Of a stretch of DNA of 53,813 nucleotides, positions 1 to 53,813 are shown one piece after another. The stretch spans positions 1 through 53,813 of IMG/VR virus record IMGVR_UViG_3300020109_000024; one strand, written 5' to 3'. Made by a program: the position numbers and the translations under genes. This DNA is from a virus. The notes under the pieces are model-generated. The model saw only the letters and a program-made list of their open reading frames with translations, had not been told where the DNA came from and ran no database searches. How positions within the stretch are numbered: the first letter of the stretch is position 1; every line of letters starts with the position of its first letter.

Positions 1-133
1 TCTCGATTCCATCGGAAAGACGGACCTCGCCACGCTGACCGGCGAGGAGTGGGCGACCCTGCTGCATCAGGTCATTGTCGGCTTCGAGGCGGGCCTGCGC
101 ACTCGCATTCTCAAGGGCATGGCACCGTTCTGA
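1..133 (+). CDS. C-terminal end of DUF6511-like protein (partial)
   Basis: This is the last 43 codons plus stop of the gene that starts at 53424. The end of the window reads to ...KGMAP, and here the same frame goes on to Phe and TGA at 131-133. The stop overlaps the next start in a TGATG junction, so this protein and the primase-helicase are translationally coupled. The visible part is an acidic, helical C-terminus without catalytic motifs. The full description is given with the 5' part at the right edge of the window. Confidence 0.75.
   Translation, partial: LDSIGKTDLATLTGEEWATLLHQVIVGFEAGLRTRILKGMAPF
2..127. repeat. Terminal direct repeat, left copy (circular overlap)
   Basis: The 126 bases 2-127 are identical to 53688-53813, and only base 1 (T) differs from the equivalent base 53687 (C). 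The repeat lies inside one gene whose reading frame continues perfectly across the join. This is the pattern left when a circular or terminally redundant molecule is assembled with a k-mer near 127, so I read it as assembly overlap and not as a biological terminal repeat. Confidence 0.9.
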
Positions 134-2529
134 TGATCTCCGCCCCCGGCCCTTACGCGCAGATCGGCGCTCGCCTCGTCGAGCGCGGATATGCTGCGAT
201 CCCGATCATCCCCGGCACGAAGCGGCCGGGGCTGCCGCTCGGCAGCGGCTCATGGATCGGGATGGACGATTGGGCCGCGCGCGCCGCCGCGCGCCTCCCG
301 CTCGACATCGAGGTCGGGCAATGGTCGGCCTCCGACGGCGGGGTCTGCGTCGCCCTCGGCAACGCCTCGCGGGGCGTGGTCGCGGCCGACATCGACACCG
401 ACGTGCCCGAAATCCGCGACGCGATCCTGTCCGTGCTGCCGCCATCGATGACGGGCAAGGCCGGGCAGAAGGGCGAGACACTGTTCTATCGCGCCAGCCC
501 GAACTTCCCGTCGCGCGCCTTCAACCTGCCCGGTCCCGATGGTCGGCCGACGCGAGTGCTCGACATGCTCGGATCCGGCAAGCAGACGGTGCTCCCGCCG
601 ACGGTCCATCCCGAAACCGGCCAGCCCTATCGCTGGACGCGCCCGGAGAGCCTGGACGGGATCGATCCCGAGGATTTGCCCTGGATCGACGACGACATCG
701 GCGAGCGCATTGCCGAGGCGCTGAAGCCGTTCGGCTACGCGCCCGAGCCGGAGCGTCCGCCACGGCGCGAGGCGGCCGAGGGCGAGGAGACGCCGCACCG
801 CCGCGTCAACAATCTCGCCATGGCGGACCTGGGCGCGTGGGTGCCGGATCTCGGGCTCTACCGGCTTCGGCGGCGCGGCGGCGGCTATGTGGCCGTCCCG
901 ACGTGGCGCGCCTCGCATACCGGCCGGCCGCTGGAGAAGCGCGGGCTCAACCTGAAGATCCACCCGCAGGGCATCCGCGACTTCCATGACCTTGAGCGGC
1001 CCTACACCCCGCTCGACCTCGTGATGGCCGCCCGTGGCGACGAGTTGAACCAAGCCTTCGAGTGGCTGGCGGCGCGGGTCGGTTTCGGCGAGGGTGTCGA
1101 TCTCGACCTGCAGCCGCGCCAGATCGAGGAGCGCGACGGCGTCCTGTTCGACGCTGAGACCGGCGAGATTGTGGAAGAGCGCCCCCAGGCGCCGGAGGCC
1201 GCCGAGACGGCCGGCGACCCTCGCGACTTTCCCGTCGCGGACCTGCAGGTGCCCGGCCTCGTCGGGGAAATCGCCGACTGGATTGAGGCGACGAGCCCGA
1301 AGCCGATCCGCCTGTTCGCTGTGGCGGCGGCGCTGCTGACCGTCGGCACGCTCATCGGCCGGCGGGTCTATTGCGGCGTGCCGCGCTCCGGAGCGCATCT
1401 CTACGCGCTGACGATCGCCGGCACTGGCGCGGGCAAGGAGCGCCCGCAGGAGGCCATGCGCCAGATCCTCGACGCCGTGTCAGCGAGCCACCGCCTGCAT
1501 GCGGGCGCGTCCTCGTCGGCGGCCTCGCTCGCCATGCGGCTGGCGGAGCGCCCGGTGCAGGTGCAGATCATCGACGAGGTCGACAAGGTGCTGGCCCGCT
1601 CGGGCAGCCGGAACGCCAACGCGCAGGAACGCGAGCTGGTGCAGGACTACTGCACGCTGTGGGGGCGGGGGATGGGGACCTTCATCCCGAACTCGACCAC
1701 GACCCGCGGCGACATCCTCATCAACCGCCCGTGCCTGTCGTTCTTCGGCGCCACGAACTTCGTCTCGTTCTATGAGCACATGAAGGCGAAGCTTCTGGCC
1801 AACGGCTTCCTCAACCGCTTCCTCGTGCTGCCCCGATTCGAGCGGGTCCGGGCGCGGCGGCCCATGCTGCCGGAAGAGGTGATCCCAGGATCGATCGTCG
1901 CCGCGGCCAAGCGCCTCTTCGAGTTTCAGGACGCGCCGCCGCCGGGCGCGGATCCGCGGCGCCACATCGCGGCGACCGCAACCCTGCACGACCCGGTACG
2001 CACTCCGGAAATGCGGGTCATCGAAATGACCCCCGCGGCCCAGGTGATCTATGACGCCTGCCGCGAGCGGGACGAGCGGATGCTGGAGCGGGCGGACAAG
2101 GATCCGCTGTTCGAGGCGTGGGTGCGCGGCGCCGAGATGACGAAGCGGATCGCCCTGGTCGTAGCGTGCGGCCGGTATGTCGACAGCGACCTCGCGGGCG
2201 CGGTGGTCGACGAGGATGACATGAGGTTCGCGGCCCGGCTCGTCGATTGGTCGCTTGGGCTGTTCGTCACCGGGCTGCGCGAGAACATGGCCGAGAACGA
2301 CCATCAGGCGAATACCAAGCTCGTGCTCGGCCACCTGCGCAAGGCCAACCGCGTGATGACGCGGTCCGAGCTGTATCGGCGCGTCGATGCCCGGATGGAC
2401 GCTCGGCAGCTCGACGGCGTGATGAAGTATCTCGCGACCAGCGGGCAGGTCGAGGCGCTGGAGGAGAAGACGGCGGGGCGCCCCAAGACGTCCTATCGGC
2501 TCATGGCGGAGGATGAGGCGCCCGCCTGA
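133..2529 (+). CDS. Bifunctional prim-pol / DUF3987-type primase-helicase
   Basis: A 798-residue replication protein. Residues 1-240 resemble the bifunctional primase/polymerase N-terminal domain, which makes primers on single-stranded DNA (conserved PIIPGTKRPG near the start and a DID-type acidic motif in VAADIDTDVPE). From about 390 on there is a P-loop ATPase of the DUF3987/primase-helicase type with Walker A GTGAGKE (430-436) and a Walker B-like IIDEVDKV near 479. The last 70 residues look like a winged helix. The frame is open from 49, but ATG 133 is chosen because it overlaps the upstream stop (TGATG) and residue 1 onwards matches the family. It is the last gene of the early rightward operon; a terminator follows 40 bases later. 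Which ATPase family it belongs to is inferred from motifs only. Confidence 0.85.
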   Translation: MISAPGPYAQIGARLVERGYAAIPIIPGTKRPGLPLGSGSWIGMDDWAARAAARLPLDIEVGQWSASDGGVCVALGNASRGVVAADIDTDVPEIRDAILSVLPPSMTGKAGQKGETLFYRASPNFPSRAFNLPGPDGRPTRVLDMLGSGKQTVLPPTVHPETGQPYRWTRPESLDGIDPEDLPWIDDDIGERIAEALKPFGYAPEPERPPRREAAEGEETPHRRVNNLAMADLGAWVPDLGLYRLRRRGGGYVAVPTWRASHTGRPLEKRGLNLKIHPQGIRDFHDLERPYTPLDLVMAARGDELNQAFEWLAARVGFGEGVDLDLQPRQIEERDGVLFDAETGEIVEERPQAPEAAETAGDPRDFPVADLQVPGLVGEIADWIEATSPKPIRLFAVAAALLTVGTLIGRRVYCGVPRSGAHLYALTIAGTGAGKERPQEAMRQILDAVSASHRLHAGASSSAASLAMRLAERPVQVQIIDEVDKVLARSGSRNANAQERELVQDYCTLWGRGMGTFIPNSTTTRGDILINRPCLSFFGATNFVSFYEHMKAKLLANGFLNRFLVLPRFERVRARRPMLPEEVIPGSIVAAAKRLFEFQDAPPPGADPRRHIAATATLHDPVRTPEMRVIEMTPAAQVIYDACRERDERMLERADKDPLFEAWVRGAEMTKRIALVVACGRYVDSDLAGAVVDEDDMRFAARLVDWSLGLFVTGLRENMAENDHQANTKLVLGHLRKANRVMTRSELYRRVDARMDARQLDGVMKYLATSGQVEALEEKTAGRPKTSYRLMAEDEAPA

Positions 2530-2566
2530 TGGCGAGCGATGCCGCAGCCTTTCGTGGCCAACCTCG

Positions 2567-2592
2567 ACCCGCTGCAAGGCGGGTTTTCTTTT
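2567..2592 (+). terminator. Rho-independent terminator of the early rightward operon
   Basis: ACCCGC (2567-2572) pairs with GCGGGT (2579-2584) across a 6-base loop and is followed by a T-rich run (TTTCTTTT). It lies 38 bases after the primase-helicase stop, a fitting end for the early transcript. Confidence 0.7.
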
Positions 2593-2699
2593 GCCCTGCC
2601 TCGATTCAGAAGCGACCACCTGGTCCAACCGATAAATCGCTTGTCATCAGCATATTAGAACAAAGCACGAACAGCGACGATTTGTCCACAGGTTCGCGG

Positions 2700-2727
2700 T
2701 TGCACAAGTTGCTGATTCAATTAATGT
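2700..2727 (+). promoter_or_regulatory. Candidate promoter of the methyltransferase gene
   Basis: TTGCAC (2700-2705), 16 bases, then TAATGT (2722-2727), in a patch clearly richer in A+T than the phage core. Transcription would begin about 2734, directly at ATG 2735, so the message could be leaderless; no Shine-Dalgarno sequence is visible there. The rest of 2593-2734 shows no gene. Confidence 0.35.
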
Positions 2728-2734
2728 TTCGTCC

Positions 2735-3346
2735 ATGGATGCGACTTATCACCTGAATGGCGGCTTCAAGCCGACCATGAAGCGCTTCGCCGATTTGGAG
2801 GGGCCGGACTTCTTCCCAACCCCTGCTTGGGCGACTTATGCTTTGATCGACAATGAAAAATTTCAAGGCGACATGTGGGAGTGCGCCTGTGGGAACGGCG
2901 CTATGTCAAAAGTTCTCACACAGGTGAACCCAAAGGTTGCTAGCTCAGACCTCTACGATCGAGGGTTCGGCGAAGCCGGGCACGACTTCGTGGCCAGCAA
3001 CAGGCGCTTCGACAACATCATTACAAATCCGCCCTATAATAGCGCCGAAGGCTTCGTTCACAGTGGAATAAGAAACTCAAATAGAAAATTTGCTCTACTG
3101 CTTAGGCTGGCTTTCCTCGAAGGCGCAAACCGACAAAGGACGATTTTCACTAAAAATCCACCTAGCAGGCTTTGGATATTCAGTGAGAGGATTACGTTCT
3201 ATCCTCATGGCGCTGTTCAAAAAGGAACTGGCACCACCGCCTATGCCTGGTTTGTATGGGATAAGGATGCCCCTGGCTCAACCGAGTTGAAGTGGCTCAA
3301 GCCAGGGTACAAAGCTAAGTTCTCAAACAAGTCTCTTGTTCTTTAA
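2735..3346 (+). CDS. Phage N6-adenine DNA methyltransferase
   Basis: A 203-residue SAM-dependent methyltransferase. It has the FFPTPAWAT..L signature of phage-type orphan adenine methyltransferases (residues 26-36), a motif I-like CACGNG (50-55), an acidic SSDLYD after the next strand, and the catalytic N6-adenine motif NPPY (98-101). About 200 residues is normal for a beta-class orphan MTase without a separate target domain. It sits alone between the early and late operons, has lower GC than its neighbours, and converges on a Mrr_N-like gene with a 24-bp 3' overlap. It may protect phage DNA from host restriction or act with that neighbour. Start is uncertain: ATG 2735 (possibly leaderless) or ATG 2777. 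Confidence 0.85.
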   Translation: MDATYHLNGGFKPTMKRFADLEGPDFFPTPAWATYALIDNEKFQGDMWECACGNGAMSKVLTQVNPKVASSDLYDRGFGEAGHDFVASNRRFDNIITNPPYNSAEGFVHSGIRNSNRKFALLLRLAFLEGANRQRTIFTKNPPSRLWIFSERITFYPHGAVQKGTGTTAYAWFVWDKDAPGSTELKWLKPGYKAKFSNKSLVL

Positions 3347-3649
3347 GTGTAACCGGCCACGGTCGGTTATACGCCATGTGCCCTTGGCAAGTATCTCTGC
3401 GAGGCCTTCGCAGAATATATTGCCGGGGGTGTCCTTATGGGAAACTTGGTTCCTGACCTGCTGCTCCCATAATTCTTCATTCGCACGTGTCAAAGATTGC
3501 GCAAGATCATCATCCGACAGCTTGAGATGTTCGGTGATCTTGTGCTTGATAGTTGGAACATCTGATGTTCCATCAGGCTCATAATATAGAACTTGTAGGA
3601 CAGCCAAGCCAACTTCGGCCTCTGTCACGCGATTATGCTTCGAAGGCAC
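3323..3649 (-). CDS. Stand-alone Mrr_N-like winged-helix protein
   Basis: A 108-residue protein resembling the N-terminal DNA-binding domain of Mrr-type restriction enzymes: an N-terminal helix pair (VLQVLYYEPDG), then LWEQQVRNQVSH, then the C-terminal GTWRITDRGR..L wing. The Mrr catalytic domain (D..ExK) is absent. GTG 3649 is chosen because GGGAGG (complement of 3655-3660) stands 6 bases upstream; a TTG at 3688 in the same frame lacks this. It converges tail-to-tail with the methyltransferase. It could be a target-recognition partner, a regulator or a remnant of a restriction gene; the sequence does not decide this. Confidence 0.7.
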   Translation of the reverse strand: MPSKHNRVTEAEVGLAVLQVLYYEPDGTSDVPTIKHKITEHLKLSDDDLAQSLTRANEELWEQQVRNQVSHKDTPGNIFCEGLAEILAKGTWRITDRGRLHLKNKRLV

Positions 3650-3991
3650 ATTATCCTCCCGCTCTGGGAGTGGAATAATGACTTGCAATTTGCGAATGCG
3701 CTAGACCCGGTCATCCTAATCGAGCCCGCGTACACCTCAACATTTTTAGGTGAGGCAGCTGCAACATGCCGTTCTTTTGCCCCGGCTGCCGCAGGGCATT
3801 GGCTTTGTGCCCAGCGCTCAGGCAGGGGCAGAATGGGGTTCGTGATCGCGGGTACAATCTTTTCACGGACCAGCCTGGGGGTAGAGCATCCTATTGTAAA
3901 ATAAAAGAAAAAATACTTTTTACTTTATATACTAGCCTTCTCTCTCCCCTCCCTATCCAGACCCCTTCCATAGAGGGGGTTCTCTATAGGG
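3650..3991 (+). promoter_or_regulatory. Regulatory gap before the late operon, with AT-rich promoter candidate and hairpin
   Basis: This 342-base stretch has no gene I trust. Bases 3890-3935 are an A/T tract ending in a consensus-like -10 box TATACT (3928-3933) but without a good -35 box, as expected for a promoter needing an activator. ATAGAG (3970-3975) and CTCTAT (3982-3987) form a hairpin just before the NusG-like gene. This is the most likely start of the late transcript. A 93-codon open frame crossing the AT-tract (3766-4047) looks accidental. Confidence 0.4.
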
Positions 3992-4792
3992 GTGCGAAAT
4001 CGCCGGGTGAAAAGGTACTCGGGCTTGCCGCCAGCGCCGCGATATGATCGCCCCGCCACGTCGCCACCCGGTTCGGATCTCTCGCCACGGAGATCCACCC
4101 TGTCTCGCCCTGCTAAGTCCAAGAAGCGCCGTCTGCGCGAGCAGCGGCGTGCCCGCACCGAACGCCGAGCCCTGCACCCCTCGCCTATCGCGCCGACGAA
4201 GCCGGAACCCCGATCCGCGGCCGATCCCGTCTACGATCTGGAGCCGCGCCGGCTGAACTCGGACCTGCGCTGGTACATCGCCCGCACCCTCCCCCGCATG
4301 GGTGACCGGGCGATCCAGGCGCTCAAGGCCGCCGAGGTCGACATGTTTCAGCCCCGCACCTCCGAGGTCGTGGTGCGGCGTGGGCGACGCGTGGTCCGTC
4401 ACGCCCAGCTGCTGATGCGGACCGTGTTCATCGGCGTGCGGGATGCCCCGCATCTCGACGAAGCCCGCAACGCGGTCGGCGTGGCCGAGATCGTCAGCCG
4501 TCCGGAGCCAGACACCGGTCCGCCGGGCAACATCGCCGGCATGGTGATGCACCCTGTCCGCCTCGACCCGGAGGCGCTGCAGAGGTTCGTCGATGCGGTG
4601 GTGACCGGCGAAATCGTGGCGCCGCTGAGCGTCGCGGAGGGGTCGAGCGTCATCGTGCGAGCCGGCCCCTTCGCGAGCTTCCCCGGCACCGTGGACGCGA
4701 TCCTGCCCGGCGATCGGCTGAAGGTCGCCGTCAGCATCTTCGGCCGCACGACACCTGTAGAAGTGGGGCTTGCGGACGTGGCGATCGTGTAA
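3992..4792 (+). CDS. NusG/RfaH-like transcription elongation (antitermination) factor
   Basis: Up to 266 residues. Residues 92-195 match the NusG N-terminal domain: DLRWYIARTLPR, then AIQALKAAEVDMFQPR, then VVRRGRRVVRHAQLLMRTVFIGV. Residues about 216-266 match a KOW domain (EGSSVIVRAGPFASFPGTV). NusG paralogues bind the RNA polymerase clamp and suppress pausing or termination. It is the first gene of the roughly 31-kb late region, the place of lambda Q, so I infer a late antiterminator. The start is unclear: GTG 3992 has no spaced Shine-Dalgarno and the first 36 residues are Pro/Arg-rich filler, whereas a CTG at 4100 lies 7 bases after GGAG (4089-4092). Either start keeps the whole NGN-KOW core. 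Confidence 0.75.
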   Translation: MRNRRVKRYSGLPPAPRYDRPATSPPGSDLSPRRSTLSRPAKSKKRRLREQRRARTERRALHPSPIAPTKPEPRSAADPVYDLEPRRLNSDLRWYIARTLPRMGDRAIQALKAAEVDMFQPRTSEVVVRRGRRVVRHAQLLMRTVFIGVRDAPHLDEARNAVGVAEIVSRPEPDTGPPGNIAGMVMHPVRLDPEALQRFVDAVVTGEIVAPLSVAEGSSVIVRAGPFASFPGTVDAILPGDRLKVAVSIFGRTTPVEVGLADVAIV

Positions 4793-4893
4793 TATGCGCG
4801 CGCACCTTTTCAGCCGCCGCTTGTCTCCCCTTCGGGGTTGCGTGTGCGAGCCGCGGCGGGGACGGACAGCCCTCTACCTGGGCGGATCCGCTT

Positions 4894-4927
4894 CCCTGCG
4901 ATGGAGGCTTGTGCCTCGGCGGCAGGG
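4894..4927 (+). other. Stem-loop just upstream of the tRNA
   Basis: Nested stems CCCTGC (4894-4899)/GCAGGG (4922-4927) and GAGGC (4904-4908)/GCCTC (4913-4917) with a TTGT loop, 7 bases before the tRNA. It may be a processing element for releasing the tRNA from the late transcript. A smaller hairpin (CCCC-TTC-GGGG) lies near 4832-4842. No coding potential is seen in 4793-4934. Confidence 0.4.
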
Positions 4928-4934
4928 TGCATGA

Positions 4935-5011
<77 letters not shown>

Positions 5012-5031
5012 TTTCACCATGAGGTCGATCG

Positions 5032-5358
5032 ATGGGCCTGCCTGACATCTTCGGCTTCAAGCGTCGCGCAGAGGAGCGGCGGCGCCGCGAGGAACAGGAG
5101 TGCCGCCTGCGTCGCGCTCGCCTCCTCGGCACCTCTGGCTCGCCTCGGTCGGCCTCGTCCCGGTCGGCATGGGACGACAGCCCGATGAACCCGGCGTCGC
5201 CCTCGGGCATGGTGCTGAGCCCTCTCAGTCCGATCTCGCCCAGCAATGGCGGGTCGGACTACTCGTCCTTCGAGAGCTGCACCCCCTTGTCGTCCTACTC
5301 GGACAGCGGGTCGTCCTGCTCCGGTGGGGACAGCGGCGGCGGGGGCGGTGGGGACTGA
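5032..5358 (+). CDS. Hypothetical Ser/Gly-rich protein
   Basis: 108 residues. The first 35 are basic and helical (FGFKRRAEERRRREEQECRLRRARLL); the rest is Ser/Pro-rich and ends in a Ser-Asp-Gly tail with six glycines. Small phage proteins with such disordered tails are common near structural genes. A GAGG motif about 8 bases before ATG 5032 supports the start. It begins 20 bases after the tRNA. No function can be assigned; a disordered, possibly virion-associated protein is plausible. Confidence 0.55.
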   Translation: MGLPDIFGFKRRAEERRRREEQECRLRRARLLGTSGSPRSASSRSAWDDSPMNPASPSGMVLSPLSPISPSNGGSDYSSFESCTPLSSYSDSGSSCSGGDSGGGGGGD

Positions 5359-5483
5359 CCCACCCTCGACCGTCAGGGCCCCTGGAGGCCCCGAACCTAT
5401 ACGGGTGGTCGGGGCCCCGTTCATTTCTAGCGCCAGGGTCCGAAAACCCGTGAACGGTGAACGGTGAACGCAGGGGTGAACGC
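5359..5483 (+). other. Candidate cos / terminase-recognition region with four GTGAACG repeats
   Basis: Between the Ser/Gly-rich gene and the small terminase lie three tandem 7-mers GTGAACG (5450, 5457, 5464), a fourth at 5476, and the perfect palindrome CGGGGCCCCG (5410-5419). In lambda, cosN and the gpNu1-binding repeats of cosB sit just upstream of Nu1, so position and repeat structure fit a packaging site. This is inference; the cut site cannot be read from sequence. Confidence 0.4.
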
Positions 5484-6119
5484 TTGCCGACGGTGATGAG
5501 CCAAGCCGAGTTCGCCCGGCACCGCGGCGTGTCGAAGGCGATCGTCACGAAGTGGAAGGGGCAGGGCCTCCTCTCGCTGACCGATGCCGGCAAGGTCGAC
5601 GTCGACGCCACCGAATGGAACCTCGACCAGCGACCGGCGAGCTACCGCGGCGGCACCACGCATCGACCGGTGCGGGCCATTCCGCGCGACGATGAGCCGG
5701 TTGGGAAGCCTGCCCGCCCCGCCGCCGCGCCGCGCCCGGCTCCGCCTGCGCCGCAACCGGTGAACGATGAGGCCGGGTCCGATCCGGTCGAGATCGATTG
5801 GGACGACCCGAACCTGCCGCCGAACCTCGCGCTCCAGCGCAAGGAGAACTACCTCGGCCTGCTGCGGAAACAGGATCACGGGGTGAAGCAGAAGGCCCTC
5901 GTCGATCGGCCCGCTGCGGAAGCCGCATTCTTCGAGGAGGCCCGAGCCATCCGCGACGCGCTGATCGCTTGGCCGGCCCGCGTGTCGATCGAGATGGCCG
6001 ATGAACTCAAGATCGATGCTCGCGAGCTGACCCAGGTCTTAGCCGCCTATGTCAACCAGCTCCTCACCGAACTCGGTGAGCCCTCCGACCTCGACCTATC
6101 TCGACACAGCCAGCCTTAG
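5484..6119 (+). CDS. Terminase small subunit (Nu1-like)
   Basis: About 211 residues, beginning with a helix-turn-helix (MSQAEFARHRGVSKAIVTKWK) like lambda gpNu1, followed by a Pro/Ala-rich linker (80-110) and a helical C-terminus that would contact the large subunit. It recognises phage DNA for packaging. The frame is open from GTG 5457, but that lies inside the GTGAACG repeats; TTG 5484 has AGGGG 7 bases upstream and leaves the repeats non-coding. ATG 5496 is also possible. The 3' end overlaps the large subunit gene by 71 bases. Confidence 0.8.
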   Translation: MPTVMSQAEFARHRGVSKAIVTKWKGQGLLSLTDAGKVDVDATEWNLDQRPASYRGGTTHRPVRAIPRDDEPVGKPARPAAAPRPAPPAPQPVNDEAGSDPVEIDWDDPNLPPNLALQRKENYLGLLRKQDHGVKQKALVDRPAAEAAFFEEARAIRDALIAWPARVSIEMADELKIDARELTQVLAAYVNQLLTELGEPSDLDLSRHSQP

Positions 6120-8133
6120 GCGTTCGTGGCGTAAGGGTCTGACCCCACCGCCGAACCTCGACGTGGTGGATTGGGCCGAGAACTTCCGGAAGCTGAGCAA
6201 GGAAAGCTCGAACGGCGGCAAGTTCATCACCGCCAAGGTGGAGGTGGCGCGCGGGCCGATGCTCTGGGCGACGGAACCGGGCGTCAGCAAGATCACGCTG
6301 ATGGCCTGCACGCAGCTCCTGAAGACCACGGTCATCGAGAACATCCTCGGCCGGTTCATCCACCTCGATCCCTGCCCGATCCTGGCGGTGCTGCCGAAGG
6401 ACGACGCGGCCGAGACCTTCTCGAAGGACCGGCTCGCGCCGATGATCCGGGATTCGAAGAAGCTCCTCGAACTGTTCGGTGAGGCTAAGTCGCGGGATGC
6501 CGGCGCGACGCTGACGCACAAGCAGTTCCCCGGCGGGCACATCACGCTCGTCGGAGCGAACAGCCCGACCAACCTCGCCATGCGGCCGATCCGGCTCTTG
6601 GTGTGCGACGAGATCGACAAGTACCCGCTCTCGGCCGGCGGTGAGGGCCCGCCGATCGATCTCGCCGAGGAGCGGCAGGCCGAGTTCAAGGCCAACAGTC
6701 TGACCGTGCTCGCCTGCTCGCCGACCGTCGCGGGGCGCTCGGCGATCGAGACGAGCTACGAGGAGAGCGACCAGCGCAAGGCTTTCGTCTCCTGCCCGCA
6801 CTGCTCGGCCTGGCAGCCGATGGAGTGGGAGCAGGTCAAGTTCGACAAGGACGACGACGGCAAGATCATCGCCGCGAGCGCCCGGTACGAGTGCGTGGCC
6901 TGCGAGAAGCCGTGGAGCCCGGCACAGCGGCTCGTGGCGCTTCGCCGGATCGAGTGGCGGCAGACCAAGCCGTTCGCCTGCTGCGGAGAGAAGCAGGTGC
7001 CGGAGCAGTGGGCGCCGCTGGCGCACGGGGTGCGGCGGGCGCTGTGCCGGTGCTGCGGCGCCCAGGCGGTGTCGAACGAACACGCGGGCGGACAGGCGTC
7101 CAAGCTCTACGCGCCGAAGCAGACGATCAAGGAGACGGTCGCGAAGTTCGCGCGGGCGCTGCGACGGGGGCCGGAAGCGTTGCGGACCTTCTTCAACACG
7201 CAGCTCGCCCGCACGTGGAGGGAGGGCGTCGACGCCCCCGAGTGGAAGGACGTCTACGCCCGGCGCGACGACTACCTGTCCGGCACGGTTTCGCACGGCG
7301 CGCTGATCCTGTTCGCCGGTGTCGACGTGCAGAAGGATCGCCTCGAAGTCTCGGTCTGGGGCTTCGGGCGCAACCGCGAGCGCTGGCTGGTCGAGCACCG
7401 GGTGCTCACCGGCGACACCGCCCGGCCCGCCGTCTGGGCCGAACTGGTGACCATGTTCGACGAGACCTGGGAGCACGCCAGCGGCGTCGAGATGGCGGTG
7501 CGGGATTGGGGCATCGATTCGAGCGCCTTCACCGACGTGGTCTACAACTTCGTCCGGTCCCAGGCCGGCCGCGGCAACGTCCACGCCATCGACGGCCAGG
7601 ACAGCTACTCGAACATCTATCTCGGCGTCGGCAACAAGGACGCGAACCCGCGGGGCAGGAAGATCCGGCGCGGCCTGAAGACGGTCCGCATCGGCGTCTC
7701 GCTCGCCAAGCAGGAACTGATGAACTGCCTCGGCCTGCAGCGCCCCGCTGCCGGCGCGGCGTTCCCGGCCGGCTTCGTTCACCTCCCGCGGGACGTGTCC
7801 GAGGACGGCGTGCAGCAGCTCACCGCCGAGGAACTGGTGGTCAGCCTCAGCCGGGGAAAGACCCGGCGGGAATGGGTGCCGATCGGCGGGCGCCGCAACG
7901 AGTGGCTGGACTGCGCGAACTACGCCCGCGGCCTCGCCGCTTTCCGCGGGTGGGACCGGTGGCGCGAGACGCAGTGGCACGGCCTGGAAGACGCGCTCGG
8001 CATTGAGCGGAAGACGGCGCCACTGCCGCTAGAGACCCCGCCGCCGGCCGTGGTCGCGAACTCGCTGGCAGACCGCAACATGAAGCGCCGCACCCGGCGC
8101 AGCGTGGCCCGCAAAGGGCCGGCGAGGTGGTGA
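6049..8133 (+). CDS. Terminase large subunit (GpA family)
   Basis: 694 residues, typical for the lambda gpA family; it pumps DNA into the prohead and cuts it. The N-terminus has LRRSWRKGLTPPPNL and WAENFRKLS, both typical. The ATPase Walker A position reads ACTQLLKTTVIEN (86-98) where relatives have Q-V/L-G-K-S/T, so the glycine before the lysine is replaced by Leu; Walker B is LLVCDEIDK (183-191). A cysteine-rich insert (CPHC, CVAC, CC, CRCC; about 248-345) may bind zinc. The nuclease domain starts at GVDVQKDRLEVSVWG, with RDWGIDSSAF and GLKTVRIGVSLAKQEL downstream. ATG 6049 is needed to include the conserved N-terminus, despite the 71-base overlap. Confidence 0.93.
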   Translation: MSTSSSPNSVSPPTSTYLDTASLRRSWRKGLTPPPNLDVVDWAENFRKLSKESSNGGKFITAKVEVARGPMLWATEPGVSKITLMACTQLLKTTVIENILGRFIHLDPCPILAVLPKDDAAETFSKDRLAPMIRDSKKLLELFGEAKSRDAGATLTHKQFPGGHITLVGANSPTNLAMRPIRLLVCDEIDKYPLSAGGEGPPIDLAEERQAEFKANSLTVLACSPTVAGRSAIETSYEESDQRKAFVSCPHCSAWQPMEWEQVKFDKDDDGKIIAASARYECVACEKPWSPAQRLVALRRIEWRQTKPFACCGEKQVPEQWAPLAHGVRRALCRCCGAQAVSNEHAGGQASKLYAPKQTIKETVAKFARALRRGPEALRTFFNTQLARTWREGVDAPEWKDVYARRDDYLSGTVSHGALILFAGVDVQKDRLEVSVWGFGRNRERWLVEHRVLTGDTARPAVWAELVTMFDETWEHASGVEMAVRDWGIDSSAFTDVVYNFVRSQAGRGNVHAIDGQDSYSNIYLGVGNKDANPRGRKIRRGLKTVRIGVSLAKQELMNCLGLQRPAAGAAFPAGFVHLPRDVSEDGVQQLTAEELVVSLSRGKTRREWVPIGGRRNEWLDCANYARGLAAFRGWDRWRETQWHGLEDALGIERKTAPLPLETPPPAVVANSLADRNMKRRTRRSVARKGPARW

Positions 8134-8387
8134 TGGCCGACACGACCCCACAGGATCTTGCGAAGCTGCGCGTGCAACTCGCCAGCCTCGACCGCGCCAT
8201 GGCGAGCGGCGTCCTGACCGTCGAGCAGGCCGACAACGGCGGGCGCACGACCTATCGGAGCTATGTCGAGATGCAGCAAGCGCGTCGCGACCTCGTCGGC
8301 CGCATCAACGCCGCCGACGCGAAGCTGTCTGGCACGCAGCGGCGGCGCACGAACCGCATCTCCCTGATCGGCACCAGCGGGTTCTGA
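8133..8387 (+). CDS. gpW-like head-tail joining protein
   Basis: 84 residues, predicted two helices: TPQDLAKLRVQLASLDRAMASGV, then TYRSYVEMQQARRDLVGRINAADAKL, then a basic C-terminus. Size, fold and position between terminase and portal match lambda gpW, which caps the portal to prepare tail joining. ATG 8133 overlaps the terminase stop in TGATG with GAGGTGG upstream. Confidence 0.75.
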   Translation: MADTTPQDLAKLRVQLASLDRAMASGVLTVEQADNGGRTTYRSYVEMQQARRDLVGRINAADAKLSGTQRRRTNRISLIGTSGF

Positions 8388-8390
8388 TCG

Positions 8391-10004
8391 ATGGCCGGAA
8401 CGTTCCAGACCCGGCTGAGGGTGAAGGGTACGGGCGAGGTCGTCGCACCGATGGCGATGACCGACCTGTCGGGCGGCGCAAGCGCGGTCGAGACGACTCC
8501 CTACGAGGTGGCCGGGGGCACCGGCCGACGCTCGAAATCTTGGCGGGTCGGATCGTGGGGGCCAAACGCCGCGATCACCTATGCGCTCGACGAGCTGCGG
8601 CGGAAATCGCGCGACCTCAGTCGGAAGAACGCCTTCGCCGGGGCGGCCGTCGACAAGCTCGTCGACAACATCATCGGCACCGGGATCGTCCCGCGCTCGA
8701 TCGCTGCCCGCCCGGTCGCGGGCCTGAGCGAGGAGCAGGCGAAGCGGGTCAAGCAGGAGGATGCCGCGTTCCGCGCTGCCCTGCAGGAGCTGTTCCTAGC
8801 CTGGACCGACGAGGCAGATTCGACCGGGGCGCACGATTTCTACGGACTGCAGGCCATCGCGGTGACCGGCATGGTCGAAGGCGGCGAGAGCTTCACCCGC
8901 CTGCGCACCCGGCTCCTGTCCGACGGTCTCACCGTGCCGCTCCAGTTGCAGGTTCTGGAAGGGGACCACTGCGATCATCTGAAGACGGATCAGACCAACC
9001 GCGTCCGTCAGGGCATCCAGTTCAGCGCGATCGGCGCGCGCACCGGCTATTGGCTTCGGCGCGAGCATCCCGGTGATGGCGCCATCACCGGCGCGGGCTT
9101 CGAGGAAACCCTCGTGCCGGCTGGCGACATCTGCCACCTCTACCGAGCACGGCGCCCCGGGCAGGACCGCGGCGAGCCCTGGCTCGCGCGGGCGCTGCGC
9201 ACCCTCTACGACCTCGACCAGTATTTCGACGCCGAGCTGGTGCGGAAGAAGAACGCCGCCCGCCTCGTCGCCTTCATCAAGAAAAGCTTCGACGCGGAGG
9301 GCGAGGGCGAGCCGGGCGGCGGGCCGATGGGCTCCGATCCGGCCGACGACGACGGTGTGGCTGCTATCGAGATGGAGCCCGGCACGGTGCAGGTGCTCGC
9401 CGAGGGCGAAGACGTCGAGATGTGCGAGCCGGCCGATGTCGGCACGAACTTCGAACCCTTCGTGCGCGAGGCCAAGCGCAGCGTCGCCGCGGCGGTGGGG
9501 CTGCTCTACGAGGTGCTGAGCGGCGACTACAGCCAGATGGACGACCGCACGCTGCGCGCGGCGCTCAACGACTTCCGCCGCTCCGTCGAGCGATGGCAGC
9601 ACCACCTCGTCGTGTTCCAGCTTTGCCGGCCGATCTGGCGCCGCTGGATCGACCTCGCCCTGCTCTCCGGCGCGCTGAAATTGCCGGCCGGCATGACCCG
9701 GCAGCAGGCTTATGCGGTCGAGTGGGTGCCGCAGGCGTGGTCCTACATCCACCCGGTGCAGGACGTCGAAGGCAAGATGAAGGAGGTCCAGGCGGGCTTC
9801 TCGACGCGCACCCGCGTCGTCGCCCGGGCCGGCTACGACGTCGAGCAGGTCGATGCCGAGAACGCGGCCGACAACGCCCGGGCCGACGACCTCAAGCTCT
9901 CCTACACCTCGGACGGGCGCAAGGCCGAGAAAGCGCCGGCCGCCGCCGCGCCCGCGCAACCCGACGACCCGCCCCGGCCCAACGATCCGAAGGAGCCGCA
10001 ATGA
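8391..10004 (+). CDS. Portal protein (lambda gpB family)
   Basis: 537 residues. The portal forms the dodecameric DNA channel at one capsid vertex. Typical lambda-portal features are LSRKNAFAGAAVDKLVDNIIGTGI near residue 80, GEPWLARAL..LYDLDQYFDAELVRKKNAA around 260, and FVREAKRSVAAAVGLLYEVLSGDYSQMDDRTLRAALNDF (written here across two conserved blocks) near 360. The C-terminal 40 residues are Ala/Pro-rich and probably disordered. Start ATG 8391 is 3 bases after the gpW-like stop; the end overlaps the protease start (ATGA). Confidence 0.92.
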   Translation: MAGTFQTRLRVKGTGEVVAPMAMTDLSGGASAVETTPYEVAGGTGRRSKSWRVGSWGPNAAITYALDELRRKSRDLSRKNAFAGAAVDKLVDNIIGTGIVPRSIAARPVAGLSEEQAKRVKQEDAAFRAALQELFLAWTDEADSTGAHDFYGLQAIAVTGMVEGGESFTRLRTRLLSDGLTVPLQLQVLEGDHCDHLKTDQTNRVRQGIQFSAIGARTGYWLRREHPGDGAITGAGFEETLVPAGDICHLYRARRPGQDRGEPWLARALRTLYDLDQYFDAELVRKKNAARLVAFIKKSFDAEGEGEPGGGPMGSDPADDDGVAAIEMEPGTVQVLAEGEDVEMCEPADVGTNFEPFVREAKRSVAAAVGLLYEVLSGDYSQMDDRTLRAALNDFRRSVERWQHHLVVFQLCRPIWRRWIDLALLSGALKLPAGMTRQQAYAVEWVPQAWSYIHPVQDVEGKMKEVQAGFSTRTRVVARAGYDVEQVDAENAADNARADDLKLSYTSDGRKAEKAPAAAAPAQPDDPPRPNDPKEPQ

Positions 10005-10903
10005 CGAGCGCGCTGCGCGCCCTGACGGCCGAGCCGTGGGCGATCCGTCCCGACTACCTGCACTTCATGGCCTCGCTCGCGAGCCTCGACCGCGACGGGC
10101 GCGCCGATCGCCGCTCCGCCGAGGGTGAGGACTGGTTCCGGCTCGACCTCGCCGCCGCGGCCGGCCCGACCGCGCAGCGGCTTGAGGGCGCGCGCTACGC
10201 CATGCTCACCCGCGAGGGCGTGGCGATCATCCCGGTGGTTGGCCCGATCTTCCCGCGGGCCAACCTCATGACCGAGATGTCCGGTACGGGCACCTCGGCG
10301 GCGATGCTGTCGCGCGATCTCCTGCTGGCCCGGGACAGCGCCGACGTCGGCGCGGTGCTGCTGATGGTGGATTCGCCCGGCGGCTCGCCGACCGGCATCA
10401 ACGCGCTCGCCGACCAGATCTACGCCATGCGCGGGCGCAAGCGCGTCCTGGCGCACGTCACCGGCACCTGCGCCTCCGCCGCCTACTGGCTCGCCTCGGC
10501 CGCGGGCGAACTCGCCGTCGAGAAGACCGGCATCGTCGGCTCGATCGGCGTGGTGGCGGCGGTGCCGAAGCAGGTCGAGCCGGACGCCTCCGGCACGCTG
10601 TCGATCGAGATCGTCTCGTCGAGCGCGCCGAACAAGCGGCCCGACCCGCAGACCGATGAGGGCGCGGCCGAGATCCGGACCCTCCTCGACGCGATTGAGA
10701 CGCAGTTCATCGCCGACGTCGCCCGCGGCCGGAAGACGACCCCGGCCCGCGTGCAGAACGACTTCGGCCGCGGCGGCGTGAAGGTCGGGGCCGATGCGGT
10801 CGCCGCCGGCATGGCCGACCGCGTCCAGACCTACGAGCGCAGCCTCATCGACCTGACCCGCACCGCCTCGGCCGAGCGCCGGGCCCGTGCGGCGCGGGGC
10901 TGA
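10001..10903 (+). CDS. S49-family head maturation protease (lambda gpC-like)
   Basis: 300 residues with the SppA/S49 fold: AVLLMVDSPGGSPTG, then GTCASAAYWLASAA containing the nucleophile Ser159, then TGIVGSIGVVAAV. In lambda, gpC processes portal and scaffold in the prohead. The frame is open far upstream, but ATG 10001 gives the usual N-terminus and a 4-base ATGA overlap with the portal gene. Unlike lambda C, whose C-terminus embeds the Nu3 scaffold, this protein stops soon after the protease domain; the next gene appears to supply the scaffold. Confidence 0.9.
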   Translation: MTSALRALTAEPWAIRPDYLHFMASLASLDRDGRADRRSAEGEDWFRLDLAAAAGPTAQRLEGARYAMLTREGVAIIPVVGPIFPRANLMTEMSGTGTSAAMLSRDLLLARDSADVGAVLLMVDSPGGSPTGINALADQIYAMRGRKRVLAHVTGTCASAAYWLASAAGELAVEKTGIVGSIGVVAAVPKQVEPDASGTLSIEIVSSSAPNKRPDPQTDEGAAEIRTLLDAIETQFIADVARGRKTTPARVQNDFGRGGVKVGADAVAAGMADRVQTYERSLIDLTRTASAERRARAARG

Positions 10904-10970
10904 CGCCAAACCGATCCGGCCACCGAGCCGGTAACCCGGCGCTCCGCGCCATTCACCGAAGGACGACACC

Positions 10971-11555
10971 ATGGCCGCCGATCTGGCAGCCCTTCGCCGT
11001 GATCGCGCGAAGGCCTCCGCCCGCATGTCCGAACTGGTCGCCGCCGCGCGCGGCCGTTCGATGACCGACGACGAATCCCGCGACTTCGAGGCCGCGTCCG
11101 CCGAGGTCACCCGCCTCGACGGCGAGATCTCGGCCGGCGAGGGCAAGAACACCGTGGACGCCAGCACCACGATCTCCCGCGCCGATGCCGGCGAGATCGC
11201 CCGGCTCTGCGCCGATGGCGGCGTGCCCGGCATGACCGCCACGCTGCTCACCGAGGGCGTGTCCGTCGAGGATGCCAAGAAGCGCATCGCGGCGGCCGGC
11301 GAGGCCAAGAACCTCGTGGCGCTCGCCCGCGCCAAGGATCCGAGCATCCCCGAGGATCTGGCCGCGTCGATGCTCGCCGAGGGCAAGACCGTCGAGCAGA
11401 TCCGCACGGCGCTCTTCGACAAGCTCGTGGCGGCCGAGGACAAGACCTCGATCTCCAGCCACGTCCCCGCGCCGCAGGGCAATGCCGGCGCTCCCGCAGC
11501 CAGGGCCAGCATGGAGCGCGAGATCGCGCGGGCCGGCCTCAAGAAGGAGGCCTGA
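10971..11555 (+). CDS. Putative scaffold / capsid assembly protein
   Basis: 194 residues, almost entirely helical, Ala/Glu/Lys-rich, without cysteines. The first 50 (LRRDRAKASARMSELVAAAR, then DFEAASAEVTRLDGEI) resemble the delta scaffolding domain of HK97-type capsid proteins. Its place between protease and decoration genes is that of Nu3. I infer a scaffold that is degraded during maturation. GAAGGA is upstream of ATG 10971. Bases 10904-10970 hold nothing else. Confidence 0.6.
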   Translation: MAADLAALRRDRAKASARMSELVAAARGRSMTDDESRDFEAASAEVTRLDGEISAGEGKNTVDASTTISRADAGEIARLCADGGVPGMTATLLTEGVSVEDAKKRIAAAGEAKNLVALARAKDPSIPEDLAASMLAEGKTVEQIRTALFDKLVAAEDKTSISSHVPAPQGNAGAPAARASMEREIARAGLKKEA

Positions 11556-11558
11556 TCC

Positions 11559-11933
11559 ATGGCCCTGCTCGAAACCGCCATCGTCGCCTCGGACTGGCTC
11601 AAGGCCGAGGCCGACGCCTACGCCTCGCGGGATACCGCGATCATCGCCACCGGCTCCGGCAAGCTCGTCTCCGGCACCGTGCTGGCAAAGGTCGGGGCGA
11701 AGTACGTTCCGGCTGCCGCCAGCGGCTCGGATGGCTCGCAGACCGCCGTCGCGGTCCTCGTCTTCCCCGTCGACGCGACCAGCGCCGACGCCAAGGCGGT
11801 CATCGTCTCGCGACGCGCCACCGTCAGCCACGCCGGCCTCACCTACGGGGCCTCCATCAACGATGCGACGAAGCGCGCGGCGGCCAACGGCCAGCTTGCC
11901 GCGGCGGGCATCATCGTCCGCCAGGGAGCTTAA
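11559..11933 (+). CDS. Head decoration protein (gpD-like)
   Basis: 124 residues, beta-rich, matching the lambda gpD family: an N-terminal ASDWLKAEADAYASRDTAII segment, SGTVLAKVGAKYVP, and a C-terminal YGASINDATKRAAANGQLAAAGIIVRQGA. Decoration trimers stabilise the expanded capsid. It starts 3 bases after the putative scaffold and ends 3 bases before the major capsid gene. Confidence 0.88.
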   Translation: MALLETAIVASDWLKAEADAYASRDTAIIATGSGKLVSGTVLAKVGAKYVPAAASGSDGSQTAVAVLVFPVDATSADAKAVIVSRRATVSHAGLTYGASINDATKRAAANGQLAAAGIIVRQGA

Positions 11934-11936
11934 CCG

Positions 11937-12992
11937 ATGGTCGCGACCATTCTCGACATCTTCAGCCAGGATGCGTTCAGCGCCGCGTCGCTGACCGGCA
12001 CCATCACCATCGTGCCGAACAGCTACGGCCGCATCAACGCGCTCGGGCTGTTCCGGCCCGAGCCGATCCCCACCACCAACGTGACCGTCATCATCGAGGA
12101 CGGCGTGCTGAACCTGCTGCCGACCCGCCCCCGCGGCGGCCCGGCCTCGCTCGGCACCCGCGGGCGGCAGAAGCCGAAGGGCTTCGTCGTGCCGCACATC
12201 CCGCACGAGGACAGCGTGCTGGCGAGCGACGTCCAGAACATGCTCGCGCTCAGCCCGCAGGGCTCGGCCGGCCTGGAAACGGTGCTGGGCTTCCTCAACC
12301 GCAAGCTCATCACCATGCGGCGCAAGCACGCCATCACCCTGGAAAACCTCCGCATGGGGGCACTCAAGGGTATCGTGCGCGACTACGACGGCTCGCCGAT
12401 CGTGAACTACTTCACCGAGTTCGGCGTGACCGAGAAGGTGATCGACTTCGCGCTCGGCACCAGCAACACCGACGTGCTCGGCAAGTGTCAGGACGTGACC
12501 GGGCACATGGAGGACAACCTCCTCGGCGAGACCATGACGGGCGTGCACGCGCTGTGCTCCCCCGAGTGGTTCCGCAAGTTCACCACGCACGCGTCGGTGA
12601 AGGAGGCCTTCAAGTACTACCAGTCCGGCCCGCAGATCCTACGCGAGGACGTCCGCAAGGGCTTCACCTTCGGCGGCATCACCTTCGAGGAATACCGGGG
12701 CGCCGCCTCGTACCTGCAGGAAGACGGCACCCGCACCGCGCCGGAACGGTTCATCCCGGCCGGCGAGGCGCGGTTCTTCCCGCTCGGCACCTCCGACACC
12801 TTCGTCAACTACTGGTCGCCCCCGGACTTCTGGTCCGAGGTCAACCAGGCGCCCGACGTCGGCAGCGCCGAGGTGTTCGTGGCCCCGCTCGAACCGAAGC
12901 GCTTCGGCAAGGGCATGGACATCCACACCGAGTCGAACCCGCTTCCGCTGGTGAAGCGCCCGGTCCTGCTGGTCCGCGGCACCACGAACTGA
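11937..12992 (+). CDS. Major capsid protein (lambda gpE family)
   Basis: 351 residues, the usual size for gpE-type capsid proteins. Recognisable stretches are the N-terminal ILDIFSQDAFSAASLTGTI, RPRGGP.SL...GRQKPKGFVVPHIPHEDSVLASDVQ, LNRKLITMRRKHAITLENLRMGALKGIV, and the C-terminal FVNYWSPPDFWSEVNQAP..EVFVAPLEPKRFGKGMDIHTESNPLPLVKRP. A strong hairpin follows the stop. Confidence 0.95.
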   Translation: MVATILDIFSQDAFSAASLTGTITIVPNSYGRINALGLFRPEPIPTTNVTVIIEDGVLNLLPTRPRGGPASLGTRGRQKPKGFVVPHIPHEDSVLASDVQNMLALSPQGSAGLETVLGFLNRKLITMRRKHAITLENLRMGALKGIVRDYDGSPIVNYFTEFGVTEKVIDFALGTSNTDVLGKCQDVTGHMEDNLLGETMTGVHALCSPEWFRKFTTHASVKEAFKYYQSGPQILREDVRKGFTFGGITFEEYRGAASYLQEDGTRTAPERFIPAGEARFFPLGTSDTFVNYWSPPDFWSEVNQAPDVGSAEVFVAPLEPKRFGKGMDIHTESNPLPLVKRPVLLVRGTTN

Positions 12993-12994
12993 TC

Positions 12995-13027
12995 GAGCCC
13001 GCCCGCCGGCATCCCGCTGGCGGGCTC
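12995..13027 (+). terminator. Hairpin after the major capsid gene
   Basis: GAGCCCGCC (12995-13003) and GGCGGGCTC (13019-13027) form a 9-bp all but G/C stem. There is no T-run, so it is more likely an attenuator or an mRNA 3'-stabiliser that raises capsid mRNA than a full terminator. The late antiterminator, if the NusG-like protein is one, could read through it. Confidence 0.5.
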
Positions 13028-13079
13028 ACCCGTCACATGAGCGCCCGCGCCGCGGGCCGCAGCATCAGGGAGCAGCGCC

Positions 13080-13352
13080 ATGCGACTGCGCGAGAAGGGG
13101 AAGAAGACCGGCCCGGTCATCACCATGGGCTGGGACGAGGCGCAGGCCGCGCTTCGCGCCGGCACGCATGAGGTCGCGGATGCCGGCGGTTCCGGGTCCG
13201 AGAAGCCGGCCGAGGAGCAGGGCGACAAGCCCGACGACGACCTCGACGACAAGACCAAGGCCGAACTCGAAGCGCTCGCCAAGGAGCGCGGTGTCGACAT
13301 CGGCGAGGCCAAGACCAAGGCCGACATCATCAAGGCGCTGCGCGCGGCCTGA
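13080..13352 (+). CDS. Small head protein with C-terminal HeH/SAP-like motif
   Basis: 90 residues. An N-terminal basic segment (MRLREKGKKTGPVITMGWDE), an acidic linker, and a C-terminal DKTKAELEALAKERGVDI..AKTKADIIKAL that resembles the helix-extended-helix motif of HeH/LEM/SAP domains, often nucleic-acid binding. It occupies the place of lambda FI between capsid and connector genes. GGGAGC lies upstream of ATG 13080; it overlaps the next gene in TGATG. Confidence 0.6.
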   Translation: MRLREKGKKTGPVITMGWDEAQAALRAGTHEVADAGGSGSEKPAEEQGDKPDDDLDDKTKAELEALAKERGVDIGEAKTKADIIKALRAA

Positions 13353-13711
13353 TGAGCGCCTTCGCGATGGCGCTTGACGCCACGTTCGAGGATCCGAACC
13401 ACGGCGCGGACGCCATCTGGCGTTCGGGCGGCACCGGTCCCGGTCTGCCCGTTCGCATCCTGCGCCTGTCGCCCGAGGCCATCGTCGGCCTCGGCGATCA
13501 GCGCTACGACCTCGACGCCATGCTGATCTCGGTGCGGCTTTCCGAGGTGTCCTTCCCGACCGTCGGCGATCAGGTCGACATCCTCGACGAGACGGGCTCG
13601 CTCGCCGAGACCGTCGAGGTGACGAGCCTCGCCCGCATCGACATGCGCCGGCTGGTGCGTACCTGCGGGGTCTCGCCGCTCGCCCCCGACGATCCGGACG
13701 ACGGGCCGTGA
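13352..13711 (+). CDS. Head-tail connector protein (FII-like)
   Basis: 119 residues, beta-rich, with VRILRLSPEAIVGLGDQRYDLDAMLISVRLSEV and PTVGDQVDI, resembling the small attachment/head-completion proteins that sit where lambda FII does. It would seal the portal-proximal end of the head and accept the tail. It overlaps its neighbours (TGATG upstream, GTGA downstream). The family is inferred from pattern and position. Confidence 0.55.
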   Translation: MSAFAMALDATFEDPNHGADAIWRSGGTGPGLPVRILRLSPEAIVGLGDQRYDLDAMLISVRLSEVSFPTVGDQVDILDETGSLAETVEVTSLARIDMRRLVRTCGVSPLAPDDPDDGP

Positions 13712-14376
13712 GGTTCAAGACCACTGCCGCCGATCCGCGCGCGGCGCTGAAGGGCAGCGAGGAGCAGATCGCGCGCTCGGTCACCGCCGGCATGCGCGAA
13801 ATCACCGACGGCCTGAAGGAGGATCTGCGCGCCGACGTGCGCGAATCCGGCCTCGGCCAACGCCTCGCCAACACGTGGCGCGGCCAGACCTTTCCGCGGA
13901 CGGGCGAGAGCACCGAGGCTGCGGCTTACGTCTCCAGCAACGCCCCGAAGCTGATCGACGCCTTCGACCGCGGCGTCACCATCACCGCCCGCAACCGCCG
14001 CTTCCTGGCGATCCCGACCCCCGAGGCGGGCGTGCGGCAGATCTCGAAGCGCCGCTCCAAGGGCTCGACCGGCAACACGCTGACACCCGCCGCATGGGAG
14101 CGCGAGACCGGCGTGAAGCTGCGGTTCGTCCCGAGCAAGAACGGCGGCGGCGTGCTTGTGGCGGACGCGTTCTACCGGCGGCAGCCCGCCCGCTACCAGG
14201 GCCGGAAATCCTTCCGCCCGATCAAGGAGGCGGGGCCGGACAAGGGCCGGTCCTTCGTCGTGATCTTCGTGCTGGTCCGGCAGGTGAAGCTCCGGAAGCG
14301 GCTCGACATTGAGGCGACCGCCAAGCGCTGGGCCGACCGCGTGCCGGGCGCCATCGCGGCGCATTGGGAGGCCTGA
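13708..14376 (+). CDS. DUF6441-like head-tail protein
   Basis: 222 residues starting at GTG 13708 (GTGA overlap). It begins with the basic, helical RAALKGSEEQIARSVTAGMREITDGLKEDLRADV and then has alternating beta segments (RFLAIPTPEAGV, KLRFVPSKNGGGVLVADAF, FVVIFVLVRQVKLRKRLDIEA). This matches DUF6441 proteins found in the connector-tail region of alphaproteobacterial phages, whose role is probably that of lambda gpZ (tail completion). Confidence 0.65.
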   Translation: MRFKTTAADPRAALKGSEEQIARSVTAGMREITDGLKEDLRADVRESGLGQRLANTWRGQTFPRTGESTEAAAYVSSNAPKLIDAFDRGVTITARNRRFLAIPTPEAGVRQISKRRSKGSTGNTLTPAAWERETGVKLRFVPSKNGGGVLVADAFYRRQPARYQGRKSFRPIKEAGPDKGRSFVVIFVLVRQVKLRKRLDIEATAKRWADRVPGAIAAHWEA

Positions 14377-14810
14377 TGCCGAGCAAGCGCGAGCAGGTGA
14401 TCCAGGCGGTGGTCGATCTCGTGAAGGCGGCCCTGCCGAAGGCGACGCACTACCGCAACGAGGAAAAGCCGCAGACCATCCCGACGGGCGGCCAGATCAA
14501 CATCGAGGACGGCGACCCGGGGGAGCCCGAGGTGACGCTGAACCCGACCACGTGGATCTACGAGCACCAGATCCCGGTCGACGTCGCCGCGAACAAGAGC
14601 CGGACGCAGACCGCCGAGGCCCGCCTCGACACCATGATGCAGGCGATCGGCACCGCCGTCGCGGCTGACCGCACGCTCGGCGGGCTCTGCGACTACCTGA
14701 TGGTCACCGCTGCCCAGACCGAGGGCCTGACCTCCGAGGGCGCGCCGACCTCGCGCTACGGGCTCATCACCATCGTGGCCGTCTACGGCACGACCGATCC
14801 CCTGAACTGA
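14376..14810 (+). CDS. Tail terminator-like protein (gpU position)
   Basis: 144 residues; MPSKREQVIQAVVDLVKAALPKATHYRNEEKP, then a beta region with INIEDGDPGEPEVTLNPTTWIYEHQIPVDV and a final SRYGLITIVAVYG. This layout is typical of small tail-terminator proteins that cap the tail tube. ATG 14376 overlaps the DUF6441 stop (TGATG); an ATG 12 bases upstream in frame is less likely. Confidence 0.6.
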   Translation: MPSKREQVIQAVVDLVKAALPKATHYRNEEKPQTIPTGGQINIEDGDPGEPEVTLNPTTWIYEHQIPVDVAANKSRTQTAEARLDTMMQAIGTAVAADRTLGGLCDYLMVTAAQTEGLTSEGAPTSRYGLITIVAVYGTTDPLN

Positions 14811-14834
14811 ATCACACCGCCAGAGGAGAGACCC

Positions 14835-15776
14835 ATGGGACGCGCGCGCGGCTCGAACGCCATCATGGCGGCTGCATTCGAGGCCACCTACGGAACCCGG
14901 CCAAGCACCGGCTACATGAAGCTGCCCTTCGTCTCGTCGAACCTCGGCGAGGAGCAGGGCCTGATCGGATCCGACCTCCTCGGCTACGGCCGCGAGGCCC
15001 TGCCGCCCTCGCGCGACGTCATCAACAACGACGGCGACGTGGTCGTGCCGCTCGACCTGCGCAACTTCGGGCAGTGGCTCAAGCTGTTCATGGGCGCACC
15101 CGCGACCGCGACCGTGGCCGGCGCGCAGGAGCACGTGTTCTCCTCGGGCGCGGTCAGCCTGCCGTCGATGACGGTCGAAGTCGGCCTGCCGGAAGTGCCG
15201 AGCTACGGGAAGAACTTCGGCGTCCGCGGCAACACGATGCGCGTGCAGATGCAGCGTTCGGGCCTGCTCTCCGCGACGCTCGGACTGATCGCCCAGGGCG
15301 AGGTGAAGGACGCCACGTCGGGCGCCGGCACGCCGACCGAGGCGGCGATCGAGCGGTTCTCGCCGTTCCAGGGGGCGATCACTCGCGCCGGCACTGCCCT
15401 GGCCTCGGTCACCGCGGCCGACTTCACCTACTCGAACCAACTGGAGAAGGTGGAGACGATCCGCGCAGATGGCCGGATCGAGGATGCCGACCCCGGCATG
15501 GTGATGATGTCCGGCTCGATCACCACCCGGTTCGCGAACACGACGCTGCTGGATCAGGCGACCTCAGGCGCGCCGGTCGAACTCACCTTCGGCTGGGTCA
15601 CCGACGAGACGCGCTCGCTCGTGTTCCGGGTGCCGGCGGTCTACCTGCCGCGCGCCAAGACCCCGGTGACGGGGCCGAACGGCGTGCAGGCCACCTTCAA
15701 CTGGCAGGCGGCCAAGGACACGGTCACCGGCAAGACCGTCATCGCCACGCTGCGCAACAACGTGACGAGTTACTAG
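14835..15776 (+). CDS. Major tail tube protein
   Basis: 313 residues, preceded by AGGAGAG. Features fit Phage_tube_2-type tail tube proteins: an N-terminal RGSNAIMAAAFEATYGTRP, LPPSRDVINNDGDVVVPLDLRNFGQWLKL, a Thr/Ala-rich beta region, and the C-terminal TFNWQAAKDTVTGKTVIATLRNNV. It forms the stacked rings of the non-contractile tail. A perfect 11-bp hairpin terminator follows, unusual in the middle of a late operon. Confidence 0.88.
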   Translation: MGRARGSNAIMAAAFEATYGTRPSTGYMKLPFVSSNLGEEQGLIGSDLLGYGREALPPSRDVINNDGDVVVPLDLRNFGQWLKLFMGAPATATVAGAQEHVFSSGAVSLPSMTVEVGLPEVPSYGKNFGVRGNTMRVQMQRSGLLSATLGLIAQGEVKDATSGAGTPTEAAIERFSPFQGAITRAGTALASVTAADFTYSNQLEKVETIRADGRIEDADPGMVMMSGSITTRFANTTLLDQATSGAPVELTFGWVTDETRSLVFRVPAVYLPRAKTPVTGPNGVQATFNWQAAKDTVTGKTVIATLRNNVTSY

Positions 15777-15782
15777 TCGAAG

Positions 15783-15814
15783 CTGTAGGGTGGCCCCTCT
15801 AACCCACCCTACAG
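15783..15814. terminator. Bidirectional terminator between tail tube and lipoprotein genes
   Basis: CTGTAGGGTGG (15783-15793) is perfectly complementary to CCACCCTACAG (15804-15814) with a 10-base loop. It lies between convergent genes, so it can end both the tail-tube message and the lipoprotein message. Confidence 0.75.
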
Positions 15815-15827
15815 AATAATCAAACGG

Positions 15828-16211
15828 TCACGTACAGGTGACCGGCGCTCCACGATTCACGATTTCTTGCCAATTCGGGCCAAGCTCTTCTCTAGCAGAA
15901 AGCGCATTTGCAAATTCAGGGCTTCCTTGCGGGATCATTCGCGCAACAATTCCCTGGTTGAAATTGTTGCTCCAATAGCTAAAACTATCCCCGGATTGAT
16001 CCCCAACAATCACAAAGCGGTCGCCTCCTCGCTTTATGACTTCGACAGAAGTAATTTTATAGGCAAGTTGCCTAGCTCCCGTCGCCCCGCAGGCCGGAGC
16101 TGCATACGTAGAAACTTTGAAAGTGTCCCTAGCCATTGGCTGGATATTAGATGTGGCGCATCCCCCGAGCGCGCCGCACAACGCCATCCCTACGACGTAT
16201 CGAATCAACAT
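15828..16211 (-). CDS. Moron-like lipoprotein
   Basis: 127 residues read against the late operon. A signal peptide MLIRYVVGMALCGALGGC ends in a lipobox with the acylated Cys at 18, so the mature protein would be membrane anchored. The rest has YAAPACGATGARQLAYKITSVEVIKRGGDRFVIVGDQ, a pattern shared with small chromosomal lipoproteins and envelope proteins, and a second Cys near the C-terminus. Start 16211 is chosen for GGGGAGG 5-6 bases upstream; a longer start at 16238 would spoil the signal peptide. Isolation, its own terminator and lower GC suggest a lysogenic-conversion gene, for example superinfection exclusion; that function is inference. Confidence 0.75.
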   Translation of the reverse strand: MLIRYVVGMALCGALGGCATSNIQPMARDTFKVSTYAAPACGATGARQLAYKITSVEVIKRGGDRFVIVGDQSGDSFSYWSNNFNQGIVARMIPQGSPEFANALSAREELGPNWQEIVNRGAPVTCT

Positions 16212-16336
16212 TGCATCCTCCCCAACGGACAGATGCATAGGGCGCGCGATTGAGCGTTGCTATTGCTTCTATACAACAGACAGTTTCTTTCAGAGCGACA
16301 ATAAGACAGGCAATGATCGGTTGAATATATCAAATA

Positions 16337-16363
16337 TTGACGCAAAGATATTTGCCATAATAC
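16337..16363 (+). promoter_or_regulatory. Candidate promoter restarting tail-gene transcription
   Basis: TTGACG (16337-16342), 15 bases, then TAATAC (16358-16363), in a 170-base AT-rich gap (16240-16409). It could restore transcription of the downstream tail genes beyond the terminator at 15783-15814. The rest of the gap shows no gene; the lipoprotein's own promoter must also lie here but I cannot pick one. Confidence 0.4.
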
Positions 16364-16409
16364 TGGCTATTGGCGCGCCTCACTCACTAGACAATCATCA
16401 GGAGCAATC

Positions 16410-16829
16410 ATGCTGAAGCTTGCAACTGTACCAACCGAACCGTTCTGGCTCGATCTCGTTCCAGGCGTGCGCGTTCAGGTTCGTCCGATCACGGTCGCTG
16501 CCATGCTCGTCGCCCGCGAGGCTGTCGGCAAGGTCTACCGCGACGAGGACCAGACCGACGTAACGATCCGCGCCGGCATGGCGATGGTACGCGAACTCGC
16601 GCAGCGCGGTATCGTGGCGTGGGAGGGCGTTGGCGACGCCGCGGGCGAGGCCGTCGCCGTGACCCCGGACGCGATTGACGCGCTGCTCGACCATTGGGCC
16701 GCCTACGACGCTCTCGACGCCCTCTACGTTGCTCCGGCCCTGCGGCGGGACCAGGAAAAAAACGAATCCTCGAACTCGCCCGATGGCACTTCGGCGGAGG
16801 CGCCGAATACTGCGACGCCTGCGGCATAG
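16410..16829 (+). CDS. Tail assembly chaperone (gpG-like, frameshift upstream product)
   Basis: 139 residues; helical, with FWLDLVPGVRVQVRPITVAAMLVAREAVGKV and DAIDALLDHWAAYDALDALYV. It sits directly before the tape measure gene, where lambda G and T are. Near its end it contains the slippery heptamer A AAA AAC (16757-16763) in the correct frame; a -1 shift there joins it to the following frame. GGAGCA is upstream of ATG 16410. The chaperone coats the tape measure protein during tube assembly. Confidence 0.8.
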   Translation: MLKLATVPTEPFWLDLVPGVRVQVRPITVAAMLVAREAVGKVYRDEDQTDVTIRAGMAMVRELAQRGIVAWEGVGDAAGEAVAVTPDAIDALLDHWAAYDALDALYVAPALRRDQEKNESSNSPDGTSAEAPNTATPAA

Positions 16830-17080
16830 CCTGCCCCGAGTGCCCCTATGCCGTGCATGCGGCTGAGACCGACGAGGGCATCGTGGCCTGGGCAGTGATC
16901 CGTCGCTGCGGCGGGCAGGTCCGGGCTGCCTTCGGCGGCCCCTACGCCCTCGACTACGGGGCGATCCTGATGATGGCGGACGCGATGGGTGCAGGCACAG
17001 CCCTGCTCGCCGACGTGCTGGCGTCAGTCGAGCCGGTGATCGTGAAGGCCTACCGGGAGAGCGCTGACGATGGCGAATAA
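16694..17080 (+). CDS. gpT-like extension of the tail chaperone (GT fusion by -1 frameshift)
   Basis: The frame is open from 16694, but it has no start signal and is coding only after the slip at 16763. The expressed 105 residues begin RILELARWHFGGGAEYCDACGIACPECPY, a compact Cys cluster (CDAC, CPEC) that could bind zinc, then a helical C-terminus ending YRESADDGE. In lambda the T part recruits tail tube subunits to the tape measure. Its 3' end overlaps the tape measure start by 11 bases. Confidence 0.82.
   Translation: MGRLRRSRRPLRCSGPAAGPGKKRILELARWHFGGGAEYCDACGIACPECPYAVHAAETDEGIVAWAVIRRCGGQVRAAFGGPYALDYGAILMMADAMGAGTALLADVLASVEPVIVKAYRESADDGE
16757..16763 (+). promoter_or_regulatory. -1 programmed frameshift site A AAA AAC
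   Basis: A run of seven A then C, phased in the upstream frame as A AAA AAC, the classic X XXY YYZ slippery form. After slipping, translation goes on as R-I-L-E-L-A-R-W and reaches the stop at 17080. Product: 118 zero-frame residues plus 105 of the -1 frame, about 223 in all. Lambda uses G GGA AAG at the same step. Confidence 0.88.
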
Positions 17081-20000
17081 CATCGCGATCCGCCTCGGCG
17101 TCGAGGGCGGCCCGGAGCTGAAGCGTGTCTTCGACGACACTGGCAACGCCGGGCAAGCTGCTTTTCAAAAGGTCGGCGCGGCGGCTGATCAGGCCGCTGC
17201 CGCCACCGATCGGCAGACGGCGAAGTTCCAGCGCCTCGCACAGGCCGCGCGGGAGGCGGAGGCACAGGCGCGGGCGCAGAGCAACGTCAACGCCCTCCTC
17301 GGCGTCGGCGCGGGCTCCGCCGGATCGGCCCGCGATTCCGCCTCGGTGTTCGAGGCCGAACTGGCGCGCCAGGATCAGATCCGGGCCGCGCGGCAGGAGC
17401 AGAACGCGCGCACGTCGCAGGCCAGCATCAACACGCTCCTCGGCGTGCGCGATGCGCAGGTTGGTGCAGCTCGCGCGTCGGCGGCAGCGTTCGAGGAGGC
17501 CTACCGCAGCGAGACGGAGGCGCTGCGGCGCACGGCCGAGGCCCGCACCACCGTCATCCGCAACACGGTGGCCGGATGGCGCGACCTCGGCACGGCGGGC
17601 GCATCGCAGCTCGCCAACATTGAGGCCGGCCGCCGCCTGGGCTCGCTCGGCAACGTGCCGGAGGCGGCCAATCAGAACGTCGCACGCCGTCTCCGGTCCG
17701 ACGAGGTCACCAACCTGATGTACCAGGGCGGTGACGTGGTCGCTCAGCTCGGGTCAGGCTCGCCGCTCGGCATGATCGCGATGCAGCAAGGCCCGCAGAT
17801 CGCACAGATCTTCGCGGGTCCTGGCGGCGCCAGCGTCAAGGGTGCGCTCGGTCAGGCGGGCGAAGCAGCCGCCGGGTTCGCCGCGCGGATCGGCGTGGTG
17901 GGTGCAGGAATCGGCGGCCTCATCGCCACCGCCGGCCTGGGCGTCGCCGCCCTGATCTCCTACCGGAACAGCCAGTCCGAGGTCGAGAAAGCTCTGACCG
18001 GTGTCGGGCGTGCGTCGGGGACGACGCTCACCGAGATCAACGCGCTGGCAGAAGGACAGGCCCGAGCGGGCGGCATGAGTCGCCGGTCCGCGCGCGAGAT
18101 CGCGGCGACCTATGCCGGCACCGGCCGTATCGACCCGAGCCTGCTCGGTGGCGCGGTCAGCGCGACCCCCGACTTCGCCAAGTTCCTCGGCGTTGACCGC
18201 TCCGAGGGCGCGACCGAGCTGGCGGCTGCTCTCGGCGATGTCTCCCGCGGTGCGACCGATCTCGCGCAGCGCTATGGCCTGCTCACCGATGCCCAGGCCG
18301 AGAGCATCCGCCGGATGGACGCGCAGGGCGACCGGCTCGGCGCGCAGCGGCGTCTCCTCGACACGGTCCGCGACAGCACCCGCGGGCTGGCGGAAGCAAC
18401 GACCGGGTGGGGCCGGGCCACGGAATGGCTCAGCAACCGGTGGGACGACCTTGGTCGCGTCGTCGATCGCGCCGTCACCGGCGGCGATCTCGACACGCGC
18501 CTGAAGACGGCGCGCGACGCGCTGGCCGAGGCCCGGAAGGATGCGGAGGGCGCCAATTCCTTCTACCGGCAGGCGATTCTCGATCCCCGCATCGCCACAT
18601 ACGAGCAGCAGGTCGCCGAACTGGAAAAGCGGGTCGGCGCGCGCGACGCGGTGTCCGAGCAGGTCCAGCGCGCCCGTCGGTCCGTCGAGGTGGGCAGCCT
18701 CGTCCGTTCTCTCGATCCGGATCGCGCTGAGCTGAAGAAGCTCACCGACGAGGGCATGCTCCTGCGCCGGGCGCTCATGGACCCGATCCGGTTCGGCCTC
18801 ACCCCGGAGCAGATCGAGGCGGTGAAGCGCGCGTTCGGCGATGTCGGCACGCAGGTCCGGAACCTCGTCGAGGACATCGACCAGTTCGGCAGCCGGGCGG
18901 TCGCGGCCCTCAACCGGACGGCGGACTTCAACGCCCGGAACGTCGGCGCGACGCCCTTCGGGCGCTCGGCCGCACAGATCAACAAGGAGTTCGACGACAA
19001 GCTGCGCGACGCAAAAGAGGCAGATCGCGCCGGCATCGAGCAGGCGCGGCAGAAGGAACTCGACACCCTTACCCGCACGCAGTCGCTGGAGCAGGTCCAG
19101 CGTGGCGGGGCCTTTTCGCGGGCCTCGGCCGATCTGCAGGCTCAGATCCTCGCGGCCTCGCAGCGCTTCCCGACCGTCGATAGCGCCATGCTGGCAGGGT
19201 TGCTGGAGAAGGAAGGAGGGTTCTGGAATACCGGCCCCACTCGGGTGTTGGGCCGCGACGGCCGTCCCGCCACGACGGCATGGGGACGCGGCCAGATCAC
19301 GGATGCCGCAGAGAAGGACATCCGGGGCATCCCAGGTATGGAGGGCTTCGACAAGTACAACGTCGACACGCAGGTGATGGGCGCTGCAGCCTACCTGAGC
19401 CTGCGCCAGCGCTGGGCTGGCGGCGACCAGATTAAGGCACTCGACGGCTACGGCACCGGCCCAGGCTACGGCATCGACGTCATGCGTCGGGCGGGGACGC
19501 TCGGCGACGCATCCACGCTCGGTGTGGCCCGCGACCTCGACGCTCAGACCCAGGCCGTCGAGCGCGGCCAGGATGCGCTTCGTCGCAACACCGAACTCTA
19601 CGGCCGCAACGGCGCACAGCTGGAAGCCTCGACCCGCGCGGCCGACCTCTATCAGGACATGCTCGCCCGCGGCGTTCGACCCAGCGAGGCCCTGCGCAAG
19701 AGCCTGGAAGGCTTCGCCATGTCGGCGGAGCAGGCATCCCGCGCGACCCGCCTCGTCCAGTTCACCCGGGACGACGAGTTCGCTCGCGATCAGCTCGGGC
19801 GGGATCGCATCGATCAGCAGGCCTACGCCACAGCCCGGGCCCGGTTCGGTGACACGACCTCTGCAGAGGCGGTCGCCACCATTGGGCGGACGCGTGACAC
19901 GCTTGGTCTCACTGAGACGAAGGGCATGATCGTCGACGGTGCCACGTCCATCGTGTCGGAGTTCCGTCGGACGGGTGATGCGGCCTCGGCCCTGTCGAAC

Positions 20001-20573
20001 GCATTCGGAAATGCGGCCGACCGGTTGCTATCGAAGGCGCTCGACAGCGCAATCTCCAGTGGCTTCAACTCGCTGATCGGCAGCGGCAGCAGCAGCGGGC
20101 CGGTCACTGGCGCTGCCGGCTTCATGACCTCCCTGAAGTCGTTTTTCGGTTTCTCTGGCGGCGGCTACACCGGCCCGGGCGAGCGCTACGACGTCGCCGG
20201 CCTCGTCCACCGCGGCGAGGTCGTGTTCTCGCAGGCCGACGTCGCACGCCACGGCGGCGTGGCCGCGGTCGAAGTGCTGCGTCGGAGCGGCGGTCTGCGC
20301 GGCTACGCCGACGGCGGCATCGTGATGCCCGAGTCCTTCACCACGCCGAGCCGATCCGCCTTCGCGTCCGGTGCCAGCACCGGTCCGAGCTTCGGCGACA
20401 TCAACATCACCATGCAGGGCGCCACGGGCGATCCGGCGACCGATCAGGCGCACGTCGACGCCACTATGAAGGCGATGCGCGCCGAGATGGTGCGCGTCTT
20501 CCACGAGCAGCAGAACGCATCGCTGCACACCAACGGGGCCTTGTGGAGGGCCGGCGTGCGACGCGCGCGCTGA
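17070..20573 (+). CDS. Tape measure protein with embedded lytic transglycosylase-like domain
   Basis: 1167 residues. Long Ala/Arg/Gln-rich coiled coil (30-170, and 480-700), a hydrophobic Gly/Ala segment (GEAAAGFAARIGVVGAGIGGLIATAGLGVAALI, near 265-300), and at the C-terminus the usual GGYTGPGERYDVAGLVHRGEVVFSQADVARHGG. About residues 695-815 resemble a lytic transglycosylase: LEKEGGFW with candidate catalytic Glu 713 or 715, then AWGRGQITDAA, and AAYLSLRQRW. Such domains help the tail tip cross peptidoglycan. The protein sets tail length; about 1167 residues predicts a tail of ordinary siphophage length or a little more. Confidence 0.88.
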   Translation: MANNIAIRLGVEGGPELKRVFDDTGNAGQAAFQKVGAAADQAAAATDRQTAKFQRLAQAAREAEAQARAQSNVNALLGVGAGSAGSARDSASVFEAELARQDQIRAARQEQNARTSQASINTLLGVRDAQVGAARASAAAFEEAYRSETEALRRTAEARTTVIRNTVAGWRDLGTAGASQLANIEAGRRLGSLGNVPEAANQNVARRLRSDEVTNLMYQGGDVVAQLGSGSPLGMIAMQQGPQIAQIFAGPGGASVKGALGQAGEAAAGFAARIGVVGAGIGGLIATAGLGVAALISYRNSQSEVEKALTGVGRASGTTLTEINALAEGQARAGGMSRRSAREIAATYAGTGRIDPSLLGGAVSATPDFAKFLGVDRSEGATELAAALGDVSRGATDLAQRYGLLTDAQAESIRRMDAQGDRLGAQRRLLDTVRDSTRGLAEATTGWGRATEWLSNRWDDLGRVVDRAVTGGDLDTRLKTARDALAEARKDAEGANSFYRQAILDPRIATYEQQVAELEKRVGARDAVSEQVQRARRSVEVGSLVRSLDPDRAELKKLTDEGMLLRRALMDPIRFGLTPEQIEAVKRAFGDVGTQVRNLVEDIDQFGSRAVAALNRTADFNARNVGATPFGRSAAQINKEFDDKLRDAKEADRAGIEQARQKELDTLTRTQSLEQVQRGGAFSRASADLQAQILAASQRFPTVDSAMLAGLLEKEGGFWNTGPTRVLGRDGRPATTAWGRGQITDAAEKDIRGIPGMEGFDKYNVDTQVMGAAAYLSLRQRWAGGDQIKALDGYGTGPGYGIDVMRRAGTLGDASTLGVARDLDAQTQAVERGQDALRRNTELYGRNGAQLEASTRAADLYQDMLARGVRPSEALRKSLEGFAMSAEQASRATRLVQFTRDDEFARDQLGRDRIDQQAYATARARFGDTTSAEAVATIGRTRDTLGLTETKGMIVDGATSIVSEFRRTGDAASALSNAFGNAADRLLSKALDSAISSGFNSLIGSGSSSGPVTGAAGFMTSLKSFFGFSGGGYTGPGERYDVAGLVHRGEVVFSQADVARHGGVAAVEVLRRSGGLRGYADGGIVMPESFTTPSRSAFASGASTGPSFGDINITMQGATGDPATDQAHVDATMKAMRAEMVRVFHEQQNASLHTNGALWRAGVRRAR

Positions 20574-20611
20574 TCGCCTGATCACCCCTCCCCCAGCACC
20601 AAGGAGAGAGC

Positions 20612-20941
20612 ATGACCCGTCCCAACGGCAAGCCGCCGATCGACCGCTCGGCCCCGGTCGCCGAGACCGCGCCGCCCGCCTCCGCGGCCGCCCCCCAGGA
20701 CACCGCGATGCCGACGGTCGAGAATGCGCCCGGCAGCGTGTTTCAGCCCGCCGCCGGCATCGCCGCCGCCGACGTGTTCGAGATCACGCTGATGTACCTG
20801 CTCAGCATGACGAACTCGCCGGCCCAGGTCGCCCCCGGCGCGCTGCGCGGCATCGCGCTGTCGGCGGAGCGCGTCAGCCAGCTCTCCGATTCCGCGCGGC
20901 GCTTCATGCAGCCGCTCGCCCCGCCCACCGCCACGCACTGA
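20612..20941 (+). CDS. Hypothetical tail-region protein
   Basis: 109 residues, preceded by AAGGAGAGAG. The first 45 are Pro/Ala-rich and probably disordered; the rest is helical (AADVFEITLMYLLSMTNSPAQV, then ALSAERVSQLSDSARRFMQPL). There is no recognised domain. It lies between the tape measure and tail-tip genes and is probably a tail-assembly accessory. Confidence 0.65.
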   Translation: MTRPNGKPPIDRSAPVAETAPPASAAAPQDTAMPTVENAPGSVFQPAAGIAAADVFEITLMYLLSMTNSPAQVAPGALRGIALSAERVSQLSDSARRFMQPLAPPTATH

Positions 20942-20952
20942 GAGGAACCGTT

Positions 20953-21342
20953 ATGTCCAAGACCGCATCGAAGCCGAGCGTCACCATTGCCGGCCAGAAC
21001 CTGAACCTGCCGCAGGGCGCGCAGATCTCCGTCTTCCACAAGGGGACGGATCTCTACGAGTCGGCGCGGATCAACGCCCCGATCGAACTCGCGCTGGAGA
21101 GCGGGGCCACGGTGGACGCCACCGTGCAGGCCATGCAGGTCGGCGCCCTGATCGATTTGATCGGCATGTACGGCCCGCAGAGCGTCTACACCTACGCCCG
21201 CCCCTACAGCGCGCTCGCGCTGCTGCAGGCGCTGACGGATGCGTCCGGCGAGGACGCGATCGACGTGACCAAGCTCTACACCGTCGTCGTCGTGACGACG
21301 CCGATGCCGGCGCCGGTCATGCCGGGCGCGCCGACCGCCTGA
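20953..21342 (+). CDS. Hypothetical tail-region protein
   Basis: 129 residues with a beta-rich start (SVTIAGQNLNLPQGAQISVFHKG) and a helical middle (VDATVQAMQVGALIDLIGMYG). AGAGGAACC precedes ATG 20953, and the stop overlaps the next start by one base. I do not recognise the family; conserved placement suggests a tail-tip or tail-assembly part. Confidence 0.65.
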   Translation: MSKTASKPSVTIAGQNLNLPQGAQISVFHKGTDLYESARINAPIELALESGATVDATVQAMQVGALIDLIGMYGPQSVYTYARPYSALALLQALTDASGEDAIDVTKLYTVVVVTTPMPAPVMPGAPTA

Positions 21343-21710
21343 TGCCGAACTTCCCGGCCTTTCCGACGCTCGGGATGGGCGACTTCGGCCCGGTCGCGCC
21401 AGGATCGAGCCGGGTCGCGAAGCCGGCCGTCCTGACCGCTGGCTTCGGTGGACGCTACAGCCAGCGCACGGGAAACGGCATCAACCCGCTCCCGCGCGAC
21501 TTCACATTTCGCTCGCCGAAGCTGGCTGCCGACAAGATCAAGGCCCTCGAAGACTTCCTTGTTGGCCGTAAGGGCTACCTGCCGTTCACCTTCCGCGTGC
21601 CCTACGAAGCAATGGCGCGGCAGTTCATCTGCTCATCGTGGCAGACTGACTACACGGATCGGCTCAAGTCCGTGCTGACGGCGACGTTCGAGGAGAACTT
21701 CGACCCGTGA
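21342..21710 (+). CDS. Minor tail protein (gpM-like)
   Basis: 122 residues; NPLPRDFTFRSPKLAADKIKALEDFLVGRKGYLPFTFRVPYEAMARQFICSSWQTDY is typical of lambda gpM-type tail-tip proteins (the phrase F.FRVP followed by an aromatic-rich C-terminus). gpM docks gpL to the tail tip. It overlaps the next gene by 4 bases (GTGA). Confidence 0.82.
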   Translation: MPNFPAFPTLGMGDFGPVAPGSSRVAKPAVLTAGFGGRYSQRTGNGINPLPRDFTFRSPKLAADKIKALEDFLVGRKGYLPFTFRVPYEAMARQFICSSWQTDYTDRLKSVLTATFEENFDP

Positions 21711-22438
21711 CCTCGCCCAACGCCGCGATCCGCCGGGCTGGCCAATCCCTCACGCCCGGCGACCTCGTCGCCCTCTACGTGATCGACCTCTCGACCATCG
21801 GCGTGAACCAGCAATTCGCCTTCACGCCCGCGGCCAAGGGCGGCTCCGGCCCGATCGCCTTCCGCGGCATCACCTACGCGCCGCTCGACGTGAAGTGCGA
21901 GGGCTTCGAGATGACCGGCGAGGGCTCGATTCCGCAGCCGACCCTCTCGGTCAGCAACGTCACGCGGGTGATGAGTTCGGCAGCTGCGCTCTACGGCGAC
22001 CTCGTCGGCGCGCGCCTGATCCGCACCCGCACCTACGCGCAGTTCCTCGACGGCGGCACGACGCCCGACGCCGAGGCCGCCTACGGGCAGGACATCTACC
22101 TGTTCGACCAGAAGACGTCACACACCAAAAGCGCCATCACGTGGTCGCTCGCCGCGGCGATGGATCAGGAAGGCGTGATGCTGCCGAAGCGGCTGATCGT
22201 CCGCGACGTCTGCCTGTGGCGCTACCGCCGCTGGAACGCCGAGACCGGCGCTTTCGACTACACCGGCGTGCAGTGCCCCTACACCGGCGCGCAGGCTTAC
22301 GACGCCGACGGCAACCCGACCACGCCCGACAAGGACCGGCCGAGCCGGCACATCACGACTTGCTGCAAGGCCCGCTTCGGCGCGAAGGCGCAGCTTCCCT
22401 TCGGAGGGTTTCCCGGTGTCGGACGCGTTCGGGTTTGA
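21707..22438 (+). CDS. Minor tail protein (gpL-like, Fe-S type)
   Basis: 243 residues. The N-terminal half is beta-rich with FRGITYAPLDVKCEGFEMTGEGSIPQPTLSVSNV. The C-terminal domain keeps four cysteines, C169, C190, C219 and C220, in the arrangement (C...C-P-Y...T-C-C) by which lambda gpL holds a [4Fe-4S] cluster. It forms part of the tail tip with M, K, I and J. Confidence 0.9.
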   Translation: MTSPNAAIRRAGQSLTPGDLVALYVIDLSTIGVNQQFAFTPAAKGGSGPIAFRGITYAPLDVKCEGFEMTGEGSIPQPTLSVSNVTRVMSSAAALYGDLVGARLIRTRTYAQFLDGGTTPDAEAAYGQDIYLFDQKTSHTKSAITWSLAAAMDQEGVMLPKRLIVRDVCLWRYRRWNAETGAFDYTGVQCPYTGAQAYDADGNPTTPDKDRPSRHITTCCKARFGAKAQLPFGGFPGVGRVRV

Positions 22439-23225
22439 CAACGGGCTGACCGCCCGCTGGCACGCCGCCGTCGAGGCGCACAAGGCGCACGCGGCCTCCG
22501 AATGGCCGCGCGAGGCGGTCGGGTTAATCGATGCTGCCGGCGCCTATCACGCCTGCCGCAACATCGCCGACGATCCGGTGCGCACATTCGAGATCGCCGA
22601 CGCGGATCTCGCCGCTGTCGACGGTGGCCGGCCGGCGGCGGTGCTGCACTCGCACACCTCCGAGCCCGACCCGGAAACCGGTCGGACGATCCCGCCGCAC
22701 GACTGCCCATCCGAGATCGACATGCGGACGCAGATCGACATGGCGGTGCCGTGGGGGATCACGCTCTGCATCGAGACCGGGGCGAGCGATCCATTCTGGT
22801 TCGGCGATCAGGTGCCACGCCCACCGCTTTACGGCCGCACGTTTAGGCACGGCGTCGACGACTGCTACGCCTTTATCCGCGATTGGCACCGCGAGGCGGC
22901 CGGCATCCGCATCCCCGACTTCCCGCGCGGCCTCGACTGGTGGGAGGACACCGAGAGCGAGGCGCGGCAGGATCTCTACGCACAAGGGTTCGAGGTCGCT
23001 GGCTTCGCCCGCGTGCACCGCCCCGATGGCCCGCTGCCGGGCGACGTCTTCCTCTGCTCGGTGCGCTCGCCGGTGATGAACCACGGCGGCGTCTACATCG
23101 GCGATGGCCTGATCGGGCATCACCTGATGCATCAGCTCTCGCTCCGCCAGCCGGCGAGCATCTGGCGGCCGAAGCTCAGCTTCCTCGTGCGCCACCACGA
23201 CCTTCCCGACGATTGGAGGCCCTGA
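22416..23225 (+). CDS. Tail tip protein K-like: JAMM + NlpC/P60 domains
   Basis: 269 residues. The N-terminal MPN/JAMM metallopeptidase has Glu33, HSH (78-80), Ser99 and Asp102, all JAMM ligands present. The C-terminal NlpC/P60 domain has nucleophile Cys150 (GVDDCYAFIRDW) and His223 (MNHGGVYIGD). Lambda gpK has the same pair; it probably cuts peptidoglycan or processes tail parts during tip assembly. GTG 22416 is supported by GGAGGG 6 bases before and overlaps gpL by 23 bases. Confidence 0.92.
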   Translation: MSDAFGFDNGLTARWHAAVEAHKAHAASEWPREAVGLIDAAGAYHACRNIADDPVRTFEIADADLAAVDGGRPAAVLHSHTSEPDPETGRTIPPHDCPSEIDMRTQIDMAVPWGITLCIETGASDPFWFGDQVPRPPLYGRTFRHGVDDCYAFIRDWHREAAGIRIPDFPRGLDWWEDTESEARQDLYAQGFEVAGFARVHRPDGPLPGDVFLCSVRSPVMNHGGVYIGDGLIGHHLMHQLSLRQPASIWRPKLSFLVRHHDLPDDWRP

Positions 23226-23227
23226 CC

Positions 23228-23449
23228 ATGTGCACCATCAACGCTGACCGCACGCGTGTTCAAGCCCTGCCGGCGGAAGACCGCGCGTCGCTGCGGACAT
23301 TCGCAGAGAAACGCCTTGCTGGCGCCGAGACCGACCACGCGCGGGAGTTCTGGACCTCGCTTGTCGAGGCCTGCATGCCGGATGACGAGTGGGAGCCGAT
23401 CATCCGCCAGCGCTTCGACGCCGACGCCAGCCGGGCAATCGGGGCGTAG
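23228..23449 (+). CDS. Small hypothetical protein between K and I
   Basis: 73 residues, from ATG 23228 with GGAGG 9 bases upstream. It is acidic and helical (ALPAEDRASLRTFAEKRLAGA, DHAREFWTSLVEACMPDDEWEPIIRQRF). It fills the gap between the K-like and I-like genes exactly. No family is recognised; perhaps a tail-tip assembly chaperone. Confidence 0.65.
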   Translation: MCTINADRTRVQALPAEDRASLRTFAEKRLAGAETDHAREFWTSLVEACMPDDEWEPIIRQRFDADASRAIGA

Positions 23450-23454
23450 CCAGG

Positions 23455-24006
23455 ATGCGGACGATCCACCTCTACGGTAGCATGGCCGAGCAGTTCGGCG
23501 CGTCGTTCCGGCTCGACGTGCGCTCGCTCGCGGAAGCCGCGCACGCGCTCGGCTGCCAGATCCCTGGGTTCCGCAAGGCGATCGAAGACGGGCGCTTCCG
23601 CGTCACCTGCGGCGCCTCGCGCTCCAAGGGGCTGCGCCTGGACAAGGATCTCATCACCTTCGGCCTGCCGGCCGGCGACCTGCATATCGTGCCGGTGGTG
23701 CGCGGCGCCAAGAACGGCGGCATCGGCAAGATCATCATCGGCACGCTGATCGCCGCCGCCACGTGGTGGGCCGGTGGCCCGGCATGGCTCATCAGCATCG
23801 GCGCGTCGATGGCGCTCACCGGCGCGTCGCAGCTGCTGTCGCCGAAGAAGAAGAACGAGCCGACGAAGAAGTCCTTCATGTTCGACGGCGCTGACAACAC
23901 CGCCGAGCAGGGCGGCGGCGTGCCGGTCATCATCGGCACCTGCATGGTCAACCCGGTCACCGTCTCGGCCGGCGTCACGACCTCCGATTCCAACGGCCTC
24001 GTCTGA
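23455..24006 (+). CDS. Tail tip assembly protein I-like
   Basis: 183 residues. It starts with a ubiquitin-like beta-grasp fold (MRTIHLYGSMAEQFG), continues through ITFGLPAGDLHIVPVVRGAKNGG, and has a hydrophobic glycine-rich segment (GKIIIGTLIAAATWWAGGPAWLISIGASMALTGASQLL), as gpI does. The C-terminal FDGADNTAEQGGGVPVIIGTCMVNP is also typical. ATG 23455 follows CCAGG. gpI acts in assembling J into the tip. Confidence 0.88.
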   Translation: MRTIHLYGSMAEQFGASFRLDVRSLAEAAHALGCQIPGFRKAIEDGRFRVTCGASRSKGLRLDKDLITFGLPAGDLHIVPVVRGAKNGGIGKIIIGTLIAAATWWAGGPAWLISIGASMALTGASQLLSPKKKNEPTKKSFMFDGADNTAEQGGGVPVIIGTCMVNPVTVSAGVTTSDSNGLV

Positions 24007-24023
24007 CCGGATCCAGATCGCTC

Positions 24024-27000
24024 ATGACCTTCGACGACGACGGCCCTCTCCAGGGTGCCGGCGCGCTTCCGCGCGTCCAAGGTGCCGGTGCCGGTGGCGG
24101 TGGCGGCAAAGGTGGCGGCGGATCGGCGTCCAGCGCGCCCGACACGCTGTTCTCGACGGCGACCGTGCGCCTCGTCGATCTCCTCGGCGAGGGCGAGATC
24201 GTCGGCGTGCGCGGCGGCCTGAAGGGCGTCTACCTCAACGACGTGCCCGTCCAAAACGAGGATGACAGCTACAACTTCAAGGGGCTGACGGCCGAGTTCC
24301 GCGTCGGCACGCCCGACCAGCCCTACATGGCCGGCTATCCGGACGTGCAGACGCCGCGCAACGTCGGGATCAAGGTCAACCAAGCGACCCCGGTCACGGT
24401 CTCGATCACCGACACGGACGTCGACCGCCTCCGCGTGACGGTCCAGGTGCCGTCGCTGATCCTGGCCAAAAGCGACGGCTCGGTCCGGGCGAACTCGGTC
24501 AGCTATCGCGTCCAGGCGCGCTACAGCGGCGGCCCGTGGGTCAATTCGCTCGGTGACCAGACCATCACCGGCAAGACCACCTCGGGCTACTTCCGCTCGC
24601 ACGAGATCGCGCTGCCTATCAATCCGAGCGGTGCCTCCGCGCCCTGGCAAGTGCAGGTGATCCGCCTGTCGCCGGACACCGACGACTTCAACAACAGCCA
24701 GGCGAAGTTCACCAACCAGTCGGACCTCGTCTTCTACTCGACCACCTCCATCGTCGACGCACGGTTCAGCTACCCGCATTCGGCGATGGTCGGCCTGACC
24801 GCGCAGGCGGCGTCGTTCGGCTCCAGCGTGCCCGGCCGGACTTACCTTGTCGACGGCGTGCTGATGCCGATCCCGTCGAACTACGATCCGGTGGCGCGCA
24901 CCTATTCCGGCGTCTGGGACGGCACCTTTAAGGAGGGCTTCAGCAACAACCCGGCCTGGGCGCTGAACCTGATCCTGCGCAACGACCGCTTCGGCCTCGG
25001 CGAGTTCATCGACACGGCCGCGATCGACAAGTGGTCGCTCTACGAGATTGGCCGCTACTGCGACGTTCCGGTCTCCGACGGCAAGGGCGGGCAGGAGCCG
25101 CGCTACGTCTTCAACGGCGCGATCTCGACACAGCAGGAGGCGTTCGAGCTGCTGCAGCTCATCGCCCAGGTGTTCCGCGGCACGGTCTACTGGTCGTCCG
25201 GCACCGTGACAGCGGCGCAGGACCGCCCGTCCGACCCGGTACTACTGGTGACCGAGGCCAACGCCATCGAGGGCGAGAACGGCGAGGTGTTCGCCTACGC
25301 CAGTTCGGGTCGGCGTGCGCGACACACCGTGGCGCTGGTCGCCTGGAACGACCCCGACAACCTCTACAAGCAGACCATCGAGGTCGTGGAGGATTCGGAC
25401 GGGGTCGCGCGCTACGGCTACAACCCGACCCGCATTGACCTCCTCGGCTGCACCTCGCGCGGGCAGGCGCACCGCACCGGCCTCTGGACGCTGTTCACCG
25501 AGCTGCACCAGACGCAGGTGCTAACCTACCGGGCCGGGCTCGATCACGCCGTCATCCGCCCGGGCGACATCGTCGCCGTCCAAGACCCGCAGATCGCCAA
25601 CCTCGACCTCTCGGGGCGGCTGATGGGCGGCTCGACCGCCTCGGTTCTCGTGCTGGATCGCCCGGTGACGCTGGCGAGCGGGGCAACCTACACGATCTCC
25701 GTCGTGATGCCGGACGGGACCGTGCAGGAGCGCGAGATCTCGACCGGCGCGGGGACGGTGTCGTCCGTGACGCTGCGGTCCGCCCTCCCGCAGGTGCCGG
25801 ACCCGGCCGCGGTGTGGCTCATCGCCGGCCCGATCGAGCCGCAGCTGTTCCGGGTCGTGTCGATCCGCGAGGAGGAGCCGCACATCTACGCGGTGGCGGC
25901 GCTGCAGCACGAGCCGGGCAAGTACGCGACGATCGACGACGGCGCCGCGTTCGAGCCCTCGCCGATCACCGAGTTCCCGAACATCGTGCTGCCGCCGACC
26001 AACCTGTCGGTGCGCGAGAGCCAGTACACCGAACTCGGCCAGCCGAAGCAGGCCATGACGCTGTCCTGGCTGCCGGGGCAGGCCTTCAACTCCGTCGCCT
26101 ACTTCGTGACCGTGATTCGCCCCTCGGGCGCGACGGTGACCACCCGGACGGCCAGCCAATCCATCGACTTCCTTGAGGCCGAGGTCGGCGTCTGGACCTT
26201 CGTCGTCGTGGCAATCGGTCTCAACGGCAAGTCCTCGCTGCCGGCGCAGACGGCCTACACCCTCTCGGGCTGGGCGGGGCAGGCCGCGACCACCGTGGCC
26301 AGCCTGTCGATCAAGGGCGGCGGCTCGACCTTCACCGGCCGCTCCTGCACCGTGGCCTGGACCAACCAGATCGCCGCGAGCGTGCCGCCCTACCCGGTCC
26401 GGAACGCGGTCTACGTCTTCGACGCCTCGACGCAGGCGATGGTCCATCGCGAGGTGCTGCCGGCCAGCGTCACCGAGTGGACCTACGACTACTTCCTTAA
26501 CGTCAACGAGGGCGGCCCGCGGCGTCAGTTCCGCGTCGGCGTCACCGCCTACTCGGCCGCGGGCGATGAGGGCCCGCCCTCCTATCTGACGGTGTCGAAC
26601 CCCGCGCCGGAGATCATCGTGCCCACGCTCGGCGCGACCTCGGAAGTGCTGTTCGTCGACCTCCCCAAGGTCGCGGACGCGGACTTCGCGGGGTATCTGG
26701 TCTGGGTCTCCGAGACGCCCAACATCAACCCGTTGACGGCCCCCAGCTACGACGTGGCGGGCAACTCGTTCCCGTACCGGGGCGTGCCCGACAAGACCTA
26801 CTACGTGCGGGCTGCCGCCTACGACGCATTCAGCAAGGACCCGGCGCAGCTCAACGTCAGCGCCGAGCAGTCGAAGAAGCTGACGATTCAGATCTTCGAC
26901 CCGCTGGCGCCGCCGATCCCTGGCACGCCGACCCTCGCCTCGAATGTCGCCGAGATCGCCCCGGACGGCGCGGTGACGGCGAAGGTGACGATCCAGTGGC

Positions 27001-30000
27001 TGGCGGTCACCTCGACCAACCTCGCGACCTACGAGGTCGCCATCGCCGAGGGCAACAATCCGGCCCAGGCCGCCTACGTCGGCGGTCGGGTCGTCTCCGG
27101 CACGACGGCAGCCTTTGCTGGGCTGATGCCGGGGCGCCAGTACAGCTTCAAGGTCCGCTCCAACCCGCTCAACGGCTTCGCCGACAGCGGCTGGTCCGCG
27201 GTGCTCGTCGTCACGGCGGCCCTGAACACGACCCCGCCCAACGCGCCGGCCCTGTTCACGGCGGACCCCTCGTTCGAGGCGGCCAACCTCGCCTGGGCCA
27301 ACCCCAGCAACAAGGATCTGCTCGGGATCGAGATCTGGGCCGGCATCACCAACGTGCTCGCCAACGCGACGCTGCTGAAGACCGTGCCCGCGCCGGCCTC
27401 CTTCTACCGCGACGTGCTCGGCACCACCGCCACCAAGTTCTACTGGATCCGGGCCGTCAACACGTCGGACTTCAAGTCGGGCTTCGTCGGGCCGCAGTCG
27501 GTGACCTCGGTGGCGCTGGTCGGTGCGCAGCTTGCGGCTGGCGTCATCGACGCGACCAAGCTCGCCAGCTCTATCGCGGCCAATACCGTCGTCACGACCC
27601 TGCCGACCGCGAAAACCACAGACTATGTCACCTTCGGGGGCGAACAGTACCGCTGGGATACGGCGACCAACAAGTACACCAAGGCCGTTGCTTCCACCGA
27701 TATCTCGGGCAAGATCATCGCGGCCCAGATCGACACGGTCAACAAGGAGGCCATCGCGACCGCCCTGGCGCAGTCGGCCATCCAGACGTCGCAGCTCTCG
27801 GGCAACCTCGATGCCACCCGGATCTCCGGGGCGCTGACTTCGGACCAGATCGCCAGCCTCAACGCCGCGAAGGTCGCGGGCACGCTGACGGCGGCCAACA
27901 TCGACTTCGCACGGCTCATGGGAACCATCGCTGGAACCCAGATTGCTGCGGGCTCCATCGTCGGGTCGAAGCTCGCCGTCGTCTCGACGAACATGGCATT
28001 CAACCCGGATGCGTCGCAGGGTCGGCGGGGATGGACCATCGGCGGTTCTATGCCCGCCGGGGTTGATGCCGGGGTTAGTGTGTCTTGGGCGCCGGATGGC
28101 TTCAAAGCTATCTTCACGTCGAGCACCGCAACAGCGTCTGCGATCGGTTCTTCTTACATTGATCTGTATACCCAAAACGTATCCGCAGATGGCGTATTCA
28201 GCAACTACACCGTAGCTGCTAATGTAACTTACGAGTTTTCGGCTTGCATCTCACCGCACCGTTGCGCCGGGCGCATTATTGTCCAGTGGCTCAATGCCTC
28301 TGGTGGTCACATTTCTTTTTCTGACAACGCTTCTCGCGTGGTCAACCAGCAGGTTAGTCAGGGGGCCTATGCTGCATTCCCTAAGTCTGCGATGATTGCT
28401 GTTGCACCTACTGGTGCAGTCAGTGCGCGCGTATTCTTCCGCATGGACAGTGTAGTAGGCGACAACCCCTACATGTTCGTGTCGGCCTTCATGATGGCCG
28501 CCACGCGCACCGGGGCCACCGAGACCAGCCCCTACGTGGCGCCGGGCATCACCACCATCGACGGCTCGGGTATCGTCTCGAACTCGATCACGACGCGGGT
28601 GATCGCGGCTGGCGCCATCACGGCCGATCAGATCGGTGCCAACGCGGTCACGGCCACCAAGATCTTGGCGGGTTCGGTTCAGACCGGGCACATGGTCGCC
28701 GGCACCATCGACGCCAATCGTCTCGTGGCGCAGTCGATCACAGCCGGTTTGCTCGCCGCCAACTCGGTGACGGCCGAGAAGGTTTTGGCCGGGTCCATCA
28801 CGGCGAGCAAGCTGACCCTGGCCGACACGACCAACGCGCTGCTGAACGGCCACTTTCTTAATCAATCGAGCGAGGGCTGGGCTCTCTACGGCGATACGGG
28901 TATCGATGTAGCTAGCGCAGATGATCAGGGAGGGCAGTGGCGTCTCACCGGCACCACTGAAATGTATTTCGCGCGTAGTGCGCAGTGGATACAGGTCACC
29001 CCTGGTGAGATTTTGTATCTCTCCACGATGGTCTACAGCAACCGTAACGCAGGCAGTGCGGGTATTTATCTGGAATTCTACAATCAAGCGGACGGGGGTG
29101 GCTTTGGCGCCTTTACCGCGACTCGCAGTGAGAAAGGGAGCTGGGTCAAGGGCGAGGGGCAGGTTACGGTCCCTGTCGGCCGGCAGAAGGTAAGGGTCGT
29201 TCTCTACGCCGACGCGCCGGGGACCGGCAGGGTCTTCTTTGGAAAGGTCCAAGTCCGCCGCGCCAACGGGGCCGAACTCATTGTGGACGGCGCGATCACG
29301 ACCAATAAGCTGGTCGCCAACGCGGTAACTTCCGACAAGATCACGGCGAACGCCATCACCACGGCCCACATCTCGGCCGGGGCGATCAAGGCCGACCAGC
29401 TTGATGTGGGGGCTGTAACCGCCGCCAAACTTGGTGTCGGTCTCAACACGGGCAACCTGATCTGGAACAGCGAGGGTACAGCAGACGGCCTGAACGGTGG
29501 TGCTGCTGGTACTCAGCCAAATCCCATCTGCGATATGGTAGTTGACTGGAAAGTCAACGGCTCAATCCGGTCAATTCGCCTTCACCACACCAACCCCACC
29601 AACGGGGCCTACAACACCACGGATATTCAAAATCCGGCGGCCGGGGGCGGCTACACTTGGGAAATCCCGGTCCAGGGTGGTAAGCGTTACGAGTTTTCCT
29701 GCTACGTCTCCGTGCATGGTCCTTGTCGGGCGTATATCCAGGCACACTTCAACGACGGCAACGGGTTCTTCCCCGGCAACACCAGCAACATCATGAACAC
29801 CAACGGGAGGCAGGGTGCCCCCGGTGATGATTGGCGTTGCAAGATTATGGTCGATGCGCCTGGCACCGCGCAGAAAGTCTTGCTCCGTCTCGTGGTGGAG
29901 TATCAGGGCACTTCGGCATGCTGGGGCTTCTTCTCCGGGTTCTATCTCGGTATTGCTGGGGCGAACACGACAGCCTTTTCGGAATGGACGCTTCAGAGCC

Positions 30001-31418
30001 GTACTGTTATCAGCGGTGGACAGATCTCCACAAATTCGCTGAACGCAAACCGGATCGTTGCACGCACGATTACGGCGGATCGACTTGCACTACGGTCCAT
30101 TCTTGCCGAGAACTTGGTTGCTAACACTATTACTGGCGAGGAGATTGCGGTTGGGGGCGTTCACGCCAACCGTATCCAGTCGAACACGATCACAGCTACA
30201 CAGATTGCTGCCAACTCGATCTCGGCCAGCCGCCTCAATATCGAGCTGCGCGGCATCATGCCGGTCAACATCTACTTCGAGATGGAGCGCGACGGGAATG
30301 GTAACCCGACCGGTTGGCTGAAGTGGACGGCCGGTCAGATCGAATACATCGACCACAATGGGAACCGCGCCTTCTCGCAGATCCCCGCTGGCCGGATGCA
30401 GCGCGGGTCGGACGGGTGGGTGACGGTGTGGTTCAACATCGCCGCACCGGGTCAGCTACAGGCCAATTCGGGGAATAACATTGCGGGTATCCGAGCCGAT
30501 CCTAACTGTATTCTGGTGGCGACTTCGGCCGACCTCACAGGTGTCATCGTCAACTGGGGCGGCACGGTCATCGACGGTGACAAGATCGTCGCCAACTCGA
30601 TCCAGGCGCGGAACATCGCCGCGAACCAGATCCAGACGACCCACATGGCGGCCAACTCGATCAACGGCGACCGGATCGCCGCTGGTACGATCTCGGCCGA
30701 CAAGATCACGACCGGCACCCTTACGGTAAACGCCGTGTTCTCGCTTGGCTCGAATAGCCAAACTGACCTGTACGCTCACCCTAATGGTGGCATCTTCCGT
30801 GTCCGTAACCGGCAGCTGAACCAGTGGCGCGCGGCGTTCGGCTACGTCGGCGACTGGACCGGGGACGGTAATGACTTTGGATTGCTGCTCTGGGGTGCGG
30901 ACGGGGTCAACCGCCTGCGGTTCTCGAACGCCGTCAACTTCATCGACGGCGTGATCATTTCAGATGCGACGATCCAGAACGCCAAGATCGCGAACCTGAC
31001 CATCGGCAACGAGAAGGTTCAGTCCGAGGCTATCACGCGGGGCGCATTCGCCACGACAGGGGCGGGCGGGGCCGACACATCGGTGGGCCTGACCATCCGT
31101 AACCCCGGAACCCGCGTCGTCATCTGGGTGGCCCGCACAGGCGCGGCCGGTCAGCGCTACCTCACGGGTGCGGTGACGGGGCAGCTTCAGATCTACTGGG
31201 CGCGGCCGGGTCAAGGTTGGGAGCTTATCCGTGCGATCCCGAACGCTTTTATGTACGAATACGTCAACGGGCAGGGTAACTATCTTCAGCACTTGCCGAC
31301 GTCAGACATGTGTCAGGTGGGCACACTTGAAGGCGGCTACTACCAGTTCCGTGTTCTTGACACCAGCGCCGCGGGTGCTTCGTCTGTTTCCATCTGCGCT
31401 GTAGAGTTCTCCAAATGA
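24024..31418 (+). CDS. Central tail fibre / host specificity protein (gpJ-like)
   Basis: 2464 residues, about twice lambda J. Residues 1-640 match the J core that caps the tail tube (TVRLVDLLGEGEIVG, GVYLNDVPVQNEDDSYNF, WDGTFKEGFSNNPAW). Fibronectin type III-like domains follow (about 650-1160). Then come three separate lectin/CBM-like beta-sandwich inserts near 1315-1500, 1605-1745 and 1805-1990, each framed by runs of a ten-residue A/N-x-I-T-A-x-x-I/L repeat. The C-terminal domain (2240-2464) is a different beta fold ending VSICAVEFSK. Inserts use many A/T-ending codons (GGT, GTA, TCT) unlike the rest, a sign of exchange. It contacts the host receptor. Confidence 0.92.
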   Translation: MTFDDDGPLQGAGALPRVQGAGAGGGGGKGGGGSASSAPDTLFSTATVRLVDLLGEGEIVGVRGGLKGVYLNDVPVQNEDDSYNFKGLTAEFRVGTPDQPYMAGYPDVQTPRNVGIKVNQATPVTVSITDTDVDRLRVTVQVPSLILAKSDGSVRANSVSYRVQARYSGGPWVNSLGDQTITGKTTSGYFRSHEIALPINPSGASAPWQVQVIRLSPDTDDFNNSQAKFTNQSDLVFYSTTSIVDARFSYPHSAMVGLTAQAASFGSSVPGRTYLVDGVLMPIPSNYDPVARTYSGVWDGTFKEGFSNNPAWALNLILRNDRFGLGEFIDTAAIDKWSLYEIGRYCDVPVSDGKGGQEPRYVFNGAISTQQEAFELLQLIAQVFRGTVYWSSGTVTAAQDRPSDPVLLVTEANAIEGENGEVFAYASSGRRARHTVALVAWNDPDNLYKQTIEVVEDSDGVARYGYNPTRIDLLGCTSRGQAHRTGLWTLFTELHQTQVLTYRAGLDHAVIRPGDIVAVQDPQIANLDLSGRLMGGSTASVLVLDRPVTLASGATYTISVVMPDGTVQEREISTGAGTVSSVTLRSALPQVPDPAAVWLIAGPIEPQLFRVVSIREEEPHIYAVAALQHEPGKYATIDDGAAFEPSPITEFPNIVLPPTNLSVRESQYTELGQPKQAMTLSWLPGQAFNSVAYFVTVIRPSGATVTTRTASQSIDFLEAEVGVWTFVVVAIGLNGKSSLPAQTAYTLSGWAGQAATTVASLSIKGGGSTFTGRSCTVAWTNQIAASVPPYPVRNAVYVFDASTQAMVHREVLPASVTEWTYDYFLNVNEGGPRRQFRVGVTAYSAAGDEGPPSYLTVSNPAPEIIVPTLGATSEVLFVDLPKVADADFAGYLVWVSETPNINPLTAPSYDVAGNSFPYRGVPDKTYYVRAAAYDAFSKDPAQLNVSAEQSKKLTIQIFDPLAPPIPGTPTLASNVAEIAPDGAVTAKVTIQWLAVTSTNLATYEVAIAEGNNPAQAAYVGGRVVSGTTAAFAGLMPGRQYSFKVRSNPLNGFADSGWSAVLVVTAALNTTPPNAPALFTADPSFEAANLAWANPSNKDLLGIEIWAGITNVLANATLLKTVPAPASFYRDVLGTTATKFYWIRAVNTSDFKSGFVGPQSVTSVALVGAQLAAGVIDATKLASSIAANTVVTTLPTAKTTDYVTFGGEQYRWDTATNKYTKAVASTDISGKIIAAQIDTVNKEAIATALAQSAIQTSQLSGNLDATRISGALTSDQIASLNAAKVAGTLTAANIDFARLMGTIAGTQIAAGSIVGSKLAVVSTNMAFNPDASQGRRGWTIGGSMPAGVDAGVSVSWAPDGFKAIFTSSTATASAIGSSYIDLYTQNVSADGVFSNYTVAANVTYEFSACISPHRCAGRIIVQWLNASGGHISFSDNASRVVNQQVSQGAYAAFPKSAMIAVAPTGAVSARVFFRMDSVVGDNPYMFVSAFMMAATRTGATETSPYVAPGITTIDGSGIVSNSITTRVIAAGAITADQIGANAVTATKILAGSVQTGHMVAGTIDANRLVAQSITAGLLAANSVTAEKVLAGSITASKLTLADTTNALLNGHFLNQSSEGWALYGDTGIDVASADDQGGQWRLTGTTEMYFARSAQWIQVTPGEILYLSTMVYSNRNAGSAGIYLEFYNQADGGGFGAFTATRSEKGSWVKGEGQVTVPVGRQKVRVVLYADAPGTGRVFFGKVQVRRANGAELIVDGAITTNKLVANAVTSDKITANAITTAHISAGAIKADQLDVGAVTAAKLGVGLNTGNLIWNSEGTADGLNGGAAGTQPNPICDMVVDWKVNGSIRSIRLHHTNPTNGAYNTTDIQNPAAGGGYTWEIPVQGGKRYEFSCYVSVHGPCRAYIQAHFNDGNGFFPGNTSNIMNTNGRQGAPGDDWRCKIMVDAPGTAQKVLLRLVVEYQGTSACWGFFSGFYLGIAGANTTAFSEWTLQSRTVISGGQISTNSLNANRIVARTITADRLALRSILAENLVANTITGEEIAVGGVHANRIQSNTITATQIAANSISASRLNIELRGIMPVNIYFEMERDGNGNPTGWLKWTAGQIEYIDHNGNRAFSQIPAGRMQRGSDGWVTVWFNIAAPGQLQANSGNNIAGIRADPNCILVATSADLTGVIVNWGGTVIDGDKIVANSIQARNIAANQIQTTHMAANSINGDRIAAGTISADKITTGTLTVNAVFSLGSNSQTDLYAHPNGGIFRVRNRQLNQWRAAFGYVGDWTGDGNDFGLLLWGADGVNRLRFSNAVNFIDGVIISDATIQNAKIANLTIGNEKVQSEAITRGAFATTGAGGADTSVGLTIRNPGTRVVIWVARTGAAGQRYLTGAVTGQLQIYWARPGQGWELIRAIPNAFMYEYVNGQGNYLQHLPTSDMCQVGTLEGGYYQFRVLDTSAAGASSVSICAVEFSK

Positions 31419-31885
31419 ACCAACTGGAAATCCCCTCCCCAATCACGGACTTGGGCAACCAGACAGGCCTTGTCCGGTTCGTGGATTACGACCCGAGCGG
31501 GCGGATCATCGCTGACGGGGGTATGTCGGAGCAGGATGTCCCCGCCGCGCAGCAGTTCCGGTTGCAGCCGTTCCTTCTTGGAGACGGCAAGCCCGAGACC
31601 CACTACGTCGAGTTCGTGGGCGATGCCCGCGCTCCGGTCCTGCGCGTCCGGCCCGCGTTCACGGAGGGCTTCGACAAGACCGAGGTCGCGCTGCGCGAGG
31701 CCGCCACCCTGGCGGATCTGCCGGCGGCCACGGTCTCGTTCGAGGGGCCGATGAAGGGTACGCACCGGCACCCCGGCGGCGACTTGGTGGTCGGCTGGAC
31801 CCTCCCCGGCACCTACACCGTGCGGATCGAGGCGTTCCCCTATCTGCCGGCCGAGTTCACGCTGACCGTCGGGGATGCCACGTGA
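31415..31885 (+). CDS. Hypothetical protein following J
   Basis: 156 residues overlapping J by 4 bases (ATGA). It appears all-beta: FVDYDPSGRIIADGGMSEQD, PETHYVEFVGDARAPVLRVRP, and a final GGDLVVGWTLPGTYTVRIEAFPYLPAEFTLTV reminiscent of an Ig-like fold. Its place suggests a fibre accessory protein or a J-bound chaperone. No family recognised. Confidence 0.65.
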   Translation: MNQLEIPSPITDLGNQTGLVRFVDYDPSGRIIADGGMSEQDVPAAQQFRLQPFLLGDGKPETHYVEFVGDARAPVLRVRPAFTEGFDKTEVALREAATLADLPAATVSFEGPMKGTHRHPGGDLVVGWTLPGTYTVRIEAFPYLPAEFTLTVGDAT

Positions 31886-32289
31886 TCCTGTTCGGCCCCG
31901 AATTCGATGAGTTGCGCGAACGCGCCAAGGCCGCGGCCATGCTCCACTTCGTCGAGCAGGCCAGCCAGGACGGCGTCCCGCCCACGCTGCGCGCCATGTA
32001 CGTGCGCAAGGCCGAACAGGCGCAGCTCGTGCTTGACGGCTGCTCCTCGTCCCTGATCGAGGGCGAGGCCGCGCTGCGCGGGATCACCGCGATTCAGATG
32101 GCTCAGGTCGTGATCTCGATGGCCGCTGCCGGCGGCGACGAGATCGAGCTGAAGCGGATGGAGACCAACGTCGCGATCGAGACGGCCGCGACGGAGACCG
32201 AAATCGTCGAGGCCCTGCGGACCCGCGGCATCACGATGCAGATCGACCTTTCCCAGATCGGCGCTGCCAGCGCCGACAGCGGCGCGTAG
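31882..32289 (+). CDS. Hypothetical helical protein after J
   Basis: 135 residues from GTG 31882 (GTGA overlap). It is mostly helical: FDELRERAKAAAMLHFVEQASQDGVPPTLRAMYVRKAEQAQLVLDG, then repeated short helices rich in Glu and Ala. Similar small proteins often follow fibre genes in alphaproteobacterial phages. A chaperone for the J C-terminus is conceivable but not shown. Confidence 0.6.
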   Translation: MILFGPEFDELRERAKAAAMLHFVEQASQDGVPPTLRAMYVRKAEQAQLVLDGCSSSLIEGEAALRGITAIQMAQVVISMAAAGGDEIELKRMETNVAIETAATETEIVEALRTRGITMQIDLSQIGAASADSGA

Positions 32290-32400
32290 CCTCTCACCGG
32301 GCGCGCACAACCGGCTTTGCCTCTCACGAGGGGCCGGTTCGCTGAACACAACCCCGACGCCGGCCGGGTGAAGCCGCGCATTCCCACCGGAGCACCACCG

Positions 32401-32634
32401 ATGTCCGACACCCGCATTTCCGCGGCCGATCTTCTGCGCCTTGCCGCCATCGCCTCCGTCTCGCCGGAGGGCACCGCCGACGAGGTCGTCGCGATCCTGC
32501 AGCGCACCGGGCCTGCCGAAGGCGAGCCCGCTCCGGCCATCTCGGCTGACGCGATCACCACCGCCTCGATCACCGCCGGACAGATCCGGGTGATCGACGA
32601 CGCCGATTCCGACAAGCTCGCCAAGCCGGAGTGA
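32401..32634 (+). CDS. Small hypothetical protein before the endolysin
   Basis: 77 residues from ATG 32401, with GGAG 8 bases before. It has a helix (ISAADLLRLAAIASVSPEGTADEVVAIL) and a short stretch ISADAITTASITAGQIRV that echoes the ten-residue repeat of J, so it may also be fibre-associated. Bases 32290-32400 hold an imperfect hairpin (AACCGGC/GCCGGTT) and no gene. Confidence 0.6.
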   Translation: MSDTRISAADLLRLAAIASVSPEGTADEVVAILQRTGPAEGEPAPAISADAITTASITAGQIRVIDDADSDKLAKPE

Positions 32635-32640
32635 CCTGCC

Positions 32641-33882
32641 ATGAGCCTCCCCGCACCCGCCAAGCGGCTCCTCGACTTCATCGGCTCGAAGGAGGCCCCC
32701 CGCGGCTACGACACCGTGTTCGGCAACCGCATGGATCGGATGCCGAAGCCCCTCACCACCATGACGGTCGATGAGACCATCGCGCAGGGCAAGTGGCGCA
32801 CCGACACCTTCGGCTCCAGCGCCGCCGGCCGCTACCAGTTCATGCGGGCCACCCTGGCGAGCCTGAAGCAGACCGAGCGCCTGACCGGCCGCGAGCGGAT
32901 GACGGCCGACCTGCAGGACCGGCTCGGCTATGCCCTGCTGCTGCGCCGAGGCTACGCCAAGTTCATGGCCGGGCAACTGTCGGTCGCCGGCTTCGGCCTC
33001 GCCCTTGCGCAGGAGTGGGCCTCGTTCCCGGTCCTGGCGGCGACGAAGGGCGCGCACCGGCAGGTTCAGCGTGGGCAGACCTATTACCTCGGCGACGGCC
33101 TCAACAAGGTGCTGGCGACCGCGGGCGAGGTTGAGACCGTGCTGAACCAGATGCGGGCCATGCCGGCGGTGACTGTAGCTGATGCGCCGATGGTGACGCC
33201 CGCTCCGAAGCCGAGCATCCCGCCCGCGCTTCCCCAGGCGCAGGATCTCGTGGTGCCCGACGAGAGCAAGCTGTCGCGCTGGCTCCCCTGGCTGTTCAAG
33301 AAGAAGCCCACCGTCGCGGCAGCGGTCTCCCGCCCCGGCCTCAAGCCCGGCGGCAGCGAAGCGCTCTGGGACGTGCAGAAGGCGCTCCGCGACCGCGCCT
33401 ACTACACCAAGGGCTTCCTCGACGGCCTGGACGGGCCACTGACGCAGGAAGCCACCGCCCAGGCCCGTAAGGACAACGGCCTCGGTGACGGCGGAATCGA
33501 CAGCGCGTTCATGGCGGCGCTGCCGGCGATGCCTCATCGGCCGGTGCCCGCGGACCGCGCCAAGGTCTCGCTCAGCAAGGCCGCGCAGCACGCACCCGAA
33601 CTGTTCGGCCCGGCGAAGTGGCTGGCCGGGCTTGGGCTCGGCACGCTCGGCCTGGGCGGCGCGGACGGGGCCGGCCTGCTCGACAACGTGCAGGGCACCT
33701 TCGTGCGGATCAACGACACCGCCGACAAGGTGCAGACCGGCCTCGGCTACGTGACGTCGATCATCGCCTTCCTCGTCGAGCACAAGACGCTCGTGTTCGT
33801 CATCCTCGGCCTGTTCCTGGTCATGAAAGCGGCCGGCTACGCACTCGATGCCTGGATCAAGGTGCGGACGGCCTTCTTCTGA
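32641..33882 (+). CDS. Endolysin: lambda R-like muramidase with PG-binding domain and C-terminal membrane anchor
   Basis: 413 residues. The N-terminal 150 resemble lambda R-type transglycosylase/lysozyme: FIGSKEAPRGYDTVFG with candidate catalytic Glu18 (lambda Glu19), and SSAAGRYQFMRATLASL. Residues about 235-290 form a PG_binding_1-like domain (LWDVQKALRDRAYYTKGFLDGLDGPLTQEAT). Residues 370-402 are one hydrophobic segment (TSIIAFLVEHKTLVFVILGLFLVMKAAGYAL). A C-terminal membrane segment is unusual for an endolysin; it may tether the enzyme until the membrane is depolarised. There is no N-terminal signal. Confidence 0.87.
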   Translation: MSLPAPAKRLLDFIGSKEAPRGYDTVFGNRMDRMPKPLTTMTVDETIAQGKWRTDTFGSSAAGRYQFMRATLASLKQTERLTGRERMTADLQDRLGYALLLRRGYAKFMAGQLSVAGFGLALAQEWASFPVLAATKGAHRQVQRGQTYYLGDGLNKVLATAGEVETVLNQMRAMPAVTVADAPMVTPAPKPSIPPALPQAQDLVVPDESKLSRWLPWLFKKKPTVAAAVSRPGLKPGGSEALWDVQKALRDRAYYTKGFLDGLDGPLTQEATAQARKDNGLGDGGIDSAFMAALPAMPHRPVPADRAKVSLSKAAQHAPELFGPAKWLAGLGLGTLGLGGADGAGLLDNVQGTFVRINDTADKVQTGLGYVTSIIAFLVEHKTLVFVILGLFLVMKAAGYALDAWIKVRTAFF

Positions 33883-33959
33883 GCCCGTCGGCCGGCCTCC
33901 CGCAGTCCGGCCGTCCCTACCTCTGTTTGCGGGTAAGAGCATGCCCACCTGGAGATGTC

Positions 33960-34463
33960 ATGGGTCCGCGTCGTCGGCCGGGGAAGGACGCCATCAAGAG
34001 GCCGCGCGATGTGGCCCGCGGCGTCGGCGGAGGGCTGCAGGAAGCAGTGCAGCCGGTGCCGGAGAGCTTCGTCGAGGGCGTCGAGGCCGAACGCGCTCGG
34101 CGGCGCATGGATCCCAACTTCGGCGAGGTCTACGGCCTCGGAGAGTACGTCGAGCCGCGTAGCGACGCCGCCGTGCACATCCAGGGCCACGCCGCCCCGA
34201 TCAAGTTCCCTGCCTTCTGGCACGCATGGTTCGCGCGCCAGACGCCGGAACGGCTCGCCGAGATCGACGAGATGGTCGACGAGCGCCTGGAGCGCGAGGT
34301 GCTCCAGCGCTTCTTCCGCCGCATCAAGCACCTCACCATCGCCGCGGTGATCGCCGGGTTCGCCGGTGCGCGGTGGTTCAGCGATCAGCTCGCCTGGATC
34401 ATGGAGCGGCTGCCCGTCCTCCGCGAGATCTGGCACCTCATCACCGGAGCGGTCCAGAAATGA
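33960..34463 (+). CDS. Membrane protein of the lysis cassette (holin candidate)
   Basis: 167 residues from ATG 33960 with GGAGA upstream. A long charged, mostly helical N-terminus (1-120) precedes a predicted transmembrane segment (LTIAAVIAGFAGARWF, 125-140) and a second amphipathic helix (LAWIMERLPVLREIWHLI). Directly downstream of the endolysin and overlapping the next membrane-protein gene by 4 bases, it is the best holin or pinholin candidate, though its topology is not typical. Confidence 0.6.
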   Translation: MGPRRRPGKDAIKRPRDVARGVGGGLQEAVQPVPESFVEGVEAERARRRMDPNFGEVYGLGEYVEPRSDAAVHIQGHAAPIKFPAFWHAWFARQTPERLAEIDEMVDERLEREVLQRFFRRIKHLTIAAVIAGFAGARWFSDQLAWIMERLPVLREIWHLITGAVQK

Positions 34464-34957
34464 GTTCGCGCATCAATTGCATGCTCAACCGATGCTGGAT
34501 CTCAGCCGGCGGCGCCTGCCTCGTGCTCTTTGCCCTCTACATCGGCATGGTGGCCGGGGCCCGGCGCTGGCCCTACGAGGTGCTGAACACCACCGTCATC
34601 ACCCCGAACACGCCGCCGGGTGCTAACTTCTATATGGCCCGTACCATCGACTATCAGGACGAGTGCGAGCTGAACTACGAACGCCTGCTCATCTCCGACG
34701 TGCCAGGACCGAAGGGCGCGTTCCGCCGGGACACGCTGGAATCCATCTATTTCCGCACGCCGCCGTGGGAGCTCGATGGCAAGCCCTGGTACATCAAGGA
34801 GCACATCCCCGACGACTTCCCATGCGGCCCGGCGAAGATCGTCGACCGTCCGTCGGCGGCCTGCAACTGGTTTCAGCGGCTGTTCTGGCGCCAGCGCCGG
34901 GACGACGCGATCACGCGGTTCATGGTCGACTGCTCGGGCTCGACACCGCTGCCGTAG
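34460..34957 (+). CDS. Bitopic membrane protein of the lysis cassette
   Basis: 165 residues; one N-terminal membrane segment (ISAGGACLVLFALYIGMVAGA, 14-34) and a periplasmic domain of about 130 residues with cysteines (ECELNYERLL, FPCGPAK, ACNWFQRLFW, VDCSGS). The order endolysin, membrane protein, membrane protein resembles lysis cassettes in which the last parts are spanins, but there is no long coiled coil typical of an inner-membrane spanin. Function unassigned. Confidence 0.6.
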   Translation: MSSRINCMLNRCWISAGGACLVLFALYIGMVAGARRWPYEVLNTTVITPNTPPGANFYMARTIDYQDECELNYERLLISDVPGPKGAFRRDTLESIYFRTPPWELDGKPWYIKEHIPDDFPCGPAKIVDRPSAACNWFQRLFWRQRRDDAITRFMVDCSGSTPLP

Positions 34958-35061
34958 CGGCCGGCCCGGCGATCGAGCGCACACGGCCCTACATCGGGGA
35001 TTGGTGGCGGACTGGGGCGTTGCCGTTCGGCGGGGCAGCGCCGGGATGATGCGGCATCCGA

Positions 35062-35298
35062 TTGAACCGGGCCGAGAGGCGCAGGTTGTTGCTTGAGGGA
35101 GGCCCCTCACGATGTCAGCGCATGCTCCAGAAACCCTTAAGCCCTGACGTCGAGCGACTGAAAGCCACCATTGCGGAAACCCGGCATCTTGCGGCTTCGA
35201 CCTACCAACAGGTGGCCCGGAGTCGGCAACTGATCCGAGAGGCATACGCGCTCCTCGCTTCGACGGATCATGCGACGAGCAAGGAGCGATCTAGTTAG
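35062..35298 (+). CDS. Small helical hypothetical protein
   Basis: 78 residues from TTG 35062 (N-terminus NRAERRRLLLEGG looks coding) or 58 from ATG 35122; neither has a good ribosome site. The C-terminal half VERLKATIAETRHLAASTYQQVARSRQLIREAYALLAS is one amphipathic coiled-coil helix of a type common in small alphaproteobacterial proteins. Last gene before the late terminator. Confidence 0.5.
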   Translation: MNRAERRRLLLEGGPSRCQRMLQKPLSPDVERLKATIAETRHLAASTYQQVARSRQLIREAYALLASTDHATSKERSS

Positions 35299-35351
35299 TG
35301 CTCGCGCTTCGCGAACCGCCGAGCGACCGTCCGTATCTCCGCTCATCACCC

Positions 35352-35384
35352 AGCCCCGCCCGGCCCAGCCGCGGCGGGGCTTTT
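35352..35384 (+). terminator. Rho-independent terminator of the late operon
   Basis: AGCCCCGCC (35352-35360) pairs with GGCGGGGCT (35373-35381), loop of 12, followed by TTTT. This is the strongest canonical terminator in the window and marks the end of the 31-kb late region. Confidence 0.85.
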
Positions 35385-35418
35385 CGTGCGCCTTCCACAA
35401 GGCAAGCCGGTGGTATCA

Positions 35419-35465
35419 TTGACGAGTGAACCTGTATGGGTTAACTAACGAACCATATCAGGTTC
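35419..35465 (+). promoter_or_regulatory. Promoter with overlapping palindromic operator for the XRE-ImmA operon
   Basis: TTGACG (35419-35424), 17 bases, TAACTA (35442-35447). Across the -10 region stretches an inverted repeat: GAACCTG (35428-35434) with CAGGTTC (35459-35465), and inner arms ATGG/CCAT. Arms, spacing and place argue for autorepression by the XRE protein at 35490. The motif differs from the CI operator at 45.7 and 46.8 kb, so the two repressors should not cross-react. Confidence 0.65.
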
Positions 35466-35489
35466 AAGCTCGGAGACGAGGATGACGCC

Positions 35490-35852
35490 ATGCTCACGCC
35501 GTTTGGAAAATCACTGAGGAAGCTGAGGCTCGACCGCGGGTTGCTCCTCAAAGATATGGCCGACTTGCTCGACGTTTCCCCGTCGTTCCTGTCGGCTGTG
35601 GAGGCCGGACGCAAGGCTATACCCGCTCGAATTATCGACGAAATCGGGCATGGCTACAGCCTTAACTCCGCGGAAATAGACGATCTGCGACGTGCAGCTC
35701 TCGCATCTACCAAGGAAATGACTATTCGCTTCAACGGAAGCTCGACAGACGCTGATAGGGAAGCAGCTGCGCTTCTTGCGCGCACCTTCGAAAACGGTGT
35801 GTCTGATGACTTCCTTGCAGGTCTGAAAGACCTTCTTGATAGGAAACGATGA
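35490..35852 (+). CDS. XRE-family repressor
   Basis: 120 residues. Helix-turn-helix in residues 5-60 (FGKSLRKLRLDRGLLLKDMADLLDVSPSFLSAVEAGRKAIP), then a helical region. GAGGA stands 8 bases before ATG 35490. It overlaps the ImmA-like gene by 4 bases. In ICEBs1 the pair ImmR/ImmA controls excision, the protease cleaving the repressor on DNA damage; other XRE/ImmA pairs are toxin-antitoxin-like. Here it is separate from the phage's own CI-like repressor. Confidence 0.85.
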   Translation: MLTPFGKSLRKLRLDRGLLLKDMADLLDVSPSFLSAVEAGRKAIPARIIDEIGHGYSLNSAEIDDLRRAALASTKEMTIRFNGSSTDADREAAALLARTFENGVSDDFLAGLKDLLDRKR

Positions 35853-36397
35853 TGAGTGACGTTCGACTAGAGGCGGCTCCGCGTTCCAAAGCTGAGATCG
35901 CCGCAATCGGTTGGAAAATCCGTGAACAGTTCCACCTGACGGAGCCATTCCTGCCTGTGGCCGCCCTAGTCGAGGTAATTCTGCCTCGCGCTCTCGGAGA
36001 CCGGTTCATTTTCACAGTCAAGGATAAGTACGAGATGGGTAATCGGCACGGATGCGTCGATCCCAGTACCGGTGAATTGAGTCTTCGAGAGGATGTTTAT
36101 GACGGCTTATGTCGTGGCGTAGGGCGCGATCGTTTCACAGCATGCCATGAGTTGGGGCATTGGATGCTGCACCGAGGATCGACGCTCAACCGTGTCGGCC
36201 GCGAGAAGCACATCCCAGCCTACCGAGATCCGGAATGGCAGGCCAATGAGTTTTCAGCCTCGATCTTGATGCCGCGGCCGCTCATTTCGAGGTACAGAAG
36301 TGCTCGCGAGATAGCGCAGGACTTCGGAGTTTCTTTGGACGCTGCTGATTACCGAGTGCGAAAGCTCGGTTTGCACCAGCAGGGCCAAGGCAGCTGA
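35849..36397 (+). CDS. ImmA/IrrE-type metallopeptidase
   Basis: 182 residues with the zinc-protease motif HELGH (100-104) and the downstream QANEFSASILMPRPLI typical of ImmA/IrrE (COG2856). The C-terminus (ISRYRSAREIAQDFGVSLDAADYRVRKLG) looks like a helical substrate- or DNA-contact region. It most likely cleaves the XRE repressor encoded just before it. Coupled by a 4-base overlap. Confidence 0.88.
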   Translation: MMSDVRLEAAPRSKAEIAAIGWKIREQFHLTEPFLPVAALVEVILPRALGDRFIFTVKDKYEMGNRHGCVDPSTGELSLREDVYDGLCRGVGRDRFTACHELGHWMLHRGSTLNRVGREKHIPAYRDPEWQANEFSASILMPRPLISRYRSAREIAQDFGVSLDAADYRVRKLGLHQQGQGS

Positions 36398-37428
36398 GGC
36401 CAATCGGTTTAGCGATCAGCCTCAGCCGTTCTGCGCTGGCACGCGCGAGCGGAGGTCCACCCGCGAAAGCCGTCTCTGGTGTAAGCAACCGGGATGTAGC
36501 CTCCAGCGGCAACGGACACAAGACCCAAGTGCCGGATTGGAGGTGTGTCATGTGCGACGATTAGGGACTTCTGTACCCCCTCCGGGATTTCGCTGGGTAT
36601 TTTGCCGCTTCCGCCGCGTGAAGAACTCAACCCGGGTTCTTGACGCTTGGGAGTATGGCTACGAGGCCTGGGCTTTCCTGGTCCGAGCGTAAAATTCGAG
36701 GAGTCCAATTCTTTCGCATTGGCTCCACTCGTTCGGTCTAAGTCTGAGGGCGACCGCGGCACGCTTTTGCCCTTAGGCACTGTGGAGAAACTCTATCTCA
36801 GCTTTGATGCGAGGGACGGACATGACGGCTGCAAAGTTGGGCCCTGAAAGGACTGGCAACCACAAGCGCTAAAAGCGCCCACGCACAAGCTACATACATC
36901 CGCAGCTTAGGCTTGGCATTCCTATCTGCGATGTATCTGGCGGGAGCCAAGGGGTATCTCTAGCCAGAGGTAGCGCGCGTTTTAGCTCGGACCTCACATC
37001 AACTGATAGGAGTGGGGTCCGGTAAGCCGATTATATTCCGGGGCCGCGAGCATCCGCTTCCGCACCTCGGCCATGCGGTCGTCATCGCGAGCGCCGAGGC
37101 TGATAGATGACGCGCTCGGCGATCAGTTGGATGTTTTTCAGGTGGCAGCGGCTGGTGGGCATTGCTGCCCGTTCGCATGGTCGAGGCGGCTGCCTATGAC
37201 ATCGGGCCAGCGACGGGGGATCTCGCTCCACACCGTCCCATAGTTTAGCTGCGTGAGTTGCAATATGCCGCCGACTTGGCAGGTTCCGTTGGCTTAGTCG
37301 CCTTGGATCGAAATGCGTTGCTGTCGGGCGGCGCAGACGATCTACCCCGTGTCAAAACTAATCGCCGTGTCCAACACTGACTGATTTTCGCATCTTGATC
37401 CCCCCAACAGACTGGAGGGTACTTCAAG
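36398..37428. other. 1-kb stretch without a convincing gene; possible gene remnants
   Basis: No open frame here has both protein-like composition and a ribosome site. On the minus strand, about 37260 down to 37020, short protein-like pieces lie in different frames broken by stops (LNYGTVWSEIPRRWPDVIGSRLDHANGQQ; NIQLIAERVIYQPRRS; DRMAEVRKRMLAAPEYNRL). This is what a decayed gene would leave, but I cannot name it. The last 70 bases carry GGAGGG 9 bases before the gene at 37429. Confidence 0.4.
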
Positions 37429-38388
37429 ATGATGCCTCGCAATCCAATTGAAGCCGATTGGCTCATTCGTTCTGCCGAAGAAGAGGCCGCGCGCGCCGAG
37501 CGCTGGGCTGCCGTAGCGCAGCAGCAGATGGCATACCAAGCTGCCATGGCGAAGGCGCACGCCGCCGACGCTGCCGGGCTCCGGGCCCTTTGGACCTTCG
37601 GGTCACTGCCCACCCCTGGATCGGTCGATCAGCCGAATCGGCCCGAGGTGGCGGTGGCCATCGAGGTGCCTGCACCCGAGCCGGTCGAGCCACCCAGATG
37701 CCGGTTCTGCGGGAAGCCGACACGGATCTGGCAGGGGAAGCCGCAAAGGTTCTGCACGTTCTCAAAAATAGCCTCTGGCTATTCGTGCTCCCATCGGTGG
37801 CGCGATCAACGCAACACGGAGCTCAGGAGGAAGGCGAAGGCGGAGGCGCAGAGGGAGAGGGCAGAGATCTTGGCAGTCGATCTGCCGGATATCGCCTGCA
37901 CCGAGGTCGCGTCGATCACATCGGAGGCTCCAACGTGCCGGCAATGCGGCAAGCCCACACGCATCTGGAGAGGCAGGCCTCAGAAGTTCTGCTCGCCACC
38001 CGCCGGCCGCACGACCTCTCCCTGCGCGTCGGCATTCCATTGCCGGGCTCAGCGGGGGCGGTCCACGCGGAGCCCGGCACAACGCGCGCGTCGGGCGAAC
38101 AAGCAGCCCGAACCGGTTCGCCCGACCGGATCGGTTCTGGCGACGGCCTCTCCACGGGCAGAGGGGCATGACCTCCTGGCGACGGTGACGCGCGCAGTCT
38201 CGGCGAGCCTGCCCGACGAACTGCGATCGGAGATCATCAGCGAGACGGTCGTGCTCATGCTTGAGGGGGCGAAGCTCGCGGATGCCATAGCCGAAGCCTC
38301 GAAAAGCGTCCGTAGGAACGCCGCACCGCTCCGCTACACCAAATCGATCGACGACTGCTTTTGGCTGGCGGAGGAGCCGTCGGACTGA
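37429..38388 (+). CDS. Tandem zinc-finger protein, paralogue A
   Basis: 319 residues. Two copies of a Cys4 finger with identical spacing C-x2-C-x14-C-x10-C: residues 91-120 (CRFCGKPTRIWQGKPQRFC...C) and 170-199 (CRQCGKPTRIWRGRPQKFC...C). A conserved C-terminal domain, about 235-315, runs TGSVLATASPRAEGHDLL, then LPDELRSEIISETVVLMLEG, ASKSVRRN, SIDDCFWLAEE. The same architecture occurs in the protein at 44248-45516 of this phage. The C-terminal helices faintly recall sigma region 2-like domains, but that is weak. A nucleic-acid-binding role is inferred. GGAGGG precedes ATG 37429. Confidence 0.75.
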   Translation: MMPRNPIEADWLIRSAEEEAARAERWAAVAQQQMAYQAAMAKAHAADAAGLRALWTFGSLPTPGSVDQPNRPEVAVAIEVPAPEPVEPPRCRFCGKPTRIWQGKPQRFCTFSKIASGYSCSHRWRDQRNTELRRKAKAEAQRERAEILAVDLPDIACTEVASITSEAPTCRQCGKPTRIWRGRPQKFCSPPAGRTTSPCASAFHCRAQRGRSTRSPAQRARRANKQPEPVRPTGSVLATASPRAEGHDLLATVTRAVSASLPDELRSEIISETVVLMLEGAKLADAIAEASKSVRRNAAPLRYTKSIDDCFWLAEEPSD

Positions 38389-38907
38389 GGTAAGGGCCTA
38401 CGGCGGCCCTGCGTCCGCTCACGACTGATGCTGGAAGCACGGCGGAGTAGAAGGCCGCGCTTCCAGTTCTAGCGTATCGGTCCGCGCCGCACGGGATGAC
38501 TCTACCGGCGCGGACGATCACCATTCGCTCGGAGTTCTGCCGCGGCGGTGCCGGTGAATTGGGCAATGCTTGTGTCCTGCCCCTGGACACGGTCAGCCAT
38601 GCTGGCGACCACCACGACGGCGGTCATGGCAACGAATTTCGAGTTGCACATCAACAACATGATCGAAAAAGGCCTGTTGCGCGTGGCGATGAGGCGGCGG
38701 AGGCAGCGGGCTTCACCCGGTCCGGCTTCATCGAGCGGCCGCTTGAGGCCGCGACGGACGGAGGTGCGGGCGCTTGAGCGCGCCCGCCAAGGCCAACAAA
38801 ACGTCCAACATCACGTCCAACAATTGAGCGGTGACGCAATGTTTCATTGTTATATTTCAATGATATAAGACAACTTTAGTTCAGTGTTGGCGGACTCCGT
38901 CGGAGGA
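38389..38907. other. Intergenic stretch between convergent genes
   Basis: Besides the broken ribbon-helix-helix gene described separately, this region has a short direct repeat ACGTCCAACA (near 38803 and 38815) and an AT-rich inverted repeat TCATTG/CAATGA near 38845-38865 that could be the terminator of one or both convergent genes. No other gene is supported. Confidence 0.4.
38590..38777 (+). pseudogene. Frameshifted ribbon-helix-helix (HicB-like antitoxin) remnant
   Basis: The piece MIEKGLLRV (bases from about 38659) in one frame is followed, one frame over, by DEAAEAAGFTRSGFIERPLEAATDGG and a stop at 38777. Joined, they read like the C-terminal ribbon-helix-helix of HicB-type antitoxins (EKGLLRRVDEAAEAAGMTRSGF-like). 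No intact upstream HicB domain or HicA toxin is visible. It is a short match, so moderate to low confidence. Confidence 0.35.
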
Positions 38908-39564
38908 TCAGAACTCGCCGGCATCGGGGTCGTACTCCCGCTCGTGGTGGCCGAAGGCAGCGGTCAAATTGTCAGAGACTGTATGCGCGCAACAGATCGC
39001 GCAGGTCGGCGGGTACGCTGCCGCGGAAAGCACGTCGTAAGCAGCTAGGAGAGAGCCGCCCGTCGTAATGACATCGTCTACCAGGATGACAGCCCTCGAT
39101 CTCGGCCGAGAGATTAGGACCATACCCTCTGCCAGTGCTGTCCGGTCGCGCGTGCCACCAGCTGCAGCTCGTTCCATCTCCTTGCTGAAGCGCAGGATGC
39201 ACTCAACGTTGGCTTCGAGGTCCGACCCGGCCATCGCCTCTCTGACCATTTCAGCAGAACGGTAGGTTTCCGCCCTGACGAGACCATCTTTCGAGGGGAC
39301 GGGGATAATCGAAGGATCTTCGATACCGAGATGGGAGATTCGGCCCCTCACGAAAGACCCGAAAATTTCCCTGGCACGATGAACGTTTTTTGTATCGATC
39401 TCTTCGTGCGGCTTGTTCTTCCACGGAACAGTCATATAGCCGTTAATCAAGCCGCTCTTTACTGCGCGAGTGAACTTGAACGCATCCCATTGCTTCTGCG
39501 TGCGCGGAGCAAGGTTTTTATGCGCATACTGGGAATAGTAAGCGCACATGAAGTGAACGTTCAT
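38908..39564 (-). CDS. ComF-like phosphoribosyltransferase
   Basis: 218 residues. The PRPP-binding loop VILVDDVITTGGSLLAAYDVL (about 159-179) and the upstream IIPVPSKD strand are type I phosphoribosyltransferase hallmarks; the layout is ComF/amidophosphoribosyltransferase-like. The N-terminal 70 residues (VHFMCAYYSQYAHKNLAPRTQKQWDAFKFTRAVK) are unusual. Start 39564 overlaps the DprA-like stop in ATGA, so the two are translated together, DprA-like first. In competence, ComFC and DprA both serve single-stranded DNA uptake; here, in a phage next to attP, I infer a two-protein nucleotide- or ssDNA-sensing system, perhaps anti-phage. Confidence 0.8.
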   Translation of the reverse strand: MNVHFMCAYYSQYAHKNLAPRTQKQWDAFKFTRAVKSGLINGYMTVPWKNKPHEEIDTKNVHRAREIFGSFVRGRISHLGIEDPSIIPVPSKDGLVRAETYRSAEMVREAMAGSDLEANVECILRFSKEMERAAAGGTRDRTALAEGMVLISRPRSRAVILVDDVITTGGSLLAAYDVLSAAAYPPTCAICCAHTVSDNLTAAFGHHEREYDPDAGEF

Positions 39565-40310
39565 GGGGAGCTTTTGATCGCGTCCAGCAGGTCTGCGGTC
39601 GACGTGAGAATGCGGACATTCTTGTCGCCTAGAAAGCGATTGGGCCACGTTAGGGTTGTGTCGTCAACCACTGATCGCATGATGAAGAGCCAGCGCTTCA
39701 GCCGCCCACACTCCGCCGCTTGATGCAGCGTGCCGGACGTGTCCGAAGCCTCCACGATCACCGTCGCATCCGAGATGGCAGCCATGACACGATTCCGCTT
39801 GGGGAAATTGCTGCGGAAAGTGCGCTCCCCGATCTCGAAAGGTGTCAGGAGAAGGTGGTTGCGCCAGACGGTCTCCTGAAGCTCAGAGTTCTCGGCGGGG
39901 TACGCCTTATCGAGAGGAGTCCCGATAATGCCGACCACGGAGCCATCGTGATCGATCGCGGACGTGATCGCCGCCGTATCGACGCCCTTGGCGAGACCAC
40001 TAACTACGGTCACACCAGCGGCAGCGAGTTCACGCGAAAGGCGAGCGGCACGCTTCCAGCCGGCGTCTGAAACGTCCCGGGTTCCCACGATCGACACGCA
40101 TGGGCGCTTCAGCAGATCGAGGCTGCCGGCATAGTAGACGGATGCGGAACCGGACCCATCGCCTGTTCGCAGGAGATCCATCTGCTTCGCAGCGAGCGGG
40201 GCGCGGCCGATCTCCGCCAGCAAGTCTGCCAGCCCTATAGAAGAAGGTGCGCTGGGCGCTTGGTAGCGCCGACGCGTCATCTCCCTCATTGTCGGCTCAG
40301 CGATGCTCAT
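39561..40310 (-). CDS. DprA/Smf-like SLOG-domain protein
   Basis: 249 residues from ATG 40310 (no clear ribosome site; a later ATG at about 40289 is possible). The Rossmann-like DprA fold is complete: CVSIVGTRDVSDAG (71-84), GVTVVSGLAKGVDTAA (99-114), GIIGTPLDKAYPAEN, and FPKRNRVMAAISDATVIVEA, SGTLHQA. The SAM and winged-helix domains of full-length DprA are absent. DprA loads RecA on ssDNA; SLOG-superfamily proteins are also thought to sense nucleotides in bacterial conflict systems. It forms an operon with the PRTase. Confidence 0.85.
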   Translation of the reverse strand: MSIAEPTMREMTRRRYQAPSAPSSIGLADLLAEIGRAPLAAKQMDLLRTGDGSGSASVYYAGSLDLLKRPCVSIVGTRDVSDAGWKRAARLSRELAAAGVTVVSGLAKGVDTAAITSAIDHDGSVVGIIGTPLDKAYPAENSELQETVWRNHLLLTPFEIGERTFRSNFPKRNRVMAAISDATVIVEASDTSGTLHQAAECGRLKRWLFIMRSVVDDTTLTWPNRFLGDKNVRILTSTADLLDAIKSSP

Positions 40311-40723
40311 ACAGCCAAGTTGCGCGCTCAAGCTTAACCATCCCCTAAGCTCCGCCGCCACCCGACAACCTAGTTAACAACGCGTCAGCTGTCGCGCCTT
40401 TCCCGGTATCAGAAAGCTGTTGATCCCCAACGGGTTCCAACGTTAAGCGGCCGATGTTCCTGTTTTGTTCTATTGCGTTAGGCCTCAGGCGACAAGTGGG
40501 CGAAAGGCGTAGATCCGCCGCGAGATGATTCGCTGAGCGCATTCCGATCGCCACAAGGCCGAGGCTCGCGCGGGGCAAGCGGCGATGGCCGCCCGACCTT
40601 GTAGCGACAGGCTCCGCTTTGCCCGCTTTCGGCGTTTCGACAGCGACGAAAACTTCTTGTAGAACAACGGAGGCAAATCAAACGATTTGTCGAAATATGC
40701 TCTGATCCGGCTCAATTTTGGGG
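40311..40723. other. Intergenic region between DprA-like gene and attP
   Basis: No convincing gene. The promoter of the leftward DprA-PRTase operon must lie in 40311-40480; candidates such as TTGTTAACTA (complement near 40370-40380) are weak. The arm-type integrase sites expected around an attP may also be in here, but I see no clear repeated motif. Confidence 0.4.
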
Positions 40724-40771
40724 AGACTCTTAATCAGCGGGTCCTAGGTTCGAACCCTAGTGCGCCCACCA
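40724..40771 (+). other. attP core: 3' part of tRNA-Lys(CTT)
   Basis: This segment reads as the 3' half of a tRNA: anticodon loop CTCTTAA, then the 3' anticodon stem TCAGC, variable loop, T-arm CTAGG-TTCGAAC-CCTAG, acceptor strand TGCGCCC, A and CCA. The 5' half is missing. Phages of this type integrate into the 3' end of a tRNA gene and rebuild it from their own copy. It lies 58 bases from the integrase stop. The target is thus a host tRNA-Lys(CUU) gene ending TGCGCCCACCA. Confidence 0.88.
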
Positions 40772-40828
40772 AACTTCCCAAGCACTTAGCCGATACTTGG
40801 GTCGCCGTTTCGACACGGCGTCAGCGGC

Positions 40829-42037
40829 TCATTTCGACAAACCCTCCCGCTTCGTTCTCGCCTCCAGCCGCTTGCGCGCACCCTCGCGCCGCTGCGCGGC
40901 CGTCGTCTGAGCGTAGCGGAGCAGTGCGGCCGTGGTCAGGTGACCGCTGAGCGCGCGGAGCTGCGCGTCGGTCAGGCCGGCCTCGGCGCCCTCGACGTTG
41001 CCTCCGTGGCGTAGGCCCATGAACTTCACCTCCGCGTCGATCCCGGCCGCCTCGCGGATCTCCGCGACCTGATGCCGGAAGTAGTCCGGCTGCCACGGCA
41101 GGTGCACCTTGCGGCGGCGGTCGAGCTGGTCGCGCGTGACGATCAGCGTCCCGCGCCGCGGCAGCGCATCAAGGCGCTCCGTCATTTCCGGCCAGAGCGA
41201 CGTGCCGTCCGTGTCGAACAGCGGTACCTCGACCAGTTCTCCGGTCTTGTGGTGGAACACGCGCACGATTCCCGGCGCGTCCGCTGGCCGGTAGTGCGTC
41301 CAGGCCAACCGGGTCAGGATGTCCTCCTGCCGCTGCAGCCAGAAGAACGCGATCATCGCGGCCGTACCGATCGACCCCTCCCCGGCTTTGTCGGCGGCGG
41401 CGACGAAGCGGACGAGTTCGGCGTGCGTCACCGGCCGCGTCGCCTTCGCCTTGTACGCGAGGCCCATCTTGGCGAACGGGTTGTCGAGCGGGATCTCGCG
41501 CGGCCGATCGCGGCGGGCGACGTTCCACGCTCGCTTGCAGACCGTCATCGCTAGGATGGCGGTGCGCACCCGTGCCGTGCCGTCGGCCTTGGTCTTGAGC
41601 CGGTCGTAGAGCCGATCGGCGACGCCGGGCTGGATGCTGGCGAGCGCGAGCGATCCGAAACGCCGACCGTCCTTCATCTTGTAGTCGGCCACGAGGGCGA
41701 GCGCCGAATCGTAGCTCTTGCGAGTGCGGGGCGGCCGGTCCGTGAATTTGGGCGAGGACCGGTAGATGCCGGTAAGCCAATCGAACGTGCCGACCTTCGC
41801 CGCCGCCTCTACAATGGGCGCGGTCGAGCGCGTGCGCCACGCATCGAACTGCGGGTTAAGGATCTCGTCGCAGCGCCGCTTGGCCTCGCCGTAGTCGCCG
41901 CCGAGCGATTCGAACGTGAGCGGGCACCCCCTCTTGGTCGCCCAGGTGGGCGGACCCCAATAGTAGGCGGTGGCGCCGGTCTTCAGGCGGCGGGCCACCA
42001 TCAGCTTGGGCCAGCCGACTGGCTTCGTGCGCGGCAT
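40829..42037 (-). CDS. int: Tyrosine recombinase (phage integrase)
   Basis: 402 residues. Catalytic residues: Arg236 (WLQRQEDILTRL), Lys264 (HHKTGE), Arg343 (MGLRHGGN; the usual first His of HxxR is Met340), His366 (LSGH) and nucleophile Tyr375 (LLRYAQTT). The N-terminal core-binding/SAM-like region covers about 75-185. It integrates and excises the phage at the nearby tRNA-Lys attP. It is the last gene of the leftward operon; its start overlaps the upstream stop (TGATG). Confidence 0.95.
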   Translation of the reverse strand: MPRTKPVGWPKLMVARRLKTGATAYYWGPPTWATKRGCPLTFESLGGDYGEAKRRCDEILNPQFDAWRTRSTAPIVEAAAKVGTFDWLTGIYRSSPKFTDRPPRTRKSYDSALALVADYKMKDGRRFGSLALASIQPGVADRLYDRLKTKADGTARVRTAILAMTVCKRAWNVARRDRPREIPLDNPFAKMGLAYKAKATRPVTHAELVRFVAAADKAGEGSIGTAAMIAFFWLQRQEDILTRLAWTHYRPADAPGIVRVFHHKTGELVEVPLFDTDGTSLWPEMTERLDALPRRGTLIVTRDQLDRRRKVHLPWQPDYFRHQVAEIREAAGIDAEVKFMGLRHGGNVEGAEAGLTDAQLRALSGHLTTAALLRYAQTTAAQRREGARKRLEARTKREGLSK

Positions 42038-42297
42038 CAGATCAACTCCGCCACGTCCTCAGCGACGATCGTCGTCTCGAGCGCCAGTCCGTGCCGACGA
42101 GCGATGTCCGAATCGAGCTTGGCTCGATGCCACTTCGGCAAGCATCCCTGCTGCCGGCGCGGCCGGCAATAGATCCCGCGCTCGACCTTCGACAGGAACG
42201 CCTCGACGCTCGGCTCGTCGCAGTAGGCGGCAGCGGTCTCGGCGCGCATTTCGAGCGGCCAGGACCCCGGCGGATAGGATACGGCCCGCACCGTCAT
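42037..42297 (-). CDS. Helix-turn-helix protein, excisionase candidate
   Basis: 86 residues; PLEMRAETAAAYCDEPSVEAFLSKVERGIYCRPRRQQGCLPKWHRAKLD resembles AlpA/excisionase-like winged-helix proteins (MRAETAAAYxDE is the recognition-type start, CLPKWHRAKLDxDI the wing end). It is directly upstream of and coupled with the integrase, where excisionases usually lie. Function inferred. Confidence 0.7.
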   Translation of the reverse strand: MTVRAVSYPPGSWPLEMRAETAAAYCDEPSVEAFLSKVERGIYCRPRRQQGCLPKWHRAKLDSDIARRHGLALETTIVAEDVAELI

Positions 42298-42398
42298 GCG
42301 CGGCTCCTGATGAGCGGAAGGGCTACGATGATGATGGCGGTGGCCGTGCCGGCGCTGAGCGCCGCGAGAAGGCCATGGAGCAGGTCAGCGGCGGTCAC
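42294..42398 (-). CDS. 34-residue membrane microprotein
   Basis: From GTG 42398, the frame reads a polar start then a single hydrophobic span (LAALSAGTATAIIIVALPLI) and a basic end. GAGGG lies about 9 bases upstream. It overlaps the gene before (GTGA) and the gene after (ATGA) by 4 bases each, which is strong evidence that it is translated. Function unknown. Confidence 0.5.
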   Translation of the reverse strand: MTAADLLHGLLAALSAGTATAIIIVALPLIRSRA

Positions 42399-42562
42399 GG
42401 CTCGGAGCCCTCTGCCGCCGCGGCAGCACGAACCGCGCGCGCGATTGCCACGCATCGAACGTGGCGCACGACGAAGCGCCCACGACGACGCTCGAAGTGG
42501 CCTTGGCCTACCTCGACGCGCTCGCCGCAGTCGGCACACGGGCCGGCGAAGCGGTTCCTCAT
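42395..42562 (-). CDS. 55-residue zinc-ribbon-like protein
   Basis: From ATG 42562, the sequence opens MRNRFAGPCADCGERVEVGQGHF and later has RHVRCVA, a CxxC plus single-Cys pattern like small zinc ribbons, with a His nearby. It overlaps both neighbours by 4 bases (ATGA upstream, GTGA downstream). Perhaps a DNA- or protein-binding accessory; no family assigned. Confidence 0.6.
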   Translation of the reverse strand: MRNRFAGPCADCGERVEVGQGHFERRRGRFVVRHVRCVAIARAVRAAAAAEGSEP

Positions 42563-42837
42563 TTGCAGGCCCCTCCAACAAGGTCCGGCTCAAGCCCGAG
42601 GTCGAAAAATCGGGTCACGAGCAGCAGGAGCAGGGACGCCGGCTCGGCCCGGCGGTAGCGGCCCTGCGCCCAGGCCAGGACGAGGCCGGGCGCCCATCGG
42701 TCGCCGGCACCGTGCGAGCCGATGCGAGCGCCATGCTCGACGACAAGGCGCACCGCGTCGTCGGATAGCAGCGCGTCCAGGCGCTCCGCCGGCCAGGGGC
42801 GGCCGTCGATATCAAAATAGGCGGCGCGGGCGGTCAC
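42559..42837 (-). CDS. Hypothetical protein
   Basis: 92 residues from GTG 42837 (GTGA overlap with the upstream gene). It starts with AAYFDIDGRPWPAERLDALLSDDAVRLVVEH and ends in a hydrophobic helix (ASLLLLLVTRFFDLGLEPDLVGG). Composition is protein-like and GC at third positions is high. No domain recognised. Confidence 0.6.
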   Translation of the reverse strand: MTARAAYFDIDGRPWPAERLDALLSDDAVRLVVEHGARIGSHGAGDRWAPGLVLAWAQGRYRRAEPASLLLLLVTRFFDLGLEPDLVGGACK

Positions 42838-43262
42838 GGGTCGCCTCCCTGATTCCGGAAGGCTGCCATCACGTAGTGAAAGCCCTCAGCCTGCCCGAGA
42901 CCGGCGGTCAGGGCCTTCATCGCCCCCATGCTGCCGTTGACGTACTCGCGATCGACCTGCGCCGGCGTCGCCGTGATGCCGTGCCCGCCTTCCTGCGCCG
43001 CGCTGACGAGGCCCTGGGCGACGTAGTGCGGGGCGATCAGCACCGGCCCGCCGTCCACTTCGACAGTGCGGCACTGCGGGCCGAAGTTTTTGAGCATCTT
43101 GGCCCGCAGCTCGCGGCGGAGCGATCGAGGCAGCGCGAGCGCGGCCAGCAGGTCGTCGTGCGCGTGCCAGGGCATATCCGGGGCGTCGCCAGGGCCGCGG
43201 AAGAACCGGAACGGCTTGCCGCACACCGTGGCGACGTGGAGGGGTTGAGCGGCGGCGATCAT
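42834..43262 (-). CDS. Hypothetical protein
   Basis: 142 residues from ATG 43262 (ATGA overlap with the ParB-like gene). It contains VCGKPFRFFRGP, HDDLLAALALPRSLRRELRAKMLKNFG, and EVDGGPVLIAPHYVAQGLVSAAQE, a pattern seen in phage antirepressor-type accessory domains and other small phage proteins, but too weak to assign. The C-terminus is Gly/Ala/Met-rich. Confidence 0.6.
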   Translation of the reverse strand: MIAAAQPLHVATVCGKPFRFFRGPGDAPDMPWHAHDDLLAALALPRSLRRELRAKMLKNFGPQCRTVEVDGGPVLIAPHYVAQGLVSAAQEGGHGITATPAQVDREYVNGSMGAMKALTAGLGQAEGFHYVMAAFRNQGGDP

Positions 43263-44248
43263 GCCGGCTGCCCTTCGCGCTTCATCCTGCGCACCTTGGT
43301 GGCGGCGATCTCTTCGCCCTCGGCGGCAGCGATATTGCAGAACGTCTCGACCAGTTCGTCCGGCACCCATGCCGGCACATCGACCAAGCCGGTGGCGGGC
43401 GCCCTGGCGGGCTCCTCGGCACGAGGCATGGCGCGACGCCCGAGCTTGCGTGCGGCCTTGAACCACACCGCGGCCAGCCCGCGCCACACCGGCACGCGGT
43501 GGACGGCGGCGTGCTCCTTTGCGTCCTGCTCTGCGATCTTACCCGGCGATGCCTGGATCGCCCGCACGAGCGCGTCGCGATCAACCTCGGCGAACTCTTC
43601 CGTCGTGGCGAGATGCTGCAGGGCCCGGATGTGGGCGGCGGTGATCGGTGCGAGGTTCGCGTCAGCGAGTGCCCGCAGGACCCACACCGCGTCGGCCTCG
43701 TCCTCTGCCGCCACGAGCGCCCGCACCGCTGCCACAGCGATCGTCGTGCGGAGCTTGTAGACCCCGCCGGCGGGTGGGATGCGTAGGACGGTGACGTCCG
43801 CAGCCTCGCAGATCCGGGCCACGCGCAGCGCGTCCTCGTCGCCGGCCGCGACGGCGGCGGCGTGCATCTGCACGGCGGTGATGCCGAGGCGGTCGCGGTT
43901 GTGACCGATGAACGCCTGGGCGCGATCGACCTGTGCCTCTGCCTGGACGACCACGACCGGGATCTCGGCGATGCCGCCGTGCGTCTCGGCGGCGATGGCC
44001 GTGTGCTGGCCGTCGATGACCTCCAGGCCCTGTTCCGTCCGCGCGGTCACCGGCGGCTTGAACCGCCGCCAGTCCCAGCCCTCGACGATTCGCCGGATCA
44101 ATCGAATCGACTGTTCCGAAAGGTCGCGCTGGTACGTCGCATCGATCAGCAGCTCGCCCGGCTTCACCCACACGATTTCGGGTTTTCCGGTCGGCGGCGT
44201 CCCGGGCGCAGCGCCCGGCAGGTCGAGAGCAATAACGGAACGCTTCAT
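43259..44248 (-). CDS. ParB/Sulfiredoxin-fold protein
   Basis: 329 residues from ATG 44248 (TGATG overlap with the gene upstream). It has the ParB-N core: IVWVKPGELLIDATYQRDLSEQSIRLIRRIVEGWDWRRFKPPVTA, then VIDGQHTAIAA (the conserved DGQH/DGxHR motif), then IPVVVV. Such proteins bind or cut DNA or act with methyltransferases. The C-terminal 180 residues are helical. It may act in control of early phage genes; no partition role is implied because there is no ParA. Confidence 0.8.
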   Translation of the reverse strand: MKRSVIALDLPGAAPGTPPTGKPEIVWVKPGELLIDATYQRDLSEQSIRLIRRIVEGWDWRRFKPPVTARTEQGLEVIDGQHTAIAAETHGGIAEIPVVVVQAEAQVDRAQAFIGHNRDRLGITAVQMHAAAVAAGDEDALRVARICEAADVTVLRIPPAGGVYKLRTTIAVAAVRALVAAEDEADAVWVLRALADANLAPITAAHIRALQHLATTEEFAEVDRDALVRAIQASPGKIAEQDAKEHAAVHRVPVWRGLAAVWFKAARKLGRRAMPRAEEPARAPATGLVDVPAWVPDELVETFCNIAAAEGEEIAATKVRRMKREGQPA

Positions 44249-45516
44249 CAGACCATCTCCGGCATGTCTTGGGTTTCGTCCGCGAGCCAAAAGCAATCGT
44301 CGATTGACTTCGCGTAGCGGAGGCGGCTGCCATTGCGGCGGACGCTCTTGGATGCTTCGACCACGGCCGCTTTGATCTCGGCGCCTTCCAGCGTCAGCAG
44401 GGCTGTCTCGCTGATGATCTCCATCCGCAGGGAGTGCGGCATGGCAGATGGCACCGCGGCGTGGATCCGCGAAAACAGTTCGTAGCCGGCACTGCGAGGC
44501 GACGCTGTCACGAGCACCGATCCCGTCGGCAGAGGCTCGGCAGGCTTGATCGCAGGCTTCTGCGTGCGCCATTTCTGCCGAAGACGCTCGCGGCCTTCGG
44601 GCGTCGCCATCATGCGCTGATAGCGTTCGCGATCACGCTCGCGCTCGCGCTCCAGGCGCGCCGCCTTTCTCGTTGGGTCGGCATTGAGCTTCTTTTGCGC
44701 AGCAGCTTCAGCGCAGCGGCTTCGCCCGTTCACCTTCGAGCAATAGAGCTGCGGCTTGCCGCCCCGGAAGCGAGTCGGCTTTCCGCACGTGACGCAATTT
44801 GGCATCTCGACTGGATAGTCGGGCGTAGGCCTCTCCACTTTGCGGCGCTTGGGAATGCCTTTCTCAGCTCTGTGACGAGCCTTGAGCGCTCGATTTTTTT
44901 CTAGGTGCTTCGCCCATCTGACTGGGTTGTTGCGCAGATATTTATAGCTTCTTTGTCTTTTTTTCTTTTTGGAGGTCGGGTCGGTCCTATCCTTCTCACG
45001 CGCTATCCTGTTCGAATGTCGAATGAGACAGAGAGACCGTGGCCCGCCCGGCTGTGGGGGGCAGAACCGAACTGGCTTGCCCTGATAGAAGCGCGTAGGC
45101 TTGCCGCACTCCTCACACTTGGGCGCCTCAGTGGTTTGGCCTGCAGCGAGCCACTCGGCCCGGAACCGCGTCGAGATGGGCAGCTCGCGCCGGACGTCCG
45201 CCTCCAGGCCGACCAAACCGACGACGAATTGCGGGTTCTCGCTGGCAAAACGAGCGGCGGCGCGCTTTGCCAGGGCATGTGCAGCCCGCTCCGTTCCGAA
45301 GGGGCCCGAGCGCTCAACCAGCGGGCCGGCCGCGATGCCGATCAGCGACCGCGAGAAGCCGAACTGCGCGCCGTCGGGGACAACGCGGAAAATCGCCTTC
45401 GGCCGCTGCTGCGGTTGAGCCGTCGCGCTCAGCACGCGCCCGATGGCCCGCTCAATGCGGGTCTCGTCGTCATGCCGGGCGAACGCCGCAGCTCTCCTAG
45501 CCGGAAGGCCGCTCAC
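44248..45516 (-). CDS. Tandem zinc-finger protein, paralogue B
   Basis: 422 residues from GTG 45516. Two Cys4 fingers: C134-C137-C152-C163 (CEECGKPTRFYQGKPVRFC) and C241-C244-C259-C268 (CVTCGKPTRFRGGKPQLYC), with basic Lys/Arg-rich linkers between and after them. The C-terminal 80 residues (TGSVLVTASPRSAGYELF, SLRMEIISETALLTLEGAEI, ASKSVRRNGSRLRYAKSIDDCFWLADE) are clearly homologous to the end of the protein at 37429-38388. It also has an N-terminal domain of about 125 residues that A lacks. It is an early leftward gene under CI control, so perhaps a regulator of lysogeny or of host processes. Confidence 0.8.
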   Translation of the reverse strand: MSGLPARRAAAFARHDDETRIERAIGRVLSATAQPQQRPKAIFRVVPDGAQFGFSRSLIGIAAGPLVERSGPFGTERAAHALAKRAAARFASENPQFVVGLVGLEADVRRELPISTRFRAEWLAAGQTTEAPKCEECGKPTRFYQGKPVRFCPPQPGGPRSLCLIRHSNRIAREKDRTDPTSKKKKRQRSYKYLRNNPVRWAKHLEKNRALKARHRAEKGIPKRRKVERPTPDYPVEMPNCVTCGKPTRFRGGKPQLYCSKVNGRSRCAEAAAQKKLNADPTRKAARLERERERDRERYQRMMATPEGRERLRQKWRTQKPAIKPAEPLPTGSVLVTASPRSAGYELFSRIHAAVPSAMPHSLRMEIISETALLTLEGAEIKAAVVEASKSVRRNGSRLRYAKSIDDCFWLADETQDMPEMV

Positions 45517-45644
45517 GACCGCGCCGACCCGCGCGGCACATACTGGCTTGCGCGCGACGTGGCGCGCTCAGACAGATGGTAGCCGATCAGCCATGCGCCC
45601 GAGAGGGCCAGGATCGGCAGAAACGGAAGGAGGTTCGCGAACAC
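45513..45644 (-). CDS. 43-residue membrane microprotein
   Basis: From GTG 45644, with GGAG 9 bases upstream. It is mostly one membrane span (LLPFLPILALSGAWLIGYHL) followed by a basic, Ser/Arg-rich tail. The stop overlaps the start of the zinc-finger gene (GTGA). First gene of the leftward operon, close to its promoter. Its position and size recall small early inhibitors such as cIII or kil, but that is only an analogy. Confidence 0.6.
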   Translation of the reverse strand: MFANLLPFLPILALSGAWLIGYHLSERATSRASQYVPRGSARS

Positions 45645-45677
45645 GGATAGGCTCCACCGCGATGTGGCGATGGCCGA

Positions 45678-45740
45678 ACGCTAAAACCTTGGTGTTCGGG
45701 TGTCAATGCCTGGGTGTTGTCGGTTGTCGATTGGGTGTTG
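45678..45740 (-). promoter_or_regulatory. Left operator-promoter (OL/PL-like)
   Basis: Leftward promoter: -35 TTGACA (complement of 45701-45706), 17 bases, -10 TAGCGT (complement of 45678-45683). Overlapping and beside it are three operator half-sites in the same orientation on the plus strand: GGTGTTC (45691), GGGTGTTG (45712) and GGGTGTTG (45733), spaced about 21 bases, two helical turns. The 16 bases TTGACACCCGAACACC are the same here (minus strand) and at 46835-46850. One repressor should therefore control both promoters. Confidence 0.7.
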
Positions 45741-45829
45741 TCCACAGATGCCCACAGCCAAGCGGCGTTGACTCTAGCGGGAACAAAGAACGAACATCGC
45801 CGGGTGGTGGTGGCTACGGGGGAATCTGC

Positions 45830-46090
45830 GTGGAGGCCGACGGGGCACGAAAGACCTTCTTCATCGTCCAGAGCTTCAGTTCGGACGGGTGCGGTATACG
45901 CATGGATCCGCCTTTAGAGGCTGCGTCCGAGAACTCTGCCAGACGAACTGCGGCCCGACTCGCCGCTCGCAAGCCGTCGGTGATCTGCTTCAAGCGCACG
46001 GGCGATCCATCAACGGGCGACTTCGACGAACCCGAAGTGCTGATCAGCTACGGATCAGTGGTCGGCTCGGATGATGACCTGCCGTTCTAG
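45830..46090 (+). CDS. Conserved hypothetical protein between left operator and repressor
   Basis: 86 residues from GTG 45830, with GGGGGA 7 bases upstream. KTFFIVQSFSSDGCGIRMDPPLEAASENSARRTAARLAARKPSVICFKRTGDPSTGDFDEPEVLISYGSV (given here in overview) resembles a family of small proteins of alphaproteobacterial phages with the F-x-R-T-G-D-P-x-T-G-D-F/W-D motif. It points towards the repressor gene, tail to tail, 5 bases apart. Possibly expressed in the lysogen. Function unknown. Confidence 0.7.
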   Translation: MEADGARKTFFIVQSFSSDGCGIRMDPPLEAASENSARRTAARLAARKPSVICFKRTGDPSTGDFDEPEVLISYGSVVGSDDDLPF

Positions 46091-46095
46091 ATCAA

Positions 46096-46782
46096 TTATC
46101 GGAAATTCTTCGCGACGATGCGGTGGCGTATAGGCCAAATCTCGCGCGACAACTGAAAATCTTGAGGCGGATTGAACTGCCTCACAAGCCACTCTTGTTC
46201 GTTTTGACCGATGTACCGCTTGACGGTTGCCAGCGTCTCCGCGCCTTCCTCGGCGCCGTAGAACACGCATGTGGTATTTGCAAGAACCGGCAGTCGCGGA
46301 TTAACAAACAGAAGGTCTCCCGGCTCAAACTCGGGGACCATAGACTCGCCGATTAAATAAATAGCATATCCGTCTTTTACGCCCTGAAGAAGTGGCGGTC
46401 TTTTCACACTTCCAATTGCATCTTGTTCGATAATGAGTGCACCGCGCCCGCCCTCGGCGGACGCATACAGGGGAACATCGCCTACTAGTCCTGCTGCACC
46501 TGCCCAATAGGCAGGATCGCGGGCGTATTCCGGCACCGGCGTACTCGCGCCACGGTGCACCAGTGCAGTTGGTATGCGTGAGCGACCGAACGCCTCTTCC
46601 GGCATTGATGCCGGATCGAGACCGAGCGCCGCGCACAGCTTGTCGAGAACTTCGGTCGAGTGGCTGTGTTTGCTCTCGATCTTGCCGATCGTGGCTTGAG
46701 ACACGCCGACGAGCTGACCTAGGGCCTTCTGCCCCAAGCCCTTTGCAATGCGCGCTTCCCGTATGCGGTCCTGCCAGTCCAT
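46096..46782 (-). CDS. CI/LexA-type prophage repressor (XRE + S24 peptidase)
   Basis: 228 residues. N-terminal HTH (REARIAKGLGQKALGQLVGVSQATIGKIE, 8-36) and a C-terminal S24/LexA-like self-cleavage domain with Ser147 (IGESMVPEFEPGD) and Lys188 (ETLATVKRYI). Ala-Gly candidates for the cleaved bond are 94-95 and 97-98. RecA-stimulated cleavage would induce the lytic cycle. AAGGA lies before ATG 46782. Flanked by matching operators on both sides, it is the main lysogeny repressor. Confidence 0.92.
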   Translation of the reverse strand: MDWQDRIREARIAKGLGQKALGQLVGVSQATIGKIESKHSHSTEVLDKLCAALGLDPASMPEEAFGRSRIPTALVHRGASTPVPEYARDPAYWAGAAGLVGDVPLYASAEGGRGALIIEQDAIGSVKRPPLLQGVKDGYAIYLIGESMVPEFEPGDLLFVNPRLPVLANTTCVFYGAEEGAETLATVKRYIGQNEQEWLVRQFNPPQDFQLSREIWPIRHRIVAKNFR

Positions 46783-46820
46783 GGACCGAAATCCTTACAC
46801 ACCCGCCCACCGTTGATCCC

Positions 46821-46863
46821 GGGTGTTCTGGGTGTTGACACCCGAACACCTTGGTGTTCTAAG
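46821..46863 (+). promoter_or_regulatory. Right operator-promoter (OR/PR-like)
   Basis: Rightward promoter: TTGACA (46835-46840), 17 bases, TCTAAG (46858-46863; TTCTAA one base earlier is also possible). Operators: GGGTGTTC (46821), GGGTGTTGACACCC (46830-46843, arms GGGTGT/ACACCC), and the perfect palindrome GAACACCTTGGTGTTC (46844-46859). The same motif recurs at 45.7 kb. Predicted transcription start about 46870 is 2-3 bases before the Cro-like ATG, so that message would be practically leaderless. Confidence 0.7.
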
Positions 46864-46871
46864 CATGGGCC

Positions 46872-47111
46872 ATGACCGACGTCCGCGCCCTCATCGAAGC
46901 AGCGATCCGCGACCAAGGGTCCGAGGTTAAGCTGGCTCGTGCCTGCGGCGTGTCGCAGACGGCCATCAACAAGGCCAAGCGCGCCGGGCGTTGCTCTCCG
47001 CGCCTCGCGGTGAAGATCGAGGCGGCCTGCAACATCAGCCGCCGCCTTCTCTGTCCGGAGTTCTTCGGCACCAGCGCGAAGCCTGTTCCCTGCGAGGAGG
47101 CACGCCCGTGA
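46872..47111 (+). CDS. Cro-like DNA-binding protein
   Basis: 79 residues. Helix-turn-helix of the Cro/YdaS type: LIEAAIRDQGSEVKLARACGVSQTAINKAKRAGRCSPRLAVKIEAA (5-50). It is divergent from the repressor across the right operator, the usual Cro position. There is no Shine-Dalgarno sequence before ATG 46872, consistent with leaderless translation. It should bind the same operators and push towards lysis. Confidence 0.8.
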   Translation: MTDVRALIEAAIRDQGSEVKLARACGVSQTAINKAKRAGRCSPRLAVKIEAACNISRRLLCPEFFGTSAKPVPCEEARP

Positions 47112-47119
47112 TGCCCCCA

Positions 47120-47446
47120 TCAGCACCCGAGGCGCATCAGCACCAAGCCAGTCGCTCCGATCAGTTTCGCTGTCTCGCCGCCTCCGACGACGCGCCCGCG
47201 TCCGTCCATGCGGTTCGCCAGCCGCTCCAACGCCGCCGGTCGATCCTCGACCTCCATCGCGGCCATCATGTCCACCATCATTACCGCCAGGGCCTCGCTG
47301 AGCGTCCGCCGTGTCACCGGCGTGTTCTCAGTCGGATCCTGCGCGGTCGTGCTGCTCAGCAGATCCTCAACCCTTCGTCCGACCGCGCTCGCCAAAGCTA
47401 TCCGGACCGAAGGGCTGCTGCTCTGCTCGTTCACCGTGTCTCGCAC
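47120..47446 (-). CDS. Hypothetical protein on the strand opposite the early operon
   Basis: 108 residues from GTG 47446, with AGGGAG about 9 bases upstream. Helical, rich in Met/Glu/Arg: VRIALASAVGRRVEDLLSS, then TRRTLSEALAVMMVDMMAAMEVEDRPAALERLANRMDG. Codon third positions are mostly G/C in this frame and the plus-strand frames read like noise, so I take this as the gene. It faces the Cro-like gene and would be antisense to the early rightward transcript. No family recognised. Confidence 0.55.
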   Translation of the reverse strand: MRDTVNEQSSSPSVRIALASAVGRRVEDLLSSTTAQDPTENTPVTRRTLSEALAVMMVDMMAAMEVEDRPAALERLANRMDGRGRVVGGGETAKLIGATGLVLMRLGC

Positions 47447-47493
47447 CTCGCTGTCTCCCTGCTCCGTGGACGATTCCCTTCGACCACAAAGGA

Positions 47494-47537
47494 GCGGGAC
47501 GAATGGTCCTTCCGTGCGGGACAAATCATCCTTCGGA
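47494..47537 (+). repeat. Two tandem imperfect 22-bp repeats in front of the second early gene block
   Basis: Copy 1 (47494-47515) and copy 2 (47516-47537) share GCGGGAC, AAT, TCCTTC and the GCGGGAC spacing of exactly 22 bases. Copy 1 contains GGAC-GAATG-GTCC, a small palindrome. They lie between the divergent starts at 47446 (minus) and 47548 (plus), a natural place for an operator. Confidence 0.55.
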
Positions 47538-47547
47538 GCGAGCGCCC

Positions 47548-47907
47548 ATGAGCGCCCTGGCCTTTCACACCGACACGCGCGCCATCGCTCGGGCCCTTGA
47601 GGACCGGGAGACCGCACGCGTCGGCAAACTGCCGATTGCTCGGCAGGCGGTGGCCCGGCGCGTCGGCTGCGCTCCGGGCACCCTCGAAACGTTGCGTAAG
47701 GGTCGGTTGAAACGGGTCGAGCGCTGGCTTCACGAGAAGCTGGAGGCGCTGCTGGTCGGTGAGATTGAATCCGAAATCCGGAGGCTGACCCTTGAATTGG
47801 AGACGTATCGCCGAACTCGTGGCGACGCTGATGGCGCTCCGGAAATGGCGCGACTGGTTGAAGCGATCGAGAGCGCGCAGAGACTGATTTCGGGGGAGGT
47901 CGCGTGA
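47548..47907 (+). CDS. Putative DNA-binding early protein
   Basis: 119 residues from ATG 47548. It has a helix-turn-helix-like segment (IARQAVARRVGCAPGTLETLRKGRLKRVERWLHEKLEALL, about 27-66) followed by a long coiled coil (GEIESEIRRLTLELETYRRT). Similar proteins occur at the head of recombination operons in alphaproteobacterial phages. It overlaps the resolvase by 4 bases (GTGA). It may bind the 22-bp repeats just upstream. Confidence 0.65.
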   Translation: MSALAFHTDTRAIARALEDRETARVGKLPIARQAVARRVGCAPGTLETLRKGRLKRVERWLHEKLEALLVGEIESEIRRLTLELETYRRTRGDADGAPEMARLVEAIESAQRLISGEVA

Positions 47908-48494
47908 GCGTGCGTGCGCGCATCCTCGGGATCGATCCGGGGCTCACCGGCGCCATCGCGCTGCTGACGCCGGACGCCCCTGGCGTCGTCAGCGTGTGGG
48001 ACATGCCGACGGTCCTGAAGACGGTCGATCCGGCCGCGCTCGCGGCGTTGATCCGCGATCAGGACCCGGACGCCATCGTGCTTGAAGAGGTCGGACCGCA
48101 GCCGCGGGACGGCGTCCGGCAGGCATTCAGCTTCGGGCAGTCCTACGCCACGGCGCGGGTCGTCGCCTTGATGCTGGAGATCCCGCTGCACCTCGTGCGG
48201 CCGCAGGCCTGGAAGTCGTTCTACCGCCTTCGCGGCGGCGACGAGGGCAAGGAGCAAGGCCGCGCCCTGGCGCTCCGCCGCTTCCCGGCGAGCCATGCCA
48301 GCTTCGCGCGGAAGAAGGATCACAACCGGGCAGAAGCCTCCTTGCTCGCGCTCTACGGCGCGGAGCGGCTGCTGCTCGCGGGTTCGTCTCACGATCCGAG
48401 CCGGGTCGGGGACGTGGCACAGGCCGGAGGCGTGGCGGCCTCCGGCCACCCGCCTCTCACCAGTTCACCGAGCGCGACCGAGGTGCCGGAATAG
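47904..48494 (+). CDS. RuvC-like Holliday junction resolvase
   Basis: 196 residues from GTG 47904. RuvC/RNase H-fold acidic residues: Asp11 (LGIDPGLTGA), Glu61 or Glu62 (AIVLEEVG), and Asp139/His140 with Glu144 (KKDHNRAEASLLAL). It resolves branched DNA before packaging. The last 35 residues are a Pro/Ser-rich tail. It fits with the recombinase genes that follow. Confidence 0.88.
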   Translation: MSVRARILGIDPGLTGAIALLTPDAPGVVSVWDMPTVLKTVDPAALAALIRDQDPDAIVLEEVGPQPRDGVRQAFSFGQSYATARVVALMLEIPLHLVRPQAWKSFYRLRGGDEGKEQGRALALRRFPASHASFARKKDHNRAEASLLALYGAERLLLAGSSHDPSRVGDVAQAGGVAASGHPPLTSSPSATEVPE

Positions 48495-48575
48495 ACCCCG
48501 GCTCAGTCCGCCAGCCTGATCTCCGCCTCGGTCGCGCCCGGGCATTCAGGAGCAGGCCGGACGAAAGGCATTAGC

Positions 48576-49376
48576 ATGGCAATCAGCCTCAAGAACCTGA
48601 CCCACAAGAAGGCGCCGTCCCCGCCGCGTGTCCTGATCTTCGGACCGCCCGGCATGGGGAAGACGACCGTCGCGGCCGAGGCCCCGAATCCGGTCTTCAT
48701 CCAGACCGAGGACGGCTACCCGAGCGACCTGCCCGACCCGCCGCCGCGGTTCGAGCGTGAGATGCTGGGCGACTTCAACGGCGTGCTCGATGCCGTCAAC
48801 GCGCTCATCGTCGAGGACCATGATCGGCAGACGCTGGTCATCGACAGCCTCGACAAGCTCGAACCGTGGGTGTGGGAGGCGACCTGCCGCGAGAACAACT
48901 GGGCGACGATCGAGCAGCCCGGCTACGGCAAGGGATACCTCGCCGCCGAGGCGCAGTGGCGCGACCTCCTCACCGGCCTGAACGTGCTCCGCCGCGAGCG
49001 CGGCATGGCGATCTGGCTCATCGCGCACTCGACGATCGAGACCGTCAACGACCCGACCACGGTGGCCTATTCGCGGTTCGATATCCGCCTGCAGAAGCGC
49101 GCCACCGCGCTCTTTCAGGACGAGATGGATGCGATCCTGTTCATCAACCAGGACGTCACCATCAAGCAGGACGACCCGAAGGCGAAGACGTCCCGGTCCC
49201 GCGCCGACGGTGGCGGCAACCGCTGGATCTACACCGCCCCGCGGCCGGCCTTCGTCGCCAAGAACCGCTTCGGCATCCCCGACAAGATCCTGTGCGAGCG
49301 CGGCAACACCTACGCGCAGCTCGCGCCGTTCTTCCCCGACCCCGGTCAGCCGCTGGCGGCGGCTGAAGCGGCGTAA
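48576..49376 (+). CDS. Sak4-like single-strand annealing / RecA-core ATPase
   Basis: 266 residues. Walker A GPPGMGKTT (23-31), Walker B TLVIDSLDKL (86-95), and the RecA-like core with IWLIAHSTIE. The following DUF669-type gene is the usual partner of Sak4 (AAA_24) recombinases, which stimulate annealing and phage recombination. Bases 48495-48575 contain only the leader. Confidence 0.85.
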   Translation: MAISLKNLTHKKAPSPPRVLIFGPPGMGKTTVAAEAPNPVFIQTEDGYPSDLPDPPPRFEREMLGDFNGVLDAVNALIVEDHDRQTLVIDSLDKLEPWVWEATCRENNWATIEQPGYGKGYLAAEAQWRDLLTGLNVLRRERGMAIWLIAHSTIETVNDPTTVAYSRFDIRLQKRATALFQDEMDAILFINQDVTIKQDDPKAKTSRSRADGGGNRWIYTAPRPAFVAKNRFGIPDKILCERGNTYAQLAPFFPDPGQPLAAAEAA

Positions 49377-49406
49377 CCCTCCCCAACCCTGAAGGAGACA
49401 AGGGAC

Positions 49407-49943
49407 ATGGCACAACTCGGCGAAAGCATCGACGTCGACAACATCGTTCCGGAACGCGGCGACTTCGAACCGCTGCCGGCCGGCCCCTACATGGTGCAGG
49501 TCATCGACAGCGACGTGGTCGAGACCAAGGCGCAGGACGGTCTCATCCTGAAGCTGACCTTGGAAGTCATGGACGGCCCGTTCGCGAACCGGAAGGTCTG
49601 GGCCAACCTCAACTTCAAGAACAAGAACCCGACCGCGCAGCGTATCGCGCAGGAGGCGATCAAGCAGATCTGCGACGCGGTCGGCTACAGCGGGCAGCTC
49701 ACCGATAGCGAGGTGCTGCACTACAAGCCGCTGCGCGCGCAGCTCACCATCCGGAAGGACGCCGAGTACGGCGACCGGAACGAGGTCAAGCGCTACTCGC
49801 CCCTGAACGGCAACGCACCGCCCGCGGGCAAGCCGGCGCCGACGGGCGGCGGTGGCGGCGGGCAGTCCGGTGGCGGGCAGGCGCAGCAGTCGAAGCCGTC
49901 TGGCGGCGGCTCGGGCCGCCCGTGGGGCAATCGCGCGGCGTGA
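49407..49943 (+). CDS. DUF669-type single-stranded DNA-binding protein
   Basis: 178 residues. Core: PLPAGPYMVQVIDSDVVETKAQDGLILKLTLEVMDGPFANRKVWANLNFKN.NP (OB-like DUF669), IAQEAIKQICDAVG, LTIRKDAEYGDRNEVKRY. From about 135 on there is a Gly/Gln/Ser-rich disordered tail ending GRPWGNRAA, like the tails of SSB proteins. It would coat ssDNA and help the Sak4-like protein. AGGAGA is upstream of ATG 49407. Confidence 0.85.
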   Translation: MAQLGESIDVDNIVPERGDFEPLPAGPYMVQVIDSDVVETKAQDGLILKLTLEVMDGPFANRKVWANLNFKNKNPTAQRIAQEAIKQICDAVGYSGQLTDSEVLHYKPLRAQLTIRKDAEYGDRNEVKRYSPLNGNAPPAGKPAPTGGGGGGQSGGGQAQQSKPSGGGSGRPWGNRAA

Positions 49944-49950
49944 CGTAGCC

Positions 49951-49993
49951 GGGGCGGCCGGCCCAAGGGGTCCAATCCAGCGCCGGCCGCCCC
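49951..49993 (+). terminator. Very stable G+C hairpin between DUF669 gene and next gene
   Basis: GGGGCGGCCGGC (49951-49962) pairs perfectly with GCCGGCCGCCCC (49982-49993). It is followed by C-rich, not T-rich, sequence, so it is probably an attenuator or mRNA-stability element, setting different levels of the ssDNA-binding protein and the genes after it. Confidence 0.55.
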
Positions 49994-50029
49994 TCCCCCC
50001 GTCCTCATTCCTGAAAACGGAGATGCGCG

Positions 50030-50362
50030 ATGGCGAACATCGAGCGCACGGCGGAGCTATGCCCGGATCCGAGCGGCCCGCAACCCTGCACGAACCGTGA
50101 CTGGTTCGACAGCTATACCCGCGCAGCCCATCGCACGACTAGGCTGCCGAAGGGGTGGATCGGCTACCTTTTCCAAGCCGTCGAGGGCCAGGGCGTGATG
50201 GTCACTGGCCGCGTGGTCACGCAAGCTATCACTCGCGGCCCACGCAAGGGCGCCCCGAACTTTCGCACCGCCGACCCGAAAACCGAGCTGAAGGTCTTTG
50301 TCACGTACCGCGCCGTAGAGGCGCAGCGCAAGCGTGAGACCGCGGGAGACGCCCGTGGCTGA
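50030..50362 (+). CDS. Hypothetical early protein
   Basis: 110 residues from ATG 50030, with CGGAGA upstream. RDWFDSYTRAAHRTTRLPKGWIGYLFQAVEGQGVMVTGRVVTQAITRGPRKGAPNFRTA is protein-like with a beta-rich centre. No family recognised. It overlaps the nuclease start by 8 bases. Confidence 0.65.
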   Translation: MANIERTAELCPDPSGPQPCTNRDWFDSYTRAAHRTTRLPKGWIGYLFQAVEGQGVMVTGRVVTQAITRGPRKGAPNFRTADPKTELKVFVTYRAVEAQRKRETAGDARG

Positions 50363-51326
50363 GATCCCGCCCGTCGATTCCCCGACGGTCCTCGCCGTCT
50401 ACGCCGGGCTCGAAGCCGCCCGGCCGGCCGAGGACCGGCCCTATCTCGGCATGTCGGGCTTCAGCTCCGACTGCGACCGCAGCCTCTGGTACGGCTGGCG
50501 CAAGGCGCACGCGCCCGAGCCGCTGGACGGTCGCCGCATCCGCTTGTTCGAGACCGGCCACCTCGAAGAAGACCGACTTGTCGATAACCTCCGCGCGGCC
50601 GGCGTCCTCGTCGAGCCAACCGACCCGGCGACCGGGCGGCAGTTCGCTGTCTGGAACCTCGGCGGGCACCTGCGCGGCCACCTCGACGGGCGCGTGCTGC
50701 GCGTCCCGGAGGCGCCGAAGACGTGGCACGTCTTGGAGTGCAAGACCCACAACGACAAGAGCTTCAAGGAACTGGTCAAGTCCGGTGTCACCGCGTCGAA
50801 GCCGGGGCACTTCCGGCAGATGCAGTTCTACATGCATCACACCGGACTCACCCGCGCCCTGTACGTCGCGGTGAACAAAAACGACGATCAGCTCTATACG
50901 GAACGCCTCCGCTACGACCCGCTTGCGGCTCATCAGCTACTTGTGCGGGCCGAACGGATACTGCGCGCCGACGAGCCACCCGCGAGGCTGCATCAGGACC
51001 CCTCGGCGCCGTCAGCCTATGCCTGCGGCTGGTGTCCGGCGCGCGGCCTTTGTCACGACGGATGGTTCGCGCGGGTCCACTGCCGCACCTGCCTGCACGC
51101 GACCGCCATCGTCGACGAAGGCGATGCCGGGCGCTGGCGCTGCGAGCGCTTCGGCCTCGACCTCACGTTCGAGGAGCAGATGCGGGGCTGCGACTTCCAT
51201 CTGTTCCTGCCGGCGCTCGTGCCTGGCCAGCAGGTCGATGCCGACGAGGCCGCCGGCACCGTCACCTATCAGCTTCACGACGGAGCGACCTGGGTCGATG
51301 CGCCTGCACGCAGGGGGCTCGCATGA
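50355..51326 (+). CDS. PD-(D/E)XK nuclease (Cas4/RecB-like, probable Fe-S)
   Basis: 323 residues from GTG 50355, supported by GGGAGA upstream (a GTG at 50334 is less likely). Catalytic set: Glu71 (GHLEED), Asp111 (GHLDG), Glu128 and Lys130 (LECK). Cys40 (SSDCDRSLWYGW) together with later cysteines (ACGWCPARGLC) resembles the [4Fe-4S] arrangement of Cas4/AddB-type nucleases, and HCRTCLHAT...WRCERF adds a second Cys group. It most likely makes ssDNA ends for Sak4-mediated recombination. Confidence 0.85.
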   Translation: MAEIPPVDSPTVLAVYAGLEAARPAEDRPYLGMSGFSSDCDRSLWYGWRKAHAPEPLDGRRIRLFETGHLEEDRLVDNLRAAGVLVEPTDPATGRQFAVWNLGGHLRGHLDGRVLRVPEAPKTWHVLECKTHNDKSFKELVKSGVTASKPGHFRQMQFYMHHTGLTRALYVAVNKNDDQLYTERLRYDPLAAHQLLVRAERILRADEPPARLHQDPSAPSAYACGWCPARGLCHDGWFARVHCRTCLHATAIVDEGDAGRWRCERFGLDLTFEEQMRGCDFHLFLPALVPGQQVDADEAAGTVTYQLHDGATWVDAPARRGLA

Positions 51327-51469
51327 CCGCCCCGGAAATCCTGATCGCCCTCTACGAGAACGCCCTGCGCGAGATCGTCGAAGCGCTCGGCACCGCCGAG
51401 CCCGACGCCGCGCAGACCGCCCTGGAGATCGCCGCCGACGCTCTTGCCAGCGGGGAAGATGCACCGTGA
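51323..51469 (+). CDS. 48-residue hypothetical protein
   Basis: It overlaps the nuclease (ATGA) and the helicase (GTGA) by 4 bases at each side. All helical and acidic: APEILIALYENALREIVEALGTAEPDAAQTALEIAADALASGED. Could be a small adaptor for the nuclease or helicase. No family recognised. Confidence 0.6.
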   Translation: MTAPEILIALYENALREIVEALGTAEPDAAQTALEIAADALASGEDAP

Positions 51470-53424
51470 TCGAACCGCGCCCCTACCAGATCGCGACCAT
51501 CCAGGCGATCCTCGACTATTGGCGCGACGGCGGCGGCAACCCGCTCGTCGATCTCGCCACCGGCACCGGCAAGTCCGTCTGCATCGCCGGCCTTATCGAC
51601 GAGCTGCTGGCCGAGTACCCGACGCTGCGGGTGGTCGCCCTCGTCCATACCCGCGAGCTGGTCGAGCAGAACGTGAAGGCGTTTCTCCGGGTGCGGCCGG
51701 GAAGCGACGTCGGCATCAACGCGGCCGGCCTGAACCGGCGCGATCGGCATCAGCAGGTGCTCTTCGCTTCGATCCAGTCCGTCTACCGGGAAGACGGCTA
51801 CTCGCTCGGGCTCCGCGACCTCGTCCTGATCGACGAGGCGCACCTTCTGCCGAAGAAGGGCGAGGGCATGTATCGCCAGTTCATCGACAAGCTGCGCGAG
51901 CGCGTGGCGGACCTGCGGGTCGCCGGGTTCACCGCCACGCCGTACCGCCTCGATTCCGGCCGGCTCGATGAGGGGCAGGGCCGCATCTTCGAGCGGATCG
52001 TCTTCACCTACGGCATCGGCGATGCCGTGGCCGACGGCTGGCTCGCCCCGCTCGTCTCCAAGGCGACGACGACCGGCATGGACGTGTCGGGCGTCACCCG
52101 GCGCGGCGGCGAGTTCGTCGAGAGCGACCTGCAGCGCGCCGTCGATCGCGACGACGTGACGGAGGCGGCCTGCGACGAGATCGTCGCGATGGGCGCCGAC
52201 CGGCAGTCCTGGCTGGCCTTCTGCGCGGGCGTGGAGCACGCCTTTCACGTCCGCGACGCCCTGCGCGCCCGCGGCGTTACCTGCGAGACGGTGACCGGCG
52301 AGACGCCGGCCGGCGAGCGGGACCGGCTGATCCGCGACTTCCGGTCCGGCCGCATCCGCTGCCTGACCAACGCCATGGTGCTGACGACCGGCTTCGACGT
52401 GCCGGGGGTCGATCTGATCGCCATGCTCCGGCCGACACTCTCGACGGGGCTCTACATCCAGAAATGCGGGCGTGGGACGCGGCCGGTCTACCCGCCCGGT
52501 TTCGACCCGAACCGGGCGACGGCCGAGGAGCGCGTTGCGGCCATCGCAGCGTCGTCGAAGCCCAACTGCCTGGTGCTCGACTTCGCCGGGAACGTCCGCC
52601 GGCACGGGCCGGTCGATGCCATCTCGATGGGCGGGGACGCGGCGAGCGGGCGGCCGCGGGCTCCGGTCGAGGCGGCGGTGAAACCCGACGAGGTGCGGGC
52701 GAAGGTCTGCCCGAACTGCTCCACGCTCGTGGGCCTCGGCGTGTTCGCTTGCACCGCGCCCGGCTGCGGGTTCGAGTGGGAGCGCCCGAAGCCGGCGCAC
52801 GAGGCCCAGGCCGACGCCGAGGCGGTCATCATGACCGGCCAGCGCTCGGCGGCGCCGCACATCCCCGATCCTTGGCTCGCGGTGACGGGCATCGACTTCG
52901 CCCATCACGAGAAGCGGGGCGATCCGAGCGCGCCGCCGACGCTGCGGGTCGATTATCAGTGCGGCTTCGTCCACCACTCGGAATGGGTCTGCTTCGAGCA
53001 CGACGGCGTCGCCCGGGCCAAGGCGGAGAAGTGGTGGCGCGATATGCGCGGGCGCCAACCGGCGCCGAAGAGCGTCGATGAGGCGCTGAGCCGCTGCCTG
53101 GACCGGGAGACGGCGACGCCGAGCGACATCGTCGTGCGCCGCGACGGCAAGTTCATGCGGGTGGTCAGCCGCCGGTTCTCGCCGGAGGAATTGGCGCGCG
53201 CTGCCGCCTACGTCGTCAAGCCGATCGTCGAGCGTGAGAACGCCGAGTGGTGGCGGGTGCTCGGGATCGATCGGTCTGCCAGCTTCGGCGAGATCAAGGG
53301 CGCCTTCCGCCGTCTCGCGCGCGAGCACCACCCCGATGCCGGCGGCTCGAACGCGGCGATGGCGAACATCAACCGCGCCTACCGGGAAGCCATGGAAGAG
53401 GCCGAGGAAGGAGTGCCGTTCTGA
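51466..53424 (+). CDS. DEAD/DEAH-box helicase with C-terminal DnaJ domain
   Basis: 652 residues from GTG 51466 (GTGA overlap). Superfamily 2 helicase: ATGTGKS (31-37), LVLIDEAHLLP (motif II), GFTATPYRL (motif III-like), and a C-terminal RecA lobe with TTGFDVPGVDLIAMLRPT and YIQKCGRGTRP (motif VI). A Cys4 zinc ribbon follows (VCPNCSTLVGLGVFACTAPGC). The last 62 residues form a J-domain: WWRVLGIDRSASFGEIKGAFRRLAREHHPDAGG with HPD at 622-624. A helicase-J fusion suggests recruitment of host DnaK to the replication complex, as lambda does with host DnaJ/DnaK. Confidence 0.92.
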   Translation: MIEPRPYQIATIQAILDYWRDGGGNPLVDLATGTGKSVCIAGLIDELLAEYPTLRVVALVHTRELVEQNVKAFLRVRPGSDVGINAAGLNRRDRHQQVLFASIQSVYREDGYSLGLRDLVLIDEAHLLPKKGEGMYRQFIDKLRERVADLRVAGFTATPYRLDSGRLDEGQGRIFERIVFTYGIGDAVADGWLAPLVSKATTTGMDVSGVTRRGGEFVESDLQRAVDRDDVTEAACDEIVAMGADRQSWLAFCAGVEHAFHVRDALRARGVTCETVTGETPAGERDRLIRDFRSGRIRCLTNAMVLTTGFDVPGVDLIAMLRPTLSTGLYIQKCGRGTRPVYPPGFDPNRATAEERVAAIAASSKPNCLVLDFAGNVRRHGPVDAISMGGDAASGRPRAPVEAAVKPDEVRAKVCPNCSTLVGLGVFACTAPGCGFEWERPKPAHEAQADAEAVIMTGQRSAAPHIPDPWLAVTGIDFAHHEKRGDPSAPPTLRVDYQCGFVHHSEWVCFEHDGVARAKAEKWWRDMRGRQPAPKSVDEALSRCLDRETATPSDIVVRRDGKFMRVVSRRFSPEELARAAAYVVKPIVERENAEWWRVLGIDRSASFGEIKGAFRRLAREHHPDAGGSNAAMANINRAYREAMEEAEEGVPF

Positions 53425-53813
53425 TGATGACAGCGAACTATCCCGACGGCGAGACCATCGTGTCCCGCATCAAGGGCGACCGCGAACCCGTCATCTGCGG
53501 CGTCTGCCGCCGCCGGGCCACGACCGGACTCGGGTGGGCCGGGCAACAGGGCCGGCCGATCATGTGGTTGTGCGATGATCCGATCTGCGGGCAGCTCGCG
53601 AGGACGGTGTACGAGATGCCGAAGCTCAAGCTCGATGCCTTCGAGGAGGCGGCGCGGGACGATGCCGGCGAGATGGCGGGCGCCTACCTCGATTCCATCG
53701 GAAAGACGGACCTCGCCACGCTGACCGGCGAGGAGTGGGCGACCCTGCTGCATCAGGTCATTGTCGGCTTCGAGGCGGGCCTGCGCACTCGCATTCTCAA
53801 GGGCATGGCACCG
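53424..53813 (+). CDS. DUF6511-like protein (5' part, cut by the window end)
   Basis: 130 residues are visible; the circle adds one Phe and a stop at 128-133 (131 in total). An N-terminal zinc-ribbon-like segment: VICGVCRRRATTGLGWAGQQGRPIMWLCDDPIC, with C-x2-C ... C-x4-C. The rest is helical and acidic (LDAFEEAARDDAGEMAGAYLDSIGKTDLATLTGEEWATLLHQVI). This matches DUF6511-type proteins of alphaproteobacterial phages. It lies between helicase and primase-helicase, so a replication accessory is likely. Start 53424 or 53427 (ATGATG). Confidence 0.75.
   Translation, partial: MMTANYPDGETIVSRIKGDREPVICGVCRRRATTGLGWAGQQGRPIMWLCDDPICGQLARTVYEMPKLKLDAFEEAARDDAGEMAGAYLDSIGKTDLATLTGEEWATLLHQVIVGFEAGLRTRILKGMAP
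53688..53813. repeat. Terminal direct repeat, right copy (circular overlap)
   Basis: Identical to bases 2-127; see the left copy. Removing one copy gives a circle of 53,686 bp. Confidence 0.9.

Follow-up and report, generated by a model that had tools for sequence, protein, structure and literature searches.

A compact ShosTA-like DprA–phosphoribosyltransferase operon beside attP of a temperate phage, a probable toxin–antitoxin defence module

The question raised by this locus is why a phage should carry, beside its attachment site, two adjacent genes that resemble the competence genes dprA and comFC. The whole stretch of DNA analysed, hereafter the window, is the virus record IMGVR_UViG_3300020109_000024 of 53,813 bases. 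Its ends duplicate each other (2-127 and 53688-53813, 100% identity over 126 bases), and the record therefore represents a complete phage genome in circularised form, not an integrated prophage. Genes for a lambda-type portal, a tape-measure protein and an S24-type repressor were detected, as expected for a temperate tailed phage, which this virus is. The features of the locus are the following:

38908..39564, minus strand: type I phosphoribosyltransferase (PRTase) of 218 amino acids, ShosT-like, putative toxin/effector
39561..39564, minus strand: four-base overlap (ATGA) between the stop codon of dprA and the start codon of the PRTase gene, read from the sequence; tight coupling recurs in homologous pairs
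39561..40310, minus strand: DprA/Smf-like SLOG-fold protein of 249 amino acids, ShosA-like, putative antitoxin/sensor
40311..40724, minus strand: intergenic region ahead of the operon; its position makes it the presumed promoter region
40725..40771, plus strand: attP core, corresponding to the 3' portion of a tRNA-Lys(CTT) gene (anticodon stem-loop through CCA) and adjoining the integrase
40829..42037, minus strand: tyrosine integrase of 402 amino acids (sub-threshold PF00589 match at 4e-4, with 20.6 bits against a family cut-off of 27.1)

Both open reading frames, with their coordinates, strand and four-base overlap, are present as described in the original prediction, and the overlap suggests that translation of dprA and the PRTase gene may be coupled. 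The start of dprA is ambiguous, the candidates being ATG at 40310, TTG at 40331 behind AGGGGA, and GTG at 40361. Neither gene is a chance open reading frame, as judged by the Pfam match of the first (PF02481), the side-by-side conservation of the two and purifying selection, which was strong on both genes in one close homologue pair (dN/dS approximately 0.07 for DprA and 0.06 for the PRTase). The operon had also been credited with its own control region; a gap of approximately 410 bases does exist upstream of dprA, but no recognisable consensus promoter or terminator was found in it.

The position of the operon beside attP was borne out and could be sharpened to the 3' part of the tRNA-Lys gene next to the integrase. 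After integration, the operon would sit at the prophage end away from the integrase. Relatives of the integrase were 60-82% identical, and in three other records an intact tRNA-Lys gene lies approximately 60 bases from the homologous integrase. The exact tRNA stretch of attP had no match among the 240 genomes searched. The paired DprA was absent from the examined parts of four records with related integrases (60-82% identical), which fits the cargo status of the operon, but weakly, because some of these records are fragments. The opposite ends of two records with integrase relatives gave no convincing match to defence models, the one match being at 20 bits with no stretch passing alone. In one record with a related integrase (L078), a protein of 1246 amino acids and unknown function is encoded near the far record end (2709-6449), and it showed a faint PADLOC match (PD-Lambda-4_A, 2e-5) with no stretch passing on its own.

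Sequence and structure analyses identified the first protein of the operon as DprA/Smf-like, with matches to DNA_processg_A (PF02481, 4.9e-50) and to the PADLOC ShosA model (PDLC03961, 3e-63, 211.9 bits). Its AlphaFold model (pLDDT 91) matched in Foldseek the DprA of Streptococcus pneumoniae, the DprA of Helicobacter pylori and the ShosA of Escherichia coli (8zva, E 1.9e-14). The motifs GTR (76-78) and SGLAKGVD (104-111) are in the places given by the original prediction, as is VDDVITTGG in the PRTase, and the winged helix is absent. Residue R78, which is invariant in 21 proteins, corresponds to R115 of S. pneumoniae DprA, and R166 stands where the latter has K202. In S. pneumoniae DprA, R115 binds ssDNA and E235 and M238 contact RecA (PMC4066776); the two RecA-contact residues are replaced here by A199 and G202, according to one pairwise alignment. 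The retention of R78 together with the loss of the RecA contacts suits a protein that may bind DNA without loading RecA.

These residues bear on the idea that the operon is a phage recombination or DNA-protection pair, in which the DprA-like protein would aid recombination and the PRTase would salvage nucleotides. Nucleotide-metabolism genes are frequent in phages, which counts for it, as does the loading of RecA on ssDNA by DprA in competent bacteria (PMC4066776). The replacement of both RecA-contact residues argues against such a pair, as do the position of the operon at the prophage edge and its closeness to a known defence system, and this explanation is considered highly improbable.

The match of the PRTase to Pfam Pribosyltran (23.8 bits) is below the cut-off of 26.3, and that to the PADLOC ShosT model (PDLC03962) is weak (6.9e-6, 24 bits); the same model matches all 21 aligned PRTases, the window protein included. 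The AlphaFold model (pLDDT 92) gave the ComF of H. pylori (7p0h) as the best Foldseek match by E-value, and the PRPP-bound ShosT (8zvc) as the one with the top TM-score (0.46) among the matches listed. In the PRPP loop, the DDxxTxG core, represented by VDDVITTGG in the window, is invariant in 21/21 PRTases. The Pfam search found neither a HAD domain nor a zinc ribbon (DZR_2) in the window PRTase. Neither protein searches with the PRTase in phage and plasmid collections nor a DNA search of plasmids for distant matches returned anything, and relatives were therefore reached through DprA, since the PRTase diverges too fast.

The DprA relatives were gathered from IMG/VR and GTDB genomes, and the downstream gene was inspected at each locus. 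The co-occurring pair was recovered throughout: a PRTase-type gene lies directly downstream in 22/22 of the closest DprA-like loci (49-65% identical), which include near copies (L003/L014 and L011/L024). In one of the 22 (L005), the downstream open reading frame is divergent and has only a PRPP-loop-like motif, IFDDVLTSG, and in a more distant locus (L025, DprA 46% identical) the corresponding frame has LIDDLLTKG; these two were excluded from the PRTase alignment. The more distant matches, at 30-36% identity (L026-L032), are chromosomal dprA genes without a PRTase. The closest paired relatives of the phage operon are mostly alphaproteobacterial. In the reverse direction, 30 PRTase matches were examined from 385 genomes of one class, of which three scored above 220 bits and all three lie directly behind a paired DprA, two of these genomes having contributed rows to the search model. 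The other 27 were weak (at most 62 bits), and none had a paired DprA in the DNA stretch examined (0/27); three of them were checked and all were ComF-type with a double zinc ribbon. All seven host genomes tested contain, besides the paired DprA as an extra copy, another DprA match that is far weaker and in one genome incomplete.

In a phylogenetic tree, the paired DprA proteins, 24 in number and with those of Burkholderia phage Mana and Pseudomonas phage Riah among them, formed one clade (support 100/99) apart from housekeeping DprA. Two ShosA proteins and the DprA of phage SopEPhi branch elsewhere, with long branches and unsure placement. These results bear on the idea that the operon is a competence locus (DprA plus ComF) acquired from a host. 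The pair shares with competence DprA/ComFC the SLOG fold with its ssDNA-binding arginine and a ComF-like PRTase fold, and the ComF structure is the best Foldseek hit by E-value. The hallmark of ComFC, however, is an N-terminal double zinc ribbon joined to the PRTase domain, and the ribbon is absent from the window PRTase and present in all three ComF-type controls; the winged helix is missing, the RecA contacts are changed and the genomic setting differs. Moreover, the weak PRTase matches, ComF-type in the three that were checked, are not beside such a DprA. A competence origin was rejected for want of the zinc ribbon and for the separation of the paired DprA from housekeeping DprA, seen in the second copies and in the tree, and its probability is practically negligible. 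The description of the PRTase as ComF-type thus applies to its fold and not to a true ComF. The broader prediction of anti-phage cargo rather than competence is well supported by homology: the operon is ShosTA-like, its DprA stands apart from housekeeping DprA and a similar pair of a P2-like phage has been published.

Comparison with described systems indicated that the operon is a compact ShosTA-like module, and this kind of system is already known, because compact versions, among them the PRTases of Mana and Riah, fall within the 237-position ShosT model of PADLOC. As in ShosTA (PADLOC ShosA/ShosT; PDB 8zva, 9vzo, 8zvc), which is also found in phages, the DprA-like and PRTase partners are adjacent and co-oriented, and the PRTase fold and PRPP loop are shared. 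The window PRTase, however, has 218 amino acids and lacks the HAD hydrolase domain of the two long ShosT proteins examined: the ShosT of PfAC02a (478 amino acids) has this domain, and the P24C9 protein (424 amino acids) shows a weak HAD-like match. The window DprA is also shorter (249 amino acids), the ShosT model score is low, and in the tree the DprA stands apart from the two ShosA rows, whose long branches are of unsure place. The dprA gene comes first in the window, P24C9, Mana and Riah, whereas the toxin gene comes first in PfAC02a. Since the HAD-less PRTases of Mana and Riah match the 237-position ShosT model strongly, the absence of HAD marks a subtype and not a separate family. In these two phages, a short HAD-less PRTase (225 and 201 amino acids, respectively) directly follows a DprA of the same clade as that of the window, and the pair of Mana adjoins the integrase; their PRTases are divergent from the window's. 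The literature searches made found no published function for the Mana and Riah pairs.

The same two components occur on temperate phages in the hotspot of E. coli P2-like phages, where a DprA plus PRTase pair protects against T7 and lambda (PMC9122126). The P24C9 pair, with the order DprA then PRTase, would by its gene content be of the kind tested there; that hotspot lies near cos and not attP, and the P24C9 PRTase is longer, as given above. PsyrTA/RqlHI also has a DprA-like antitoxin, and 8/21 PRTases are matched by the C-terminal portion of the PsyrT model; PsyrT is, however, much longer (model of 689 positions), and the window PRTase is unmatched by it.

Taken together, we favour, with a probability of roughly 75%, the reading of the operon as a compact ShosTA-like toxin–antitoxin defence module, carried as temperate-phage cargo beside attP, in which DprA would restrain the PRTase and infection would release it. 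As the first product of the operon, with its translation presumably coupled to that of the PRTase, the DprA-like protein would hold the PRTase in check in the lysogen. Upon superinfection, this restraint would be lifted, either because the DprA-like protein senses phage proteins or DNA intermediates or because host functions are damaged, and the freed PRTase would use PRPP uncontrolled, so that nucleotide pools would be distorted and the cell halted before the invader multiplies. The reading joins what was directly established here (the genes, their coupling, the conservation of the pair, homology, fold and retention of the PRPP loop) to toxicity, an antitoxin role and phage protection, which are carried over from the literature on relatives and so would apply by analogy. 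In shosTA and its relatives, the antitoxin is reported to be a DprA homologue (PMC9122126), and a review describes ShosT as a PRTase plus pyrophosphatase that disturbs purine metabolism, ShosA as a DNA-binding protein and T7 Gp0.7 as a trigger of ShosTA (PMC12593503). Expression of the operon in the lysogen, the nature of the trigger and the action of a HAD-less toxin through PRPP are presumed. Against this reading may be set the weak ShosT match (24 bits), the missing HAD domain and the gene order reversed relative to PfAC02a. The original prediction of a defence role is accordingly sound, but the kind of system was already known and the published model pairs a PRTase toxin with an antitoxin of the DprA type; the DprA-like protein may, as first proposed, detect ssDNA or altered nucleotides directly.

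At one of the loci, L024, the PRTase gene (5702-6376) is broken by a stop codon, and the adjacent DprA is identical to that of L011, whose PRTase is intact; this fits loss of a toxin, as a single observation that could be a sequencing error.

The two partners also evolve differently. Over 171 row pairs, DprA averaged 54% pairwise identity and the PRTase 26%. Among the PRTases, that of L022 is 51% identical to the window protein and all others are 18-27% identical; the window DprA, by contrast, is closest to that of L003 (62%) and only 51% identical to that of L022. The PRTase tree joined the window with L022, L010 and L011 (98/100), and the DprA tree joined L010 and L011 with L008 and L018 (97/94). 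The DprA data rejected the PRTase grouping (p 0.014), the PRTase data rejected the DprA grouping (p 0.007) as well as a grouping of the window with L003, L004 and L015, and six smaller clades were concordant between the trees. The DprA data alone did not reject the window and L022 as sisters (p 0.16), so that the case for exchange rests on the four-row tests. This suggests that the window PRTase may be of another lineage than its DprA; partner exchange is supported but not proven, because the groups of the four-row tests were chosen after the trees were seen and the PRTase branches are long.

These data also feed the main rival, a sensor–effector abortive system in which the DprA-like protein would directly activate a PRTase effector that is harmless until switched on. 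The retained DprA fold and ssDNA-binding arginine would serve a sensor, the far better conservation of DprA and the apparent exchange of PRTases resemble a fixed sensor with swapped effectors, and the authors of the P2-like hotspot study suggest that the PRTase is activated by DprA once the latter has sensed phage DNA (PMC9122126). The antitoxin role reported in the same study for DprA homologues of shosTA and its relatives speaks against direct activation, as does L024, which lost its PRTase and kept its DprA, as toxin loss predicts. The sensor–effector system is judged unlikely.

It is possible, if on balance doubtful, that the compact HAD-less modules form a separate defence branch, with a conserved DprA-like sensor and interchangeable, fast-diverging PRTase toxins that would act without the pyrophosphatase step reported for ShosT, perhaps each on its own base or nucleotide target. 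The operon adds a pared-down form to a known kind of defence module, in a complete temperate phage; its minimal toxin and the signs of partner exchange are mildly new. Because the putative toxin consists only of the PRTase domain, it lends itself to a clean dissection of which portion of the ShosT activity toxicity requires. That PRTases seem to have been exchanged between lineages of DprA suggests, in addition, that very different toxins can be accommodated in the DprA–PRTase partnership.

Other genes of the phage were also noted. Two paralogous proteins, encoded at 37429-38388 (plus strand) and 44248-45516 (minus strand), show 37% identity across 238 residues of the former, share repeated CGKPTR..GKP..FC motifs and a common C-terminal region, and flank attP and the integrase on opposite strands; neither had an informative family match. 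At 35490-36397 (plus strand), the gene for an HTH protein shares a four-base overlap with that for a peptidase of the M78 (ImmA/IrrE-type) family. The peptidase matched PADLOC CapP (1.2e-18) and the HTH protein CapH (3e-7), and no homologue of the peptidase was found in the related DprA–PRTase loci; the pair is possibly a second, protease-relieved repressor switch. In addition, the phage genome carries a complete tRNA-Met gene with anticodon CAT at 4935-5011 (plus strand).
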